Positions 1-64,000 of a DNA stretch of 64,000 bases are shown here, piece by piece. Numbering within the stretch: the stretch's first letter is position 1; each line of letters starts with the position of its first letter. The stretch spans positions 93,704-157,703 of the forward strand of contig QQSK01000003.1 in NCBI GenBank assembly GCA_003602415.1. The letters are read 5' to 3'. Below the pieces are notes generated by a model that did no database searches, was not told where the DNA came from, and saw only the letters and a list, made by a program, of their open reading frames with translations. The position numbers and the translations under genes were made by a program. This stretch comes from Candidatus Poseidoniales archaeon (GTDB lineage Archaea > Thermoplasmatota > Poseidoniia > Poseidoniales > Poseidoniaceae).

Positions 1-198
1 GAGGACGATGACGAAGACTACGACGACGACATCGACGTTGGAGATTACATCGGACTGGAAATTGATGGAAAGGAATACTTCGGAGAAATCGTTGAATTCG
101 ATGATGATGAAGGTACAGTAACAATAGAAACCGATGATGGAGATGAAGTTACTGGCGACCAGGACGATATGTTCCTTGAAGACGAAGATGACGAGTGA
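1..198 (+). CDS. C-terminal part of an Asp/Glu-rich acidic protein (5' truncated by window)
   Basis: Open frame 1 from base 1 to TGA at 196-198; very acidic translation EDDDEDYDDDIDVGDYIGLEIDGKEYFGEIVEFDDDEG... Confidence 0.6.
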   Translation, partial: EDDDEDYDDDIDVGDYIGLEIDGKEYFGEIVEFDDDEGTVTIETDDGDEVTGDQDDMFLEDEDDE

Positions 199-202
199 TT
201 GA

Positions 203-556
203 ATGTCAGACAGGCTCGATGTCTTAGTTGGTAAAGAATCGTGCCCCGTGTGCGGAACCATCGCACAAAAAGGAACTGCAAGATGTCCTGAATGTGGTAC
301 ATTTCATTCAGGAGTCCATCTAGAGGAGAGAGAAGCTCCACCACCAGAAGAAAGACAGATAGATCGTAATGTCGACCCTACTGATTATTCAATTAATCCA
401 ACATCAGCAATTAGTCCTGAAGAGTTTGAAGGTGACGAAAGTAGCGTAAAGAATTGGGGTGGAGGTTCTACAGATTTTTCCTTCGAAGATGAGAAAGATT
501 CTGTTAGAATCGAAAAAAGAATCGTCCCAGAATCTGAAGAAATTGAGAATGATTGA
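203..556 (+). CDS. Small zinc-ribbon protein
   Basis: 117 aa ORF with CPVC-X11-CPEC zinc-ribbon pattern near the N-terminus and an acidic C-terminus. Confidence 0.65.
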   Translation: MSDRLDVLVGKESCPVCGTIAQKGTARCPECGTFHSGVHLEEREAPPPEERQIDRNVDPTDYSINPTSAISPEEFEGDESSVKNWGGGSTDFSFEDEKDSVRIEKRIVPESEEIEND

Positions 557-612
557 TTTTACATTATTCTCTTTTCTAAAAGCAACTAGTATTAAATCAT
601 AAAATTGCAAGG

Positions 613-685
613 TGGGCTCGGCCAGAATTGAACTGGCGATCTTTGCCATGTCAAGGCAACGTCATAACCCCTAGACCACGAGCCC
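613..685 (-). tRNA. tRNA-Val (anticodon GAC)
   Basis: Reverse complement GGGCTCGTGGTCTAGGGGTTATGACGTTGCCTTGACATGGCAAAGATCGCCAGTTCAATTCTGGCCGAGCCCA: 7-bp acceptor stem GGGCTCG/CGAGCCC, T-arm GTTCAATTC, anticodon stem TTGCC/GGCAA around loop TTGACAT (GAC). Confidence 0.93.
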
Positions 686-733
686 TTGCACTTTGGCCAC
701 ATTGATTCGGTATATATCCGAATCGGTATAGGT

Positions 734-886
734 TCAGGAAACAATCTTTGAGATTTTTCCAGTACAACCGTCTTGAGAACAGAAACCTGCACATCTCGTA
801 CGGCCATTACTCATGACGATCATTTTTCCATCCTTAATTGGACCATATGTTTTGCATTTCAGACAGAATCCGCTAACTTCAGCCAT
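734..886 (-). CDS. Small zinc-binding protein, DUF5679-like
   Basis: MAEVSGFCLKCKTYGPIKDGKMIVMSNGRTRCAGFCSQDGCTGKISKIVS: CxxC pair plus 'xNGRxRxxGxC' pattern; start placed at internal Met. Confidence 0.6.
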   Translation of the reverse strand: MAEVSGFCLKCKTYGPIKDGKMIVMSNGRTRCAGFCSQDGCTGKISKIVS

Positions 887-1093
887 GAGAAACATTACCT
901 CGTGTTGAAACTTAGTAATGAATGCTATGCTTTTTTTGTAGCTCGTTAGAAATCCACGTTTTTGGCGCAAAACCCCCCCATTCTAAGGGTAAATCCTGAA
1001 AAGTTGGCATTTATTACCTCTAAACGCTATACTGAGTGGCACATCAATAAATGGCTATATTTCCCATGTCGCATAATGTACGTTATGCGACGC

Positions 1094-1429
1094 TCAGGGG
1101 TTCTCCAAATCGAGGTTTTTACCATCCAAAGCAAAAATACCGACTAAAGGTGGTCCGCCGAGCAAAGTTTCGATGCCACCATCTCGCGAATCCAACTCTT
1201 CTGCAATCCTTTTGGCACTTCTATGCCAGGATTCCTCCGAATCATAAATCGCTTGAAGAAGAAACATTGGCTGACCATCAATAGATCTAGATGCCCAAGC
1301 GCGAACACAACCTTCAGTCCTTCTCCTCATCTCCTGCCTAGCTTCTAACATTCGTTCTAATCTAGCATCTACTCCTTTTCGTGCTGAACACACAACAGTT
1401 TCAAGCCAAAACATATTTTTTGATTTCAT
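1094..1429 (-). CDS. Hypothetical protein
   Basis: ORF downstream of hutI on the same strand; start at MKSKNMFWLETVV; no confident family. Confidence 0.5.
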   Translation of the reverse strand: MKSKNMFWLETVVCSARKGVDARLERMLEARQEMRRRTEGCVRAWASRSIDGQPMFLLQAIYDSEESWHRSAKRIAEELDSRDGGIETLLGGPPLVGIFALDGKNLDLENP

Positions 1430-1452
1430 AATTAACACCTTTAGATTAGCAT

Positions 1453-2694
1453 TTAATGATAAATCAATTCTCCTTCGAGCATAGTTGCTGCAAAAGGAGA
1501 ATGGCCTGGTTGAAGGCACCAAGCCTCCCACCATGGGCCATCAACAATATTGAGATTAGCAACAGCACCGACTTCGATCATTCCGTGTTTTAATCCAGAA
1601 GGATGTGGAGTTGTATTTGCTGAATTAACAGTACATGCTGCCAGAGTAGTAATTGGAGATATTTCATTACGCTGAACAAGAATTGAAGAAATGAAAGGTA
1701 AACTGAGTGTGCGACAATTTGGATTGAAATCTGATGCTATCGACCAGACAAAGTTGTTTTCTTGACATTGCTTGAATGGAGGGTAATCTTCTCCCATCGA
1801 ATATGGAGTGCCAGGTAGGAATCCTGTATTTACTCCTGCTTTGTCCATAGAATGCCTAGATTCAAGATTGGTATGATGAGCATGGTCTGCTGTTTGAACT
1901 GACAACTCGGCGGCTAAATCTCCACCTCCCCCATCTGCAAACTCATCGATATGAATTCTGAGATCTAATCCTCCATCACGACTGGCTTTCAATAAATCTT
2001 CTGATTGCTCTATTGAAAACCATCCCGGCTCACAAAACACATCAGCACTTCTTGCAATTCCCTGTTCTAAAATCGCTGGAAGTTGATTGGACATAATGTC
2101 CTCAAAATAATCATCTAAACTACTACCAGGTGCAGCTGCATGAGCGCCTAACCAAGTTAAATCAAGTGATGGCAATCTCTCAATCGCGCTAAGACCTTCA
2201 GCGATTGAAAGCATTCTCAATTCAGTTTCTGTATCTAAACCATATCCTGACTTTGCCTCAAGATGTGTAGTTCCATTACGCAAAGCCTCTCGCATTCTTT
2301 CTATTCCTAGATGAGATAAATCCGAATCCGAAGCACTCCTAGTAGGAAGAACTGTGGCTGCTATCCCGCCTCCTTTTTCGGCAATTTGTTTGTAGGACAT
2401 GCCTTTTTGTTTCCAAGATATTTCTCTACTTCTATCGCCCGCCCAAAGAAGATGGGTATGCGCATCGACCAAGCCTGGGATAACCGCTTTACCTTCCAAA
2501 TTGGTAACTAAAATATCTGTGAATTCGGACTCCATCGATTCTGTTTCATCGATCTTAACAATAACATGATCTTCTACTAAAATCGCCATCCCAGGTTCAT
2601 GAACAAAAGAACTCTCATCAAGGATATGTCCAGAAATAGGCCCTTTGCTAGACATGTGGGCAATCGGTCCAGCGTTGGTCAATAGGTGCCTCAT
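1453..2694 (-). CDS. hutI: Imidazolonepropionase
   Basis: 413 aa; VIPGLVDAHTHLLWAGDRSREISWKQKGMSYKQIAEKGGGIAATV and IHIDEFADGGGGDLAAELSVQTADHAHHT match HutI-type amidohydrolases. Confidence 0.9.
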   Translation of the reverse strand: MRHLLTNAGPIAHMSSKGPISGHILDESSFVHEPGMAILVEDHVIVKIDETESMESEFTDILVTNLEGKAVIPGLVDAHTHLLWAGDRSREISWKQKGMSYKQIAEKGGGIAATVLPTRSASDSDLSHLGIERMREALRNGTTHLEAKSGYGLDTETELRMLSIAEGLSAIERLPSLDLTWLGAHAAAPGSSLDDYFEDIMSNQLPAILEQGIARSADVFCEPGWFSIEQSEDLLKASRDGGLDLRIHIDEFADGGGGDLAAELSVQTADHAHHTNLESRHSMDKAGVNTGFLPGTPYSMGEDYPPFKQCQENNFVWSIASDFNPNCRTLSLPFISSILVQRNEISPITTLAACTVNSANTTPHPSGLKHGMIEVGAVANLNIVDGPWWEAWCLQPGHSPFAATMLEGELIYH

Positions 2695-2744
2695 TATTCA
2701 AGCCAGAGTAAAACCGTTAGATAGTATATCCTACACCGATAAAC

Positions 2745-3758
2745 ATGGCTGGCGATTGGGTATTGGGCATTGAATCCACTGCACATACTTTCTCATTCGG
2801 GTTGGTAGATGGCGATGGTAAACCCCGTCCTTCTGCTTCAGACACCATTAGGCCGACTGAAGGAGGCATCCATCCAAGAGAGGCTGCAGAGCATCATGTT
2901 GAACTGTCAACAACACTATTCAACAAGATATTATCTGAAAATGATTTATCTCCCGCAGACATTGGAGTCGTTTCATATTCGCAAGGCCCAGGGATGGGTG
3001 CATGCTTACGTACTGGAGCTGCTGCTGCGAGAGCAATTTCAACTCACCTAGACATTCCATTGATTGGAGTAAACCATTGTGTCGCACATATCGAAATTGG
3101 AAGAGAGCAATGTGGCTGTGATGACCCAATTCTTCTCTACGTAAGTGGGGGCAATACTCAAGTCATAGCACGGCTAGAAGGAAGATATCGTGTTCTTGGA
3201 GAGACACTGGATATTGGTATTGGAAATATGCTAGACAAGTTTGCTAGAAAACATGGTATTCCATTCCCCGGTGGACCTGTAATTGAAAAGAAGGCTCTGA
3301 AATGGCTCGAAGCGAATCCTAATCCAACTTTAGAAGGTTTAGAATTACCATATGCAGTTCATGGCATGGATCTAGCATTTTCTGGATTGATGAGTGCTGC
3401 AAACAAATTAGTTAGTCAAGGTGTGCCATTTGAAGCCGTTTGCTGGAGTTTACAAGAGCATGCATTTGCAGCGTGTATAGAGGTGGCTGAAAGAGCACTA
3501 GCCCACACTGGAAAAACTGAAATTTTACTAGGTGGAGGAGTTGCTTGTAACCAGAGATTACGGGATATGTCAAGTATCATGTGTGAAGAAAGAGGAGCAA
3601 GCAGTCACTGCCCGCCTCGAATGTATTGCATAGATAATGGAACAATGATTGCCCGATTGGGATGGCTAGAAATCAAGCATGGAAGAACTACCTCACTCGT
3701 ACAATCTGGAATTGACCAAGAAATGCGCACTGACCAAAGTCCTATTTCGTGGCCCTGA
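2745..3758 (+). CDS. kae1: tRNA N6-threonylcarbamoyladenosine biosynthesis protein Kae1 (KEOPS)
   Basis: VLGIESTAHTFSFGLVD...GGIHPREAAEHH...GVNHCVAHIEIG...YVSGGNTQVI...GGGVACNQRLRDM. Confidence 0.95.
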   Translation: MAGDWVLGIESTAHTFSFGLVDGDGKPRPSASDTIRPTEGGIHPREAAEHHVELSTTLFNKILSENDLSPADIGVVSYSQGPGMGACLRTGAAAARAISTHLDIPLIGVNHCVAHIEIGREQCGCDDPILLYVSGGNTQVIARLEGRYRVLGETLDIGIGNMLDKFARKHGIPFPGGPVIEKKALKWLEANPNPTLEGLELPYAVHGMDLAFSGLMSAANKLVSQGVPFEAVCWSLQEHAFAACIEVAERALAHTGKTEILLGGGVACNQRLRDMSSIMCEERGASSHCPPRMYCIDNGTMIARLGWLEIKHGRTTSLVQSGIDQEMRTDQSPISWP

Positions 3759-3800
3759 GAAGATGCCAAGGGTTATGAGAGTCGGGCCAGCCGCAACAAT

Positions 3801-4661
3801 ATGAACGGGCGAAGGCGCAAGGATGAACCATTCAATCCATTTGCACCAAATGCTAGTCAAAAAGCCCGTGACAGGAAAGAGCGAACTCAAAGGCAGCAAC
3901 CACGCCAAAAGCCTGCAGAGAAGCCAAAACCAGTTAATGACTTGGCTGAAAGGCAGAAAAAGGCTATGGAAGCCCTAAAGAAACAAGGTCAAATTACTAA
4001 AGACGAGAAGCCTAAGGTTGAGAAAAAGGTCGAAAAACCAAAGCATAAACCATCCCCTCAACCAAAACCTGCTCCTAAATCTTCAATCAAGAAACCTGAT
4101 AGTAGGGAAGATAGGCTTGCATCACTTAGAGCAAAATCAGCAGCTACTGCACAATTTGCGAAAGAGGCGAAAGATGCAAAGGATGTTGCCTCTAAGGCTG
4201 AAGCGACTACTGTAGAAGCAGAGACTGAAGTTTTGAATGCTGAGGAAGAAATTTTACCTGTCACAAAAGATTTGGAGATTGAGGTTCCTGATATTGTTTC
4301 AAAGAAAGCCAATACCAATGTTTTCAAAACGATTAAGACAGAAATTAAAAAATCTGATAGAAGACCAAAAAGGCGTCGACCCGCAGACAAGAAGGGTGGT
4401 GGAAGACAGCCTCAATCTCGTAAGTTAGATCGTAGAAAATATTTGGAATACAAATATGCAGCTAGAGAGTTATTAGAACATGATTCGATTAGTGAAGAAC
4501 ATCGTTCTAACATTTTAGGTCAAATTTGGGCAAAGGGCGAAAGAATTGGAGCCAATGAAGCCATTGAATTCATCAACCAGAAAGAAGCGGAATTGATTAT
4601 ACCTGAAGAGGTAGCAAACGAGTTCCGTACAATGGTTAAGAGATATACAACAAAGAGATGA
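3801..4661 (+). CDS. Lys/Arg-rich hypothetical protein
   Basis: 286 aa ORF, low-complexity basic N-terminus, structured-looking C-terminal ~70 aa. Confidence 0.6.
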   Translation: MNGRRRKDEPFNPFAPNASQKARDRKERTQRQQPRQKPAEKPKPVNDLAERQKKAMEALKKQGQITKDEKPKVEKKVEKPKHKPSPQPKPAPKSSIKKPDSREDRLASLRAKSAATAQFAKEAKDAKDVASKAEATTVEAETEVLNAEEEILPVTKDLEIEVPDIVSKKANTNVFKTIKTEIKKSDRRPKRRRPADKKGGGRQPQSRKLDRRKYLEYKYAARELLEHDSISEEHRSNILGQIWAKGERIGANEAIEFINQKEAELIIPEEVANEFRTMVKRYTTKR

Positions 4662-4665
4662 TAAC

Positions 4666-5178
4666 ATGTCAGAAATAACAGAAAATAAAGTAGTAAGCGT
4701 ACATTATACAGGAACTCTACCAGATTCCGGAGAGATTTTTGATTCAAGTGAAGGAAGAGACCCTCTAACATTCTTAGTCGGACACAAGAATATGATTCCT
4801 GGATTTGAAAGAGAACTTATGGGTTCTAAGCAAGGCGATAAGGTAGAATTTACTCTATCAGCTGAGGATGCATACGGAGAACATAACCCTGCTGCAATCC
4901 AACAGGTGCCAAAGGAAATGTTTGGTGATATCTCCCCTGAAGTCGGAATGACATTGATGAGCGATATGGGGCCATTTAGGGTAACTGAAGTTGGAGAAAA
5001 TGTAACTGTTGATTTCAATCATGCATTAGCAGGTAAATCACTAACATTCAATGTAGAAGTTATCGAAATCAGAGATGCCGCAGAAGACGAAATAGCACAC
5101 GGACATGCGCATGGACCAGGTGGAGTCCAACACGAACCTGAACCAAAAAAAGAATGTAACGATGACGGTTGCTGTTGA
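4666..5178 (+). CDS. slyD: FKBP-type peptidyl-prolyl isomerase, SlyD-like, with metal-binding tail
   Basis: VVSVHYTGTLPDSGEIFDSSEGRDPLTFLVGHKNMIPGFERELMGSKQGDK...; C-terminal HGHAHGPGG...KKECNDDGCC. Confidence 0.92.
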   Translation: MSEITENKVVSVHYTGTLPDSGEIFDSSEGRDPLTFLVGHKNMIPGFERELMGSKQGDKVEFTLSAEDAYGEHNPAAIQQVPKEMFGDISPEVGMTLMSDMGPFRVTEVGENVTVDFNHALAGKSLTFNVEVIEIRDAAEDEIAHGHAHGPGGVQHEPEPKKECNDDGCC

Positions 5179-5243
5179 TACGATATTTTCAAAAAGTAAA
5201 ATTGATTTTTACATATTATGAAAGTAATGACTGGAGAGATAAT

Positions 5244-6806
5244 ATGACCACCCAGCGAAGGGATGACTGGCGCACTCTAGGTGGCATCGAAGTCCCAAAA
5301 ATCGCAGGTCCTGACACATCAGGAAAAGCACCTTACACACGAGGTATCCACGATACAATGTATCGATCTAGGTTATGGACAATGAGGCAGTATGCTGGTT
5401 TCAGTAGTGCTGAAGAAACAAATGAGAGATTCAAACTTTTACTGGAGAGAGGGCAGAAAGGTCTCTCTGTAGCATTTGACCTACCTACTCAATTAGGATT
5501 GGATGCTGACGATGAAATGAGTGAAGGAGAAGTTGGTAAGGTCGGTGTTTCGATTTCGTGCCTAGATGACATGAGAATTTTGTTGTCAGGAATACCATTG
5601 GATAAGGTTTCGACATCGATGACCATCAATGCTCCAGCAATGGTTTTACTCGCAATGTATGTGGTTGTAGCAGAAGAAAATGGTGTCTCACAAAACCAAG
5701 TGCGAGGAACGATTCAAAATGATATTTTGAAAGAATATATTGCCAGAGGGACGCATATATTCCCTCCAGAACAATCGATGAGGTTGATAACTGATATCTT
5801 TGAACACTGTGCCAAAGAAATTCCCTCATGGAACACGATATCCATTTCAGGTTATCACATTAGAGAGGCTGGTTCAACTGCAGTGCAAGAAGTCGCATTT
5901 ACAATTTCTAATGCACTAGCATATGTTGAGGCTGCTATCGAGAAAGGATTGGATATCGATACCTTTGCTCCTAGATTATCGTTCTTCTTTAATTGCCACA
6001 ACGACTTCTTTGAAGAGGCGAGTAAGTTTAGGGCGGCAAGGAAACTATGGTATGATCTAATCACCGAAAGATACAACCCTAAAAATCCTAAAAGCGCCAT
6101 GCTAAGGTTCCACACACAAGTTGCTGGTGTTTCATTAACTGCACAGCAGCCTCTGAACAATATTGCACGTGTAACTATTCAAGCGCTTGCAGCTGTATGT
6201 GGAGGGACTCAAAGCCTTCATACAAATTCTTACGACGAAGCATTAGGATTGCCAACTGAAGAAAGTGCTACTGTAGCTCTAAGAACTCAGCAAATCATTG
6301 CTGAAGAAAGCGGTGCAGCAAGTGTGGTTGACCCTCTTGGAGGTTCATATCTTGTTGAAATGCTGACAGATGAAATATATGAGCAGGCAAAAAACAAGAT
6401 TTTCGAAATTGAAAAACTTGGAGGAGCAATGAAGGCAATTGAGGCTGGGTTCCAACAAAAAGAGATACATGAATCTGCATGGTCCCATCTCACACAAGTT
6501 GAATCAGGTGACAGAAAGATTGTCGGTTTGAATCATGGAGTTTTAGATGACGAGGAAATGCCACCCTTGCTTAGACCAGATCCAGACTTAGGGCTCAAAC
6601 AAAAGGAAAAATTAGCTAAACTCAGAATCGAAAGAGATGAATCTAAAGTTCAATCTTCATTAGAAAAGATCCGAACCGCTTCTGAGGGAACTGAAAATTT
6701 GTTCCCCATCGTTATTGAAGCATTGAGGAATGATTGTACACTGGGCGAGATTATTGGTGCAATGAAAGATGTATTTGGCACATGGATGGCTCCAAGTGGA
6801 TTTTAG
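5244..6806 (+). CDS. mcmA: Methylmalonyl-CoA mutase, large (catalytic) subunit
   Basis: RRDDWRTLGGIEVPKIAG...YTRGIHDTMYRSRLWTMRQYAGFSSAEETNERFK...GLSVAFDLPTQLGLD...; start at MTTQRRD. Confidence 0.95.
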   Translation: MTTQRRDDWRTLGGIEVPKIAGPDTSGKAPYTRGIHDTMYRSRLWTMRQYAGFSSAEETNERFKLLLERGQKGLSVAFDLPTQLGLDADDEMSEGEVGKVGVSISCLDDMRILLSGIPLDKVSTSMTINAPAMVLLAMYVVVAEENGVSQNQVRGTIQNDILKEYIARGTHIFPPEQSMRLITDIFEHCAKEIPSWNTISISGYHIREAGSTAVQEVAFTISNALAYVEAAIEKGLDIDTFAPRLSFFFNCHNDFFEEASKFRAARKLWYDLITERYNPKNPKSAMLRFHTQVAGVSLTAQQPLNNIARVTIQALAAVCGGTQSLHTNSYDEALGLPTEESATVALRTQQIIAEESGAASVVDPLGGSYLVEMLTDEIYEQAKNKIFEIEKLGGAMKAIEAGFQQKEIHESAWSHLTQVESGDRKIVGLNHGVLDDEEMPPLLRPDPDLGLKQKEKLAKLRIERDESKVQSSLEKIRTASEGTENLFPIVIEALRNDCTLGEIIGAMKDVFGTWMAPSGF

Positions 6807-6814
6807 GTGATTGC

Positions 6815-7225
6815 ATGAAGATTTATTTGGACCACATAGGAATAGCATGTGAGAATTTAGATGATGCATCTAGTTTCTGGAATCTGATTGGATTGCTACA
6901 AGGAGACGATGAATTAGTTGAAGATCAAGGTGTAACAACACGATTTTTTTCAACCAGTAATAACGACCCAAATCAGCCTAAAATTGAATTGCTTGAACCA
7001 ACTTCTGAAGACACACCAATCGGCAAATTCTTGGCGAAAAGAGGACCTGGCGTACAGCAAGTTTGTTTCAGAGTAGAGGATTTACAAGGCATGATTGCGA
7101 TGCTAATTGAAAATGGAATTCAAATGATTGATACAGAACCAAGAAGGGGAGCTCATAATTCATTGATTGCATTTGTACATCCAAAAAGTACAGGTGGAGT
7201 CTTGGTCGAACTTGCACAGAAATGA
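6815..7225 (+). CDS. mce: Methylmalonyl-CoA epimerase
   Basis: MKIYLDHIGIACENLDDASSFW...; ...GAHNSLIAFVHPKSTGGVLVELAQK; directly downstream of mcmA. Confidence 0.92.
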   Translation: MKIYLDHIGIACENLDDASSFWNLIGLLQGDDELVEDQGVTTRFFSTSNNDPNQPKIELLEPTSEDTPIGKFLAKRGPGVQQVCFRVEDLQGMIAMLIENGIQMIDTEPRRGAHNSLIAFVHPKSTGGVLVELAQK

Positions 7226-7271
7226 GTTTATCAGTACAAGAACTCATAATGAGGTTCTTAGTCACCTGTCC

Positions 7272-7571
7272 ATGCGAACATGCTTAGATAGGCTAATTGC
7301 ACTATCTCATATGGATGGGCCCAGTGTTCGCAATGAAGCAGAGTATGTGGCTTCACGATTAGAAGTATGTCGAATAGATGGAAGAATTAGCAATGATGCC
7401 TATCTTGATGCAGGCATAATTCAAGGCGCACTCGACATGATTGCCAATCACATAGAAATGGGAGTTGAGCAAAGCGAAGTTCAACGATTAATTCGCGAAC
7501 AGGTGGAACGGGCAATTAGACTCGAACAAAAACATCCAGGTATTGATAAGGCAGTAGAGGAAGGAAGGTGA
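7272..7571 (+). CDS. Small hypothetical protein
   Basis: ORF between mce and ABC transporter genes; start at MRTCLDRLIALSHMDG. Confidence 0.5.
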   Translation: MRTCLDRLIALSHMDGPSVRNEAEYVASRLEVCRIDGRISNDAYLDAGIIQGALDMIANHIEMGVEQSEVQRLIREQVERAIRLEQKHPGIDKAVEEGR

Positions 7572-7575
7572 AAAA

Positions 7576-8403
7576 TTGAATAAACCACTTCTCACTCTTT
7601 CTGGTGTTGCTAAAAGCTTTGGAACCGTAGATGCTCTTACTCACGTAGATCTCGAAATTAATTCTGGTCAAGTAATTGGATTAGTTGGAGGAAATGGTGC
7701 TGGAAAAACTACTCTTCTGCGATTGATGGCAGGAGTTATGGAACCTACTAGAGGTCAGATTCTATTCCAAGATTCTCCTGTGTCAACAATGAGGAAGAAG
7801 TTGGGAGTAGTGCCTGAATCAACAGGGCTTTATTCTAGATTAACGGCATGGGAAAATATTCGTTATCACTCCAGAATGTATGGCATACCCGATGACGAAT
7901 CATGGAAACGTGTTCTTCAATTTGCATATAGATTAGATATTCTTGATGCCTTATCTCGCCATACAAAGGGATTCAGTAGAGGAATGCGTCAGAAAACGGC
8001 CCTGTTGAGAGCATTGGCACATGACCCTGACATATTGCTATTAGATGAGCCAACTGCAGGACTGGATGTTACTAGTGCAAGAACTGTTAGATCATTAGTA
8101 GGACAATTACGTGATGATGGAGGTACAATAATTTACAGTACTCATCATTTAGCAGAAGCTCAACAAGTTTGTGACCGAATTATAATTGTTCATAATGGCA
8201 CTATCAGAGCAGATGGTTCGCCAACTGAACTGCTTGAACAAACTGGTGCTAGCAACCTGGAGGAGGCCTACGTCTCTCTAACTTCTGACAAGGCTCGAGC
8301 AAGAGTAGAGGATGATGAAAAGGAAGGGAAACTTTCGAAGTGGTGGAGATTATTCCTTACAGGAAAGACGCCGAAGATGAAGGAGGCCTTGGAAGATGAG
8401 TAA
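7576..8403 (+). CDS. ABC transporter ATP-binding protein (NatA/CcmA-like)
   Basis: Walker A GGNGAGKTT, signature FSRGMRQK, Walker B ILLLDEPTAGLD; TTG start. Confidence 0.92.
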   Translation: MNKPLLTLSGVAKSFGTVDALTHVDLEINSGQVIGLVGGNGAGKTTLLRLMAGVMEPTRGQILFQDSPVSTMRKKLGVVPESTGLYSRLTAWENIRYHSRMYGIPDDESWKRVLQFAYRLDILDALSRHTKGFSRGMRQKTALLRALAHDPDILLLDEPTAGLDVTSARTVRSLVGQLRDDGGTIIYSTHHLAEAQQVCDRIIIVHNGTIRADGSPTELLEQTGASNLEEAYVSLTSDKARARVEDDEKEGKLSKWWRLFLTGKTPKMKEALEDE

Positions 8404-9613
8404 TTCATGGCGCTTTGTCTCAACAATTGCAAAGAAGGAAATTATTGAATTTGTGCGTGATTGGCGTACTCTTCTGGCATTGATTGTGATTCCATTATTG
8501 ATATTCCCTGCACTATTTATTGCTCTGCCGTTACTGTTACAATCTGAAGCTGCAGAACTTGATGCTTTAGAATTGGATGTTGCTTGGCAGGGCGATATCA
8601 ACGATGAGTTAAATCAAATGTTCAACAATTCTAGTTTGATTATTACCTTTGAAGAAATACCAGATGATATCAACAATCTTTCTCATATAGGAAGCGATAT
8701 TGATAGAATTCGTAATCAAGAGGTTAATGCAATATTTAGATTAGTTCAGGATGGAGACGAATGGAAATTCTCAATTTTATATCTTTCAACAAGTGAAGCA
8801 TCGAATGAAGCCAGAGCTCGTATGATTAATTCACTTACAATATGGGAAAATGAAGTGATTAATGGGACATTAGTAGAGGCTGGATTAGACCCTGAATCAA
8901 CACTAGACCCCGTGACCTGGGATGGAGACTGGGAGGAGTCTGATGCGGCTACACGAGGCGAACAGGCAGGAATGGTGCTATCGATGTTCATACCAATGGT
9001 TATTGCAATTTGGACTGCATCTAGTGCCATTCAACCTTCAATTGATATGACTGCTGGAGAAAGGGAAAGAGGGACATTAGAAGCATTGTTATGTCTACCC
9101 TGCACTCGGATGCAACTGTTAGCTGGAAAATGGTTGGCAGTAGCAACAATAACTAGTGTTGGTGTTGCTTTACAAATAGGAGGTTTACTATTTGCAATTA
9201 AATTCCTGGCTTCTGCATCAATTATCGGTGTACCTACTGTATCACTAGCCAGTATGCTATTGTTGACGATGGCTGTTGTGATTTTCGCAGTAATGGTGGT
9301 AGCATTCGAATTAGCATTAGCAATGCGTTCACACAGTGTAAAAGAGGCGGGTTCAATACTGGGGCCAGCTATTCTGTTCATCATTTTCCCTGCACTATTC
9401 ACTCAAGTAATCAATTTGGATGGAATAGAATCTTGGTGGTTCGGAATACCTCTAGTGAACATTCTATTGGCAATGAGAGAATTATTATTGGATCGAGTTA
9501 TTGCTGAACATGTCATAGTATGGCTAGTTTCTAGTTTGATTTATGCTGGTTTAGCCGCATGGTTTGCAGCTCGCCAATTCAAGCGTGAAGACCTAGTTGC
9601 ATCGATATCTTAG
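8396..9613 (+). CDS. ABC transporter permease (NatB / ABC-2 type)
   Basis: Multi-TM, overlaps the ATPase gene; GERERGTLEALLCLPCTRMQLLAGKW is the ABC-2/NatB signature. Confidence 0.88.
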   Translation: MSNSWRFVSTIAKKEIIEFVRDWRTLLALIVIPLLIFPALFIALPLLLQSEAAELDALELDVAWQGDINDELNQMFNNSSLIITFEEIPDDINNLSHIGSDIDRIRNQEVNAIFRLVQDGDEWKFSILYLSTSEASNEARARMINSLTIWENEVINGTLVEAGLDPESTLDPVTWDGDWEESDAATRGEQAGMVLSMFIPMVIAIWTASSAIQPSIDMTAGERERGTLEALLCLPCTRMQLLAGKWLAVATITSVGVALQIGGLLFAIKFLASASIIGVPTVSLASMLLLTMAVVIFAVMVVAFELALAMRSHSVKEAGSILGPAILFIIFPALFTQVINLDGIESWWFGIPLVNILLAMRELLLDRVIAEHVIVWLVSSLIYAGLAAWFAARQFKREDLVASIS

Positions 9614-9625
9614 GACCCATGGGTC
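9614..9625. repeat. Perfect 12-bp palindrome GACCCATGGGTC directly after permease stop codon
   Basis: Read directly; immediately follows TAG at 9611-9613. Confidence 0.6.
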
Positions 9626-9635
9626 TACCTGCGTC

Positions 9636-9668
9636 ATAAATATATACGATGTAGTGTAAATAATACAC
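9636..9668 (+). promoter_or_regulatory. Candidate TATA element (ATAAATATATAC) followed by inverted repeat GTGTA-AATAA-TACAC
   Basis: A/T-rich TATA-like stretch about 30 bp upstream of small ORF start at 9670; inverted repeat at 9654-9668. Confidence 0.4.
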
Positions 9669-9669
9669 C

Positions 9670-9756
9670 ATGGATATAATGCGCTTTTTAGCAGCAGCAA
9701 TGGCATCATGGGATGGCGGAATGAGATCAAGAATTGCAAAATCTAAGAGTAAGTAA
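9670..9756 (+). CDS. Possible 28-aa small protein
   Basis: ATG...TAA encoding MDIMRFLAAAMASWDGGMRSRIAKSKSK just downstream of TATA-like element; short, so uncertain. Confidence 0.3.
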   Translation: MDIMRFLAAAMASWDGGMRSRIAKSKSK

Positions 9757-9771
9757 TACTCTAGTAATACT
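9752..9771. promoter_or_regulatory. Two direct copies of the short palindrome AGTAATACT spaced 11 bp; candidate operator
   Basis: AGTAATACT at 9752-9760 and 9763-9771, about 40 bp upstream of a ribbon-helix-helix gene. Confidence 0.45.
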
Positions 9772-9809
9772 ATACGAATATCTATAACCATTAGGTCGCT
9801 GGCTAAATC

Positions 9810-9986
9810 ATGCCTAAGGTTAGTTTAGACATGCCTGCACAAATTCTTGATGATATCAAGACACATGTTGGCGATGATGGAAAATTTGTTTCTGTAGCTG
9901 ACGCAATAAGAACAGCATGTCGAAAAATGTTAGATCAGTTGGATAAAATTGATGCAAGGCATGGAAGATTGGAGGAACAATCATGA
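9810..9986 (+). CDS. Ribbon-helix-helix (CopG/MetJ-type) DNA-binding protein, 58 aa
   Basis: MPKVSLDMPAQILDDIKTHVGDDGKFVSVADAIRTACRKMLDQLDKIDARHGRLEEQS: RHH pattern; stop overlaps folE start (ATGA). Confidence 0.8.
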   Translation: MPKVSLDMPAQILDDIKTHVGDDGKFVSVADAIRTACRKMLDQLDKIDARHGRLEEQS

Positions 9987-10558
9987 GTACTAGAGAGGAA
10001 GCCAAAAATGCAGTAAAAACTCTGTTAGAATATATTGAAGACGATTCACAGCGTGAAGGTTTGTTAGATACTCCGGAAAGAGTGATCAAATCTTTCGAAG
10101 AAATATACGCGGGATACAGAATGGATTCTAAAGAGGTACTATCCTCAACTTTCAATGGAGAAGGATATGATGGAATCGTATTACTAAGAGATATTGAATT
10201 CCATTCAACCTGTGAGCACCATCTGCAGCCATTCAAAGGAAGAGCTCATGTTGCATACATACCAACAGAGCGAATTGTTGGAATTAGCAAACTGGCAAGA
10301 ATTGTAGAGTTACATGCTAGAAGGCTTCAGAATCAAGAAAGGATTACCAAGGGCGTTGCTGATGATTTAGAGCAAGAACTGGACCCTCTTGGTGCTGCTG
10401 TAATTATTGAGGCAGCTCACGGATGTATGCAATGTAGAGGTGTTTCAAAGCAGAATGCTGTAATGACTACAAGCGCTATGCGTGGAGTATTCTTTGAAAA
10501 GACTGAAGCAAGAACAGAATTAATGCAATTAATTCGTAGTTCTCCATTATCAAACTGA
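9983..10558 (+). CDS. folE: GTP cyclohydrolase I (FolE type I)
   Basis: FHSTCEHHLQPFKGRAHVAYIPTERIVGISKLARIVELHARRLQNQERIT...HGCMQCRGV. Confidence 0.95.
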   Translation: MSTREEAKNAVKTLLEYIEDDSQREGLLDTPERVIKSFEEIYAGYRMDSKEVLSSTFNGEGYDGIVLLRDIEFHSTCEHHLQPFKGRAHVAYIPTERIVGISKLARIVELHARRLQNQERITKGVADDLEQELDPLGAAVIIEAAHGCMQCRGVSKQNAVMTTSAMRGVFFEKTEARTELMQLIRSSPLSN

Positions 10559-10567
10559 AGTGGTAAT

Positions 10568-11164
10568 TTGACAACCTATCCAATCGTTGAGATATTTCAT
10601 TCAGTACAGGGTGAGGCTTTTCATGCTGGTATTCCGCATGTTTTTGTGAGATTCGGAAATTGCAACCTCCGTTGTGAGTGGTGTGACACTGATTTTCTAA
10701 CATATGAAGAAATGGAGCTAGATGATATCGTATCGAAAGTTGTCTCATTTAATTGTGATAGAGTAATTTTCACTGGTGGTGAACCTTGTATGCAGGACTT
10801 AGAAACAATAGGTGCAGCGCTGAAAAAGCATGATATCAATTTGTCAGTAGAGACAAATGGTACTATTGTAGTGCCAGATATAATCGACTGGATATGTGTT
10901 TCACCAAAAGATCAACTTTACCCAAATGTCTCCATCAAACAAAGAACAGGCGATGAATTGAAAGTGGTTTATTGCGGTCAGGACTTATCGATGTATGATG
11001 ATTTGAAACAAGGATTTGAACATCATTTCATTCAGCCATGCTACATGGAAAGCGATAGTGTGGAGCAGAATGGGCGTAACTTCGCAGTTGTTGAAAACTT
11101 AGTCAAAAACACACCAGGCTGGAGACTTTCACTACAAACTCACAAATGGATGGGGGTCGACTAA
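10568..11164 (+). CDS. queE: 7-carboxy-7-deazaguanine synthase (radical SAM)
   Basis: EIFHSVQGEAFHAGIPHVFVRFGNCNLRCEWCDTDF with CX3CX2C; TTG start. Confidence 0.92.
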   Translation: MTTYPIVEIFHSVQGEAFHAGIPHVFVRFGNCNLRCEWCDTDFLTYEEMELDDIVSKVVSFNCDRVIFTGGEPCMQDLETIGAALKKHDINLSVETNGTIVVPDIIDWICVSPKDQLYPNVSIKQRTGDELKVVYCGQDLSMYDDLKQGFEHHFIQPCYMESDSVEQNGRNFAVVENLVKNTPGWRLSLQTHKWMGVD

Positions 11165-12252
11165 TGCGTGCTGTTATGGCTTTGAGTGGAGGTATGGACT
11201 CGACAGGTCTACTACTCAGACTACTAAGAGAAGGGTACAAAGTAAGTTGCATCTCTTATGAATACGGTCAAAAGCACAACATTGAGTTAGAGCGCGCTAA
11301 ATTAAACATCGAGTATCTAGAAAAAAATGGATATCATGTTGAACATCGAATCGCAGATTTATCTTCTGCTATGGGAATATTTCATTCTGCATTAACCAGT
11401 GAAGATATTGAAATTCCAGAAGGGCATTATGAAGAGGAACAGATGAAGGCTACCGTGGTACCTAACCGTAATGCAATTTTCTCATCGATAATATACGGTT
11501 ATGCATTATCTATTGCCATCAAGGAAGATACCAATGTAATCATCGCATTGGGCGTTCATTCTGGAGATCACGCAATTTACCCAGATTGTAGACCTGAATT
11601 TTATGATTCATTATCTGAGTCCTTTGCTTTGGGCAATTGGGATTCTGAGAGAGTTTCTTTTGAATTACCATATATCGATGGTGACAAGGAATCAATTCTG
11701 CGTGATTCTTTGATCAGTTGCCAAAAATTGAAACTCGATTTCGATACAGTTTTTGCAAATACTAACACTTCATACAACCCTGACAAAGATGGAAAGTCAA
11801 GTGGTAAAAGTGGTGCTGATGTTGAAAGGATTTTGGCATTCCATGCGATTGGTCGCAAAGACCCTATTGAATATACTGCATCTTGGAATGAAGTCCTCAA
11901 TAACGCACTGAAGGCTCAACTAAGACACTATGTGATGAAGCAAAACGGTACAGAAAGGCCATTCACTGGAGAATATGACAAACATTTCCAGCAGGGAATT
12001 TATCATTGTGCAGAGTGTGACAAAATATTATTTGAATCTGAATCGAAATTTGATTCAGGATGTGGATGGCCAGCCTTTAGTCATGAAACTGAAAATGCGG
12101 AGATAACCAAATTGGAAGACCACAGCCACGGAATGACCAGAATAGAGGTAAGATGTTCAGGTTGTGATTCTCATTTAGGGCATCTATTCCATGAGCATAC
12201 TGGCCCAAGATATTGCATAAACTCAATTTGTTTGGAATTCAAAGGTGAATAA
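11164..12252 (+). CDS. QueC-like 7-cyano-7-deazaguanine synthase fused to a C-terminal MsrB (peptide-methionine (R)-S-oxide reductase) domain
   Basis: N-term MRAVMALSGGMDSTGLLLRLL...ATVVPNRNAIFSSIIYGYALSIA...GVHSGDHAIYPDCRPEF (QueC); C-term from about 11935 GIYHCAECDKILFESESKFDSGCGWPAF...HGMTRIEVRCSGCDSHLGHLF...PRYCINSICLEF (MsrB); single uninterrupted frame. Confidence 0.93.
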   Translation: MRAVMALSGGMDSTGLLLRLLREGYKVSCISYEYGQKHNIELERAKLNIEYLEKNGYHVEHRIADLSSAMGIFHSALTSEDIEIPEGHYEEEQMKATVVPNRNAIFSSIIYGYALSIAIKEDTNVIIALGVHSGDHAIYPDCRPEFYDSLSESFALGNWDSERVSFELPYIDGDKESILRDSLISCQKLKLDFDTVFANTNTSYNPDKDGKSSGKSGADVERILAFHAIGRKDPIEYTASWNEVLNNALKAQLRHYVMKQNGTERPFTGEYDKHFQQGIYHCAECDKILFESESKFDSGCGWPAFSHETENAEITKLEDHSHGMTRIEVRCSGCDSHLGHLFHEHTGPRYCINSICLEFKGE

Positions 12253-12253
12253 T

Positions 12254-12703
12254 ATGACGACAACAATCCGTAGATACGTAGAAACCGATACTGGACATCG
12301 TGTACCTAATCACAAATCTAAATGTAGACATTTACATGGACATAGGTATCGATTCGAAGCTGAAATCGAGGGAGACATTGTGGATGTTCCAGGAGTTTCA
12401 GAAGAAGGGATGTTAATCGATTTCTCAGATGTTTCACAGATATTGGAAGTACATATTCATGACATCATTGATCACGCTTTTGTTGTGTATGAAAATGATG
12501 AGTTATTGACTACTCTATTTGAACAGTTACCGCCAGAACATAGAATTGTGAAAGTTCCATTCATTCCAACTGCTGAAAATTTAGCAAAATGGGCTTTTGA
12601 ACAGGTCGCACCTCACATTAAGACAGCTTATGGAAATAGGCTGAAACTAGTTGCAATGCATGTCAGAGAGACTCCGAAGTCTTGGGCTTGTTGGAAGGAG
12701 TAA
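12254..12703 (+). CDS. queD: 6-carboxytetrahydropterin synthase / PTPS family
   Basis: DTGHRVPNHKSKCRHLHGHRYRFEAEIEG...; adjacent to queE/queC/folE. Confidence 0.9.
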   Translation: MTTTIRRYVETDTGHRVPNHKSKCRHLHGHRYRFEAEIEGDIVDVPGVSEEGMLIDFSDVSQILEVHIHDIIDHAFVVYENDELLTTLFEQLPPEHRIVKVPFIPTAENLAKWAFEQVAPHIKTAYGNRLKLVAMHVRETPKSWACWKE

Positions 12704-13502
12704 CACGCTTCCTTCTATCTCTCATCCAAGATTCATCTCCTGCTACATTTTGGAGTGCTGTTGTTGCTTGTACAAGTGCTCCAATCATTCTCTCAGCTTC
12801 AGAATCGATTGGTAGACCTCGCATAATGACGCGGTCGTATACATCAGCGATCAATTCGTTCTTATCACCGTCTAGAGATTCACAGAATTCTTCTATTGAT
12901 TGCTTTAGTATCTGTCTTAACTGTGGAGAAATTGCTCGCTCCTTATCCACTCCAATTACTGTAGCGCCGTTGATTACACGATCCCTATGCAACTCATACA
13001 CACAATGCCCAACCGCCTGAGATAGGTTTGCTATTGGATATCCTTCCCAAGTTGGTAATGTAAGGAGTAAATCGCACATTTCCAAATCAGAGGTTGACAA
13101 GCCCTTACCTTCTTCACCGAAGATAAGGGATACTCTGCCATTCAAATTTCTGATTTTTTCTGCAAATTCCCAAGGTAAAACAAAATGTCTCTTCAGCACC
13201 TTGGAACCCACTTCACGCTTGCCACTAGTTCCCACAACCAATGAGGATTCTGACACAGCATCTTTCAATGTAGAAAATATTCTAGCATTGTCAAGAATTT
13301 GACCTGAATGTTTGGCTCTATTCCTTGCTTCTTCATCATCAACTGAACATTGAGGGTTAACTAGGCATAGTCTATTGAATCCGTGGTTAAGCATTGTACG
13401 ACATACAGCGCCCAAATTACCTGGATGATTAATACCAACTAGAACTATGTCCAATTCATACAGAGAATCTGGTAAAGGGATGTCCATTCTATCTCCCATC
13501 AC
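12663..13502 (-). CDS. trmJ: tRNA/rRNA methyltransferase, TrmJ/SpoU family
   Basis: DIVLVGINHPGNLGAVCRTMLNHGFNRLCLVNP...SLIFGEEGKGLSTSDLEMCDLLLTLPTWEGYPIANLSQAVGHCVYEL. Confidence 0.88.
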   Translation of the reverse strand: MMGDRMDIPLPDSLYELDIVLVGINHPGNLGAVCRTMLNHGFNRLCLVNPQCSVDDEEARNRAKHSGQILDNARIFSTLKDAVSESSLVVGTSGKREVGSKVLKRHFVLPWEFAEKIRNLNGRVSLIFGEEGKGLSTSDLEMCDLLLTLPTWEGYPIANLSQAVGHCVYELHRDRVINGATVIGVDKERAISPQLRQILKQSIEEFCESLDGDKNELIADVYDRVIMRGLPIDSEAERMIGALVQATTALQNVAGDESWMRDRRKRVTPSNKPKTSESL

Positions 13503-13702
13503 AAAACCTCCGCAATCCAGCGAGGGTCACAAGGAGCGTATAGGAAGAAAACTGCTTCTTCATCATTCTCTCTGTCAGGCATTATGATCGAATGCTTACG
13601 AAAATTATGTTTTTCACGTAGGTGTTGAATCAACGAAGATAATTCGTCCTTTCCACCATGAACGCTGACGGGAGTTCTGTCCCAGGCGACTCTAATCGCC
13701 AT
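13499..13702 (-). CDS. Small hypothetical protein (67 aa)
   Basis: ORF overlapping trmJ start by 4 bp and upstream-linked to ribosomal genes. Confidence 0.55.
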   Translation of the reverse strand: MAIRVAWDRTPVSVHGGKDELSSLIQHLREKHNFRKHSIIMPDRENDEEAVFFLYAPCDPRWIAEVL

Positions 13703-13711
13703 TTACGAACC

Positions 13712-13909
13712 TCAGTCTGTGCGGCGCTGACGGTAACGAGTTACGTACCCAGCAATCCAGTTTCGCAATTTCTTAGATTCGACATCTGTCAATTGCTCGA
13801 CCATTTTCTTGTTGTGGTCGAAGTCGTTGGTGAATTTTTCACCATGTTCTTCGCATAGAATAATTGCTCTTAGTTTGATGAATGTTGGTCGAATATTACC
13901 CATTTTCAC
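13712..13909 (-). CDS. rps17e: 30S ribosomal protein S17e
   Basis: [57 protein letters not shown]. Confidence 0.9.
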
Positions 13910-14181
13910 TCCTCCATTAATTTGACTTCGATAGGGATGTCAGGTTCATCGTGACGAGTGATTTGCAAGCGAATCTTTCGAGGAGGGTTTTCAATACCTC
14001 TTGCCCAAATTGCTTCGTTGACAGCTGGATCAATCCAGACTTCTTCATCTTCACGAACCTTGAGATGCTTAACCACTTCGTTCTTGATAATCTGAACCGC
14101 TCTAGGTGCTCTCTTGTAACGAGTAATATTCCATGCGTTCCTCAAAGGAACTACCAATTCACTAACTGCTCCACGTGCCAT
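13906..14181 (-). CDS. rpl31e: 50S ribosomal protein L31e
   Basis: [65 protein letters not shown]. Confidence 0.92.
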
Positions 14182-14186
14182 ACATA

Positions 14187-14342
14187 TCACCTCTGTAATT
14201 TACTGCGTCTCCAGTGATGACGCTTAGGATGTGAAACTGTGTTTCTAGATGTCTTTAGCATAACCCAAACAGGAACGCGACGGTTTTGCTTTCCTGCCTT
14301 TAGAAGGCGAATTTTCTTTGCTGCTGGCTTGTTACGTGACAT
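14187..14342 (-). CDS. rpl39e: 50S ribosomal protein L39e
   Basis: Reverse-strand ORF of 51 aa: [51 protein letters not shown]. Confidence 0.92.
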
Positions 14343-14351
14343 GTTTACACC

Positions 14352-14711
14352 TCAGATTCTACGAATAGATGTCTCTCTACGGCTTTCAGATAGGCCTGCG
14401 AGTATTTTCTTCAATTGCTGATCGTTTACTGGAAGAGCAATTCTGTTTTCATTTGCAAGAGTTGCTAAATGAGTCTTCACACGAGTGGTAAGTTCAGGAT
14501 TAACCAGATTAAGACTAGCGAGTCTTGAACGTGCTTCAGGAGTTAAAACTCTCTTCATCGAATTATCTAATTCTGCTATTGCTGCAGCCTGAGCTTGTTG
14601 CTCTAGTTCAGCATCGGTTTGGGCAGCTGCTTGCTCTTCCAACTGTGTCTGAATTTGAGCCATACGCTGAGCACGTATTTTGGCCAATTCATCATCAGCA
14701 GACAGAGTCAT
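14352..14711 (-). CDS. PDCD5 family DNA-binding protein
   Basis: ADDELAKIRAQRMAQIQTQLEEQ...LDNSMKRVLTPEARSRLASLNLVNPELTTRVKTHLATLA. Confidence 0.88.
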   Translation of the reverse strand: MTLSADDELAKIRAQRMAQIQTQLEEQAAAQTDAELEQQAQAAAIAELDNSMKRVLTPEARSRLASLNLVNPELTTRVKTHLATLANENRIALPVNDQQLKKILAGLSESRRETSIRRI

Positions 14712-14736
14712 AGTAGCCACTTCCATTCACTTCCAT

Positions 14737-15228
14737 TCAATACTTGGATAATCCAGGATAGGATTCTTCTGCTTGAGCACGGACTGAGTGAGCCACTTCG
14801 TCAAGAAGTTTGTGACCTGCAGCGGTAATTGTGCGGCCAGCGAATAATTTCTGGTCACCATCAACAGATTGAACTGTCTTGGTTTCTTTCATCTCAACCA
14901 ATCCTGCATCGTTTAGTTGCTGAAGTGCCGTCCTAATGATGTGACGGCTACCCATAGCAGGAGTATGAGGATTAGAACCGTTGTCCTTCTTACCGCCATA
15001 TGCTTGAGCAAGTGCGTTTACTCCGATAGGACCTTCACGGCCAACCTTGCGAAGAAGTGCTGCACAGCGTAATTCCCACCAGTTTTCCTGAGTAGGAGGG
15101 CGTTCACGGTGAACTCCAGTCTTGACATAATCGGCCCACTGCGGGCGAGAAATGCCATCGACATCGGATAACTTTTCAGCAAGAGCTGGATTCAATAGGT
15201 CAGCGGGGACATCGTAAAACGTCGTCAT
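14737..15228 (-). CDS. rps19e: 30S ribosomal protein S19e
   Basis: TTFYDVPADLLNPALAEKL...WADYVKTGVHRERPPTQENWWELRCAALLRKVGREGPIGVNALAQAYGGKKDNGSNP. Confidence 0.93.
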   Translation of the reverse strand: MTTFYDVPADLLNPALAEKLSDVDGISRPQWADYVKTGVHRERPPTQENWWELRCAALLRKVGREGPIGVNALAQAYGGKKDNGSNPHTPAMGSRHIIRTALQQLNDAGLVEMKETKTVQSVDGDQKLFAGRTITAAGHKLLDEVAHSVRAQAEESYPGLSKY

Positions 15229-15334
15229 CGTAACACCAAGCAACCTGCCGACCTAACTCCCCTATATCAAGGCCACTGTTCAAAAGACCACTATCGTTAC
15301 TGCAGAATAGGACACTGAGGCTTAGGTACAAGGA

Positions 15335-16168
15335 TTGAAGAAGTACTCTTTTCTCGACGAAAACATGCGGAAGGCATTGGCCCAAAATCCGAACTTATTG
15401 CGGACATTGATTGGCCTAGGATTGACGCTAATTGTTTTACTTGCATACGCTGTTTATGGCGCTACAATCAACACTGAAGTTTACATCTATAATTCTGATT
15501 CTGGCGATTCTGAAGTTACACTAACTGAACCTGTTCGCTATTACGATGATGAAAATAACCAGACAACTTGGACTTGGGATGCTAGTTTGAATGGCACCAA
15601 TCTCACCTGGATTAATTTAACTTCGAATTTCCTTTCAGACGGATCTACTATTGCGATTTCGAACGGTGAGGGATTCTATAGTCACCCTGATTTGGGCAAT
15701 GCGGAAGCTGAAGACTTTTCGTGTTCTGATTCATGTAAAAAACGCTTAGAGCACAAGGTAAACAGTACTGGTGAAAGCACTATTATCACATCATTAACTA
15801 ACCCTGACCCCGCTTTGAGAGGAAAGGGCTCGGTATTTGCAGATTCATTGGAAGAGGCTGCCAAAAAGGCTGACAAGATAGTCGCAACAAAATTTGAACC
15901 TACGAATGTAAGAATCACTGTTACAGAGAGTGGAAATAGAACAGTTAGTCCGTCTGTTGAATTGACTCAGGTAAATGAAGAAATAACTAGCATTGAAAAA
16001 TTTGAAGTTGATGCTGCAACTGAATTCTTCTGGGCCCTTGCTGCTGTAATCGGTTGTTTTAGCATGGTCTTAGTTCCATCATTTACAGTATATTTTGCAG
16101 CAAGAGCGAAGCAAAAGAAACTCGAAATTAGACTTGAATTAGCCAAAGTCGAAATTGAAGAAGAATAG
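15335..16168 (+). CDS. Membrane protein of unknown function
   Basis: 277 aa with N- and C-terminal hydrophobic segments and an extracytoplasmic-looking middle. Confidence 0.65.
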   Translation: MKKYSFLDENMRKALAQNPNLLRTLIGLGLTLIVLLAYAVYGATINTEVYIYNSDSGDSEVTLTEPVRYYDDENNQTTWTWDASLNGTNLTWINLTSNFLSDGSTIAISNGEGFYSHPDLGNAEAEDFSCSDSCKKRLEHKVNSTGESTIITSLTNPDPALRGKGSVFADSLEEAAKKADKIVATKFEPTNVRITVTESGNRTVSPSVELTQVNEEITSIEKFEVDAATEFFWALAAVIGCFSMVLVPSFTVYFAARAKQKKLEIRLELAKVEIEEE

Positions 16169-16173
16169 CGAAG

Positions 16174-19100
16174 GTGTCATATTCCTTGAATAATTGTGGC
16201 TCATTGAGGCCCATGGGTAGCAGAGTTCCGTTCATATTAATCGCGTTGCTTCTAACCTCAACACTGCCAATAGCAAACGCAACCTCTGGTAGAGCGGTAA
16301 ATGTAGATCTGGACGTCACAAGTATTTCCATTACATACCCCGATTCCGTCAATGAATCATTATACAAAATGTTCTCTTCTAATTATCCAATTGTTGGCTT
16401 CAATAAGCCTGAAAACTTGTACGTGACTGATGGGGTCGTTGAAGTCGAGATGAACATAAATATTGTCATTGAAAATTTAGGCACATCGCAATCAGGATTT
16501 GTTGATGTTGAGGTTTTGGTACTTCATAACGAGTATAGCAGATTTGAACTATTGAATACTACAAGAGGTCTAAGTCCAATTCAAGGCTCATCCTCAGGTT
16601 CAATAGATGTTCTGTGGACTCCGTATTACTCTGGTAATCACACATTGCTAATTTCGGTTACAAATACTGTAGGTGATGATGATGCTAACAATAATGTCGA
16701 ATCAAGACACTTGACGGTGGCGCATATTTATGATAATTGTATAGATATGTCCCTATGGACAAGCACTGGCGATTGGAAGGTAAATTCTGATGCATTCATT
16801 TCACAATCTAACTCATTCCATGTAGGAAACGGCCAGTTCTCCACATATTCCTCCATGCAAACTGCAACATTAACAAGTCCTGTTTTTAATTTGGCAGATG
16901 ATACGAATAATCATAATGCGGCAATTGGTTACTCTTTCTTCTACACTGGGGGAGCTGGAACTGGAGACCAAATGAAAGGATACATCAAAGACGATACTGG
17001 GAATTGGGATGAAACTTTCACCATGCAAGGAAATATCGACAATAATTTCCAAGATGGGATTAACTGGCAAACATTTTCTGCAGCATACAATGGCAAAAAT
17101 TCTCCTTTAATTCCAGTAGATAACTCACACTTCCATTCTACAACGCAGTTGAGATTTGTTTTCACCTCTGATGCAACTGGTAACGATATTGGATTTTGGA
17201 TAGATGATTTGGTAATTATTTATGACCAAGCAGCTAAAATCAAAGAGTATAATGTAGATTTAAACGGAGTTTCTGCATTGGGAGGATTGCCTGGTGACTG
17301 GTCTACAACTCGAATGGAAATAAGCAATAACGGCAACATTTCGGAGAGGTTCACACCAACTGCATCTGGCATACCAGCCGGTTGGACACACTATTTCTCT
17401 AATCCGAGTGGTGTAAGTATTTCATCATCCGGAATTGAGTTGTTACCTGGTGAATCTCGACAATTCGATCTACGAGTATTAGTTGATGAAAATGCTAGTC
17501 AAGGAAACCTCCCAGTTACTGTAAACGTCACTTCTAACCAATACCAAGAAGTTGAAGATGGAATTGAAACTGTAATCAAGATTCTACCCGATAGACTACC
17601 TGAAATAATTGTTCCTGAATTTACTCCGAGATGCACTCCGGGCAACACATGCAATTTCCCTGTAGTAGTCCAGAATATCGGTGATGCAACAGATGTATTT
17701 GCAATGTCGGTGGAGGACAAGAATGTACCACAAGGGTGGAGTATTGACTTGGCGTGGAATCAGTCTGCTAACGTTTTGGTCAGAACAGATAACCCTCAGC
17801 ATGTATGGCTAACTGCAACTATTCCTGCTGGAGTAGAGCCGGATGTAACTGCTGAAATATGGCTAACAGCAACAAGTTCGAATGACTCAAGACGTTATGA
17901 TACCAAGGCCATCGAGGTGGCAGCAGCAATGATTAGTAATGCTGAAATCACGGTGGATGGAGATTTACAGGATGTTCAATTTATCGATGCAGGTCAATCT
18001 ATTGATGTCTCATTTAGAATTTGGAATAATGCAAGTCGTATTGATATTTTCAGACCTAGTATTGATTTTACAGAAATTACTGGATGGACTGTGGAATTGC
18101 TAAATTCACCTGATTTAGCGATATCTCCTGGTTCATCTTCAACATATACAATAAGAATTACAGCTCCAATTAATGCTCAAGCCAATGATATGGGCCCAAT
18201 GATTTCTCCTAAAGCACTATCAATGCGTTCGGGTGATGAGATCATTGGTAACGGTTGGCAAGGCATTCGTGTAAACTCTCTACATGATGTTTCAATTACA
18301 ATTCTAGAGTCACCAACCACTCTGAGTCCAGGGGTTCCGGTAAAAGTCAGTTTAGAGGTTACCAATAATGGAAATGGTGCTGAAGTTGCAGTGCTAAATC
18401 TGCCATGGACATCTGATTCATGGCATTGGTGGGCACTGGTAGATGGAGCAAATGTTACTGAAGGAATCCCCCTATCAGTATCATATGATTTAGAGAATAT
18501 TAAACAAGTTGATTTTTGGATTATTTTGCCATCATTAGAAGCACCTGGAGAATTCCATGAAATTACGATTGAAGTAAATCCATCTGTTGGCACTGATATA
18601 TCATCAAATGATAATTCAGTTATGTTCGAGGCTATTACAGAAACTATTCGTCAACCTAGATTGGATGGATATGGTGGAGAGAGTGTTGTAGAAACGAATT
18701 CTACTCACTCATTCAATGCAACTGCTTGGAATATTGGTAACGCTGCTGACACTTCTATCAGAGCTAGATTGATTATTCAGACATCACCTCCATCTAGCGA
18801 AGTAATTGGATTTTTATCGACTGAATCAGGATTATCCAAGTCTGCAGGAGAGTGGATAAACCTGAATTTGGGTGCTACTCAATCAGAACTTTTGTTAGCA
18901 GACATAATTATCTCACCAGAATGTGAATTAAATACAATCATTTCAGTAACGATTGAATTAGAAGGAGGTGCTGATGAATTTGACAGACCGATTACAAAGA
19001 CCGTTTCAGCAGCCTTAATGGTGGGAGAACGTAGACATGTTGAAGTAAGTACTCCTGATATAAGCACACAATTATTGCCTGCTGATTCAACAGAAATATT

Positions 19101-19737
19101 GTGGGTCAACTTAACCTCAACATCCACACAAGGAGAAATCTTCGATATTTCCGCTGAAGTTCCAGATGGATGGGGGATAATTTGTGATGGCAATACTGTT
19201 CACTTGGAATCTACAAGAATCGAAATGGATCAGGGTCATCTTATTGCCCAAAGTCATGACATGCGTTGTGAAGTGATTCGTCAAAGTGGTGATTATTCTG
19301 GAACTATTAATATCCAGATTGATGGTACTGATTCTAGGATTTCACATACAATCACTAAACAATTAACATGGCAAAAGCCTGCAACAGAAGACAGTTCGTC
19401 ATCAATGATTATTGTATCAGGAGTAAGCGGATTAGTAGTGATTGGAATTGTAGTGCTATTCATTCTTCGAAGAGGAGATGATGAAGACTATGAGGATGAT
19501 GTATACGATGAAGAATTCACATCAGAAACACCTGTCCAAGGCCCACCTGCTACAGCCTTTGCAGGACCTCCTGCAACTACTGTTGAAGGACCTCCTGTGA
19601 CCAGTACAGTTGTCGACCCTGCTATAGATGAGTACAACAGACAACTGGAAGAATATAACCGTAAAATGGCTGAATATCAAGCATGGCAAGCTGCGCAAGG
19701 TTCACAGGTTGAAGTGGATTCGACCAACCATGAGTGA
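16174..19737 (+). CDS. Large secreted/cell-surface protein with CARDB/NPCBM-like beta repeats, C-terminal TM and Pro-rich cytoplasmic tail
   Basis: Signal peptide; repeated 'N.G....' beta-sandwich patterns (NIVIENLGTSQSGFVDVEVLV, LEVTNNGNGAEVAVLNL); TM IIVSGVSGLVVIGIVVLFIL; tail QGPPATAFAGPPATTVEGPPVT. Confidence 0.75.
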   Translation: MSYSLNNCGSLRPMGSRVPFILIALLLTSTLPIANATSGRAVNVDLDVTSISITYPDSVNESLYKMFSSNYPIVGFNKPENLYVTDGVVEVEMNINIVIENLGTSQSGFVDVEVLVLHNEYSRFELLNTTRGLSPIQGSSSGSIDVLWTPYYSGNHTLLISVTNTVGDDDANNNVESRHLTVAHIYDNCIDMSLWTSTGDWKVNSDAFISQSNSFHVGNGQFSTYSSMQTATLTSPVFNLADDTNNHNAAIGYSFFYTGGAGTGDQMKGYIKDDTGNWDETFTMQGNIDNNFQDGINWQTFSAAYNGKNSPLIPVDNSHFHSTTQLRFVFTSDATGNDIGFWIDDLVIIYDQAAKIKEYNVDLNGVSALGGLPGDWSTTRMEISNNGNISERFTPTASGIPAGWTHYFSNPSGVSISSSGIELLPGESRQFDLRVLVDENASQGNLPVTVNVTSNQYQEVEDGIETVIKILPDRLPEIIVPEFTPRCTPGNTCNFPVVVQNIGDATDVFAMSVEDKNVPQGWSIDLAWNQSANVLVRTDNPQHVWLTATIPAGVEPDVTAEIWLTATSSNDSRRYDTKAIEVAAAMISNAEITVDGDLQDVQFIDAGQSIDVSFRIWNNASRIDIFRPSIDFTEITGWTVELLNSPDLAISPGSSSTYTIRITAPINAQANDMGPMISPKALSMRSGDEIIGNGWQGIRVNSLHDVSITILESPTTLSPGVPVKVSLEVTNNGNGAEVAVLNLPWTSDSWHWWALVDGANVTEGIPLSVSYDLENIKQVDFWIILPSLEAPGEFHEITIEVNPSVGTDISSNDNSVMFEAITETIRQPRLDGYGGESVVETNSTHSFNATAWNIGNAADTSIRARLIIQTSPPSSEVIGFLSTESGLSKSAGEWINLNLGATQSELLLADIIISPECELNTIISVTIELEGGADEFDRPITKTVSAALMVGERRHVEVSTPDISTQLLPADSTEILWVNLTSTSTQGEIFDISAEVPDGWGIICDGNTVHLESTRIEMDQGHLIAQSHDMRCEVIRQSGDYSGTINIQIDGTDSRISHTITKQLTWQKPATEDSSSSMIIVSGVSGLVVIGIVVLFILRRGDDEDYEDDVYDEEFTSETPVQGPPATAFAGPPATTVEGPPVTSTVVDPAIDEYNRQLEEYNRKMAEYQAWQAAQGSQVEVDSTNHE

Positions 19738-19909
19738 GCTGCCAGTTTTGTGGTATGGCTTACTTTGTTTAGTTGCTATTTTTGGCGTAATAACTTGGTT
19801 TTTAGATAACTTTTCACAGAAACATGAGCTAAAGCGAATTTCAGCAATATGTGGTATCATTTCGATGATTTCTTTGCTTTATGTGACATTCACAACGGAG
19901 GGATTGTAA
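19730..19909 (+). CDS. Small membrane protein
   Basis: MSELPVLWYGLLCLVAIFGVITWFLDNFSQKHELKRISAICGIISMISLLYVTFTTEGL, two TM segments, overlaps upstream stop. Confidence 0.55.
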   Translation: MSELPVLWYGLLCLVAIFGVITWFLDNFSQKHELKRISAICGIISMISLLYVTFTTEGL

Positions 19910-20295
19910 TTATCGAAGGAGATTGGAGCAATTTTATCCCAGTTAGGTTACCTGTTGAATGGGAGTTCAGAGGAGATGCAGGGATTCATCCTGAAATTGA
20001 AGGGATAACTGGGAAACAAGTCGTACTTTTGATTGAAAAGAGATTCTCAAAATTTGAAAGATTCCTGGCTAAGATTCTCAAAGCACCAAAGATCGTCAAA
20101 AGACCAATGCACCACACACAATCAATGCTTTGGGAGTTGATGGATGGTGAAAGGACATTCAGTGAAATATGCGAAATAATGGAATCACTATATCATGAAG
20201 ATATTGCGCCTGTTGAAGAAAGAATCAAAGCGTATCTAGAAGTATTTGTCCGATTAAATGTGGCAACTGTATTCAAGCATCGTGAAGAAGAGTAA
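19849..20295 (+). CDS. PqqD-like peptide-recognition-fold protein
   Basis: SMLWELMDGERTFSEICEIMESLYHEDIAPVEERIKAYLEVFVRLN resembles PqqD; start uncertain (no ATG after 19849 upstream of domain). Confidence 0.5.
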   Translation: MWYHFDDFFALCDIHNGGIVIIEGDWSNFIPVRLPVEWEFRGDAGIHPEIEGITGKQVVLLIEKRFSKFERFLAKILKAPKIVKRPMHHTQSMLWELMDGERTFSEICEIMESLYHEDIAPVEERIKAYLEVFVRLNVATVFKHREEE

Positions 20296-20599
20296 GAATA
20301 TTTTCAGGCGGTCTACCAATTACCGCTTTATCACCAAGCACCAAAATTGGTCGTTGCAATAATTTGGGCTGGGTTTTGAGTAATTTTGATACCTCTTCAT
20401 TATCGCTAAAATCGATATTCGAGTCTTTTTCAAGATCGTTTTTCCTAATGATTCCATCTAAACTTGACAATAAATCGATATCATCTTCAGAGATTCCAAC
20501 TTTGAGATATAGATACACCTCAAAATCGATGTCTCTTTCATTTAACAATGCTAAGGCCTGTCTTGATTTAGAGCATCGAGGATTGTGATACAATCGCAT
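20273..20599 (-). CDS. arsC: ArsC/Spx family arsenate reductase-like protein
   Basis: MRLYHNPRCSKSRQALALLNERDIDFEVYLYLK...LLQRPILVLGDKAVIGRPPENIL. Confidence 0.9.
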   Translation of the reverse strand: MRLYHNPRCSKSRQALALLNERDIDFEVYLYLKVGISEDDIDLLSSLDGIIRKNDLEKDSNIDFSDNEEVSKLLKTQPKLLQRPILVLGDKAVIGRPPENILTLLHDA

Positions 20600-20625
20600 A
20601 ACTGATGCGACAAAAAACAACTACA

Positions 20626-21285
20626 TCAGATTGGTGCCCATACCAAACGTAATCCGATGCCATCACTGATTTTATCCATTTTAGAAACGCCTCGTGCAGA
20701 TGCTGTTGTCGACTCGGACTCCATTAGCCAAGAACCACCTTTGGTCACACGCTTATTTCCAACCTCAGTTTCAGTCCACTCAGAGACATTTCCGTGACAA
20801 TCGAATAATCCCCAAGCATTTTCCTTTTTCTGACCAACTTCTCGTGTGGTGGCACCAGAATTGCCACCATGCCATGCTACTTCGTCCAAATCGGTATCTT
20901 TGTCAGAATGGTACCAACGAGTATTAGTTCCGGCTCTACATGAAAATTCCCATTCTTCTTCTGTAGGTAACCTCCAAATTCCAGCTAGACCTAAGCGTAA
21001 ATTAGTTTCATTTTGATTTAGTTTAGATATGAATTGTTGACAATCAAGCCAACTAACGCGTTCAACAGGTCTCAATCCTGCAGACCATCCCTCCTGAAAC
21101 TTGGAGGGGTTATTTCCCATTACTGCAACCCACTCGACTTGAGTTACCGGCCTTGCACCAATGAAAAAGGGATTTTCGATTACAATATCACCATTTTCAC
21201 CTGGTTCAATTAGAACGAAACTACCTCCGTGTTCGTTACTGAATGTAGGTCGCACATGTATATCGAAGGGTGAGAGTCGTATCAA
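20626..21285 (-). CDS. SUMF1/FGE-sulfatase-modifying-like domain protein
   Basis: MGNNPSKFQEGWSAGLRPVERVSWLDCQQFISKLN...WRLPTEEEWEFSCRAG...GLFDCHGNVSEWTE...RVTKGGSW. Confidence 0.88.
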   Translation of the reverse strand: MIRLSPFDIHVRPTFSNEHGGSFVLIEPGENGDIVIENPFFIGARPVTQVEWVAVMGNNPSKFQEGWSAGLRPVERVSWLDCQQFISKLNQNETNLRLGLAGIWRLPTEEEWEFSCRAGTNTRWYHSDKDTDLDEVAWHGGNSGATTREVGQKKENAWGLFDCHGNVSEWTETEVGNKRVTKGGSWLMESESTTASARGVSKMDKISDGIGLRLVWAPI

Positions 21286-21321
21286 TTAAGCGGAAACGCT
21301 CACGGATAACCCTTATCCCAT

Positions 21322-23562
21322 ATGGGATTGCCAACAAATCCGGTGACGACCATGACTGAGGGTGAAAAGACCAACCCAATCGATGCTGCGGCTGAGATTA
21401 CAGATGCGATGATGTCTTCTTTAGCAGATGTTGTTAAGACTGTTATTTCATCTCCAGAGACTGAACAGGAAGCTGTTGTTATTGAGGATACAATGGAAAT
21501 CCCAAATGATGAAAACGATGAAGTTGTAATTGATACTACAGTTGATGACTTAGTGTCAGAAGGAGAAGCTGCACATCGTTCTGGAGAACATGATGCTGCA
21601 TTAAAGGCGTTTAACAAAGCAATCGCTTTAGACCCTTCAAACGCCATGGCGTGGTTTAATCGTGGTGTACTACTCGAAGCAGAACAGGACCCTAAAGGTG
21701 CCAAGCAGTCATTTGTAATTTGTTTGGACCTCGACCCACAACATGGTCCTGCACTAGCAAATCTAGCCGTATTATTAGATCGCCTTGGTGAAATGGACGG
21801 AGCGATTGAAATTGCTAACAGAGCATTACACTTCTTCCCAGGACACCCGCATTTAGTGAAGATTATTGATAGCAACAAGGCTGCTGGAGGGATACTACAT
21901 TCATCGCCACAAGTTATGCCTCATACTCAAGAAAAGTTAGTTGACCAGCATCTATCACATGCAAACGAGAGCAACGTTGAAGTTTTGTTTGAAGAATCTG
22001 AAGAAGAGATTTTCGAATCCTTGGATGAACAGGAAATTGACATTCCGGAAGAAATGCATGAGCCAGAACCAGAGAACATCGAAGTCGAATCAATTGTTCC
22101 TGAAGAAGTTCCTGTAAATTTGGAAATGCTTTGTGAGCAAGCAACTGGAATGTTGATTCAAGGTGATGCTAAAGGTGCTCTAAATTTATTGAAGGAGCAT
22201 TTACATTCAAATGCTGCTCAACACTTTGATTCATGGAGAATTTCGGCAGGTGCGATGGCTGCAATGGGTCTGGATGACCATGCAATTTCGGCATATACGC
22301 ATGCCATAGGATTGGATCCTAGCAGTGCAAAATGCTACTTCAACTTAGGAGCTTTACATGAAAGAAAGGGTAACATTGATGCTGCATGCAAATGTTTTGC
22401 AAGTGCATTGGAACATGATTCAAATTACTTGAAGGCTGCAAAACGACTAGCAACTACCGCTGAATCTACAGGTGATGTTGCTGCATTACTTAATGCACGA
22501 AGAGCACTTGTCAATGAGGAAGATGGGCGTTCAGAACTTGCTACGCTACTAGTAGAATTAGCAGAAGGCGAATCTAGAATACTCGAGAATACACATGGAC
22601 TGCCGCCTACAATTCCAGAAGGCCCTGCATTAGCAAGGGAAGCAGTAGCATTGTGTGATAATGGAACCATATTGATGGGGCGTGCACTATCTGCTGCTGG
22701 AGAGCATACTGAATCGGTTAAGTGTTGGAAGGCATTAATCCAAACTGACAAATCTAACCCTGTGTATTGGACTGGTTTGGCAAGAGCACTTGAAGCAGCA
22801 GGTGATATGCAGACTGCCCAAAGATGCCACCAAAAAGCACAGGCATTAGCAAACCCAATTCCAGTTACTAATGATAATCTACAGACTGTTTCCGAAGTTC
22901 AAACTGAATTGGTAGAAACTCAGAGTCTGCCTCAAACAGCAATACCTGAGATTACAACTGCACCTCCTGTTGAAGTTCAAGCCGAACCAATTGTAAGCAA
23001 TACAACACCATTGCCTGAACTAACTGCAAGACCTGAACAGGAAGCGCCAATTCAAGAATCAAGACCAGAAGTCGATTTGGCTGCTGCTGCATTAGAGGCT
23101 GCAGCTAAGATGTCAACAAATACAGGAATAGATTCCAATTCGAATTCCATTGCAAATCAGGACATAGAATGGTACAACAAAGGTGTTGGCCTGATTGAAG
23201 ACAAGAAATACCGCGAGGCACTATCATGCTTTGATAGAGCATTACCATCATTTGCGGATGATGACGAAATGGTTATTCGTATTCTAAATGGTAGAGGAAA
23301 TGCACTGTATTATCTTGAAGAATATCCAAAATGTGTAGAGTCGTATCACAAAGCAATGGTGATCAATCCTAAGGGCGTTCAAGGAAAAACATTGTACAAT
23401 ATGGGTACTGCTTACGCTGAGATGCAAAGGTTTGGTGATGCGATTAAATGCTTTGAACAGGCAATGCCACGTGGCTTAGACAAGGAACAACAAAAACTTG
23501 CAAAAGAACAAATCCGACGTTGTAATATCCTGCAAAAAGAACAACAACGAAAGATGGGATGA
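21322..23562 (+). CDS. TPR-repeat protein
   Basis: Repeated TPR units (AWFNRGVLLEAEQDPKGAKQSF, AKCYFNLGALHERKGNIDAACKCFASAL, GVQGKTLYNMGTAYAEMQRFGDAIKCFEQAM). Confidence 0.85.
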   Translation: MGLPTNPVTTMTEGEKTNPIDAAAEITDAMMSSLADVVKTVISSPETEQEAVVIEDTMEIPNDENDEVVIDTTVDDLVSEGEAAHRSGEHDAALKAFNKAIALDPSNAMAWFNRGVLLEAEQDPKGAKQSFVICLDLDPQHGPALANLAVLLDRLGEMDGAIEIANRALHFFPGHPHLVKIIDSNKAAGGILHSSPQVMPHTQEKLVDQHLSHANESNVEVLFEESEEEIFESLDEQEIDIPEEMHEPEPENIEVESIVPEEVPVNLEMLCEQATGMLIQGDAKGALNLLKEHLHSNAAQHFDSWRISAGAMAAMGLDDHAISAYTHAIGLDPSSAKCYFNLGALHERKGNIDAACKCFASALEHDSNYLKAAKRLATTAESTGDVAALLNARRALVNEEDGRSELATLLVELAEGESRILENTHGLPPTIPEGPALAREAVALCDNGTILMGRALSAAGEHTESVKCWKALIQTDKSNPVYWTGLARALEAAGDMQTAQRCHQKAQALANPIPVTNDNLQTVSEVQTELVETQSLPQTAIPEITTAPPVEVQAEPIVSNTTPLPELTARPEQEAPIQESRPEVDLAAAALEAAAKMSTNTGIDSNSNSIANQDIEWYNKGVGLIEDKKYREALSCFDRALPSFADDDEMVIRILNGRGNALYYLEEYPKCVESYHKAMVINPKGVQGKTLYNMGTAYAEMQRFGDAIKCFEQAMPRGLDKEQQKLAKEQIRRCNILQKEQQRKMG

Positions 23563-23566
23563 GAAC

Positions 23567-24922
23567 ATGAGCAATGAAGTTGCCAGTGATATCATCGAGC
23601 GTTTAATTGAAGGCGGTTTGGAAGAAAAATTTGCCAATATTATCATTGCATTGTGTGGTCAACCACCTCTCAAGGCTAGTGAAATTGGCAAACTAGTTTC
23701 AATTTCTAGAATGGACGCATATAACAGCCTGAAGAAAATGCTAGAAATGGGGCTGGTAAAAGCTACTCTTGACAAACCTATGAGGTTTACAGGAATGCAA
23801 GTTGCTGATGTTTTCAAATTGATGATAAAAAGGGAAGAGGCTAATGTTAGAAGATTACAACAACATCTTGAAGAATTAAATAATGATTTTTCTGCGATTC
23901 ATTCAAACCTCGATAGCAAGTCCACTGAAGCATTATTCACTGTAATCAAAGATCGACACAGTATCTATGCTACCATTGAAAATGTAGTTCAAGATGCTGA
24001 ACATGAAGTGTGGCTAATGTTATCAAAGTGGGGTATATTGCACCTCATGCGTTCTGGAATTGTAGAATCCATCAATCAATCTTTGGACAGAGGGGTTGAT
24101 GTTAGATTAGTTGCAGATATCGACTCTAAAACAATCAAATTCTATGATGGTCTTGATTCACGTATAGAAATTCGCCACCGTGAAAAGATGGCGCAGATGG
24201 GAGTATATGTTGATGGAGAATTAGGTATACAGATTGTTCATTCGGAATCTAATCCAACAGGCCGTGGAAGAGATGACACCGCACTATTAATCGAATCAAA
24301 GGATTACATGAAGGCACAAATAGAATTATTGAAAATTCAATGGAATGATGGAATTGCATTCGGTTCAGCAAAGGCTAGAATTGTCGATGGAATGATTACC
24401 GAACCTCTGAGATTAACTATTGGCGAGGGTTCGTTTTACAACAGATTGCGCGGTTTGATTAGTGAAGAATCTGGTTTTGGATTTACCAATGCAATTCTAC
24501 GAAGGCCCGATGAGCCGGTTACACTAGGCATTTCAGCTGCTTCATTGGGACAACTTGGTGTAGATATGAGCCAAATTATTAGAATAATTGGACAGAGAAT
24601 TGGCAGAGAATTAGCCCTTGAGTTAAGAGAAGAAATCGATGACGAAAAATTCTGGAAAGAATTAGGTAAACATTGGGAAAAGTTGGGGATGGGCGAATTG
24701 ATTATCGATTCTGTACCACCAAGAAATGTAACTGTTAAGGAATCGAAAAGTTGTGATAAAGACCCACAATTAGGAACCATATTGTGTCACATGGACGAAG
24801 GAGTCCTTGAAGGGATTTTAATGGAAAGACACGGATTCACTGCTACTGCTTCTGAGAGGCTTTGTACCTCCAAAGGTCAAGACCATTGTCTGTTCGAAAT
24901 CTCGATTCAGCATACAGAATAA
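23567..24922 (+). CDS. TrmB-like transcriptional regulator with C-terminal V4R-like domain
   Basis: N-term wHTH 'KASEIGKLVSISRMDAYNSLKKMLEMGLV' + PLD-like TrmB middle; C-term 'GVLEGILMERHGFTATASERLCTSKGQDHCLFEI' typical of V4R. Confidence 0.7.
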   Translation: MSNEVASDIIERLIEGGLEEKFANIIIALCGQPPLKASEIGKLVSISRMDAYNSLKKMLEMGLVKATLDKPMRFTGMQVADVFKLMIKREEANVRRLQQHLEELNNDFSAIHSNLDSKSTEALFTVIKDRHSIYATIENVVQDAEHEVWLMLSKWGILHLMRSGIVESINQSLDRGVDVRLVADIDSKTIKFYDGLDSRIEIRHREKMAQMGVYVDGELGIQIVHSESNPTGRGRDDTALLIESKDYMKAQIELLKIQWNDGIAFGSAKARIVDGMITEPLRLTIGEGSFYNRLRGLISEESGFGFTNAILRRPDEPVTLGISAASLGQLGVDMSQIIRIIGQRIGRELALELREEIDDEKFWKELGKHWEKLGMGELIIDSVPPRNVTVKESKSCDKDPQLGTILCHMDEGVLEGILMERHGFTATASERLCTSKGQDHCLFEISIQHTE

Positions 24923-24960
24923 GCACACAGATTGAAATGTAACCACCATTTCGGGAATAC

Positions 24961-25341
24961 ATGGACTGCAATACATGCGACACTGCACCGGCTATTGTAA
25001 TCAACAAGCCTGAGGTTGTTGAGGTATCATTAACAATTACCTCAAAAGCAAAGGAGATGCTTGAAAATGCATTCGGAGATGATCGTTCTCACGGCTTGCT
25101 CGTTGGAGTTCTATCCGGAGGTTGTTCTGGATACATGTATGATTTGCAAATCGTTGAATCTACAGACCAAGACTGCCAGGAAATAGACATTGATGGTTTC
25201 AAAGTGTTAGTTCCAAATGCTTCTTCACACCTACTTGATGGAATCGAAATCGATTATGTCGATAGAATGATGGGCGGCGGTTTCAAGATTAACAATCCCA
25301 ATGCATCCAGTTCTTGCGGATGCGGCGAATCATTCTCCTGA
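24961..25341 (+). CDS. erpA: Iron-sulfur cluster assembly/insertion protein (IscA/ErpA/HesB)
   Basis: LTITSKAKEMLENA...GLLVGVLSGGCSGYMYDLQIV...SSCGCGESFS (C...CGC). Confidence 0.9.
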   Translation: MDCNTCDTAPAIVINKPEVVEVSLTITSKAKEMLENAFGDDRSHGLLVGVLSGGCSGYMYDLQIVESTDQDCQEIDIDGFKVLVPNASSHLLDGIEIDYVDRMMGGGFKINNPNASSSCGCGESFS

Positions 25342-25352
25342 GTGTTGATTAG

Positions 25353-26003
25353 ATGGGTGTCGTAAAACTCGACGCTTATGTGTTAATTATACGTGGCAAA
25401 GACAGATTCTCATTTGTCGATGGCTTATCGACAAATAAAATCGAGGGGACATGTACAACTGTTTTCACAACCACCAATGCAAAAATCATCGACATGGTCG
25501 ACGTTATCGACATGGGTGAATTTATGGCACTTGTTGGACATAATCCATTCAAACAGGCCTTGCTCACCCATATTTCTTCAAGAGTTCTTGGACAAGACAT
25601 AGTAATTGGTGATGCAAGCGAAAATAACTCTGTTTATCTTTCAACTGAAAACCTAGATGTTTCTAATCGAGTAACCAAGTGTACTACATTCAGAGGACAA
25701 CTATTGGTGGCACCATTGGATGAAATTATTGAGGAAAATATGACTCAGGAAGAATTCAATGAATATCGAGTCGAAAATATGATCCCGCATCAAGAATACG
25801 AAATCACTGCTAAAGACCACCCTTTAGCATGCGGTTTAGGCCATCTAGTTCACGAAGCTAAAGGGTGTTATATCGGTCAAGAAATTATGGCTAGAATGAG
25901 AAGTCGAGGTAAACAGGGTAAGCAATTAGTGAGGCTGCCAAATCCCGTAGAAAATCCTACCACTATTGGAAAAACTCATTCATTGAAAATTATCCGAATG
26001 TAA
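25353..26003 (+). CDS. ygfZ: YgfZ/GcvT-like folate-binding Fe-S maturation protein
   Basis: GKDRFSFVDGLSTNKI..., EAKGCYIGQEIMARMRSRGKQ matches the YgfZ KGC[FY]xGQE motif. Confidence 0.85.
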   Translation: MGVVKLDAYVLIIRGKDRFSFVDGLSTNKIEGTCTTVFTTTNAKIIDMVDVIDMGEFMALVGHNPFKQALLTHISSRVLGQDIVIGDASENNSVYLSTENLDVSNRVTKCTTFRGQLLVAPLDEIIEENMTQEEFNEYRVENMIPHQEYEITAKDHPLACGLGHLVHEAKGCYIGQEIMARMRSRGKQGKQLVRLPNPVENPTTIGKTHSLKIIRM

Positions 26004-26035
26004 ATGTAGATTAGTGGGAAACTCTTGAGACTATT

Positions 26036-26704
26036 ATGTACAAACTTGTGTACTTCGGAGTTCCTGGTCGGGGCGAAGCTAGTAGAGTTGCGATGGCGTT
26101 TTCGGGCCTTGAATGGGAAGATGTTGAAGTCGATGGAAATACATTCGACAAGATGCGAACTAATGGTGAACTGCCATGGAATATGCTTCCAGTTTTACAG
26201 ACTCCAAATGGTACGATTGCAGAATCTTCGGCCATTCTGAGATTTGCGGGAAAACATTCCGGGCTAGTTACCAGTGATACATTTCAAGAGGCAAAAGTCG
26301 ATGAGTTCATAGATGGAATGGGTCCACTTGCAAGAGCATTAGACACTACATTCGGTATTTCCGATTATGATGAAAGAATTGCATTGCGTAAGGCCTTATT
26401 CGAAGATGGTGGAGCAGGGAAAAGTAGTCTGGAAATCTATGAAAAGAAATTGGGGGAATCAAAATCCGGTTGGGCTGCAGATACAGAAGATATGAGTATA
26501 GCAGACCTCAAATTGTTCACAGAATTATTTGCATTATTTTCTGGTAATTATGATGGAATTGAGGCATCTGTAATCAAGAATTATCCAAACCTGCTGAATT
26601 ATCATAGCAAGGTTTCCAATGATAAGAGAATTAGAGATCATTACAGTGATGTTACCACAGAAGACATACGCTGGACATTTTTGCCAGGCGCATTTAATCA
26701 ATGA
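26036..26704 (+). CDS. Glutathione S-transferase family protein
   Basis: YKLVYFGVPGRGEASRVAMAFSGLEWEDV...WNMLPVLQTPNGTIAESSAILRFAGK. Confidence 0.88.
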   Translation: MYKLVYFGVPGRGEASRVAMAFSGLEWEDVEVDGNTFDKMRTNGELPWNMLPVLQTPNGTIAESSAILRFAGKHSGLVTSDTFQEAKVDEFIDGMGPLARALDTTFGISDYDERIALRKALFEDGGAGKSSLEIYEKKLGESKSGWAADTEDMSIADLKLFTELFALFSGNYDGIEASVIKNYPNLLNYHSKVSNDKRIRDHYSDVTTEDIRWTFLPGAFNQ

Positions 26705-26952
26705 TTTTCAAGATCAACAGGACAAGTATTGATGCCCAATGCACGATAGATGTAACAATTTCCAGATATCACATTGAATATCAATACACCAGCAATTCCT
26801 AGACCAATCGTAATCAGAGAATTATTGATTTCTGATGGAGATAAAAAGTAGATACCAATCAATGCAAGTGCTATTGATAAGCGGATGATTCTATCTTTAT
26901 TACTCTGATTTGTTATGATTAGTTTGAATCCCTCACCGGTCATCTCAATCAC
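26698..26952 (-). CDS. DUF2892 (YgaP-like TM) protein
   Basis: NKDRIIRLSIALALIGIYFL...GIAGVLIFNVISGNCYIYRALGINTC. Confidence 0.8.
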   Translation of the reverse strand: MIEMTGEGFKLIITNQSNKDRIIRLSIALALIGIYFLSPSEINNSLITIGLGIAGVLIFNVISGNCYIYRALGINTCPVDLENH

Positions 26953-27891
26953 TCAGTAACCCAATAATTCTTTCAATTGGCCTTTGTAGAAATTGGCAGA
27001 ACCTTGGAGAGATTCAAGTTCTGAATCTGTCAAATCTAGTTCGAAAATTTTCTCTACTCCATTTGCACCTAGAATACATGGAACTCCGATGTATACATCA
27101 TCTAATCCATATTGACCAGTAAGGTGACAGGAAGCGGGAAGCAATCTTCTACGGTCGTTTAATACCGCCTCAGCCATTATTGCAGCAGCGGAACCAGGAG
27201 CATAGAATGCTGAACCTCTTTCCAAGAGTTTTACAATTTCTCCTCCACCACTAGCTGTACGAGCACTGATTGCTTCTATTCTATCTTCTGAAATTAGTTG
27301 AGTAATAGGTATTCCACCAACTGTTGTGTACCTTGGTAATGGAACCATTGTATCACCATGACCTCCAAGAACCATTGGCGATACGTCCTCTTCGGCACAA
27401 TTTAATTCAAGTGCAATAAAGTGAGCCATTCTTGCACTATCCAATACTCCTGCTTGACCGATAACTCGATTGGTTGGAAAACCAGTAACTTTCTGCATAT
27501 GGTAGGTCATCAAATCCAGTGGATTGGTGACCATGATGATGGTAGAATTTGGAGCGTGACCCTTGATTCCTTCCCCTACCTGAGAAACTATTTCTGCATT
27601 TTTACCAATTAGATCTTCTCTGGTCATACCTGGTTTTCTAGGGAATCCGGAAGTTACGACAATCACATCAGAACCTGCAATATCTGCATAATCTGCAGTA
27701 CCGGTAATTGTACCGTTATAATTGAGAACATTGCTGTTCTGACTCATATCCAATGCTTTGCCCTTTGCGAAGCCTTCAAAGATATCTAGTAAAACAATGT
27801 CTGCAATCTTCATTTGTGCCAAAACAAATGCACAAGTTGCTCCCACATTTCCTGCCCCAATTACTGCAATTTTTCTACGTCCGGTTGCCAT
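26953..27891 (-). CDS. mdh: Malate dehydrogenase
   Basis: RRKIAVIGAGNVGATCAFVLAQMKIADIVLLDI...VTNPLDLMTYHMQKVTGFPTNRVIGQAGVLDSARMAHFIA...GGHGDTMVPL. Confidence 0.94.
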   Translation of the reverse strand: MATGRRKIAVIGAGNVGATCAFVLAQMKIADIVLLDIFEGFAKGKALDMSQNSNVLNYNGTITGTADYADIAGSDVIVVTSGFPRKPGMTREDLIGKNAEIVSQVGEGIKGHAPNSTIIMVTNPLDLMTYHMQKVTGFPTNRVIGQAGVLDSARMAHFIALELNCAEEDVSPMVLGGHGDTMVPLPRYTTVGGIPITQLISEDRIEAISARTASGGGEIVKLLERGSAFYAPGSAAAIMAEAVLNDRRRLLPASCHLTGQYGLDDVYIGVPCILGANGVEKIFELDLTDSELESLQGSANFYKGQLKELLGY

Positions 27892-28051
27892 ATTGACCAC
27901 TCCGATATTCAACTCTAAACGAACCACGTCCATAAGGTTAGGCGGTGTTGCTACGAACACCGAATTTTGAATTCTCGACCGAGTCGTTCAAGAACCGGTT
28001 ATAGGTGGGCAGAAACATCGAGGCCCATGAGGGCATTCTCGGGGTGTAATC

Positions 28052-29215
28052 ATGAAAATAGGAGTCCCAATGGAACCTGAAGGAGAAACACGCGTTGCAA
28101 TAGTGCCAGGTAGCATGAAAAAATTGATGAAAGCCGGATTTGAAGTAATTGTCGAAAATGGGGCTGGAAATAATGCAAATTATTCGGATTCCGAATATAC
28201 TGAGGCAGGTGCAACTATGGCAGACAGAACATCGGTTATGTCGTGTGAAATTATCATTTCAATTCGACTTCCAGATGTGAAGGAATTATCTGAGGGTCAG
28301 ATTATTGCTTGTGTAGCAGATCCATTTCGCCATCCAGAAAAAGTCAATCAATGCATAGAGGGAGGAATTACATTGATGAGCATGGATATGATTCCTCGGC
28401 GTTTGTCTCGTGCCCAATCAATGGATGTAAATTCAAGTCAAGATAACCTTGCAGGCTACAAGGCAGTGTTGTTGGGTGCATCTCATGTCCCTCGTGGAAT
28501 TCCAATGATGACAACATCTGCTGGTACTGTTAGACCTGCTAAAGTTGTCATAATGGGGTCTGGAGTTGCTGGTTTACAAGCAATTGCGACAGCAAAGAGA
28601 ATTGGAGCTGTTGTTTATGCTTCAGATGTTAGGAAGTCTGCCGCTGAACAAATCGAGTCAGTTGGTGGAAGGTTCATCGAAGTAGATGGAATGGATGATT
28701 TCGAAGATGAAGCAGGATATGCAAAGCCCCTAACTCCTGAATTTATTCAGAAAGTTAACGACACAGTTTGTGAAGTGGCTAGTGATGCCGACATTATCGT
28801 TACCACCGCTAGAATTTTCGGAAGACCTGCACCAATAACCGTACCTGAATCTGCGGTTAAAAATTTCAAATCAGGAGCAGTCGTAGTTGACATGAATGCT
28901 GATGTTGGTGGTAATTGTGAACTGACCAAAGCAGGTGAAATTCACACTACTGAAAATGGAGTTATCATCGTGGGCACTTCAAACCTGCCAGGTACTTTAG
29001 CAAACACAGCATCAATGTTGTACTCAAATAATCTTACAACATTTATCACAAGTTTAGTTGACAAAGAAGATGGATTCCAAATCTCAGAAGATGATGATGT
29101 TCTAGTTGGCGCACCGGAAGGAAATGACTTCCATGTCCCAGGAATGGGAGGAGTGCTGATTTGTAAGGATGGAGAAATGCATCCTAAGCAGACTCGACTA
29201 GGAGGTGTTCTCTGA
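28052..29215 (+). CDS. pntAA: NAD(P) transhydrogenase alpha subunit, domain I
   Basis: MKIGVPMEPEGETRVAIVPGSMKKLMKAGFEVIVENGAG...; followed by pntAB/pntB. Confidence 0.93.
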   Translation: MKIGVPMEPEGETRVAIVPGSMKKLMKAGFEVIVENGAGNNANYSDSEYTEAGATMADRTSVMSCEIIISIRLPDVKELSEGQIIACVADPFRHPEKVNQCIEGGITLMSMDMIPRRLSRAQSMDVNSSQDNLAGYKAVLLGASHVPRGIPMMTTSAGTVRPAKVVIMGSGVAGLQAIATAKRIGAVVYASDVRKSAAEQIESVGGRFIEVDGMDDFEDEAGYAKPLTPEFIQKVNDTVCEVASDADIIVTTARIFGRPAPITVPESAVKNFKSGAVVVDMNADVGGNCELTKAGEIHTTENGVIIVGTSNLPGTLANTASMLYSNNLTTFITSLVDKEDGFQISEDDDVLVGAPEGNDFHVPGMGGVLICKDGEMHPKQTRLGGVL

Positions 29216-29523
29216 TGACTCCTGAAATGTTAATTGGTTCAATTACTCTGTTTGTACTATCGATTTTCCTTGGTGTAGAATTGATCACCAAAGTTCCAGC
29301 AATGCTTCACACTCCACTGATGAGTGGTGCAAATGCAATTTCAGGAATCAGCGTAGTTGGCGCCCTATTGGGAGCAAACGTTGCATTCGAAGGAGGAGAT
29401 ACATTGGTATCAGGAATTCTAGCATTTGTTGCATTGGTTTTAGCAATGATCAACGTAGTCGGTGGCTTCGCAGTCACAAATCGAATGTTGAATATGATTG
29501 CTGGTAAGAAGAGAGGTGCTTGA
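29215..29523 (+). CDS. pntAB: NAD(P) transhydrogenase alpha subunit, TM part
   Basis: VELITKVPAMLHTPLMSGANAISGISVVGALLGA. Confidence 0.93.
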   Translation: MTPEMLIGSITLFVLSIFLGVELITKVPAMLHTPLMSGANAISGISVVGALLGANVAFEGGDTLVSGILAFVALVLAMINVVGGFAVTNRMLNMIAGKKRGA

Positions 29524-29524
29524 A

Positions 29525-30946
29525 ATGTTTGAAGATTGGGTAGCTTTCGGATATTTACTATCTGCTGTTCTCTTTGTTTTCGGATTAAAGAAACTAGGTC
29601 ATCCTCGAACTGCTCCTCGTGGTAACCAATATGGTATGATGGGAATGGCAGTAGCCGTAATCACCACGATTATCGACATGCATTTCCTTCCAGATGGAAT
29701 TGTTGGATGGACCATTATCGGTTCAGGAATTCTAATCGGGTCGATTATTGGTTACATCATGGCTGTCAAAGTAGAAATGACTGGGATGCCTGAAATGGTA
29801 GCTCTGTTCAATGGATTTGGCGGTGCTGCATCAGCACTTGTAGCACTTTCCGAAACATGGAAGTGGATAGAAAACACAGCACCTGAACCAGGACTTGCAA
29901 CAACGGTTACAGTCGTAGCCGCTGGATTATCTGCTCTGGTAGGGTGGATGACACTTACCGGTTCACTTCTTGCTATGTACAAACTCAAAGGCGGTATCGA
30001 GGTATTCGGCAAATGGATTAGGACACCTACATGGGGCCCAGCATGGCTAAACCCTGTCAAAGGATTGCTATTTGTATCGGTTCTAGCATTGATTTACCTT
30101 TCAATTGAAGACCCTACAAACACAGATTATCTTTGGGGAATAATCGCAATATCATGTGTTTTGGGAATAATTCTGGTTCTACCAATTGGTGGAGCAGACA
30201 TGCCGGTTGTAGTAAGTCTGCTAAATTCACTATCAGGAATTGCTGCAGCGTTCACAGGTTTCATCATAAACAACAGTGTTCTAATTGTTGCTGGAAGCCT
30301 TGTTGGGGCATCCGGTCTTATTCTGACAGTTATCATGTGTAAGGCAATGAACCGACAATTGATCGATGTATTGTTCAAATCATTTGGCGGTAGTGAGAAG
30401 CAAGAACTTACCCGTACCAAGGTAGGTAGCGATGCTGATGAAGTAGCGATGATGGCAGATGGAGCTCAGAAGATTATCATCGTCCCTGGATACGGAATGG
30501 CGGTAAGTCAGTGTCAACATCAAGTTAAGGAATTTGCTGACCTAATGGCTGATAAATTCGATACTGAAATCAAGTATGCAATTCACCCTGTTGCTGGTCG
30601 AATGCCAGGACACATGAACGTACTATTAGCAGAAGCAAATGTACCATATGAACAGCTTATTGAAATGGATGAAATTAACCCGGAGTTCTCTGATTGTGAT
30701 ATGGCGATTGTCATTGGAGCAAACGATACATGCAATCCTGCAGCAAGAACCGGTGAAGGGCCACTTGCTGGAATGCCAATTATCGATGCAGATCAAGCTA
30801 GAACTGTCGTGATTATCAAGAGAAGTCTATCGGTTGGATATGCTGGTGTTGACAATGATTTGTTCTATGAAGATAAGACAATGATGTTGTTCGGCGATGG
30901 TAAAGCAATGATGACTGATTTGAATAACGCAATCAAGGATTTGTGA
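29525..30946 (+). CDS. pntB: NAD(P) transhydrogenase beta subunit
   Basis: LKKLGHPRTAPRGNQYGMMGMAVAV...IIIVPGYGMAVSQCQHQVKEFADLM...YAIHPVAGRMPGHMNVLLAEANVPYEQL. Confidence 0.95.
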   Translation: MFEDWVAFGYLLSAVLFVFGLKKLGHPRTAPRGNQYGMMGMAVAVITTIIDMHFLPDGIVGWTIIGSGILIGSIIGYIMAVKVEMTGMPEMVALFNGFGGAASALVALSETWKWIENTAPEPGLATTVTVVAAGLSALVGWMTLTGSLLAMYKLKGGIEVFGKWIRTPTWGPAWLNPVKGLLFVSVLALIYLSIEDPTNTDYLWGIIAISCVLGIILVLPIGGADMPVVVSLLNSLSGIAAAFTGFIINNSVLIVAGSLVGASGLILTVIMCKAMNRQLIDVLFKSFGGSEKQELTRTKVGSDADEVAMMADGAQKIIIVPGYGMAVSQCQHQVKEFADLMADKFDTEIKYAIHPVAGRMPGHMNVLLAEANVPYEQLIEMDEINPEFSDCDMAIVIGANDTCNPAARTGEGPLAGMPIIDADQARTVVIIKRSLSVGYAGVDNDLFYEDKTMMLFGDGKAMMTDLNNAIKDL

Positions 30947-30963
30947 TTTTAGCATACCCAATA

Positions 30964-30981
30964 CCGCCCCTATAGGGGCGG
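30964..30981. terminator. 18-bp perfect palindrome CCGCCCCTATAGGGGCGG, candidate terminator hairpin after pntB
   Basis: Read directly, 18 bp after pntB stop in an A/T-rich intergenic region. Confidence 0.5.
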
Positions 30982-31027
30982 CATAAAGTGACAATGTTCA
31001 ATAGGGAACCACAGGTGGCCTTAGTTA

Positions 31028-31981
31028 ATGTCCCGTAGGCTAACCTTCCTGCTGGTTTCGACACTTGTCATACTTCTGGCTGCTCCAGCCTTTGGTAATT
31101 CACAAGGACCACCATGGACCCGCATAGATAGCGACAGAATTCTTGTGGAGGAAGGATGTACTTGCCACGGTGCTGGCGGTTCACCATCGTCAGAGATTAT
31201 CTTGTCGATTAGTGGAGTTCCACGAGTCTATGAAACAGGTGAGACATATCCTATGACCATCAGCCTTGCACACCAGTCGTACAATTCAGGTGGGTACATG
31301 ATTTGGGATTACGCTGATGGAAATTTCACACCAGGTGATGGATCAAAATATGTTGCTGAATCCAATGGTGCATTGTCTCACGATAGTGTAGGCAATGACT
31401 GGGTAATCGATTGGACTGCTCCTGCAGAAGATGCTGGAGACATTCACTTTTCATTAGCAGGAAATGTTGTTGATGGAAGTGGCGCTCCTGATGCCGGCGA
31501 CCATTGGACGATTCTGACATTCACTGTCAATGCCCCTGATACTGCAACTGCTGATGCAGATGTTAGTTTGAGAACAATTAGTGTTGGAGATTATGAATCA
31601 CTATTTGGTCAGAAATCTGCTGAAGAGATTGAGGCTGAAAAGCAGGCTGAAATCGCAAATGATTACTTTGTTCAAGGGAATCTATACTTCTGGACCACAC
31701 TATCAATTTTGATTGTAGCAGCTGTAATTCAAGGAGAGTTCTACGAGCGAAGATTTGGCGGAGGCCCTCCACACTTGGATATGAGGCTAGCATTACCTCA
31801 AGGAATTCGACGCGGTGCTGTCACGCTAGGTCTTGCAATTGGATTTGGATGGGCAATCGACACAGCCTTACCTTGGGGATACACGCTGGTGATTGGTATG
31901 TGTATGCTGTGGGGTATATTCGGAGTTTACCGAACTGTTGTTCAAGCACGTGCCGAAGAATTGCCAATGGATATGGTTTGA
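31028..31981 (+). CDS. Secreted/membrane protein with CxCH motif and Reeler/choice-of-anchor-V-like domain
   Basis: Signal peptide, 'VEEGCTCHGAGGSPSSEIILSISGVP..YETGETYPMTISL' resembling choice-of-anchor V/Reelin-like family, C-terminal TM pair. Confidence 0.65.
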   Translation: MSRRLTFLLVSTLVILLAAPAFGNSQGPPWTRIDSDRILVEEGCTCHGAGGSPSSEIILSISGVPRVYETGETYPMTISLAHQSYNSGGYMIWDYADGNFTPGDGSKYVAESNGALSHDSVGNDWVIDWTAPAEDAGDIHFSLAGNVVDGSGAPDAGDHWTILTFTVNAPDTATADADVSLRTISVGDYESLFGQKSAEEIEAEKQAEIANDYFVQGNLYFWTTLSILIVAAVIQGEFYERRFGGGPPHLDMRLALPQGIRRGAVTLGLAIGFGWAIDTALPWGYTLVIGMCMLWGIFGVYRTVVQARAEELPMDMV

Positions 31982-31985
31982 TAAC

Positions 31986-33281
31986 ATGAATGATTTGCAC
32001 CTGTCTAGCGATGACAGGAGCAGTATTCAGTCACATCTGGACGAGTTTGCTAGAAGATTTACTTCAATCGTAATTCTTGTAATCATACTAACCATAATTT
32101 GGTCAATCTCAATAGATGAAATTCTGCATTATGTTCTGCTAAAATTAGACCCATGTGCAGATAATTGCATCAACATCTATTCTCCTGATGAGTGGGCAGG
32201 TACAAGATGGTTAAGTGCCTCATTACTAGGACTATTTACAGCAGCGCCTTATGCAATGGTCCAAGCATATTCTTTTGCAAGACCTGGCCTTTTACCTAGT
32301 GAAAGGAAAGCATTTGTCTCTTGGATGGTGATCATGTGGGGTCTGGCTTTTTCATCACTATTTCTAACTATTACAGAATTCCTACCATGGCTATACGCCT
32401 ACGGACATTCATTCAATGACGATACTGGATTAATTGGCATATATGATGCTGCTGAGATGCTTAGAATCTCTATTTCGATTGCTTGGGCAATAGTTCTTGT
32501 TTTAGCTGCTATGACCATAGTAATCGTAGCTGGGCTTTCCAAATTATTGTGGTCAGGCAATGCAGGATGGTGGAGGTTACGGATTCATGGGGTAATGTTA
32601 ATGTTACTTTGGCTAGTCATTCCATCCGGTCTACCAGGATTACTCTTCACTCTAACTATTCTTGCATCTGGCATAGTAGAATTAGTGGGATGGAGAACAT
32701 TTAGGGCACCAATGCCTGCAGGATTTGGTTTGAAGGAATTGCTGGATTATGAAGGTGGCACTCATCGTGTGCTTTACGTAAATTGTTCATGTAATGGAAC
32801 ATCACCAGAAATTACTCCATTGAATGGGATGGGACAGGTGTCATATCGTGCTGTTTGTAGGAGCACTGATGAACAGAACAACTTGATTGATGTAGTGAAA
32901 AGATATGGTGTAAACAAAGTCATATTTTCAGGATGTGTTGTAGATTCATTACCTGTCCAATATGTTGACTCTCTACGTTTCTTGGGCTGCAAATGTGATT
33001 CGCTAGATTTAGCACATTTGAGCGTTATCAGAACCGATGAAAGATTGATTGATTATCAAATTGCTATGTCGAGTTTAGTCGGCCCATGGAGTGAAACTGC
33101 AGCAAACAAAAGATGCTTGAATATTTTAGAAAATGAAAATATAAATTCCATACATTATGGCCCAAAGATTCCATTCGGTCTAAATTTACAGAAAGATGAA
33201 GTTTGGATTGGTAGCGCAAACGATTCGTTGATTAAAGAAATCAAAGAAATGGGATATTCATTGACTTATCATAGCAATTGA
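31986..33281 (+). CDS. TatC-like multi-TM protein fused to a C-terminal Cys-rich domain
   Basis: 'SIQSHLDEFARRFTSIVILVII' and 'FTAAPYAMVQAYSFARPGLLPSERKAFVSW' match TatC; C-term 'VLYVNCSCNGTSPEITPLNG...CRSTDEQNNLIDVVKRYGVNKVIFSGCVVDS...LRFLGCKC'. Confidence 0.65.
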   Translation: MNDLHLSSDDRSSIQSHLDEFARRFTSIVILVIILTIIWSISIDEILHYVLLKLDPCADNCINIYSPDEWAGTRWLSASLLGLFTAAPYAMVQAYSFARPGLLPSERKAFVSWMVIMWGLAFSSLFLTITEFLPWLYAYGHSFNDDTGLIGIYDAAEMLRISISIAWAIVLVLAAMTIVIVAGLSKLLWSGNAGWWRLRIHGVMLMLLWLVIPSGLPGLLFTLTILASGIVELVGWRTFRAPMPAGFGLKELLDYEGGTHRVLYVNCSCNGTSPEITPLNGMGQVSYRAVCRSTDEQNNLIDVVKRYGVNKVIFSGCVVDSLPVQYVDSLRFLGCKCDSLDLAHLSVIRTDERLIDYQIAMSSLVGPWSETAANKRCLNILENENINSIHYGPKIPFGLNLQKDEVWIGSANDSLIKEIKEMGYSLTYHSN

Positions 33282-33309
33282 TTCATACAGAATAACAGTC
33301 ACATTAGGG

Positions 33310-35364
33310 TTGATGCGACCATCAATTGGCTGGCCAATCGCAATCATTCTCGCTCTAATGAGCGTGGGTGCATTTGTTAATGGTGAGGCTCTAAATGAAT
33401 GGGTTGAAGAACACGCAATCAGTATTGGTCAAGAAGAAGAGGGGCCATTGGTTGGAATTTCTGAAAACGAAAAATGGTTTGTTGTCCTAATCGATTTCCC
33501 AGATCAAAACGAGCCTGAAAATTGTGATCAGCAGCGTGCATCCAATTTGATTGATGATGGTGCTTCTGATTATATGGTTCAAGGAATTGGTCCAAATTCC
33601 AATTTAGAAATCGACTATCATGATAGAATTGTTACCACCAATTTTGGCATGGCAGACTATGGTCATGATGTTGATGGGGAAAATGACGTAGGACGTAACG
33701 GAGTAAGCCCTCATACACTAGCGCAAGAGGTTGTTGAAAGCATAGATGATGAAGTGACTTGGGAAAAATATGACCTCAATGATGATGGTTGGGTTGACCG
33801 TTTCTTAATTCTTCATTGCACGAAACCACAAGAAGACGGTAGTGGTGCATCATCTCGAATTTGGTCTCACTTTTCATCGATTGAAGAAATTGTAGATTTG
33901 CCTAACGATATGAAGATTGCACATTACACAATTGCTAGTCAACACTCATCCAACAATTTTGGAACTGTTATGCACGAGATGTATCACCAACTCGGAGCCG
34001 CAGATCTTTATCCTGTTCATGATTCAACGGTTAACCAAGTTTGGAAGGGCGTTGGAAAATGGGATATTATGGCCAGTGGAAATTGGAATGGTAACGGATT
34101 ATGGCCAGCGATTCCAACCAGCCCAAGTATCGAACTTGTAGGTGGAGAAAGGCATCAAGATGTGATGCTGAATTGGCTACCGGGTGAAAATTGTGTAGGC
34201 CCTGTTATTGAATTACAAGGTCTTTCACAAGGTGGCAAGTCACTGAAAATACCAATCGGTGATGAGGAATTTGTATGGATTGAATACCGTAGTGATTTTG
34301 GATATGATAGCCACCTTCCAGGAAATGGAATTCTTGTTCTTCAGCAAGATTTACGTTCAGGAAGTGTTGAAGATAATTTGATCAATTCGCATCCAGAAAG
34401 GGCTTGGCTAAAGGTAATTGAGGCCGATGGAGAACAGAACATGGTTGCTGGAAACAATGAGGGTGAAGCAACTGATTTGTTCTGGGATGAAGACACATTT
34501 GGTGCAGATGGAATAATCATTAGAAATAGGGATGGAGTTTTGGTGGATTGGACAGCAAATGTTACTGTCGATAATGGTACGCCATCTGTGGAATTTAGTT
34601 CTCTTGAATGTGGACACATAACAGACATCGATTTGCCAGACCATGGCTCAATCTTAACACCTGAAGATAATATCCCAATCACAGTAGATTGTGAAGGAAT
34701 TAACTATGACTTAGTCAGTAGTGATGGAAGACAAATACAGGTAGAAGATGATGAAATTGTATTTTCATCACCAGGAAATGTCGGTGTCATCGGAATAATT
34801 ACTGGAACTATTTCGTGTGATGTTGGAACTCCAATAGATATCAGGCATGAGTTTGAGATTTTAGGAAATATTCCAATTGAGACTAGCTTTGAGTCATATA
34901 TTCCAGTAATAGAATCTACATCACTCGATGTTCCGGTTGAACTAGTTGGCGATTCTTCTCAAACCTGGTTGATAGGAATAGATGGGGCGCTATCAAGAAT
35001 TGCTACCACAGATAGTAGCATGAAATTATCAGAGGGTTCCAGTATTCCACTCAACATAAATCCTGAAGGATTACTTCAGGAAGGAATGTATGTGAAAGGA
35101 CAGATTATTATTGCATCGGATTCAGGACACAGATACACAATTGAAGTTGAATTAATTGCTGGAGATGAAGAAGATTCCACTTTCGAAGAATGGACAAGCC
35201 CTGCTAAATTGATTCCAATAGCATTAGTTCTTAGTGCGTTATGGGTAGCTTTAGGAATTTCTTCACCTACCAGGCAAGTGCCTACTGATGAGCAAGAAGT
35301 TCCATCCATCTCTGTCCAGAGCGATGACCCATCCTTTGTTGACCCCTTCGGCGAGTCTTACTGA
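33310..35364 (+). CDS. M6-like secreted metalloprotease with C-terminal TM
   Basis: GTVMHEMYHQLGAADLYPVH (HExxH), upstream 'IWSHFSS'; signal peptide and C-term TM 'KLIPIALVLSALWVALGI'. Confidence 0.8.
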   Translation: MMRPSIGWPIAIILALMSVGAFVNGEALNEWVEEHAISIGQEEEGPLVGISENEKWFVVLIDFPDQNEPENCDQQRASNLIDDGASDYMVQGIGPNSNLEIDYHDRIVTTNFGMADYGHDVDGENDVGRNGVSPHTLAQEVVESIDDEVTWEKYDLNDDGWVDRFLILHCTKPQEDGSGASSRIWSHFSSIEEIVDLPNDMKIAHYTIASQHSSNNFGTVMHEMYHQLGAADLYPVHDSTVNQVWKGVGKWDIMASGNWNGNGLWPAIPTSPSIELVGGERHQDVMLNWLPGENCVGPVIELQGLSQGGKSLKIPIGDEEFVWIEYRSDFGYDSHLPGNGILVLQQDLRSGSVEDNLINSHPERAWLKVIEADGEQNMVAGNNEGEATDLFWDEDTFGADGIIIRNRDGVLVDWTANVTVDNGTPSVEFSSLECGHITDIDLPDHGSILTPEDNIPITVDCEGINYDLVSSDGRQIQVEDDEIVFSSPGNVGVIGIITGTISCDVGTPIDIRHEFEILGNIPIETSFESYIPVIESTSLDVPVELVGDSSQTWLIGIDGALSRIATTDSSMKLSEGSSIPLNINPEGLLQEGMYVKGQIIIASDSGHRYTIEVELIAGDEEDSTFEEWTSPAKLIPIALVLSALWVALGISSPTRQVPTDEQEVPSISVQSDDPSFVDPFGESY

Positions 35365-36210
35365 AAGACAAACACCTTCCCAATTCTTGGGTGAGTCATC
35401 TTCCATTTGCATTAACCATGGAGCGTGGTCAACATCAACAGGTGTTGAGTATACCCTCCATCTACAGCCATACTTGAAACCGGGTCTAACCAACAATCCA
35501 CGATTATTTAGTTCATCAAATAAATTGGTAACAGGATTGGATATTCCGTTTATCCAATCTAATTCATCATCACGCAGAAATTTTCTCGAGAGATGTTCAA
35601 CTCCTAACATTGGGTGATCATCTTTGCTAGCAGGCTTGACATTTCCAGTTGGATTAATTATTGAAAGACGATACATTGTAACATCCATTTCATCATCCAC
35701 GATGGCAATTTCGTTCATCATGCCTTTTGCTGAAATTTCACGAGTCCAATCAAACAATTCACTGATGTTTAGTTCATCACCAGTGCGAGCCCATCTAACA
35801 GAGGCCACTGGTTCACTTTTGGAGGGATGAGACTCCCTAGCCCAGCGTAACCATTCACCATCGACAGGAACTACCTTATCTCCTGCATTTCTTACAACAT
35901 CATATGCTACAACTTTATGAGCAAAATCAGGGTTTTCTTCAAGTCTCTCATCAACCCAACCCTCTGGTAGCGGTAAATGTCTATGCCAATGACAAAACAT
36001 CAATTCCTCTTCACTAACAACAATTCCACCATCGATTGGCTTTCCCAAAGCCGATTTTTGGTACAACCGATTTGACAATGGTGCTGCTATGAACCATCCA
36101 TCTTCATGAGGCTCAGGTAAAGGGTTTACTTTGGTTGGCGCACCGTCCTGTGACAAACCTATGGGTCGTGTCGGTCTGACCCTTGGTTTGGACTTACGCC
36201 CTTCTGACAT
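35263..36210 (-). CDS. endA: tRNA-splicing endonuclease EndA (single-chain duplicated type)
   Basis: C-term GFKYGCRWRVYSTPVDVDHAPWLMQM...SVRLAEGVNKGWVIA carries the Y/H/K catalytic triad pattern; 315 aa length fits two fused repeats. Confidence 0.85.
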   Translation of the reverse strand: MSEGRKSKPRVRPTRPIGLSQDGAPTKVNPLPEPHEDGWFIAAPLSNRLYQKSALGKPIDGGIVVSEEELMFCHWHRHLPLPEGWVDERLEENPDFAHKVVAYDVVRNAGDKVVPVDGEWLRWARESHPSKSEPVASVRWARTGDELNISELFDWTREISAKGMMNEIAIVDDEMDVTMYRLSIINPTGNVKPASKDDHPMLGVEHLSRKFLRDDELDWINGISNPVTNLFDELNNRGLLVRPGFKYGCRWRVYSTPVDVDHAPWLMQMEDDSPKNWEGVCLSVRLAEGVNKGWVIALDRDGWNFLLISRHLPGR

Positions 36211-36273
36211 GTACTAACCCACAGTGACCAGTCTTATTTGCCTCCCCCTTTCTCATAACTATCGGGGAGAGGT

Positions 36274-37233
36274 ATGGTTGATGGTTACCTCGGCACAATG
36301 ACAACCGAAGAGAGGATGTTATTGCACCTGTTTGACAATCCTCTTCCTGAGGGTCATTGGGAGGCCCCATCTGCAATTACTCAGGCTGGTATTTCAGCAG
36401 CAGTGCATGTTCAAAGAAAGCATGTTCCTAGAACTCTAAAGAGACTGGAAAATCGTTCGGAATTGATCACTGGGCAGCGTCATGTCCCAGGTGCAAGGCA
36501 AAGAAGACGAGTATATGGGCTGACACCCAGCGGTCGTGAAAGAGCCGGACAACTCCGCGAGAAAGTACTGAGTATAATAGTCATAAAAAATGGTGAAAAG
36601 GTTGTATTAGGAACTCTTCGAGCAGGTGGACAAATGACTCTTGACTTACTTTCGCACGTCGATGAAGGTTTGGTATTTTATGATGAACCTGTCATTTCAC
36701 CCGTTTCAAATCCTGAAGGAGTCGCATCTCTGGATGCACAAGCTGGTGAAAGCCTTGTGAGAAGAATTCTTGCTAGAGCATGGGAAGATGGTAAAATCAC
36801 TAAGGATGAACAACATTTGATCTCAGAAGTTGTGGATTTCGTTGGAATGCATCCCGATAGAGTTCGAAGACTCTCAGATGAAGCAAGAAGGTCTCAAAAC
36901 GCCCCTCCACCTGAAGATGTTTATCTTGATATGTTGAGACAGGCATTAATCGATGGCGAGATTATCGAAGATGAAATCGCATTGTTAACTACGATGCGTG
37001 AAGCATTCGGTATCGACATGAAAACACATGATGAATTGCTTAAAGAAGCTCGCAAAGACCCGATTCTAGACGATGCAACTATGACATACAAAGCTACATT
37101 AATCACAGCATTAGAAGATGGAATGATTACTTCTGATGAGGCCGCAATGTTAACTACATTAAGAGAGAATTTGGGAATCACAGATTCAAGACATGCAACC
37201 TTGTTAGCAGAATTGTTAGACAGAGATGATTGA
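36274..37233 (+). CDS. Winged-helix protein with three tandem TerB-like helical modules
   Basis: N-term wHTH 'GISAAVHVQRKHVPRTLKRLENRSELI...RRRVYGLTPSGRE'; C-term three ~45 aa repeats 'A.EDGKITKDEQHL / ALIDGEIIEDEIALL / ALEDGMITSDEAAML'. Confidence 0.65.
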   Translation: MVDGYLGTMTTEERMLLHLFDNPLPEGHWEAPSAITQAGISAAVHVQRKHVPRTLKRLENRSELITGQRHVPGARQRRRVYGLTPSGRERAGQLREKVLSIIVIKNGEKVVLGTLRAGGQMTLDLLSHVDEGLVFYDEPVISPVSNPEGVASLDAQAGESLVRRILARAWEDGKITKDEQHLISEVVDFVGMHPDRVRRLSDEARRSQNAPPPEDVYLDMLRQALIDGEIIEDEIALLTTMREAFGIDMKTHDELLKEARKDPILDDATMTYKATLITALEDGMITSDEAAMLTTLRENLGITDSRHATLLAELLDRDD

Positions 37234-37261
37234 AAAAGAGGAAGCCTCCGGAGTGGAAAAT

Positions 37262-38314
37262 ATGGGAATGAGCGATGTCCAGCATGAAACACACGACAGA
37301 TTGGTCAATCTGCAAACTCAAATCAAAGAAATGTCAGGTGATGTCGTATTGGTTGGTGACATTATGCTAGATCGCTACATCCACGGATATGCAAACAATC
37401 TCAATTCTCGTGCGCCCGTGCCAGTTCTAAAAGAGACACATCGTCATGATGATGTTGGTGCTGCAGCACACGTTGCAAGAGGACTAGAGAACATCGGTCT
37501 TGATGCTATTCTATTCGGCGTTGTAGGGGATGACCAGCCTGGAGGAAATATCATTCAGGCTCTGGAAGATGAGCAGGTTGAATGTGATGGAATCGCAATC
37601 ATTGAAGACAGAATCACAACGGTGAAGACACGCCTTATTGCTGGTAGAGAATATTTGATTTCTAATCAGCAACTTCTGTTGCGTTGGGATATTGAAGATG
37701 ATTCACCGATAAATGCTGAAGCACATTCCACTATCATCGACCAGGCGGTAACTAGAATTTCAAGTGCCGATGTTTTGGTTATTTCAGATTACGGACAAGG
37801 TGTAGTGACAGATGATGGTGCTGCTAGATTGATTAATGCTGCAAAGATTGCAGGAGTTCCAGTTATTTGTGACCCTAAGTTAACTGGTCTTCATCGTACA
37901 GCAGGAGCAGATTGGGTCATATTCCAAACCAGAGGTTTAGATTTGATGGCAAAAAGAATGGCTTGTAATGATTCTTCAGAAGCTGCTAAAATTCTAATCA
38001 AAGAAAATAATTGGAATAATCTAATGGTTCTTCAAGGAGAGAATGGAGTTACTGTTTACACCAATAATGATGAAGTGATTTCCGCTCCTTGCACCTTATC
38101 TGAACCTAGAGGAATGATAGGGATAATCGATGCTGCTGCTGTAGCAGTCGCTGCTGGAGTGAATTTGAAACTGGAAGTAACAGATATTGCTCATCTTGCA
38201 AATGCTGCCTGTGAATGTATAATGAACGGAACACAGAATTTTACTTTGACAAGCGATGATTTAGCAAACCGTTTGGGTGAAGTGGCTTGGAGCCTACAAA
38301 TATCTCAGAGGTGA
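37262..38314 (+). CDS. PfkB-family sugar kinase, RfaE1/HldE kinase-like
   Basis: VVLVGDIMLDRYIHGYANNLNSRAPVPVLKETHRHDDVGAAAHVARGLENIGLDAILFGVVGDD. Confidence 0.82.
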   Translation: MGMSDVQHETHDRLVNLQTQIKEMSGDVVLVGDIMLDRYIHGYANNLNSRAPVPVLKETHRHDDVGAAAHVARGLENIGLDAILFGVVGDDQPGGNIIQALEDEQVECDGIAIIEDRITTVKTRLIAGREYLISNQQLLLRWDIEDDSPINAEAHSTIIDQAVTRISSADVLVISDYGQGVVTDDGAARLINAAKIAGVPVICDPKLTGLHRTAGADWVIFQTRGLDLMAKRMACNDSSEAAKILIKENNWNNLMVLQGENGVTVYTNNDEVISAPCTLSEPRGMIGIIDAAAVAVAAGVNLKLEVTDIAHLANAACECIMNGTQNFTLTSDDLANRLGEVAWSLQISQR

Positions 38315-38318
38315 AATC

Positions 38319-38786
38319 TTGAGTTATTGGGTTCGGCCTACAACTGCCGACGTTGGTATTCGTGCATTTGGAACAAATCAAAACGATTTGTTACGAGAGA
38401 TTACTATTGGCATGCAATCAATATTATTGGCAGGAAACCAAGACATTAATTCCTTGACCAGAAAAGTCGCAAGGTGGGAAGTCTCACACGAAGGAGATAG
38501 TGATATCTTGATCGTTAAATGGTTGGATGAAGTATTGTATCGAAGCGAAGTTCACGACGAATTCTTGCTGGATTGTCGACCTATGATTAGAGATGGAATA
38601 ATAGAAGCACAGGTGTCCTATGTTGCAAAAGAGAAAGTTCAGTTAGAGGTTGAAATCAAGGCTGTCACAACACATGAGTTTGCATTTAGGGAAGTGGAAG
38701 CGAATGAAACAATTCACTCTGAGTGGATTGAGGTTCCGTCATTCGACGGACCCGGATGGTTTGGAGATGTCGTCTTCGACATCTAA
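38319..38786 (+). CDS. Archease
   Basis: SYWVRPTTADVGIRAFGTNQNDLLREITIGMQSIL...EVEIKAVTTHEFAFREVE...GWFGDVVFDI; TTG start. Confidence 0.82.
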   Translation: MSYWVRPTTADVGIRAFGTNQNDLLREITIGMQSILLAGNQDINSLTRKVARWEVSHEGDSDILIVKWLDEVLYRSEVHDEFLLDCRPMIRDGIIEAQVSYVAKEKVQLEVEIKAVTTHEFAFREVEANETIHSEWIEVPSFDGPGWFGDVVFDI

Positions 38787-39200
38787 AGTCGAAAGGATTC
38801 CAACCATCAGCCCAACTGGGCCCATCATCATGCACAATAGTAAAACTGGCATTGAAACTTGAATTGGCTTTCCTGCTGCAAGCATTCGCATCCAAATATA
38901 TCTGCCAGCAAATGTGTCCATAACTAAGAAGTGAAGCCAGGCCAAAATTATCAACTCGTCCTTTGAAAACAATTCCAGAACAATATCAGGAGTGGGCATT
39001 TGAGTGCCCAATGATAGCAATACATCTGAAACATTTGGAATCAATAAAACTGTGTAAGATACGATCAATGGCATAACACAAATTCGTAAATCGCCAACAA
39101 TTTTTTTCGTTAAATCGTGTCTAGGCATGAACCACATCATAATCCACAATGGTCCAATGATTATTGAAGAAAACCAAAAAGTCGCCGTTACTAAATCCAT
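38739..39200 (-). CDS. ABA4-like (DUF4281) membrane protein
   Basis: FWFSSIIIGPLWIMMWFMP...LIILAWLHFLVMDTFAGRYIWMRM...SMPVLLLCMMMGPVGLMV. Confidence 0.75.
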   Translation of the reverse strand: MDLVTATFWFSSIIIGPLWIMMWFMPRHDLTKKIVGDLRICVMPLIVSYTVLLIPNVSDVLLSLGTQMPTPDIVLELFSKDELIILAWLHFLVMDTFAGRYIWMRMLAAGKPIQVSMPVLLLCMMMGPVGLMVGILSTLDVEDDISKPSGSVE

Positions 39201-39248
39201 GCTCTCACATATGCATTTGGCCTATAGCACTTACAATGGTTTGTATAA

Positions 39249-39552
39249 GGACAGGTGGGAATTCCAAAGGTGGACCCTCGTATCCACGGGCCAAATCCAT
39301 AGGCTTCCTCCGTCCCGTTTCCCCACGGCACTCATGGCCCCAAGTAGGGCTGCTCCGTTCCCGGCCTGACCTGATCCCCCGGTTATTCATTTCCCGACTC
39401 CTTCCGGCTTCGGTTCATGACACCCGAGTCACGTGGGGGCGAGACATCGACGTCCGCCTATGGGAACCCATGGACCGGCTGAGCCGCCCCTTGGCATTCG
39501 GACCGCCATTTGCGATTTGCGGAAGAGGGCACGCAAACTCCCCTCCTATCCC
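39249..39552 (-). ncRNA. SRP RNA (7S RNA)
   Basis: Reverse strand contains ...GGGGGATCAGGTCAGGCCGGGAACGGAGCAGCCCTAC... (helix 8 with GGAA tetraloop and AGCAG asymmetric loop) and terminal helix GGATAGGAGGGGA / TCCCACCTGTCC; GC-rich island without a credible protein. Confidence 0.93.
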
Positions 39553-39597
39553 GACAAGCCGTACAACCTTTCTGTTTTGAACCCACCGAAATCTAGC

Positions 39598-39981
39598 CTA
39601 CTCTGCTTCTTCGTACTTGGAAGGGCAACTGGTCTTGATTACTTCAGCTTCAAAAATCCATTTCCCATCAACAAGTAGGACTTCACCTTCGGCGTATACT
39701 GTGCGATTATCATCTAATCCATTGGAGACTGAAGCCCCACTGAAATCAACCAAAATTTGTTCAGATTCACCATGAAGAATGAATGTGTTGGTTGAGTTAT
39801 CGATTGAACCATCCAAAACTTCCCCTCTAATTGCGATTTGACGGCCTTCGAGACCTTCTGGGTCTTCCATTACCTCATCAACGGTTCTAGTGGCTTCAGG
39901 GGCTTCTAAGAGCAAAGTAGCGGCTAATGCTGATGTTAGAACGGCACCGATTAGCAAAAGCCTGGCACGATGGGTTAGCAT
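39598..39981 (-). CDS. ccmE: CcmE-like haem chaperone, CXXXY variant
   Basis: N-terminal TM, OB-fold 'DPEGLEGRQIAIRGEVLDGSIDNSTNTFILHGESEQILVDFSG...VYAEGEVLLVDGKWIFEAEVIKTSCPSKYEEAE' ending in CPSKY. Confidence 0.8.
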   Translation of the reverse strand: MLTHRARLLLIGAVLTSALAATLLLEAPEATRTVDEVMEDPEGLEGRQIAIRGEVLDGSIDNSTNTFILHGESEQILVDFSGASVSNGLDDNRTVYAEGEVLLVDGKWIFEAEVIKTSCPSKYEEAE

Positions 39982-39982
39982 T

Positions 39983-41050
39983 TTACTCCCTCCTTGCCAG
40001 ACCAACTGCGTCCTCAATACTGACCAAACCAGCCTCACGCAATTTTTTATCTAACCCGTTGACTATTCCCTTGATGCATGATGCACCACTGAAAACGAGA
40101 GCAGAATAGATCTGAATCAAAGATGCGCCGTTGGTAATTTTTTCCCATGCATCTTCAGCATTTGCTATGCCACCCACACCTATAATCGGCCATTTGCCAT
40201 CGGTATGGTCTGCAATCAAACGGATTACTTCAGTGGACCTATTTCTCAGAGGTTGTCCTGAAAGACCGCCGGTTTCAATCATCATTCCATCCTGGTTTGG
40301 ACGTTCAATAGTGGTGTTAGTCGCAACGATACCAGCGCAACCTAATCCCCGTGCAGTATCGACTATCGACTTGATTTGCATGTCTTCCAAATCAGGGGCT
40401 ATCTTAATCAAAACAGGTTTTTCACCAGAGTGAATTTTCACAGCCTCGATAATTCTTGCCAAATCTTCATCCTTCTGCAATTCCCTGAGATTTGGAGTAT
40501 TAGGAGATGAAACATTGATCACAAAACCATCGACATAAGGCTCACATCTCTCTACCGTTTTCGCATAGTCAAGATGTGCTTCTTTCAACTCAGTAATTTT
40601 CGACTTACCAACATTAAGCAATAGAGGAACGCCGGGTTTCCTAGACTTTTTGAGGAATTCTGCCATTTTCTTGCTGCCGGGATTATTAAATCCCATTCGA
40701 TTGATCAAAGCCCTGTCTTTAGATGAGCGAAACATGCGAGGCTTGGGATTTCCGCCTTGTTCGTGCTCTGTAATTCCTCCAACTTCGATGAAACCAAAAC
40801 CAAGAGTTTCCCAACCAAGCATTGCCTCAGCCTTCTTATCCATACCTGCAGCTAATCCTAGAGGATTTGAGAAATCTAAAGAGAATTTTTGGCTTGGTAA
40901 CGATTTAGGTTTGTACAAAATTCGAAGCAGCATTCGTCCCAAAAATGTGAATGAAGTCAATCTAAGTCCTAACAGTGCACGACGATGAGCTTTTTCACTA
41001 TCCATCAAGGCTAGGGCGGGACGAGCAAATAGTGCAAACCCTAGTCCCAT
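39983..41050 (-). CDS. pyrD: Dihydroorotate dehydrogenase (class 2)
   Basis: NPLGLAAGMDKKAEAMLGWETLGFGFIEVGGITEHEQGGNPKPRMFR...NRMGFNNPG...VNVSSPNTPNLRELQ. Confidence 0.95.
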   Translation of the reverse strand: MGLGFALFARPALALMDSEKAHRRALLGLRLTSFTFLGRMLLRILYKPKSLPSQKFSLDFSNPLGLAAGMDKKAEAMLGWETLGFGFIEVGGITEHEQGGNPKPRMFRSSKDRALINRMGFNNPGSKKMAEFLKKSRKPGVPLLLNVGKSKITELKEAHLDYAKTVERCEPYVDGFVINVSSPNTPNLRELQKDEDLARIIEAVKIHSGEKPVLIKIAPDLEDMQIKSIVDTARGLGCAGIVATNTTIERPNQDGMMIETGGLSGQPLRNRSTEVIRLIADHTDGKWPIIGVGGIANAEDAWEKITNGASLIQIYSALVFSGASCIKGIVNGLDKKLREAGLVSIEDAVGLARRE

Positions 41051-41092
41051 GAGTACCTCTCACCAAGGGCATCCTTCAAATCTTGCCCTCAT

Positions 41093-41488
41093 GTGGACTA
41101 CAATGTGGACATGACAGACCCTCGTTGGCCATCCCTGAGAGAGGCTGCCCGCAGATTCTTGCGGGAAGAGGGGTGCACACTATCCGTTCCAAAACAAAAT
41201 ATTTCTCAAGCGTGGGATTTAGTACAAGCTATTTCAGACCATGTGCCTGAGAGAATATTGCTTCCCGAAGTTGTGGAAGGTGAATTGGCAGTAGTTGATC
41301 TAGCCAAATTAGGTGGTACTGAACCTGAGTTGAACATTTGCTGGGTTCCGGATTGCCAGTGGAATGATTTCTACATACAAGCAATCGACCTTTTGGAGGC
41401 AGGATATCCCGGATGTGTGGGTTGTGGTGGACCTGGTGCTGAAGGTGAATGGGATGAGGCCGCTCGGAGAAGTCAGTTTTTGTCATGA
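41093..41488 (+). CDS. Hypothetical protein
   Basis: 131 aa ORF; GCVGCGG near C-terminus. Confidence 0.5.
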   Translation: MDYNVDMTDPRWPSLREAARRFLREEGCTLSVPKQNISQAWDLVQAISDHVPERILLPEVVEGELAVVDLAKLGGTEPELNICWVPDCQWNDFYIQAIDLLEAGYPGCVGCGGPGAEGEWDEAARRSQFLS

Positions 41489-41508
41489 AAAAAAGTCATG
41501 AATTCTGA

Positions 41509-41526
41509 CAGGTACTATAGTACCTG
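41509..41526. repeat. 18-bp perfect palindrome CAGGTACTATAGTACCTG upstream of topoisomerase gene
   Basis: Read directly; intergenic. Confidence 0.6.
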
Positions 41527-41582
41527 CTGGAAAACCACACAAACCGAGGCTTCAAGTATCGCCGGTTTTCCCCCGCCAAATC

Positions 41583-44333
41583 ATGCCAGTCATCATCATT
41601 GCAGAGAAACCAAGTGTGGCGGCTGATATCGCTAGTGTCCTTGGAGTTAAGTCTAAACAGGACACTCACTGGCAATCTGACGAAATTTGGGTCACTTGGG
41701 CAGTCGGACATTTATTGGAATTGAAAACTCCCGAAGAATATGATGAATCATTCAAGAACTGGAGAAAGTCGATTGACAAGCTTCCATTCATTCCAGAAAA
41801 TTTTCAACTGAAACCAATAAAGGGTAGCAAAAATAGTAAGAAGCAATTAACTGCAATCAAGAAAATGATTTCCTCCAAAGATTGTACGGAAGTGGTCAAC
41901 GCTTGTGACGCTGCTAGAGAAGGAGAACTAATTTTCCGAAGAATCGTCGAATTCGCTAAAGTGAAGGCACCCATGAGTCGAATGTGGCTGCAATCATTGA
42001 CTAAAGATGCAATTCAAACATCGTATGATAACAGGGCTGCATCCTCGGATTATCAACCATTGCGAGATGCTGCTGTATCTAGGGCTGAGGCAGATTGGAT
42101 TATTGGAATGAATGGTTCAAGAGTGGCTGCAACTTTCCTGAGAACTAGTAGGAATGACAAAAAATCACTGTCGTTAGGAAGAGTGCAAACTGCAACATTA
42201 GCAATGATAGTTGATCATGAAATCGATATCCTTTCTCACAATCCAGAACCGTTCTGGGAACTGGAGGCTAATTTCGAAAGTGGAGAAGCAAAATGGACTG
42301 CAAGATGGGAAAGGGTTGGACACAAAGATGACCCCGAAAATCCTGAGTTCAAGGCACATAGAATATTGGAAGCAAAGGAGAAGGAAGCAATTCAAGCAAT
42401 GCTAGATTCCAATGATGACATTACAGTCTCTCAAAAAGACAGGAATTCAACTGAGAAACCACCTCTGAATTTTGATTTGACAAGTCTCCAAAGAGAGGCC
42501 AATAACATGTGGTCTTGGTCAGCGAGAAGAACATTATCTGTGGCTCAAGAATTGTACGACACTCACAAATTGACAACATACCCGAGAACGGATTCACGAC
42601 ACTTACCTGAAGATATGATGGAAAGTATTTCTAAGACTATCAAACAATTGGGCGCTCAAGATAAATTGAATCCACATTCTACAAGACTTGTTGATAATGG
42701 ATTATCCAACGTAAAGAGAAATTTTGATGACAAGAAGGTTTCAGATCACTTTGCTATTATCCCAACTGGGAAAATTCCAGGTGGTAATTTGAGTTCAGAT
42801 GCTGCAAAATTGTATGATTTAATCTCTCGACAATTCCTAGCATCATTCCACCCTGAAGCTATTTGGAAGGTTGAGAAAAGAATTGCAACAAAACAAGGCC
42901 ACAACTTTGTCAAAGAAGCTAGAAGTTTAGCCACGCCTGGTTGGAGAGAAGTCCGTCCAAAGAACCAGAAATTACCAGATGGCTGGGGCGCAATACCTAG
43001 CAACCCAGCACCTGCAACTATGCCAAGTCACGAATTCAAAGAGGAAAAAACAAAACCAAGTGGACGACTTAAAGAAGCCGGATTGTTACGTTTGATGGAG
43101 CACGCAGGTAAAAAATTCGATGATGAAGAATTAGCTGCTGCAATGAAAGGCAAGGGTCTAGGAACTCCTGCCACAAGAGCAGAAACTATTGAGAAATTGA
43201 TTTCACGCGAATTTATTGGACGTGGAAAGGGCGGCTCGATTAGGGCTACTGCCCATGGAATCAAGTTGATTGATCTACTGAGGAGAATTCCAATTGAATG
43301 GATTACTTCAGCAGAATTGACTGGAGATATGGAATCAAAATTAGATGGTGTTCAAAAGGGAACTAATCAAAGAGATTCATACATGAATGAGATTAAGGAT
43401 AAGGTACAAGATTTGGTAGACAAAATTCGAGACCACGATAGATCAGAACTTTACAATAATGAAAATCCATTAGGAACCTGCCCACTTTGTTCATCGAATG
43501 TAGGTGAAACTATACTATCATACATCTGCGAGAAAAACGAAGGTCGAGATAAGGGATGTTCATTTGTAATGTGGAAAGATGCAAGCGGTCGATGGTTTGA
43601 CCGAAATACAACATCACGATTGCTAGAAACAAAGTCCATTGAAAATCTTCATGGATTCTTTTCACGAAATGGAGATGGATACGAAACTACTGTTTCGATC
43701 GATGAAACTGGAAAAGTCGTGATTGCTGGAAGCACAGCTGAAACTGGAGATTCTGGAGATGTCGAACTATGTCCTTGTCCAAAATGTGATCAAGGGACAA
43801 TTCGAATTGGTGAATCCACCTATGCTTGTGATAGTCCCGAATGTAAATTTAGAGGATTGGGCAAGAACATCTGTAAGAGAGATATTTCAATTGATGAGGC
43901 AAAGAAAATATTGACTGAAGGAAAATCTGACTTGATTGAAGATTTCGTCTCAAGACGTGGCAAAAACTTCCCTGCTTATTTGGTTCTAGAAGCTAACAAA
44001 GTAGGATTTGAATTCCCACCAAGAGCACCTCCTGCTGACGCCACTAAATTCCCAGTGGTAGAAGGAATTGTAGGAATGTGTCCAAAACATAATGTCGGAA
44101 TCATAGAAACTGAAACGCATTACCAATCTGAACCAAATTCTGAGGGTTGTAAAATTTCATTGTTAAGAGAAGTCAGCAAACGAACAATCACCAGAGAAGA
44201 GGCAAAAGAACTGGTTGAAAAGAAAAAGGTAGGCCCATTTGATGACTTTACGTCTAAAGCGGGTAAACCATTCAGTGCTACACTATATCTCAAAGCTAAC
44301 GAAAGTGTTGGATATCGCTTTGCGAAGAGATAA
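41583..44333 (+). CDS. Type IA DNA topoisomerase (TopB/topoisomerase III-like) with C-terminal zinc-finger and repeat modules
   Basis: IIIAEKPSVAADIASVLG...TWAVGHLLEL...CDAAREGELIFRRIV...TTYPRTDSRHLP...GLGTPATRAETIEKLI; C-term CPLC, CPKC modules. Confidence 0.93.
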   Translation: MPVIIIAEKPSVAADIASVLGVKSKQDTHWQSDEIWVTWAVGHLLELKTPEEYDESFKNWRKSIDKLPFIPENFQLKPIKGSKNSKKQLTAIKKMISSKDCTEVVNACDAAREGELIFRRIVEFAKVKAPMSRMWLQSLTKDAIQTSYDNRAASSDYQPLRDAAVSRAEADWIIGMNGSRVAATFLRTSRNDKKSLSLGRVQTATLAMIVDHEIDILSHNPEPFWELEANFESGEAKWTARWERVGHKDDPENPEFKAHRILEAKEKEAIQAMLDSNDDITVSQKDRNSTEKPPLNFDLTSLQREANNMWSWSARRTLSVAQELYDTHKLTTYPRTDSRHLPEDMMESISKTIKQLGAQDKLNPHSTRLVDNGLSNVKRNFDDKKVSDHFAIIPTGKIPGGNLSSDAAKLYDLISRQFLASFHPEAIWKVEKRIATKQGHNFVKEARSLATPGWREVRPKNQKLPDGWGAIPSNPAPATMPSHEFKEEKTKPSGRLKEAGLLRLMEHAGKKFDDEELAAAMKGKGLGTPATRAETIEKLISREFIGRGKGGSIRATAHGIKLIDLLRRIPIEWITSAELTGDMESKLDGVQKGTNQRDSYMNEIKDKVQDLVDKIRDHDRSELYNNENPLGTCPLCSSNVGETILSYICEKNEGRDKGCSFVMWKDASGRWFDRNTTSRLLETKSIENLHGFFSRNGDGYETTVSIDETGKVVIAGSTAETGDSGDVELCPCPKCDQGTIRIGESTYACDSPECKFRGLGKNICKRDISIDEAKKILTEGKSDLIEDFVSRRGKNFPAYLVLEANKVGFEFPPRAPPADATKFPVVEGIVGMCPKHNVGIIETETHYQSEPNSEGCKISLLREVSKRTITREEAKELVEKKKVGPFDDFTSKAGKPFSATLYLKANESVGYRFAKR

Positions 44334-44376
44334 GATGGCACAACCTTGACATTGTTGATTATAGCAGACCGCATCA

Positions 44377-45576
44377 ATGTACCAAGTTGTCATCGTCGGG
44401 GCCGGTCCGGTCGGCGGTAGATTGGCGACCGAGTTATCATCTAGAGGAATATCTACTCTGATGCTTGAGGAGCATGCTGAAATTGGCAGGCCATTTCAGT
44501 GTGCAGGACTCGTAAATCCACCTGCCATGGAGATGGTACAACTTCATGACACCATCCTACAAAATGTCGATGGGGCTAAAATTCACTCACCCTCCGGAAT
44601 CATGGTACCAGTTGGCAAGGATGGTAGAACACGAACACATGTAGTTTGTAGAAAAAGATTCGATCAAGGGGTTGTCGCTCAGGCAATGGAAGCAGGAGCA
44701 CACCTATGGTTGCTATCAAAACCCTTAGACGCAGAGGTAACAAAAAATTGTGTCAAGCTGAAAGTACAGCGTGAAAACGAAATTGTCGAAATTGAATGCG
44801 ACCTATTGATTGGAGCTGACGGAGCACATTCTTGGACTCGAAGATATTTCAAAATGGGTCGACCAAAAGAAATGATGATTGGATTCCAAGCCGATGTCAG
44901 TGGATTAGAGGGTGAGGATAATTGGCTAGAGATGTATACCGGCCGTGATATTGCTCCTGGTTTGTTCGCATGGGTAATACCAACTGGAGATGGAACCCAT
45001 CGAATTGGAGTTTGGTCAAGAACTCAAGACCTTGAGGGCAAAAGTGTCGAACAATGTTATGATGCTCTGATATCACACCCATTATGGAAAGATAGATTCG
45101 CAAATGTCAAAGAAATTGCTAGATATTGTGGACCCGTTCCGTGTGGTGTTATCAAAAAGCCATTCAAGGATAGAGTCATGGTCATTGGTGATGCTGCGGG
45201 TATGGCGAAACCAACTACTGGCGGTGGAATTGGTCCTGGATTTAGACAAGTTGAAGCAATCATTGAAAAATTGGTTATTGCGATACAAAAGGGAAATCTA
45301 AAGTCTGGAGATTTAGCAAGTGTTTGCAAGCCATTCAAGGCTTTCAAGAAGGAACAAGATCGTGCTCGTGCATTGAGAGATTTGCTTGTTACAATTCCTG
45401 ATGATGAAGAATTGGATTCGCACTTCAGAATGTTCAATCGTCCAGAAGTTCTAGAGTTGATTAATGAAGTTGGGGACATTGAACATCCGGTTCCTTTGGG
45501 TATGACTCTACTTCGAAAGGTCCCTGAATTTAGAAGACTAGCAGTTAGAGCAGGATTCAAGTTATTGTTTGCATAG
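44377..45576 (+). CDS. Geranylgeranyl reductase family FAD protein (archaeal lipid saturation)
   Basis: YQVVIVGAGPVGGRLATELSSRGISTLMLEEHAEIGRPFQCAGLVNP...RVMVIGDAAGMAKPTTGGGIGPGFRQVEAI. Confidence 0.88.
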   Translation: MYQVVIVGAGPVGGRLATELSSRGISTLMLEEHAEIGRPFQCAGLVNPPAMEMVQLHDTILQNVDGAKIHSPSGIMVPVGKDGRTRTHVVCRKRFDQGVVAQAMEAGAHLWLLSKPLDAEVTKNCVKLKVQRENEIVEIECDLLIGADGAHSWTRRYFKMGRPKEMMIGFQADVSGLEGEDNWLEMYTGRDIAPGLFAWVIPTGDGTHRIGVWSRTQDLEGKSVEQCYDALISHPLWKDRFANVKEIARYCGPVPCGVIKKPFKDRVMVIGDAAGMAKPTTGGGIGPGFRQVEAIIEKLVIAIQKGNLKSGDLASVCKPFKAFKKEQDRARALRDLLVTIPDDEELDSHFRMFNRPEVLELINEVGDIEHPVPLGMTLLRKVPEFRRLAVRAGFKLLFA

Positions 45577-45584
45577 GTGATGAT

Positions 45585-46664
45585 ATGGTAAAGATTCGTC
45601 ATCGCATAAGGTACCCGCCATTTGAACCTTCAAAATTGATTGCTGAAAATATTCCAATCGTTGAATATGACTTCGAGATAGATGGTCCTGTTTTCCCCCC
45701 ATTCAGATTGGGGAAAAAAGATTCGTGGATTGTTGAGAGAGTTATCGAAGATGACTTTGAAGTTGATACCAAATATCACGGAGAAACACCACAAATAATA
45801 GATAAACAACGCACAGGATGGTATTTGATCCCCCATCCAATACATGCTAAAGCAAGAAATTTCATAAATTTCACAGTGATTGTATTGTTATCTTGTCTAT
45901 TTTATTTATTCACTACACCTATTCAAGCATCGCTTGGAATACCTACATTCGGTACAGGGAAGATACGACTGGGATTACTAGATTATCCCATACTTGCAGT
46001 AATTGTTGTACCGTTAATGGTGACCCCTATTTTTCTAAGAGTTGCAGCAAATCTTGGAGATCTAAGAAGGCAAAAATCATTCTTGCAAAATTCACCTCCA
46101 AGACCAAAAATAGATGTTGAAAAAACAACTACTGGCTCGAAATTGAAAGGCCAAATCACATTTGAAAAGATTCCGGATGATTGGAAATCAATGAAAGTTT
46201 CTTGGAGGGTTGGAATACTTCCACCTGCAAGACACAAAGTTTTCTCTGCACTAAATCTTGACCCAGATGGCCAACCTCCACCTGGCCTGACAACAGCTCT
46301 ACCACACCATTGGGAGAAAGGGTTGGATGATGGCACAGGAATGGGCGAAGATGCGCCGATGGAAATGCACGATGTACCTGGTGGTGTGTTCTTGCGACCA
46401 ATGCGTATTATGAGTTCTAGTGAAAGTTCTGATTTGGAAATAGATGGAGGCAAATTCGAATTGAAATCACCATCTGGAGACTGGCCAGGAACAGTGTACG
46501 GCGGTCTTGTTAGAGTACATTGGGAAATGATAATCACTATCGAAAGAAACGAAGGAGGGCCCCTCTTATGGGTCGAGCCGCTTATTGTTGAGCATCAAGA
46601 AATAGCTACCCTGAATGAAGACATTACCATCTCAGATGGTAGAACTGAAAGCGACACCTTGTGA
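45585..46664 (+). CDS. Membrane protein of unknown function
   Basis: 359 aa with two TM segments; overlaps ORF downstream. Confidence 0.6.
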   Translation: MVKIRHRIRYPPFEPSKLIAENIPIVEYDFEIDGPVFPPFRLGKKDSWIVERVIEDDFEVDTKYHGETPQIIDKQRTGWYLIPHPIHAKARNFINFTVIVLLSCLFYLFTTPIQASLGIPTFGTGKIRLGLLDYPILAVIVVPLMVTPIFLRVAANLGDLRRQKSFLQNSPPRPKIDVEKTTTGSKLKGQITFEKIPDDWKSMKVSWRVGILPPARHKVFSALNLDPDGQPPPGLTTALPHHWEKGLDDGTGMGEDAPMEMHDVPGGVFLRPMRIMSSSESSDLEIDGGKFELKSPSGDWPGTVYGGLVRVHWEMIITIERNEGGPLLWVEPLIVEHQEIATLNEDITISDGRTESDTL

Positions 46665-46701
46665 TGAAAGGATTCATTTGCTTTCCCCATTGTGTCACTT
46701 C

Positions 46702-49692
46702 ATGGAGCGCAAGGCACTTAGTGCTGTTTTCTTGACATTAATCATGTTGTTATCAGGATGTTTAGGTTCGGATTCGCCGGATAATTCATCTGATGATGGC
46801 GAAAAAGTCGTTGAAGTAACCGCTTCCATGGAATTAAATGAACAAATTGCAGATGCAGCGGTTGGAGATATTGTTGTAATCGAAGGCTATGTTGATGTCC
46901 AGCCTTTTGGTACTATTGTTTCCTATGAATATGATTTGATAACACCTAGCGGTATACGTGATATAGATAGCACTTTTAGTCAATCTCCGCAAGATTTCCG
47001 TCTAATTCTCATGCCTGATGAGCCAGGCGATTGGGCGATTTCAGTACGAATGATTGTTGAAGGTCTAGATGATTCGCTAAAGGATCAAGCATCATTCACA
47101 ATCTTACCACCCGATGAAGGAGACACTCTTCTCTCGGTGGACCCAATAATCGAATTGGAGCAATCAATGCCTCTATCGATTACTGGCAAAGTGATACATG
47201 ATGATGTAAATTCATGCCAAATTACAGATGGATTGAGTACTCAATCTGCTGATGAAACTGGAGATTTTTCTATTGGTCAAGGTGTTGTTGAGGAATCATA
47301 TAACGTAACAATAACCGCAACATGCGGAGTATGGACGACCAGCGAAGATAGTCGAATTGTACGTGTGATTCTCCTTCAAGGAAATGACATGGATGGTGAT
47401 GGAATACCGGATGATTCAGATTCATGTCCTAATGGATATGGCGAAGATGAAGGCTGGAATCCAAATCAAGCTACTGACAAAGACGGTGACGGCTGCCATG
47501 ATTTTGAAGAAGACCTTGATGATGATAATGACATGATTCCTGATGTGGATGATGATTGTGCTTCAGAAATAGGATGGGTAAGCACTCCCGAAAATGATTA
47601 CGACCAGGATGGATGCTCAGACGTTTTAGAAGATGATGACGATAATGACGGAATCACAGATCCCTTCGACCTATGTCCCAAAGGAGAAATCGGTTGGGAA
47701 TCAAAACCATACACAGACTGGGACGGGGACGGATGTAGAGACCTTAGTGAAGACTTTGATGATGATAATGACATGGTCAATGACACCAACGATGATTGCT
47801 GGAGAGGCTATTCTAATTGGATAAGTAATTCAGAATTTGATTATGATGGTGATGGTTGCTACGACCTTACTGAGGATGAAGACGATGACGCAGATGGCGT
47901 AAATGATGTCAATGAAACAGGAATTGTACTTGATGAATGTCCACGAACACCTCTCAATGCACAAGATGTAGATGAGAGAGGATGTGATGCAACAGAAAGA
48001 GATACCGATAGCGATGGAGTCATGGATTCTGATGATGCATGCCCTGGTACTCCAATTGGTAATGTTGTCAATAATTTAGGATGTGCTGATTTAGATGGAG
48101 ATGGAATATTTTCTAATGTCGATAATTGCTCAGATACAGAAGCAAAATGGACACCAGATGCTGCAGGATGTGCAGTTTATCAGCTACCGGTAACATGGAA
48201 AGAAAATGGTCATGGCAATAGTCGGATGGATACTGTTGCCCACTTTTCTTTACCTACACTTGATGGTACATGGTCATTCAGAAATGAATGGAATGGAGAA
48301 GATGTATACATTTTCTTGTTCAAATATACCGACTCATCAGGCAATGGAAACAACGCTGATTGGTCTAAAAGCCCAGGCTCAATGATTAGGCAGCTACCAG
48401 ATAATGCACATTTGTTCTATGGTTCATTTGATAACTCATATCACAATGATGTTCAAGGAAGAAAAAACGCAGTGCTAAATGCTTTGAATCCTGATGAAGA
48501 ATTAAAGTGGGAAGACAGAATTCACTACATCGATCAAGATATGTCTTCAGCAAGCGGAGGACTTGGAGATTTAATCAATAATTGGAACTCGCTGTATTAT
48601 GGAATCGACAGATTCCAACGTGCCAGAGAAATTGGCTCAATATATGCTTGGACCACTCAGAGTAACGACATCACTCATTGGGCATATGAGGCAAGAATGT
48701 ACAATTATGAATTCCCAACAGAAGTTAGGGAAACAGACCCCAATGTTCACACTGTAACTATCGTCGATGAAACTTGGCACAATGGAGGTTGGAGTGGAGG
48801 TTATACTTCCACCTATGAGAATGTAAGCGTGAATCTGCCAAATAACATATCCACATATGATACACTCGAAGTATTCCATGAGCACGCTTGTGAGGATAGA
48901 AGAAACAGATATCAGAATCCTGATGGCAGTTATGGAGGATGCCACGAGTGGGATTATCTTGCCTACATGAAAATCTGTGACCGTGATAATTCTAGTAAAT
49001 GTGGCACTGAATTCATGCGTTGGATTACCACCTATGGTCGAGAAGGAAGATGGCTTACTGACATAAGTCCATATTTATTCATGCTAGAGGATAACGATGT
49101 TAGGAATTTCAAATACCAAGGTGCAAATAAAGGAACGATGACCATCAAACTATTGTTTTCAGACTGGGATGAAGGAGAGAGAAGTTTCGATGGTGAGCAA
49201 GTTTTCACTGGTGGTCAATTCAAAGGCCAATACAATAACGAGACACAGTACAAGAGACAACACAATTTCTCCGCACCATCTCAATATTACAGTGCAAAAA
49301 TTGTTGCTACGATTACAGGTCATGGATTTAATCAGGACCAAGCAAACTGTGCTGAATTCTGTGACCATGAACACCACTACTACCTCAACGGATTCCATGC
49401 ATATGAATGGCACCCAATCGTTGGAGATAGTCAAGGATGTGAGAAAGAAGTCGACCGTGGAGTTGTCGCTAACCAATTTGGATCATGGCCTTTCGGTAGA
49501 GCAGGATGGTGCGCAGGTCAAGACGTTAAGCAGTGGACATACGACATAACTGATTGGATAGATAATTCGACTCAGAACAATCTCAAATATCGAGGATTGT
49601 TTAACGGGCAAGAATATGTTCCTCAAGATACCAATGGTGGTAGTAGAGAGATACGAGCTAACATCTGGCTAGTGTGGTATGTTCAGAATTGA
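46702..49692 (+). CDS. PNGase F-like lipoprotein with thrombospondin type 3 repeats
   Basis: Lipobox 'LIMLLSGCLGS'; TSP3 DxDxDGxxD repeats; C-term 'TGHGFNQDQANCAEFCDHEHHYYLNG...DSQGCEKEVDRGVVANQFGSWPFGRAGWCAGQDVKQWTYDITDW' matches PNGase F C-terminal domain. Confidence 0.85.
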   Translation: MERKALSAVFLTLIMLLSGCLGSDSPDNSSDDGEKVVEVTASMELNEQIADAAVGDIVVIEGYVDVQPFGTIVSYEYDLITPSGIRDIDSTFSQSPQDFRLILMPDEPGDWAISVRMIVEGLDDSLKDQASFTILPPDEGDTLLSVDPIIELEQSMPLSITGKVIHDDVNSCQITDGLSTQSADETGDFSIGQGVVEESYNVTITATCGVWTTSEDSRIVRVILLQGNDMDGDGIPDDSDSCPNGYGEDEGWNPNQATDKDGDGCHDFEEDLDDDNDMIPDVDDDCASEIGWVSTPENDYDQDGCSDVLEDDDDNDGITDPFDLCPKGEIGWESKPYTDWDGDGCRDLSEDFDDDNDMVNDTNDDCWRGYSNWISNSEFDYDGDGCYDLTEDEDDDADGVNDVNETGIVLDECPRTPLNAQDVDERGCDATERDTDSDGVMDSDDACPGTPIGNVVNNLGCADLDGDGIFSNVDNCSDTEAKWTPDAAGCAVYQLPVTWKENGHGNSRMDTVAHFSLPTLDGTWSFRNEWNGEDVYIFLFKYTDSSGNGNNADWSKSPGSMIRQLPDNAHLFYGSFDNSYHNDVQGRKNAVLNALNPDEELKWEDRIHYIDQDMSSASGGLGDLINNWNSLYYGIDRFQRAREIGSIYAWTTQSNDITHWAYEARMYNYEFPTEVRETDPNVHTVTIVDETWHNGGWSGGYTSTYENVSVNLPNNISTYDTLEVFHEHACEDRRNRYQNPDGSYGGCHEWDYLAYMKICDRDNSSKCGTEFMRWITTYGREGRWLTDISPYLFMLEDNDVRNFKYQGANKGTMTIKLLFSDWDEGERSFDGEQVFTGGQFKGQYNNETQYKRQHNFSAPSQYYSAKIVATITGHGFNQDQANCAEFCDHEHHYYLNGFHAYEWHPIVGDSQGCEKEVDRGVVANQFGSWPFGRAGWCAGQDVKQWTYDITDWIDNSTQNNLKYRGLFNGQEYVPQDTNGGSREIRANIWLVWYVQN

Positions 49693-50858
49693 GTAGGCGG
49701 CGGTGCTGCCAATAATTCGAGCTTTGTTTCTGGATCGGGTGTATCCAACAACTCATAGCGAGAATTACGTCTTCGAGGTCTAAATCCTGCTCGAACAATT
49801 GCATCTTGCAGTTCATGTTCACTGGCAGACATTTTGTCTGTTCCTGAAGCCGAAACAACGTTCTCTTCCATCATGGTAGACCCTGCATCATCAGCACCGC
49901 CTAACAGTGCCATTTGGGCTATTGACAGGCCCATTGTCGGCCAAGATGCTTGAATGTGTTCAATGTTATCAAAAAACAATCGAGAAATTGCCACATGACG
50001 TAAGTATTCACTTGGCCCAGCACCTAATTCGAATTTGTTTCTACCTCGATTTCTCTTGCCGTAGGTATTGTTTTCGAGTTGTACTGGCCAAGCGATAAAG
50101 GATGTGAAACCTTTACCATATTTCGAAATGCTTTCATCCTGAAGTTCGCGAATTCTACGCATATGTTCAATTCGATGTTCTTCTGTTTCTCCAAAGCCAA
50201 ATACATTGGTGGCACTGGTAATCAATCCAAGAGATTGAGCCTCTGACATAACTCTGAGCCAGTTTGCTGGAGAACCTTTCTTTGGAGAAACGTCACTTCG
50301 TACTTCGTCCACCAACATTTCTGCTCCACCTCCGGGTAAGCCATGCATGCCTGCTTCCTTTAATTTCTCAAGAACTTGCAAGGTTGAGATTCCAGTAACA
50401 TCAGCAATTCCTTCTATCTCAATTGGAGAGAAACAATCCAAATCGATTGTAGGATGAAGTTCTCGCAGCGATTTGATCAAATCTGTGTAGAAATCTATGC
50501 CTAAATCGGGATTCACTCCTCCTTGCATAAGTATTCTAACACCATCGATTTGTTCGAGTTCTTTAACACGGTTACTAATCTCATTCAAGTCCTGAGTGTA
50601 CGTTTCATCGTGACCTGGAGGGCGATAGAAAGAGCAAAATTGACAATTTATTGTGCACACATTTGTGTAATTGATATTTCTATCAATTAGATATGTCACT
50701 TCTTCCTTTCCGTTCATCTCGATACGGCGTTGATTTGCAGATCGACGAAGAGAATGTAAAGGTGCTTTTTCGTAAAGCACAACTGCATCCTCAGGAGATA
50801 GTCTCTGACCACTCCTCATGTGAGAGTCAAGAATTACTTGCCAAGACATACCGTTCAC
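49683..50858 (-). CDS. mqnC: Cyclic dehypoxanthinyl futalosine synthase (radical SAM)
   Basis: YLIDRNINYTNVCTINCQFCSFYRPPGHDETY...ILMQGGVNPDLGIDFYTDLI...GLPGGGAEMLVDEVRSDVSPKKG...IQASWPTMGLSIAQMALLGGADDAGSTMMEENVV. Confidence 0.9.
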   Translation of the reverse strand: MNGMSWQVILDSHMRSGQRLSPEDAVVLYEKAPLHSLRRSANQRRIEMNGKEEVTYLIDRNINYTNVCTINCQFCSFYRPPGHDETYTQDLNEISNRVKELEQIDGVRILMQGGVNPDLGIDFYTDLIKSLRELHPTIDLDCFSPIEIEGIADVTGISTLQVLEKLKEAGMHGLPGGGAEMLVDEVRSDVSPKKGSPANWLRVMSEAQSLGLITSATNVFGFGETEEHRIEHMRRIRELQDESISKYGKGFTSFIAWPVQLENNTYGKRNRGRNKFELGAGPSEYLRHVAISRLFFDNIEHIQASWPTMGLSIAQMALLGGADDAGSTMMEENVVSASGTDKMSASEHELQDAIVRAGFRPRRRNSRYELLDTPDPETKLELLAAPPPTQF

Positions 50859-52262
50859 TCAAGCAGTTCCAACAATCGATTCGATATTAGCAATTGTTTT
50901 CGGGCAATCTCCAGAAAGAACATCTGGTCCATCTTTGGTCACTAGAACATCATCTTCGATACGAATACCAATGTTAGCATATCTCTCTGGGCAATCGACA
51001 TCTGGCCTCCATGCACCAAAATACAATCCTGGCTCTACTGTGATTACCATACCTTCCTCGAATAATCGAGGTTCATCATCTGGACGATAGATTCCAACGT
51101 CATGGACATCGATGCCTAGCCAATGTCCAGTATTGTGCATGTACCATTTCTTCAATTCACCATCAGGAGATAGTGCCTCTTCAAGAGATTGATCAATCAC
51201 TCCTAGATTGATTAATCCTTCAGCGAGAACGCGTCTTGCAGCGTTGTGAGGTGCATCATAGGTATTTCCTACACGGCACTCATCGATTGCAGCGAGTTGA
51301 GCATCGAGCACAATTTGATAAATTTCTGCTTGAGCCTCGCTAAATTTACCATTTACTGGCCAAGAGCGAGTAATGTCAGATGCGTATCCCTTGTATTCGC
51401 ATCCTGCGTCTATCAGGATTACTTCGCCATCATCACAAGAATCATCGTTCACAGTATAATGTAGAATTGTTGCATTTTCTCCACTACCTATGATGCATGG
51501 ATATGCTATTCCTGAGGTTTTACAATATTTGAACAGGCCTTCGATTATACCTTCTAATTGCCATTCGCCAACACCAGGTTTAGTGTTAGCCATTGCCTGA
51601 ATGTGAGCCTGTGCAGCTATCTTAGCGGAATGACGCATTAACTCTATTTCAGCATCTGATTTGCGAAGTCGAAGTTCATTAATCATTGCAGATGGGTCTA
51701 CAATGCTGACTGGACCCATACCAAACTTCTGACGCTCGCGTGAATTAGATTTCATTTCCTTTTCGACCAACTTATCAACGTCTGGGTCAACTCCCATCTT
51801 GACAAAAACACGTGATGATTCAACCAACATTTGGGAAAGATTGTCATAAAGCCAATCATGTGAAACTGCAGAATCTACTGGCCAATTTGCTTCAGCACCT
51901 TCAACTCCCGGTCTTCGGCCTTCCCAAATTTCCTTCAAGACATCTTTTGGTTGAACAAACAGTTTTGTTTTCCACTTACCATCTTCATTGAAAGCGCAAA
52001 ATACTGCATCTGGATCTTCCCAACCACATAGATATAGCATATCGCTGCTGGTGCGGTAAGGATAGTGAACATCATTAGAACGAGTTGATTCATGAGGTGC
52101 TGTCACTATCAACAAATCACCTGGTCGCAATTGAGAAAATAATCTCGACTGGCGTGAACGGTATTCTTCGCCGCTAATTCCAGCAGGCTCTTCGCCGACT
52201 GCTTCAAGAGATGCCTCCCACATGTTTATGCGGTGCAGGAACTGATTATTCAGTCCTTTCAT
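50859..52262 (-). CDS. pepP: Xaa-Pro aminopeptidase (aminopeptidase P)
   Basis: SRQSRLFSQLRPGDLLIVTAPHESTRSNDVHYPYRTSSDMLYLCGW...ILIDAGCEYKGYASDITRSWPVNGKF...HNTGHWLGIDVHDVG...VEPGLYF. Confidence 0.93.
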   Translation of the reverse strand: MKGLNNQFLHRINMWEASLEAVGEEPAGISGEEYRSRQSRLFSQLRPGDLLIVTAPHESTRSNDVHYPYRTSSDMLYLCGWEDPDAVFCAFNEDGKWKTKLFVQPKDVLKEIWEGRRPGVEGAEANWPVDSAVSHDWLYDNLSQMLVESSRVFVKMGVDPDVDKLVEKEMKSNSRERQKFGMGPVSIVDPSAMINELRLRKSDAEIELMRHSAKIAAQAHIQAMANTKPGVGEWQLEGIIEGLFKYCKTSGIAYPCIIGSGENATILHYTVNDDSCDDGEVILIDAGCEYKGYASDITRSWPVNGKFSEAQAEIYQIVLDAQLAAIDECRVGNTYDAPHNAARRVLAEGLINLGVIDQSLEEALSPDGELKKWYMHNTGHWLGIDVHDVGIYRPDDEPRLFEEGMVITVEPGLYFGAWRPDVDCPERYANIGIRIEDDVLVTKDGPDVLSGDCPKTIANIESIVGTA

Positions 52263-53793
52263 TACTAGTCATGGAATCATCCCATAAACCGTTTTCATCA
52301 GATGATTCGTTTGTGATGTCATTATCAAGTTTATTTCCTGAAGTTTCCCATTTAGGCATCGAAGACATTTCATTACCAGATTGGCTAATCCGCTTGTATA
52401 GTACAAAACCTAGAGCCAAAACACCAACTAATACTCCAATAACAGTATGGTTCAAACTACGGCTTTCATGATTTGATTTTGCACTCACGATTAGGTCCAT
52501 GCTGTGAGTATCAGTAGCACCATCATCATCTGTTACTACAATTCGTAACTCGTGAACTCCTTCTTCTAAGTCACTGACCTTGTAGGTAGGTATAATGGAT
52601 ACTAGTTTACCTTCAAGATACCATTCATAGCTAAGACTGTCCTCATCATTACCTGTTTCAAATGATGTAATGGTTAAATCCAAAGTTTCTCCTTCTTCTA
52701 ATTGCCATGAATTAGGACTATCAACATCAGATTCTGAAATACTCAGATTTATTTGTGGTACAACATTTTCAATGTTGATTGAAACCTCAGTGCTAGATAT
52801 TCTTCCAACTGAATCAATTACATCTAATTGCACTGTATAATTACCAGACAATGTTGGAACTAGATTCAAGACCATACCATTAATCTCTGTACTGGAAGCA
52901 ACCCTGTAGGTTCCATCTGGTTCAGTAATATACCAAATCGATTGCAGATTGTTACCCCAAACACCATCACTCGAACCACTACCATCAATGATCAAAGAAT
53001 CTCCTTCGTTTGCGGATTCTGCTGCAATAATATTGGCTTGAGGGTCGGTTTGGTCAACATAGACATTTACTTCAACATGAGGAGAAACTCGAAGGAATGT
53101 GTCCTGAAGAACATATGAAAACTTCCAAACACCATCATACAATCCCAATTCATTAGCATCAATAACAAAAGATACCATCTTGGAATGTGAGGCATAATCG
53201 ATATCTGCATCTATGCTCATTGAGCTAGAATTACCCTCACATGCCCCATTTGGTGCATGACACCATGACAAGATAATGATCGATTCATTTGTTGAGTTAT
53301 CTGAGAATATACTAGAAGCGGTCAGCAAAACCGGTTCATCAACAATTATTGAAGAATCATGCATTGGAGATAAAACTGGATTGTGAGGACCTTCACCAAT
53401 GAAGATTATCCTGTTTAGGAATTCTTTACCCATGCCATTTGATTGACTAATTTCAAGCCAACAAGTACATTCCAATCCCTGTGTATCAATCGTTATTGAC
53501 CAGTTCCACAAACTGTCCTCAACTGGAATTACTTCGCTAAAGTATTCACCTGTACGCAATACTTCCCAATCGGAATATGGATCTGTAATATCATACAAAA
53601 TCCAATTTGCTGTTTGAGGTGAAATCTTTGTAGTTCCATCTACAATTAATGTATCATTAACCCAAAGTCCATCAATCATAGGACTTGTCAATTTATCGCT
53701 GTTATAATTTGCAATATCATATGCGCTAGATGTTGGAAATGACATTAGCAATAATGAAGTCAAAACTAAGCATGACTTCCAAAATTGCTTCAT
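52246..53793 (-). CDS. Secreted/membrane protein with PKD-like repeats
   Basis: Signal peptide; 'NEGDSLIIDGSGSSDG...', 'GEDSLSYEWYLEGKL...LEEGVHELRIVVTDDDGATDTHSM' PKD-like; C-term TM. Confidence 0.75.
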   Translation of the reverse strand: MKQFWKSCLVLTSLLLMSFPTSSAYDIANYNSDKLTSPMIDGLWVNDTLIVDGTTKISPQTANWILYDITDPYSDWEVLRTGEYFSEVIPVEDSLWNWSITIDTQGLECTCWLEISQSNGMGKEFLNRIIFIGEGPHNPVLSPMHDSSIIVDEPVLLTASSIFSDNSTNESIIILSWCHAPNGACEGNSSSMSIDADIDYASHSKMVSFVIDANELGLYDGVWKFSYVLQDTFLRVSPHVEVNVYVDQTDPQANIIAAESANEGDSLIIDGSGSSDGVWGNNLQSIWYITEPDGTYRVASSTEINGMVLNLVPTLSGNYTVQLDVIDSVGRISSTEVSINIENVVPQINLSISESDVDSPNSWQLEEGETLDLTITSFETGNDEDSLSYEWYLEGKLVSIIPTYKVSDLEEGVHELRIVVTDDDGATDTHSMDLIVSAKSNHESRSLNHTVIGVLVGVLALGFVLYKRISQSGNEMSSMPKWETSGNKLDNDITNESSDENGLWDDSMTSNERTE

Positions 53794-53796
53794 CTA

Positions 53797-56700
53797 TCAC
53801 TCCTCAAATGCATTACACAACTGACCTTGCCCTGGGAAACTGTTGATGTCTCTAGGGTTGGTGTCCCACTTGTATTCACAGTAATTGATGTGGCCATCAC
53901 CATCGGTGTCAACCATTCTATCTGCGTTGTCATATGGGTCGAAATTGAAGTAATACTCCCAGCCAGTTGCCATTCCATCGTCATCGTGGTCTTGGTAGAA
54001 TACTTCAGGACCATCATCCCAATCATCGCCATCTGTATCGTTGGTGATTGGATTGGTACCGTTAACGAATTCTTCGAAACTGGTGTAATTCTCTAAATTG
54101 TCATAGAACATCTTTCCATCCGGACTATCAGGGTCAATGTGGCAATTACTAGATTGAGGGTCGTTGTATGAAGGACAGTATTTTGCAATCAAACCTGTAC
54201 GGTTGAGGCCATCATTATCTGGGTCTTCCATACCATCATCGATTCCATCTCCATCTGAATCCTTCAAAGACGGGTCCATTACTCCACGTGCTCCACTAGC
54301 ACTAAACGAAGCGTTGTCGACTAGTCCAATGATTAGAGCCTGCTCTGAGTACTTGACTTCCCAACCATCAGGTAGCATATCTCCATCTGTGTCATCATCG
54401 ACAGGGTTGGTATTCCATCTATCTGGAGCTTCTGCACCATTTGCTAGAGTATCATTGTCAATATCATAGGTATCATCTTTCAATGAACCCTCTGAAGGAT
54501 CTAACGCCCATCTTCCATTACAACTACAGAGAGAATTCATGGGCACTACGAAATTAGTCATATTCATTTCATGGATTTCATACATCTTTTCGAGAATGAA
54601 ACCGCCTAACCAGTTCTTCCACATGTAACCTCCAGCATCAAGGCCACATTCGATCATTGAGTCGCAACCTGGTGGCAGCCACATGTCAGTAGCAACCCAC
54701 AGGGAGTGAGACTTGGAATTATCTTCAATAGATTCGACCTGCATTTCCCAACCATCTAACATTCCATCACTATCTGTGTCATTGATTAGAGGATTCGTAG
54801 GATTCTGGAATGGTCTAGGAACGAATAGTACTTCGTATCCGTCAATTAGTCCGTCACCATCTGTGTCGGAATTATTTGCGTGTGTAAGGAAGTTATCCTG
54901 TCCAAGGATTACTTCTTCTCCATCCTCTAGTCCATCGTTGTCTGTATCATACATACAAGGGCTAGTAAAGTAATCTTCACCATACCATGAGAAACCATTC
55001 AATGCCTCTGCTTGGTCACCAAGACCATCACCATCAGTATCTGCATTTGATGCATTAGAACCAGTGTCGCAAACATCATTGAATTCTTTGTAATCTGATA
55101 ATCCATCTTCATCAGTATCCCAAAGACCTGGGTCAGAGGTTACGTGAGTGGTTTGAACACCACGATTGACAACAAGAATTTCCCAACCGATAACTTCGAT
55201 TCCATCTTTTAGCCCGTCGCCATCTGTGTCAGGATTTAGAGGGTCTGTCGAGCGACCGTCGATTATTCCATCGCCATCGGAATCCCTAGCATTGTATTCC
55301 ATTAGATTGGTAAACATCTCATCCAATTCTACAATTTCAACCCAAACATCTAGCCTGCTTTCAATTGTGTCTCCAACTTCTACGTTGATAGCATAGACAT
55401 ATCCTTCAACTGGAGCCACTAATGGAATCACTTGTTGGTTTCCACCAGATAATGTGATTCTTGCACGTGCAACTGTTTGGTTAGCACTTACCCAATCATC
55501 CAATTCAACATCTATTGCAACTACTAATGCTGCATTTTCTAGTGTTGCGAATGTAACTGAACCATCACCATCAGCATCATACCCATCTCTATCTGAATCA
55601 ATGTCCCCATTGGAACCGTCACGAGGGTCAAGGCCATTGGTTGCTTCCCAACCATCTGGCATACCATCTTCATCGGTGTCTGCATGCCATGGAGAGGTGA
55701 ATTTCTCTTCACCAAATGCGAATGAAACTTGGAATTCTTCAATGTTGTTCATCCCATCTTCATCCCAGTCTCCGTAGCCATCTGAGTTGTTAGCAGGATC
55801 TAGTAACTGTGATGCTGCAATTGAAGTTCCTGTAGCAGGATGCTCTGCAACATTTGAGAAACAGAATTCATATCCATCAGGCATACCATCGCCATCAGTA
55901 TCCCAATCAGATGGCCCGTTCATGAGTCCATCTCCGTCCATGTCTTGCTTGAACCAAGCAAGTCCGAACTCCATAGCATCGGATGCGAATGGTGCTGCTC
56001 TAGGAACAGGGTCCAGTAGGCTCAATCCGCAGTTTTGTCCTGTAGCCTTCATGACCATTATTGTAGAATTGGAAATTTCTTGAATATCATCAAGGAGGTC
56101 ACCATCGGAATCTGCCAAGGTAGGGTTTGTTCCATATTCTTCTTCTTCAAGGTTGAACAACATATCAGAATCGGAATCGAGAACTTGGTCGCATGAATGT
56201 TGGCCTGCAGCGTTAGCCAGGTCGTCCCAATCTGCAATTCCATTTTCTCCATTGAAGTGGTCCTCAAGTGTTTCTTCCATTGCATCATCTAATTCAACAC
56301 AATCCCAGTTTCCAGAAAGTGGGTCAAATAATGTGTAATTTCCAGCTGGATGGTTTACTTCCATCTTGTAGGTTACTTCCCACTTGTCGTTAAGTCCATC
56401 ACCATCAGTATCTGCGAGTCTAGGGTTTGTTCCTTCTAAAATCTCGACTGAATTGATTAGGCCATCTCTGTCCGGGTCTCCTTTTGGACCGTCATCAGGG
56501 TCTGGCCAGGAATCCTCTTCGTCTTGCTCTTCAGCGCCCTCGGAATTTGCTTCACTTGGGTCATTATCTTCATCATCGGATTCTCCATTATCCAAAGGAT
56601 TCAATCCATTTTCAACTTCCCAACCATCTGACATTCCGTCTCCATCCGTATCAGGATCGTCAGGGTCAGTACCGTACTGAGCCTCAATAGAATCTGCCAA

Positions 56701-56892
56701 TCCATCATCGTCACGGTCCTGTGATTGACCAGTGTTGGAACCATCTCCAATCAAATCATCCTCGACAGCAGGGTCGAAATCTCCTGCACCTTCACTAGTT
56801 TGAAAGAATCCAGTTGCTCCAACGAATAGTGACCCGAAAATCAAAGTCGAAACGATTGCTACGTAGGCCATTTGGTTGTGTGACACAGTCAT
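53797..56892 (-). CDS. Large surface protein of TSP3/EF-hand-like Ca-binding repeats with an inserted barrel-sandwich (lipoyl-like) domain
   Basis: Many 'DTDGDGLxDGxE' repeats; 'VIPLVAPVEGYVYAINVEVGDTIESRLDVWVEIVEL' insertion; N-term TM. Confidence 0.8.
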   Translation of the reverse strand: MTVSHNQMAYVAIVSTLIFGSLFVGATGFFQTSEGAGDFDPAVEDDLIGDGSNTGQSQDRDDDGLADSIEAQYGTDPDDPDTDGDGMSDGWEVENGLNPLDNGESDDEDNDPSEANSEGAEEQDEEDSWPDPDDGPKGDPDRDGLINSVEILEGTNPRLADTDGDGLNDKWEVTYKMEVNHPAGNYTLFDPLSGNWDCVELDDAMEETLEDHFNGENGIADWDDLANAAGQHSCDQVLDSDSDMLFNLEEEEYGTNPTLADSDGDLLDDIQEISNSTIMVMKATGQNCGLSLLDPVPRAAPFASDAMEFGLAWFKQDMDGDGLMNGPSDWDTDGDGMPDGYEFCFSNVAEHPATGTSIAASQLLDPANNSDGYGDWDEDGMNNIEEFQVSFAFGEEKFTSPWHADTDEDGMPDGWEATNGLDPRDGSNGDIDSDRDGYDADGDGSVTFATLENAALVVAIDVELDDWVSANQTVARARITLSGGNQQVIPLVAPVEGYVYAINVEVGDTIESRLDVWVEIVELDEMFTNLMEYNARDSDGDGIIDGRSTDPLNPDTDGDGLKDGIEVIGWEILVVNRGVQTTHVTSDPGLWDTDEDGLSDYKEFNDVCDTGSNASNADTDGDGLGDQAEALNGFSWYGEDYFTSPCMYDTDNDGLEDGEEVILGQDNFLTHANNSDTDGDGLIDGYEVLFVPRPFQNPTNPLINDTDSDGMLDGWEMQVESIEDNSKSHSLWVATDMWLPPGCDSMIECGLDAGGYMWKNWLGGFILEKMYEIHEMNMTNFVVPMNSLCSCNGRWALDPSEGSLKDDTYDIDNDTLANGAEAPDRWNTNPVDDDTDGDMLPDGWEVKYSEQALIIGLVDNASFSASGARGVMDPSLKDSDGDGIDDGMEDPDNDGLNRTGLIAKYCPSYNDPQSSNCHIDPDSPDGKMFYDNLENYTSFEEFVNGTNPITNDTDGDDWDDGPEVFYQDHDDDGMATGWEYYFNFDPYDNADRMVDTDGDGHINYCEYKWDTNPRDINSFPGQGQLCNAFEE

Positions 56893-56994
56893 GATAATAC
56901 GCTCCGCACGCTAATGCAGATAACTCCACTACAGTCTTACAAATAAACCTTCACGGTAAATGATTTGACTAAAATACTAATTTTTGGGCTGAAA

Positions 56995-58017
56995 TCAGGA
57001 GATTTCATACCGACTTTGCAATGTTATTTCGATAAAATCATCGCCCATTTCAAGACCTACTTTTACCGGCCTTCCTTCACATCTAACCCATGCACCTGCA
57101 ATGAATCCAGTAGTTATGGCAGGAAGAGGTAATTCAGTAAATTTCATCGAAACTCCGCCATTGGAATCAATTGACTTTACCTCCACAGGGGAAGAAAGAC
57201 CCTTAGGAGCCAATAGTGTATTACAACTTTCCATCCAACCGTCAGCGTCTGCAGCCAAAAATATCTCTTCTCCTGCAATGAATAATTTCTTGCTGGCTAT
57301 GGCCAACGATAGAAATCCATCACCTAAAACTGGCCATGAATTTCTCTCATCCTCGCCTATATTGGCAATTAATCCTGCACATGACTCCTGCAACCTAATG
57401 AATAGCCCTGCTGGCAATAGGTGATGGCTCAAACCATCTATCTTCCAATCCGATTCTACATCTATTGAATAAGGTGATGAGGTAGAATATATCTTGCCAA
57501 CAGAATTTGATTGAGGAATGCTTTGATTTGAGTCCTCCAGAGAAAGTATGCAAGAGTCTGAACTCTTTTGCTCCCATCGCATTCGATACCTCTTTCCATC
57601 TATCCTCTCGATTTGAGCTTGAAGAATTCCCGAAATAATTGGAGTCAAAACATTGCTCTGAAAACTAGGCGGCTTTAGATTGGGCCTGCCCCAGCCATGT
57701 AACCACCATCGATGTTCTATGGCTTGCAGAATTTTCTTTTTCTTGAATATCCCTGTTTTATCCAAATATCCAGCACTCAGAAGATTTTCTTCTTCATCAC
57801 ATGCTGCATTAGCCAGACGTCTACCCATAGGTTTGTCAATAGTTTCTTCAAAAAATCTCCACCAAGAATCAATGCCATCTGAACGCCATCTTACCCATGA
57901 TTTACCATTGGTATCGATAATTAAGCCATTATCAACTGAAAAATTCAAACTTAAATCTGCCATTAAATTTGCATCAAGAAGAGTATCGGCTTCATCGATA
58001 AGTGGCATAAAAATCAC
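56995..58017 (-). CDS. Hypothetical protein
   Basis: 340 aa ORF overlapping glyA start. Confidence 0.55.
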   Translation of the reverse strand: MIFMPLIDEADTLLDANLMADLSLNFSVDNGLIIDTNGKSWVRWRSDGIDSWWRFFEETIDKPMGRRLANAACDEEENLLSAGYLDKTGIFKKKKILQAIEHRWWLHGWGRPNLKPPSFQSNVLTPIISGILQAQIERIDGKRYRMRWEQKSSDSCILSLEDSNQSIPQSNSVGKIYSTSSPYSIDVESDWKIDGLSHHLLPAGLFIRLQESCAGLIANIGEDERNSWPVLGDGFLSLAIASKKLFIAGEEIFLAADADGWMESCNTLLAPKGLSSPVEVKSIDSNGGVSMKFTELPLPAITTGFIAGAWVRCEGRPVKVGLEMGDDFIEITLQSRYEIS

Positions 58018-59327
58018 AATGGATATCCGTTTTGATTTTCCTCGTTGAAACAGTATCTGATTATTTGATAATTTGATTTGAAATCATTAACGTCTTGCTT
58101 GACAGTTTTTGGATCCTCGCCATTCAATAATACTCGAGCATAGAAACGTGCGACATCTGTCATTTCATCAGTACCCATTCCAACTCTTGTCAATTCCTGA
58201 ACACCCAACCTTAGACCTGAAGGTGTCATCGCTTTGGTATCTCCTGGAAGCATGTTCATGTTTGTAATAATTCCAGCCTGTTCTAACAAATCAGCAGCTT
58301 TTGCACCTGCTCCTGAATCAAGTTCACCATGACGAGTTAGTACTTGATGAGATGCAGTATATCCTCTGGATTCTGCTAGAACATCAAACCCTTCTGCCGC
58401 TAATGCTGAACCAAAGGCCTGAGCATTAGACACCGTATTGCGAGATAATTCTTCACCGTATTCCATGAATTCTGCTAATGCTACAACTTTACCTGCAACG
58501 TGGTGCAAATGATAGGAAGAACAAGTGCCAGGGAAAACTGCATTATTCAATCTCCTCTGAAACTTTTCATCAGAACTTGAAGACAGAATAAATCCACCTT
58601 GAGGGCCAGGGAATGTTTTGTGGGATGAACCGGTCATGATATCTGCACCTTCATGTAACGGGTCCTGAAAGCAACCACCTGCAATTAATCCTAAAACATG
58701 GGCACCGTCATACATCACCGTAGAGCCAACTTCATGAGCCGCATCAGCCAACTCTTTGAGAGGAGTTGGGAAAAGGAAAACCGATTGACCAAATAGAGCT
58801 ACCTTCGGTTGAATTTCTCGAATCAATTCAGCTGAAGCATCAATGTCAGGCTCCATCCTCTCTTCATCCCAAGGATATGTAGAGAGATTCAGATCTCTCA
58901 AACCTACTGCACCCATTCTAGCATGAGAGATATGTCCGCCATCTGCAGTTGAAACCGCAGTGATATTATCCCCTGGTTTTGATAATGCCTTCAATGCTGC
59001 AATATTGGAAACGGTTCCACTCGTAGACTGGATATTTGCAAATGGAACATTGAATAGTTCCTTGGCCAAATTAATTCCTAATTCCTCTATGGTATCGAAA
59101 TCTCCACAGCCCTGATAATATCGCTTGTATGGCAAACCTTCTGCATACCTTCCGTGAAGATCACTTGACACTATCCTTTGAACCATTGGAGACACTATAT
59201 TTTCACTGGCAATCATACCCAGTCCATCACGATAAAGTGCACCACTATCTGCTACAGCATTCATTACTGTTCTTGCGTGATTTATGTTGGCTGGGCTTGC
59301 TTTCCAACCACCTGCTGGTTCAACCAT
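58014..59327 (-). CDS. glyA: Serine hydroxymethyltransferase
   Basis: GLGMIASENIVSPMVQRIVSSDLHGRYAEGLPYKRYYQGCGDFDTIEELG...MTGSSHKTFPGPQGGFI. Confidence 0.95.
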   Translation of the reverse strand: MVEPAGGWKASPANINHARTVMNAVADSGALYRDGLGMIASENIVSPMVQRIVSSDLHGRYAEGLPYKRYYQGCGDFDTIEELGINLAKELFNVPFANIQSTSGTVSNIAALKALSKPGDNITAVSTADGGHISHARMGAVGLRDLNLSTYPWDEERMEPDIDASAELIREIQPKVALFGQSVFLFPTPLKELADAAHEVGSTVMYDGAHVLGLIAGGCFQDPLHEGADIMTGSSHKTFPGPQGGFILSSSSDEKFQRRLNNAVFPGTCSSYHLHHVAGKVVALAEFMEYGEELSRNTVSNAQAFGSALAAEGFDVLAESRGYTASHQVLTRHGELDSGAGAKAADLLEQAGIITNMNMLPGDTKAMTPSGLRLGVQELTRVGMGTDEMTDVARFYARVLLNGEDPKTVKQDVNDFKSNYQIIRYCFNEENQNGYPL

Positions 59328-59386
59328 GTGACATGCACTGTACAAGCAGCCTTTGACCCTTTGGAATAGAAGGACAGAGACTCAAT

Positions 59387-62300
59387 TCAACTTGGCCTTC
59401 TAGGTCCTCGATTATTTGTGGCCCTATTTTGCTTTTCAGAACGTATGGTATTGTGAGGAATTCCTTTTCTAGTTAAATCAGATGACATGATATTTGATTT
59501 AGTCCTTGAACGACCTGTTGGCTTACCTGCCTTACCGGACTTTCTCTGAATCAACTGTGACCTACCCCTGTAGGCAACTGGGCCAACTAATCTTTCCATT
59601 GCTGGAACTTCTGAACCTACTTCCTTAGGCCTTTTGAGCCACCAACCAGGGGATAGATTTTGGGACCTAGAATCCTTCTCTCTCTTCATTGCATTTGCTC
59701 TTCTAACCAATTTTGGTCGAACAGATCTTTCACTATCTTTTGAAACATAATTGGTCAGCCAACCTGGTAGACCAATGTCATAAACAATACCGTTGATGGT
59801 CAACAACATACCAGATAAGAGTAGATGGGTTCCAACCGGTAACTCACTTCGACTCAAGTTAATTTTGTGTCTTTTTATTCTCTTGGCATAAGCCACCATA
59901 GCTTTCTGGTCACGGTGTCTTATCACTCTAGATTGTTGCTTACTAAATCTTCTAGCACTTTGGTGAAGGAAAATTGAACCTAAGGCAACAGACCATCCTT
60001 GCAACATACCTACTTCTCCTGAGACGTAGATACCTGCAAGAATCCATAATGGAGTTAGAACTCCCCAATTGAATACTTGAGAAATAATGCCAGAGGTATA
60101 CCTTGGAGTCATTTTGCGTTCTACTGCGCTTGCAGCTGCAATCAAGATATTTGCGTTTAGAGCCTCGTCGACTCCGCTCTTCAACATCAATGCAGCAACA
60201 GGATTCACTGGAGCATCATCTATCCATTTACGAGAACGCTTAGTTGCTGAGTTGGTAAGCGCTACCTCGAGTTCGTCATTATAGTCGGATTTTGGACGAC
60301 CTAGGATGTTTGCCAACGCCTTTACTCTAGGGTCATATGGGTCCGTTTCTTCCAATTCAGTAAGCACACTCATGGCACTATGCCACTCGCCTTTATCGAT
60401 TAAACAAAGAGCTGCAGCAATTCTCGGTTTTGCCATCAAAGGATATTCTCTGACCAAACGCAAAGAAATATCCATTGCTTCTTTATGCTTATTTTGTGCA
60501 CGTAAAAGGGCGACATGAGATAACCTTGCATTCAATGTTAGGCTGTCTTTGTGAAGAGAACCATCTGTTGGTTGAGGGCTCCAAGAACGTAGCATGCGCA
60601 TCAAATCATTGAGATGATCAATACATGGGTTGTTTTCCCAATCCCATAAATCATCTTCATCAACTGTACCATTCCAAGGGTCGAACCATTCGCAGATGAA
60701 TGCTAGCAACTCAGGCTCATCATATCCTTCTGGTTGCTGAAGATTGTGAAGTGCTTCTCTAGCAGCATCTAATCTGCGACAAGCAATATGACCTGCGGCC
60801 ACAATCATTCTGGCCTCGTCATCATCCCCTCCAGCCTGTGCGAGTACTTTCTTTGCTTCCTCGATAGCCGTTGGCCATAGACCACGAATGGCCATTTCTA
60901 ACATTCTAGCACGACTTTTAGCCATTCTAACGATGGCCTCATCTTCACCAATAGAGCGTTCCTGGAATCTTATCAGAGCATCAAGGTCATTGTTTAATGC
61001 CGCATCAGCAACCAAATCAGACATCCAATTGCCTCCACCACTCATAATGGCACCTTCTCTTCTTTGGTCCGGATTCAAATCAAACTTCAAATTGCGCAAT
61101 GAATTGAATTTAGCAACAGACAGGACCCATGTTAGTAAGAAAATACTCTGACCTACAGCAATGAAAATCCAAGTAACCAATAAACGGTTCTTCTCATCAA
61201 AACCGCTATTTTCGAACCAATCGATGAATGGCATTAGATCACCAAATTCTTTGTAACAAACCAATATCAATAGCAGTGCAGTATATCCACTAAAACCTGC
61301 AAATGCAAAGTAAAGAACTCTTGCTTGCGCCCTATCTTCTGAACGAATTTCACGAGGAGATGCTAGTAATACACCGCCTAATCCTCCGAATGCTTGTCCT
61401 CCAAGGAACAAGTTTCTAATCAGTTCAAATATGAAAGCAAGACCTACAATAGCGATATTTAATGATAGATATGCTGCTAAAATTTCTGGCAAACTTTTCA
61501 GCGCTTCCCATTCAGCTAGCAATGGATTTTCTTGAATCTGAAGGTAAACCTGATGGCCCAGAATACCACCATAGTTCAGAACCTCCTGAGAATTATCAGG
61601 ATTGTTAATCATCACATATGCAACCGTTACAATTCCATTAATTGCAGTGAGTGGCATTGTCAAAAGGAAGAGAATCAAAATGAATGCAAATGCACGGCCA
61701 ATGAATCCCAATTTCTTAGCATCGATAGGATTTGGTCTTCCTAGCCAGGTTCGGTATTTTCCAATCATCAGCATGTTCCAAGAAGCACCCATTATACGAC
61801 CATATGCTAGAATGGTAGGACCCATGAATACTAATCCTGCAATCGCCAAAGCGAGTGGTTTTTGCTCATCAGTAACCCTTGGCAGCAAGAGTAAATACGA
61901 ACCAATGGAAAGCAAAAACAAACCGATCAATGTACCGCTTCTACGGAAGAAAAGACGGAAAAACTTGGTTTTACCAATTCCAACTCTTCTGCCTACTAGT
62001 TGACCGTTTAATGATTCCCAGGGAGAAATCAGAATTGGAATTAAAACCAATAATCCCATCAACAAAATGTTAGGGAGATAGTAGACTTCAGGTTCGAAAA
62101 CCAATTCCGCAATAAGCAGAAGAACGCCTGTCATAGCCATCATGTAGAGTGCAATACCAAAACCTACGTTAGGTAACTTCAACAGTTTCTTCACTCCACC
62201 TCTACCCTTGGTGAGACTATGGACCTCATACAAACCATCGTCTATCTCAAAACCAACTTGTAAACCAGACAACTGAGTTGGAATCATCCATTTCCACAGA

Positions 62301-62440
62301 ATTAATGCTGTCAAAAATGCAATTAGAAATGGGAAAAGATGGTCAATGGATAAATTCGCTGGATTCTCTATCGTGCTTGCACTAACTAGTGGTAGTAAAA
62401 CCACGCTAAGCAAAGCGGCGAGAATCTGACTCCTCATCAC
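59387..62440 (-). CDS. Large multi-TM protein with central TPR-like helical region
   Basis: 1017 aa; ~12 hydrophobic segments in the N-terminal half, helical repeat region 'IVAAGHIACRRLDAAREALHNLQQ', basic C-term. Confidence 0.65.
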   Translation of the reverse strand: MMRSQILAALLSVVLLPLVSASTIENPANLSIDHLFPFLIAFLTALILWKWMIPTQLSGLQVGFEIDDGLYEVHSLTKGRGGVKKLLKLPNVGFGIALYMMAMTGVLLLIAELVFEPEVYYLPNILLMGLLVLIPILISPWESLNGQLVGRRVGIGKTKFFRLFFRRSGTLIGLFLLSIGSYLLLLPRVTDEQKPLALAIAGLVFMGPTILAYGRIMGASWNMLMIGKYRTWLGRPNPIDAKKLGFIGRAFAFILILFLLTMPLTAINGIVTVAYVMINNPDNSQEVLNYGGILGHQVYLQIQENPLLAEWEALKSLPEILAAYLSLNIAIVGLAFIFELIRNLFLGGQAFGGLGGVLLASPREIRSEDRAQARVLYFAFAGFSGYTALLLILVCYKEFGDLMPFIDWFENSGFDEKNRLLVTWIFIAVGQSIFLLTWVLSVAKFNSLRNLKFDLNPDQRREGAIMSGGGNWMSDLVADAALNNDLDALIRFQERSIGEDEAIVRMAKSRARMLEMAIRGLWPTAIEEAKKVLAQAGGDDDEARMIVAAGHIACRRLDAAREALHNLQQPEGYDEPELLAFICEWFDPWNGTVDEDDLWDWENNPCIDHLNDLMRMLRSWSPQPTDGSLHKDSLTLNARLSHVALLRAQNKHKEAMDISLRLVREYPLMAKPRIAAALCLIDKGEWHSAMSVLTELEETDPYDPRVKALANILGRPKSDYNDELEVALTNSATKRSRKWIDDAPVNPVAALMLKSGVDEALNANILIAAASAVERKMTPRYTSGIISQVFNWGVLTPLWILAGIYVSGEVGMLQGWSVALGSIFLHQSARRFSKQQSRVIRHRDQKAMVAYAKRIKRHKINLSRSELPVGTHLLLSGMLLTINGIVYDIGLPGWLTNYVSKDSERSVRPKLVRRANAMKREKDSRSQNLSPGWWLKRPKEVGSEVPAMERLVGPVAYRGRSQLIQRKSGKAGKPTGRSRTKSNIMSSDLTRKGIPHNTIRSEKQNRATNNRGPRRPS

Positions 62441-62463
62441 CCATGCCTACGGCATGTGCTTCA

Positions 62464-63675
62464 TCATCTCTTCGCCGACCTGTGACGAGCCAAAAACTTC
62501 TCAATTTTGTCGAATGCTAGGTTAAGTGTCTCCTCATCGGCCAAATATACAATCCGAATATGACCTCTGCCTTTTTCTGGAGAAAAACCACTTCCATGAA
62601 CAACTAATACATGTTCCTCATGAAGTAATTTCAATACAAATTCCTTGTCATTATTGGACCAATAGTCGTCATCCAAGCGAACGAACATGTAGAATGCTCC
62701 ACCTGGTGCTTCAACTTCCAACCCTTCGATATTTGCAATTCTATCGAGGCAAAGTTGTCGTCTTTTTTGAACTCGAGATGAATATTCATCCATCCATGAC
62801 CTGTCTTGTTCTAACCCTGCAAGATATCCCAATTGAGCAGGGGTGCTAGCACATAGCCTTGAGCGAAGAAGTCTTTCAATTCCATCTCTCACATCAACCA
62901 TTACATTTGTTGGGTCGTGAATTGCAAGATATCCGATTCTCCATCCTGGTGCATAATACACTTTGGAAACACCATTCAATGCGAATACTGGGACATCATT
63001 GGAACGTGAAGCTATCGATGCATGCTTACCACTGAAGTCTAAGCCATCGTAAATCTCGTCAGCCACAATCATACAGTTTGGCCATTTTTTTGCTATTGAA
63101 AGTAGTCTATCTATCTCATCACTACCCGCTACATTACCGGTCGGATTATTTGGATTGATTACGACAAGTAATCTCACATCATCATCCATTTTTGCTTCTA
63201 TATCATCAAAATCGATTGACCATCCATCATTAGATTTTAGGGCATATTCAATGGTTTGAGCGCCATACATCTGAGGATAGGCCATGTAAGGAGGATAATG
63301 AGGGCCTGGTGCGAGAACTTTGTTTCCTTCCTCCAAAGTTGCAGCGAAAATAATCTGAAGTGCCTCTGTGACTCCGTGACAAACATAGACATCGCTTGGA
63401 GCACAGTTCCAACCTTTGTTACTCTCATCTTCTGATATGGCTGCTCTCAATTGAGCAAGACCATATGAGGGAGAGTATCCGTTATTTCCTTCAGCCAGAC
63501 CTTCTCGATATGCTTCAACCATATGCTGAGGAGTGGGAAGTCCAGGGTATGCAATCGGATCTCCGATGTTTAGTTTGATAATTTTATGACCTTCCGATTC
63601 CAGTTTAGTTGCTGGAACGACTACATCTCGTATTGCATATTCAATTGTTGATGCACGAGATGAGACTGGAATCAA
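62464..63675 (-). CDS. Class I/II aminotransferase (alanine aminotransferase-like)
   Basis: KIIKLNIGDPIAYPGLPTPQHMVEAYREG...NNGYSPSYGLAQLRAAI...VVINPNNPTGNV...MIVADEIYDGLDF...NGVSKVYYAPGWRIGYL. Confidence 0.93.
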   Translation of the reverse strand: MIPVSSRASTIEYAIRDVVVPATKLESEGHKIIKLNIGDPIAYPGLPTPQHMVEAYREGLAEGNNGYSPSYGLAQLRAAISEDESNKGWNCAPSDVYVCHGVTEALQIIFAATLEEGNKVLAPGPHYPPYMAYPQMYGAQTIEYALKSNDGWSIDFDDIEAKMDDDVRLLVVINPNNPTGNVAGSDEIDRLLSIAKKWPNCMIVADEIYDGLDFSGKHASIASRSNDVPVFALNGVSKVYYAPGWRIGYLAIHDPTNVMVDVRDGIERLLRSRLCASTPAQLGYLAGLEQDRSWMDEYSSRVQKRRQLCLDRIANIEGLEVEAPGGAFYMFVRLDDDYWSNNDKEFVLKLLHEEHVLVVHGSGFSPEKGRGHIRIVYLADEETLNLAFDKIEKFLARHRSAKR

Positions 63676-64000
63676 GAGACCCCACCCATCCTACAAATCT
63701 CATCATATTGTTGCTTTGAAACAGGTTGAACAGACAGCCTTTGACCTCTTTGAACTAGAGGCATATCATCTAACGCAGAATTAGCCTTGACATCTGCTAA
63801 ACTAACCATATCCATCTCCTGAACTGGTTCGATATCTACCATAATCCATCTTGGATTATCCGGAGAGGATTTCTCATCGAAATATTTTGAATTCGGGTCC
63901 CAAGAAGTATGATCAGGATAACCTTCACGACATACTCGAGCGATACCTGCAACATGTGGAGGTTTAGTATTAGAATGGTAGAAGAGAACCATATCTCCAA
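63672..64000 (-). CDS. EVE-domain protein (5' end beyond window)
   Basis: MVLFYHSNTKPPHVAGIARVCREGYPDHTSWDPNSKYFD....PRWIMVDI matches EVE domain; frame continues to window edge. Confidence 0.85.
   Translation of the reverse strand, partial: GDMVLFYHSNTKPPHVAGIARVCREGYPDHTSWDPNSKYFDEKSSPDNPRWIMVDIEPVQEMDMVSLADVKANSALDDMPLVQRGQRLSVQPVSKQQYDEICRMGGVS

Follow-up and report, generated by a model that had tools for sequence, protein, structure and literature searches.

The locus described here raises two questions: whether a QueC-type enzyme in which the zinc ligands have been replaced still makes preQ0, and whether this change is linked to the MsrB domain fused to its C terminus. The zinc motif has been treated as one of the two hallmarks of QueC (PMC13329287), and its contribution to the QueC reaction is not settled. 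Of the two features, the loss of the zinc site is discussed here as the more interesting one. All positions below refer to the window, the whole stretch of 64,000 nucleotides that was analyzed, and all features are on the forward strand.

The queC-msrB gene (11164 to 12252) is an uninterrupted open reading frame encoding 362 amino acids, with orthologous fusions in about 78 genomes. Its start ATG overlaps the stop codon of queE, and an alternative in-frame ATG upstream, at 11146, is possible. Pfam searches assign residues 2 to 228 (11167 to 11847) to the QueC domain (PF06508; E = 4.3e-41) and residues 254 to 360 (11923 to 12243) to the MsrB domain (SelR, PF01641; E = 6.2e-43). This bears out the preliminary description of a QueC and a complete MsrB in one frame; a stop or frameshift near 11900 to 11940 was looked for, and the sequence contains none. 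The QueC part retains the ATP-binding SGGMDS PP-loop (S8 to S13, 11185 to 11202), assigned from the translation and alignment A1, in which S8, G9, G10, D12, and S13 are invariant, as well as the YxQxHxxE, VPNRN, and YPDC motifs and Y204, which directly follows the first ligand position. The catalytic signature described for E. coli QueC (PMC13329287) is thereby complete. Its TIGR00364 score, that of the QueC part, is 131.6, under the cut-off of 150.3. The MsrB domain scores above the TIGR00357 cut-off and shows 46% identity to the solved MsrB 3CEZ. It contains both zinc-binding CxxC pairs (C282/C285 and C331/C334), the resolving C300 (GCGWP), the catalytic C351 (RYCINS), and the CGWP, RYCIN, and HLGH motifs, which are kept in 85 to 87 of 87 homologues. 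The AlphaFold model of the full chain has a mean pLDDT of 90.1 and a pTM of 0.87; in Foldseek searches it matches MsrB 3CEZ (E = 3.6e-13), QueC 2PG3 (E = 7e-10), and Cap9 9NTO (E = 2e-7), with target-normalized TM scores of 0.72 to 0.75 against 2PG3 and 3BL5. Both domains are under purifying selection (dN of about 0.10 to 0.22, with synonymous sites saturated).

The former zinc site spans positions 11770 to 11820. When the family profile is aligned to the solved QueC structure 2PG3 through the zinc region, the cysteines of the latter fall in register with S203 (11770 to 11772), S213 (11800 to 11802), S216 (11809 to 11811), and D219 (11818 to 11820). A MAFFT alignment with four-Cys relatives from the same clade (L045, L319, L327, and L336) gives the same register and leaves the motif ungapped, as in TCYKPNSQGQSCGRCGSCNER versus TSYNPDKDGKSSGKSGADVER. 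These alignments confirm an earlier claim that all four zinc cysteines of QueC have been replaced. As the C(x)8CxxCxxC motif is absent, with S, S, S, and D at the four positions, the QueC part is filed as a variant and not as a canonical member of the family. It contains only three other cysteines, C29, C142 (in the active-site YPDC), and C186, so that a search for ligands elsewhere in this part found no displaced Cys cluster. The loss of four cysteines does not prove the loss of a metal: Asp and Ser could bind one, as could Asp and His in the SHTD variants.

The fusion gene is part of a preQ0 operon with the order folE-queE-queC/msrB-queD, with trmJ as an additional neighbor. The folE gene (9983 to 10558; E = 1.4e-71) encodes GTP cyclohydrolase I, the first step of the preQ0 pathway, and its product contains the Zn-ligand motifs CEHH and HGCMQC. 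It is followed by queE (10568 to 11164) for the radical SAM enzyme 7-carboxy-7-deazaguanine synthase (TIGR04508; E = 8.8e-41, below the cut-off), and queD (12245 to 12703, with an ATG at 12254) encodes 6-carboxytetrahydropterin synthase (TIGR03367; E = 1.4e-22, below the cut-off). The source genome, a Poseidoniales (Marine Group II) assembly of 1.89 Mb, is 89% complete, so that further QueC or MsrB genes could be missing from it; the fusion is the only QueC and its C-terminal half the only MsrB found there. A second, canonical QueC was sought, and the two additional PF06508 matches proved to be PP-loop fragments of 21 to 23 bits. The same genome encodes one archaeosine transglycosylase (ArcTGT; 722 aa; TIGR00432, 449 bits) and an ArcS homologue that scores 237 bits, below the NCBIfam cut-off of 440 bits; QueF was not found in it. 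From established pathway knowledge, we take the operon, ArcTGT, and the ArcS homologue to represent the archaeosine route. Literature searches found no report of archaeosine in Marine Group II or of a QueC-MsrB fusion.

The N-terminal part shares with the canonical QueC proteins of B. subtilis (3BL5) and Pectobacterium (Erwinia carotovora; 2PG3) the fold, the PP-loop, the YxQxHxxE, VPxRN, and YPDC motifs, the Tyr residue, and the preQ0 operon, but differs from them in the four ligand positions and in carrying MsrB. The C-terminal part resembles other peptide-methionine (R)-S-oxide reductases in its zinc pairs and its resolving and catalytic cysteines; unlike the usual MsrB, which is free or fused to MsrA, it is placed behind QueC, and we know of no role for MsrB in the 7-deazaguanine pathway. 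Replacement of zinc cysteines with retention of the fold is familiar from alternative ribosomal proteins and DksA. Those Cys-less proteins are usually zinc-regulated spares kept beside a Cys form, whereas entire clades have no QueC copy other than the Cys-less one. GAT-QueC of archaea and phage 9g (PMC6884629) is likewise a QueC fusion in 7-deazaguanine metabolism, but its glutamine amidotransferase partner, unlike MsrB, acts in the same pathway. QatC and Cap9 share the QueC fold; they keep cysteine motifs (a variant one in QatC) and act as protein modifiers encoded in defense operons (PMC13329287). The present protein shows none of these features.

All Poseidoniales QueC proteins examined, whether fused or unfused, lack the zinc cysteines, as do those of Marine Group III, where one sequence (L209) retains the first Cys alone (CSSD). 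Full-length Poseidoniia matches score about 119 to 157 bits against the Pfam QueC model, versus about 223 to 280 bits for the other Thermoplasmatota listed; among the latter, all 30 sequences read have four cysteines. One Poseidoniia relative (L208 in G183; family f3, genus g23) encodes a quite different, four-Cys QueC of bacterial type, which suggests gene replacement. A scan of species genomes finds further Cys-less QueC proteins in eight Pirellulaceae or Planctomycetaceae metagenome-assembled genomes (MAGs), one TMED6 MAG, one Neomarinimicrobiota MAG, and two genomes labelled Thiotrichales and Gammaproteobacteria. In the seven Pirellulaceae/planctomycete genomes checked, the Cys-less protein is the sole QueC (7/7) and QueA is also present, so that queuosine is apparently made with it. 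Hundreds of viral QueC proteins, mostly without MsrB, lack the zinc cysteines as well, including nearly all among the first 80 QueC matches listed from IMG/VR, those of Rhizobium and Pseudomonas phages, and that of the isolate Flavobacterium phage immuto, which is of the type described here. On the two viral contigs that were read in detail, a Cys-less queC has folE and queE as neighbors, joined on one of them by queD. Locus L037 (3031 to 5780) has folE-queE-queC with a Cys-less QueC of the MGII type on a contig that also encodes primase- and clamp-loader-like proteins and may belong to an MGII virus; in this case the viral and archaeal MGII-type QueC genes are close in the tree.

In a QueC tree built with the motif columns removed, Cys-less sequences form four lineages that stand apart from one another. 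All but lineage C have four-Cys relatives nearby; lineage C, which comprises a few contigs, sits on a long branch. Lineage A (clade support 100/100) includes Poseidoniia, planctomycetes, magrovirus-like contigs, and marine phages; lineage B includes Rhizobium, Pseudomonas, and other phages; and lineage D consists of contigs related to the Seuratvirus-type QueC (CAjan). Parsimony requires nine changes of the Cys state, counted without direction. From this distribution, the zinc site appears to have been lost in at least four separated lineages, for the most part in viruses. The clade that holds the Cys-less Poseidoniales QueC has full support (100/100) and also contains four-Cys sisters, indicating that the loop changed in place. 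A loop deletion in the HTN2/Rhizobium phage lineage was considered and rejected, as the alignment with four-Cys sisters shows substitution in place there as well.

The ligand positions read S-(S/H/A/N/D)-(S/T)-D or S-D-(S/T)-S in lineage A, (S/A)-x-D-(T/S/N) in lineage B, S-D-N-S in lineage C, and D-x-N-(T/S) in lineage D, nearly always with an Asp among small residues; the ligand that it replaces (4, 2, 3, or 1) varies by lineage. This Asp is found in 228/228 Cys-less sequences of lineage A, 53/55 of lineage B, and 32/32 of lineage D (313/315 in total), and in all five of lineage C, against an Asp background of 6%. The pattern was noticed post hoc, and its independent units number four or five, being lineages rather than sequences; any estimate of chance would be rough, and we take the pattern as strong but not formal evidence. 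The QueC of Iggy-group Pseudomonas phages (L146, 601 to 1320; L474) has S-T-N-N at these positions, neither Cys nor Asp; the S-T-N-N protein of HTN2, a member of this group, is 99.6% identical to the one in Iggy. Phages of the Iggy group reportedly carry dPreQ0, which fits a working QueC devoid of the zinc site, but a host QueC could supply the preQ0. A QueC with three cysteines and Asp at ligand 4 (CCCD) is encoded in L419 (1501 to 2145; IMGVR_UViG_3300032163_000001) and is possibly intermediate between the four-Cys and Cys-less forms.

The phyletic distribution of the fusion is narrower. A search of 165 genomes of the order returned matches in 141 species-level genomes, about 78 of which, as counted from the table, have both domains in one frame; an assembly artefact or frameshift is thus ruled out. 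Most of the remaining Poseidoniales genomes encode QueC by itself, usually with msrB just downstream, and in some the adjacent msrB is missing. Separate genes in relatives had been named as a possible sign of an assembly fusion; many relatives do encode the two separately, usually side by side, but the fusion is real and separation is a true alternative state. The 362-aa fusions have a short linker, ALKAQLRHYVMKENGTE, and those of about 380 aa a long one, HKDxxYxxRLTxxQYxVTR. Nine changes between the fused and separate states are required on the QueC tree, mostly at weak forks, and three on the MsrB tree. The fusion is probably a merger of two adjacent operon genes. Outside Poseidoniales, MsrB was not found beside QueC in the loci read, except for one contig with Poseidoniales-type queC/msrB pieces in a MAG labelled Neomarinimicrobiota (L479, G367:C1:2600-4900). 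Such pieces also occur in a public MAG labelled Phycisphaerae (L286), and both cases probably reflect binning contamination. In L309 (2941 to 4536), a run of N within the queC-msrB gene of the assembly record makes the long open reading frame beyond the gap unreliable.

It is quite probable that the QueC of the fusion is a working preQ0 (archaeosine) synthase that has lost its Zn knuckle and that MsrB was joined to it separately and later. The N-terminal half would serve as the archaeon's only QueC, converting CDG, with ATP and ammonia, first to ADG and then to preQ0, the precursor of tRNA archaeosine, and the C-terminal half as the only MsrB of the genome, which would make the polypeptide bifunctional. 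The Zn(Cys)4 knuckle would be gone, and the loop and the essential Tyr that follows ligand 1 would be kept. In E. coli QueC, Ala mutants of Y35, R99, Y131, and Y189 are inactive (PMC13329287), and the equivalents of all four residues are present in the fusion; Y189 directly follows ligand 1, and the inactivity of Y189A therefore indicates that the zinc loop gives the active site its shape. We infer that one Asp and small polar residues, mostly Ser/Thr, hold the loop through hydrogen bonds in place of zinc, the single carboxylate accepting the backbone and hydroxyl hydrogen bonds formerly accepted by the zinc thiolates. The MsrB fusion would be a later Poseidoniales event, an in-frame joining of neighboring co-transcribed genes with both activities kept, and its main effect is probably tethering or co-translation. 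The zinc loss is old and recurrent and the fusion younger and lineage-specific, two unrelated features meeting in one protein.

The preliminary description had instead connected the two. A single adaptation, in which a QueC freed of oxidizable zinc thiolates is repaired by its own MsrB, might seem natural in a protein of surface-ocean archaea with a Met in its PP-loop (SGGMDS), yet it is very unlikely: QueC proteins with no MsrB partner from Marine Group III, Pirellulaceae, and viruses also lack the cysteines, unfused Poseidoniales QueC proteins are equally Cys-less, and MsrB and FolE from the same operon retain their Cys motifs. Since the Cys loss is older and wider than the fusion, and Cys-less QueC commonly occurs without MsrB, fused or not, the proposed link fails; self-repair of QueC methionines by MsrB is possible, without specific support. 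The other earlier suggestion, a QueC repurposed for protein deazaguanylation or another product, draws on its relatives in Qat and type IV CBASS systems, which do so (PMC13329287), and on the structural match to Cap9. It is hardly credible given the canonical motifs, the full preQ0 operon, the single copy, and the presence of ArcTGT and the ArcS homologue; no CBASS or Qat gene (CD-NTase, qatABD) was seen among the neighbors read.

Zinc-poor surface seawater might favor a zinc-sparing isoform, many hosts being marine according to the titles of their records and Zur regulons being known to contain zinc-free replacements, among them FolE2 and alternative ribosomal proteins (PMC6103462). This is quite unlikely here, as FolE, QueD, and MsrB of the same operon keep their zinc-ligand motifs, the fusion's QueC is a sole copy and not a zinc-regulated spare, and Cys-less lineages include Rhizobium and Pseudomonas phages. 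Exchange of the zinc for a hard metal ion (Mg, Ca, or Na), coordinated by hydroxyls and a single carboxylate, would account for the way in which separate lineages combine one carboxylate with small polar residues at the four ligand positions, but we regard it as unlikely: in lineage B, ligand 2 is often replaced by a hydrophobic residue and ligand 1 by Ala; the Asp-less STNN proteins of HTN2 and L474 indicate that a metal is not generally needed. A broader form of the preferred reading, a zinc-free preQ0 synthase, is more tentative: zinc may be dispensable in QueC, with the Zn(Cys)4 knuckle repeatedly giving way to a cluster built on a single carboxylate, perhaps including a different metal, in an unrecognized zinc-independent class from marine archaea, planctomycetes, and viruses, and possibly with altered chemistry (e.g., release at the amide ADG) exploited by viruses for DNA bases.

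With a sole-copy QueC devoid of the zinc site and close four-Cys sisters in its clade, the role of zinc is directly testable in matched pairs. Where annotation rules demand the motif or the equivalog score, QueC would go unrecognized or be scored too low in an abundant group of ocean archaea and in many marine phages. Cys loss as the cause of ADG-modified phage DNA is unsupported, as the dADG phage CP220 has all four cysteines. Vibrio phage GR7B (L145, 486 to 1292 and 1372 to 1723) has two adjoining genes that are both annotated as 7-cyano-7-deazaguanine synthase.
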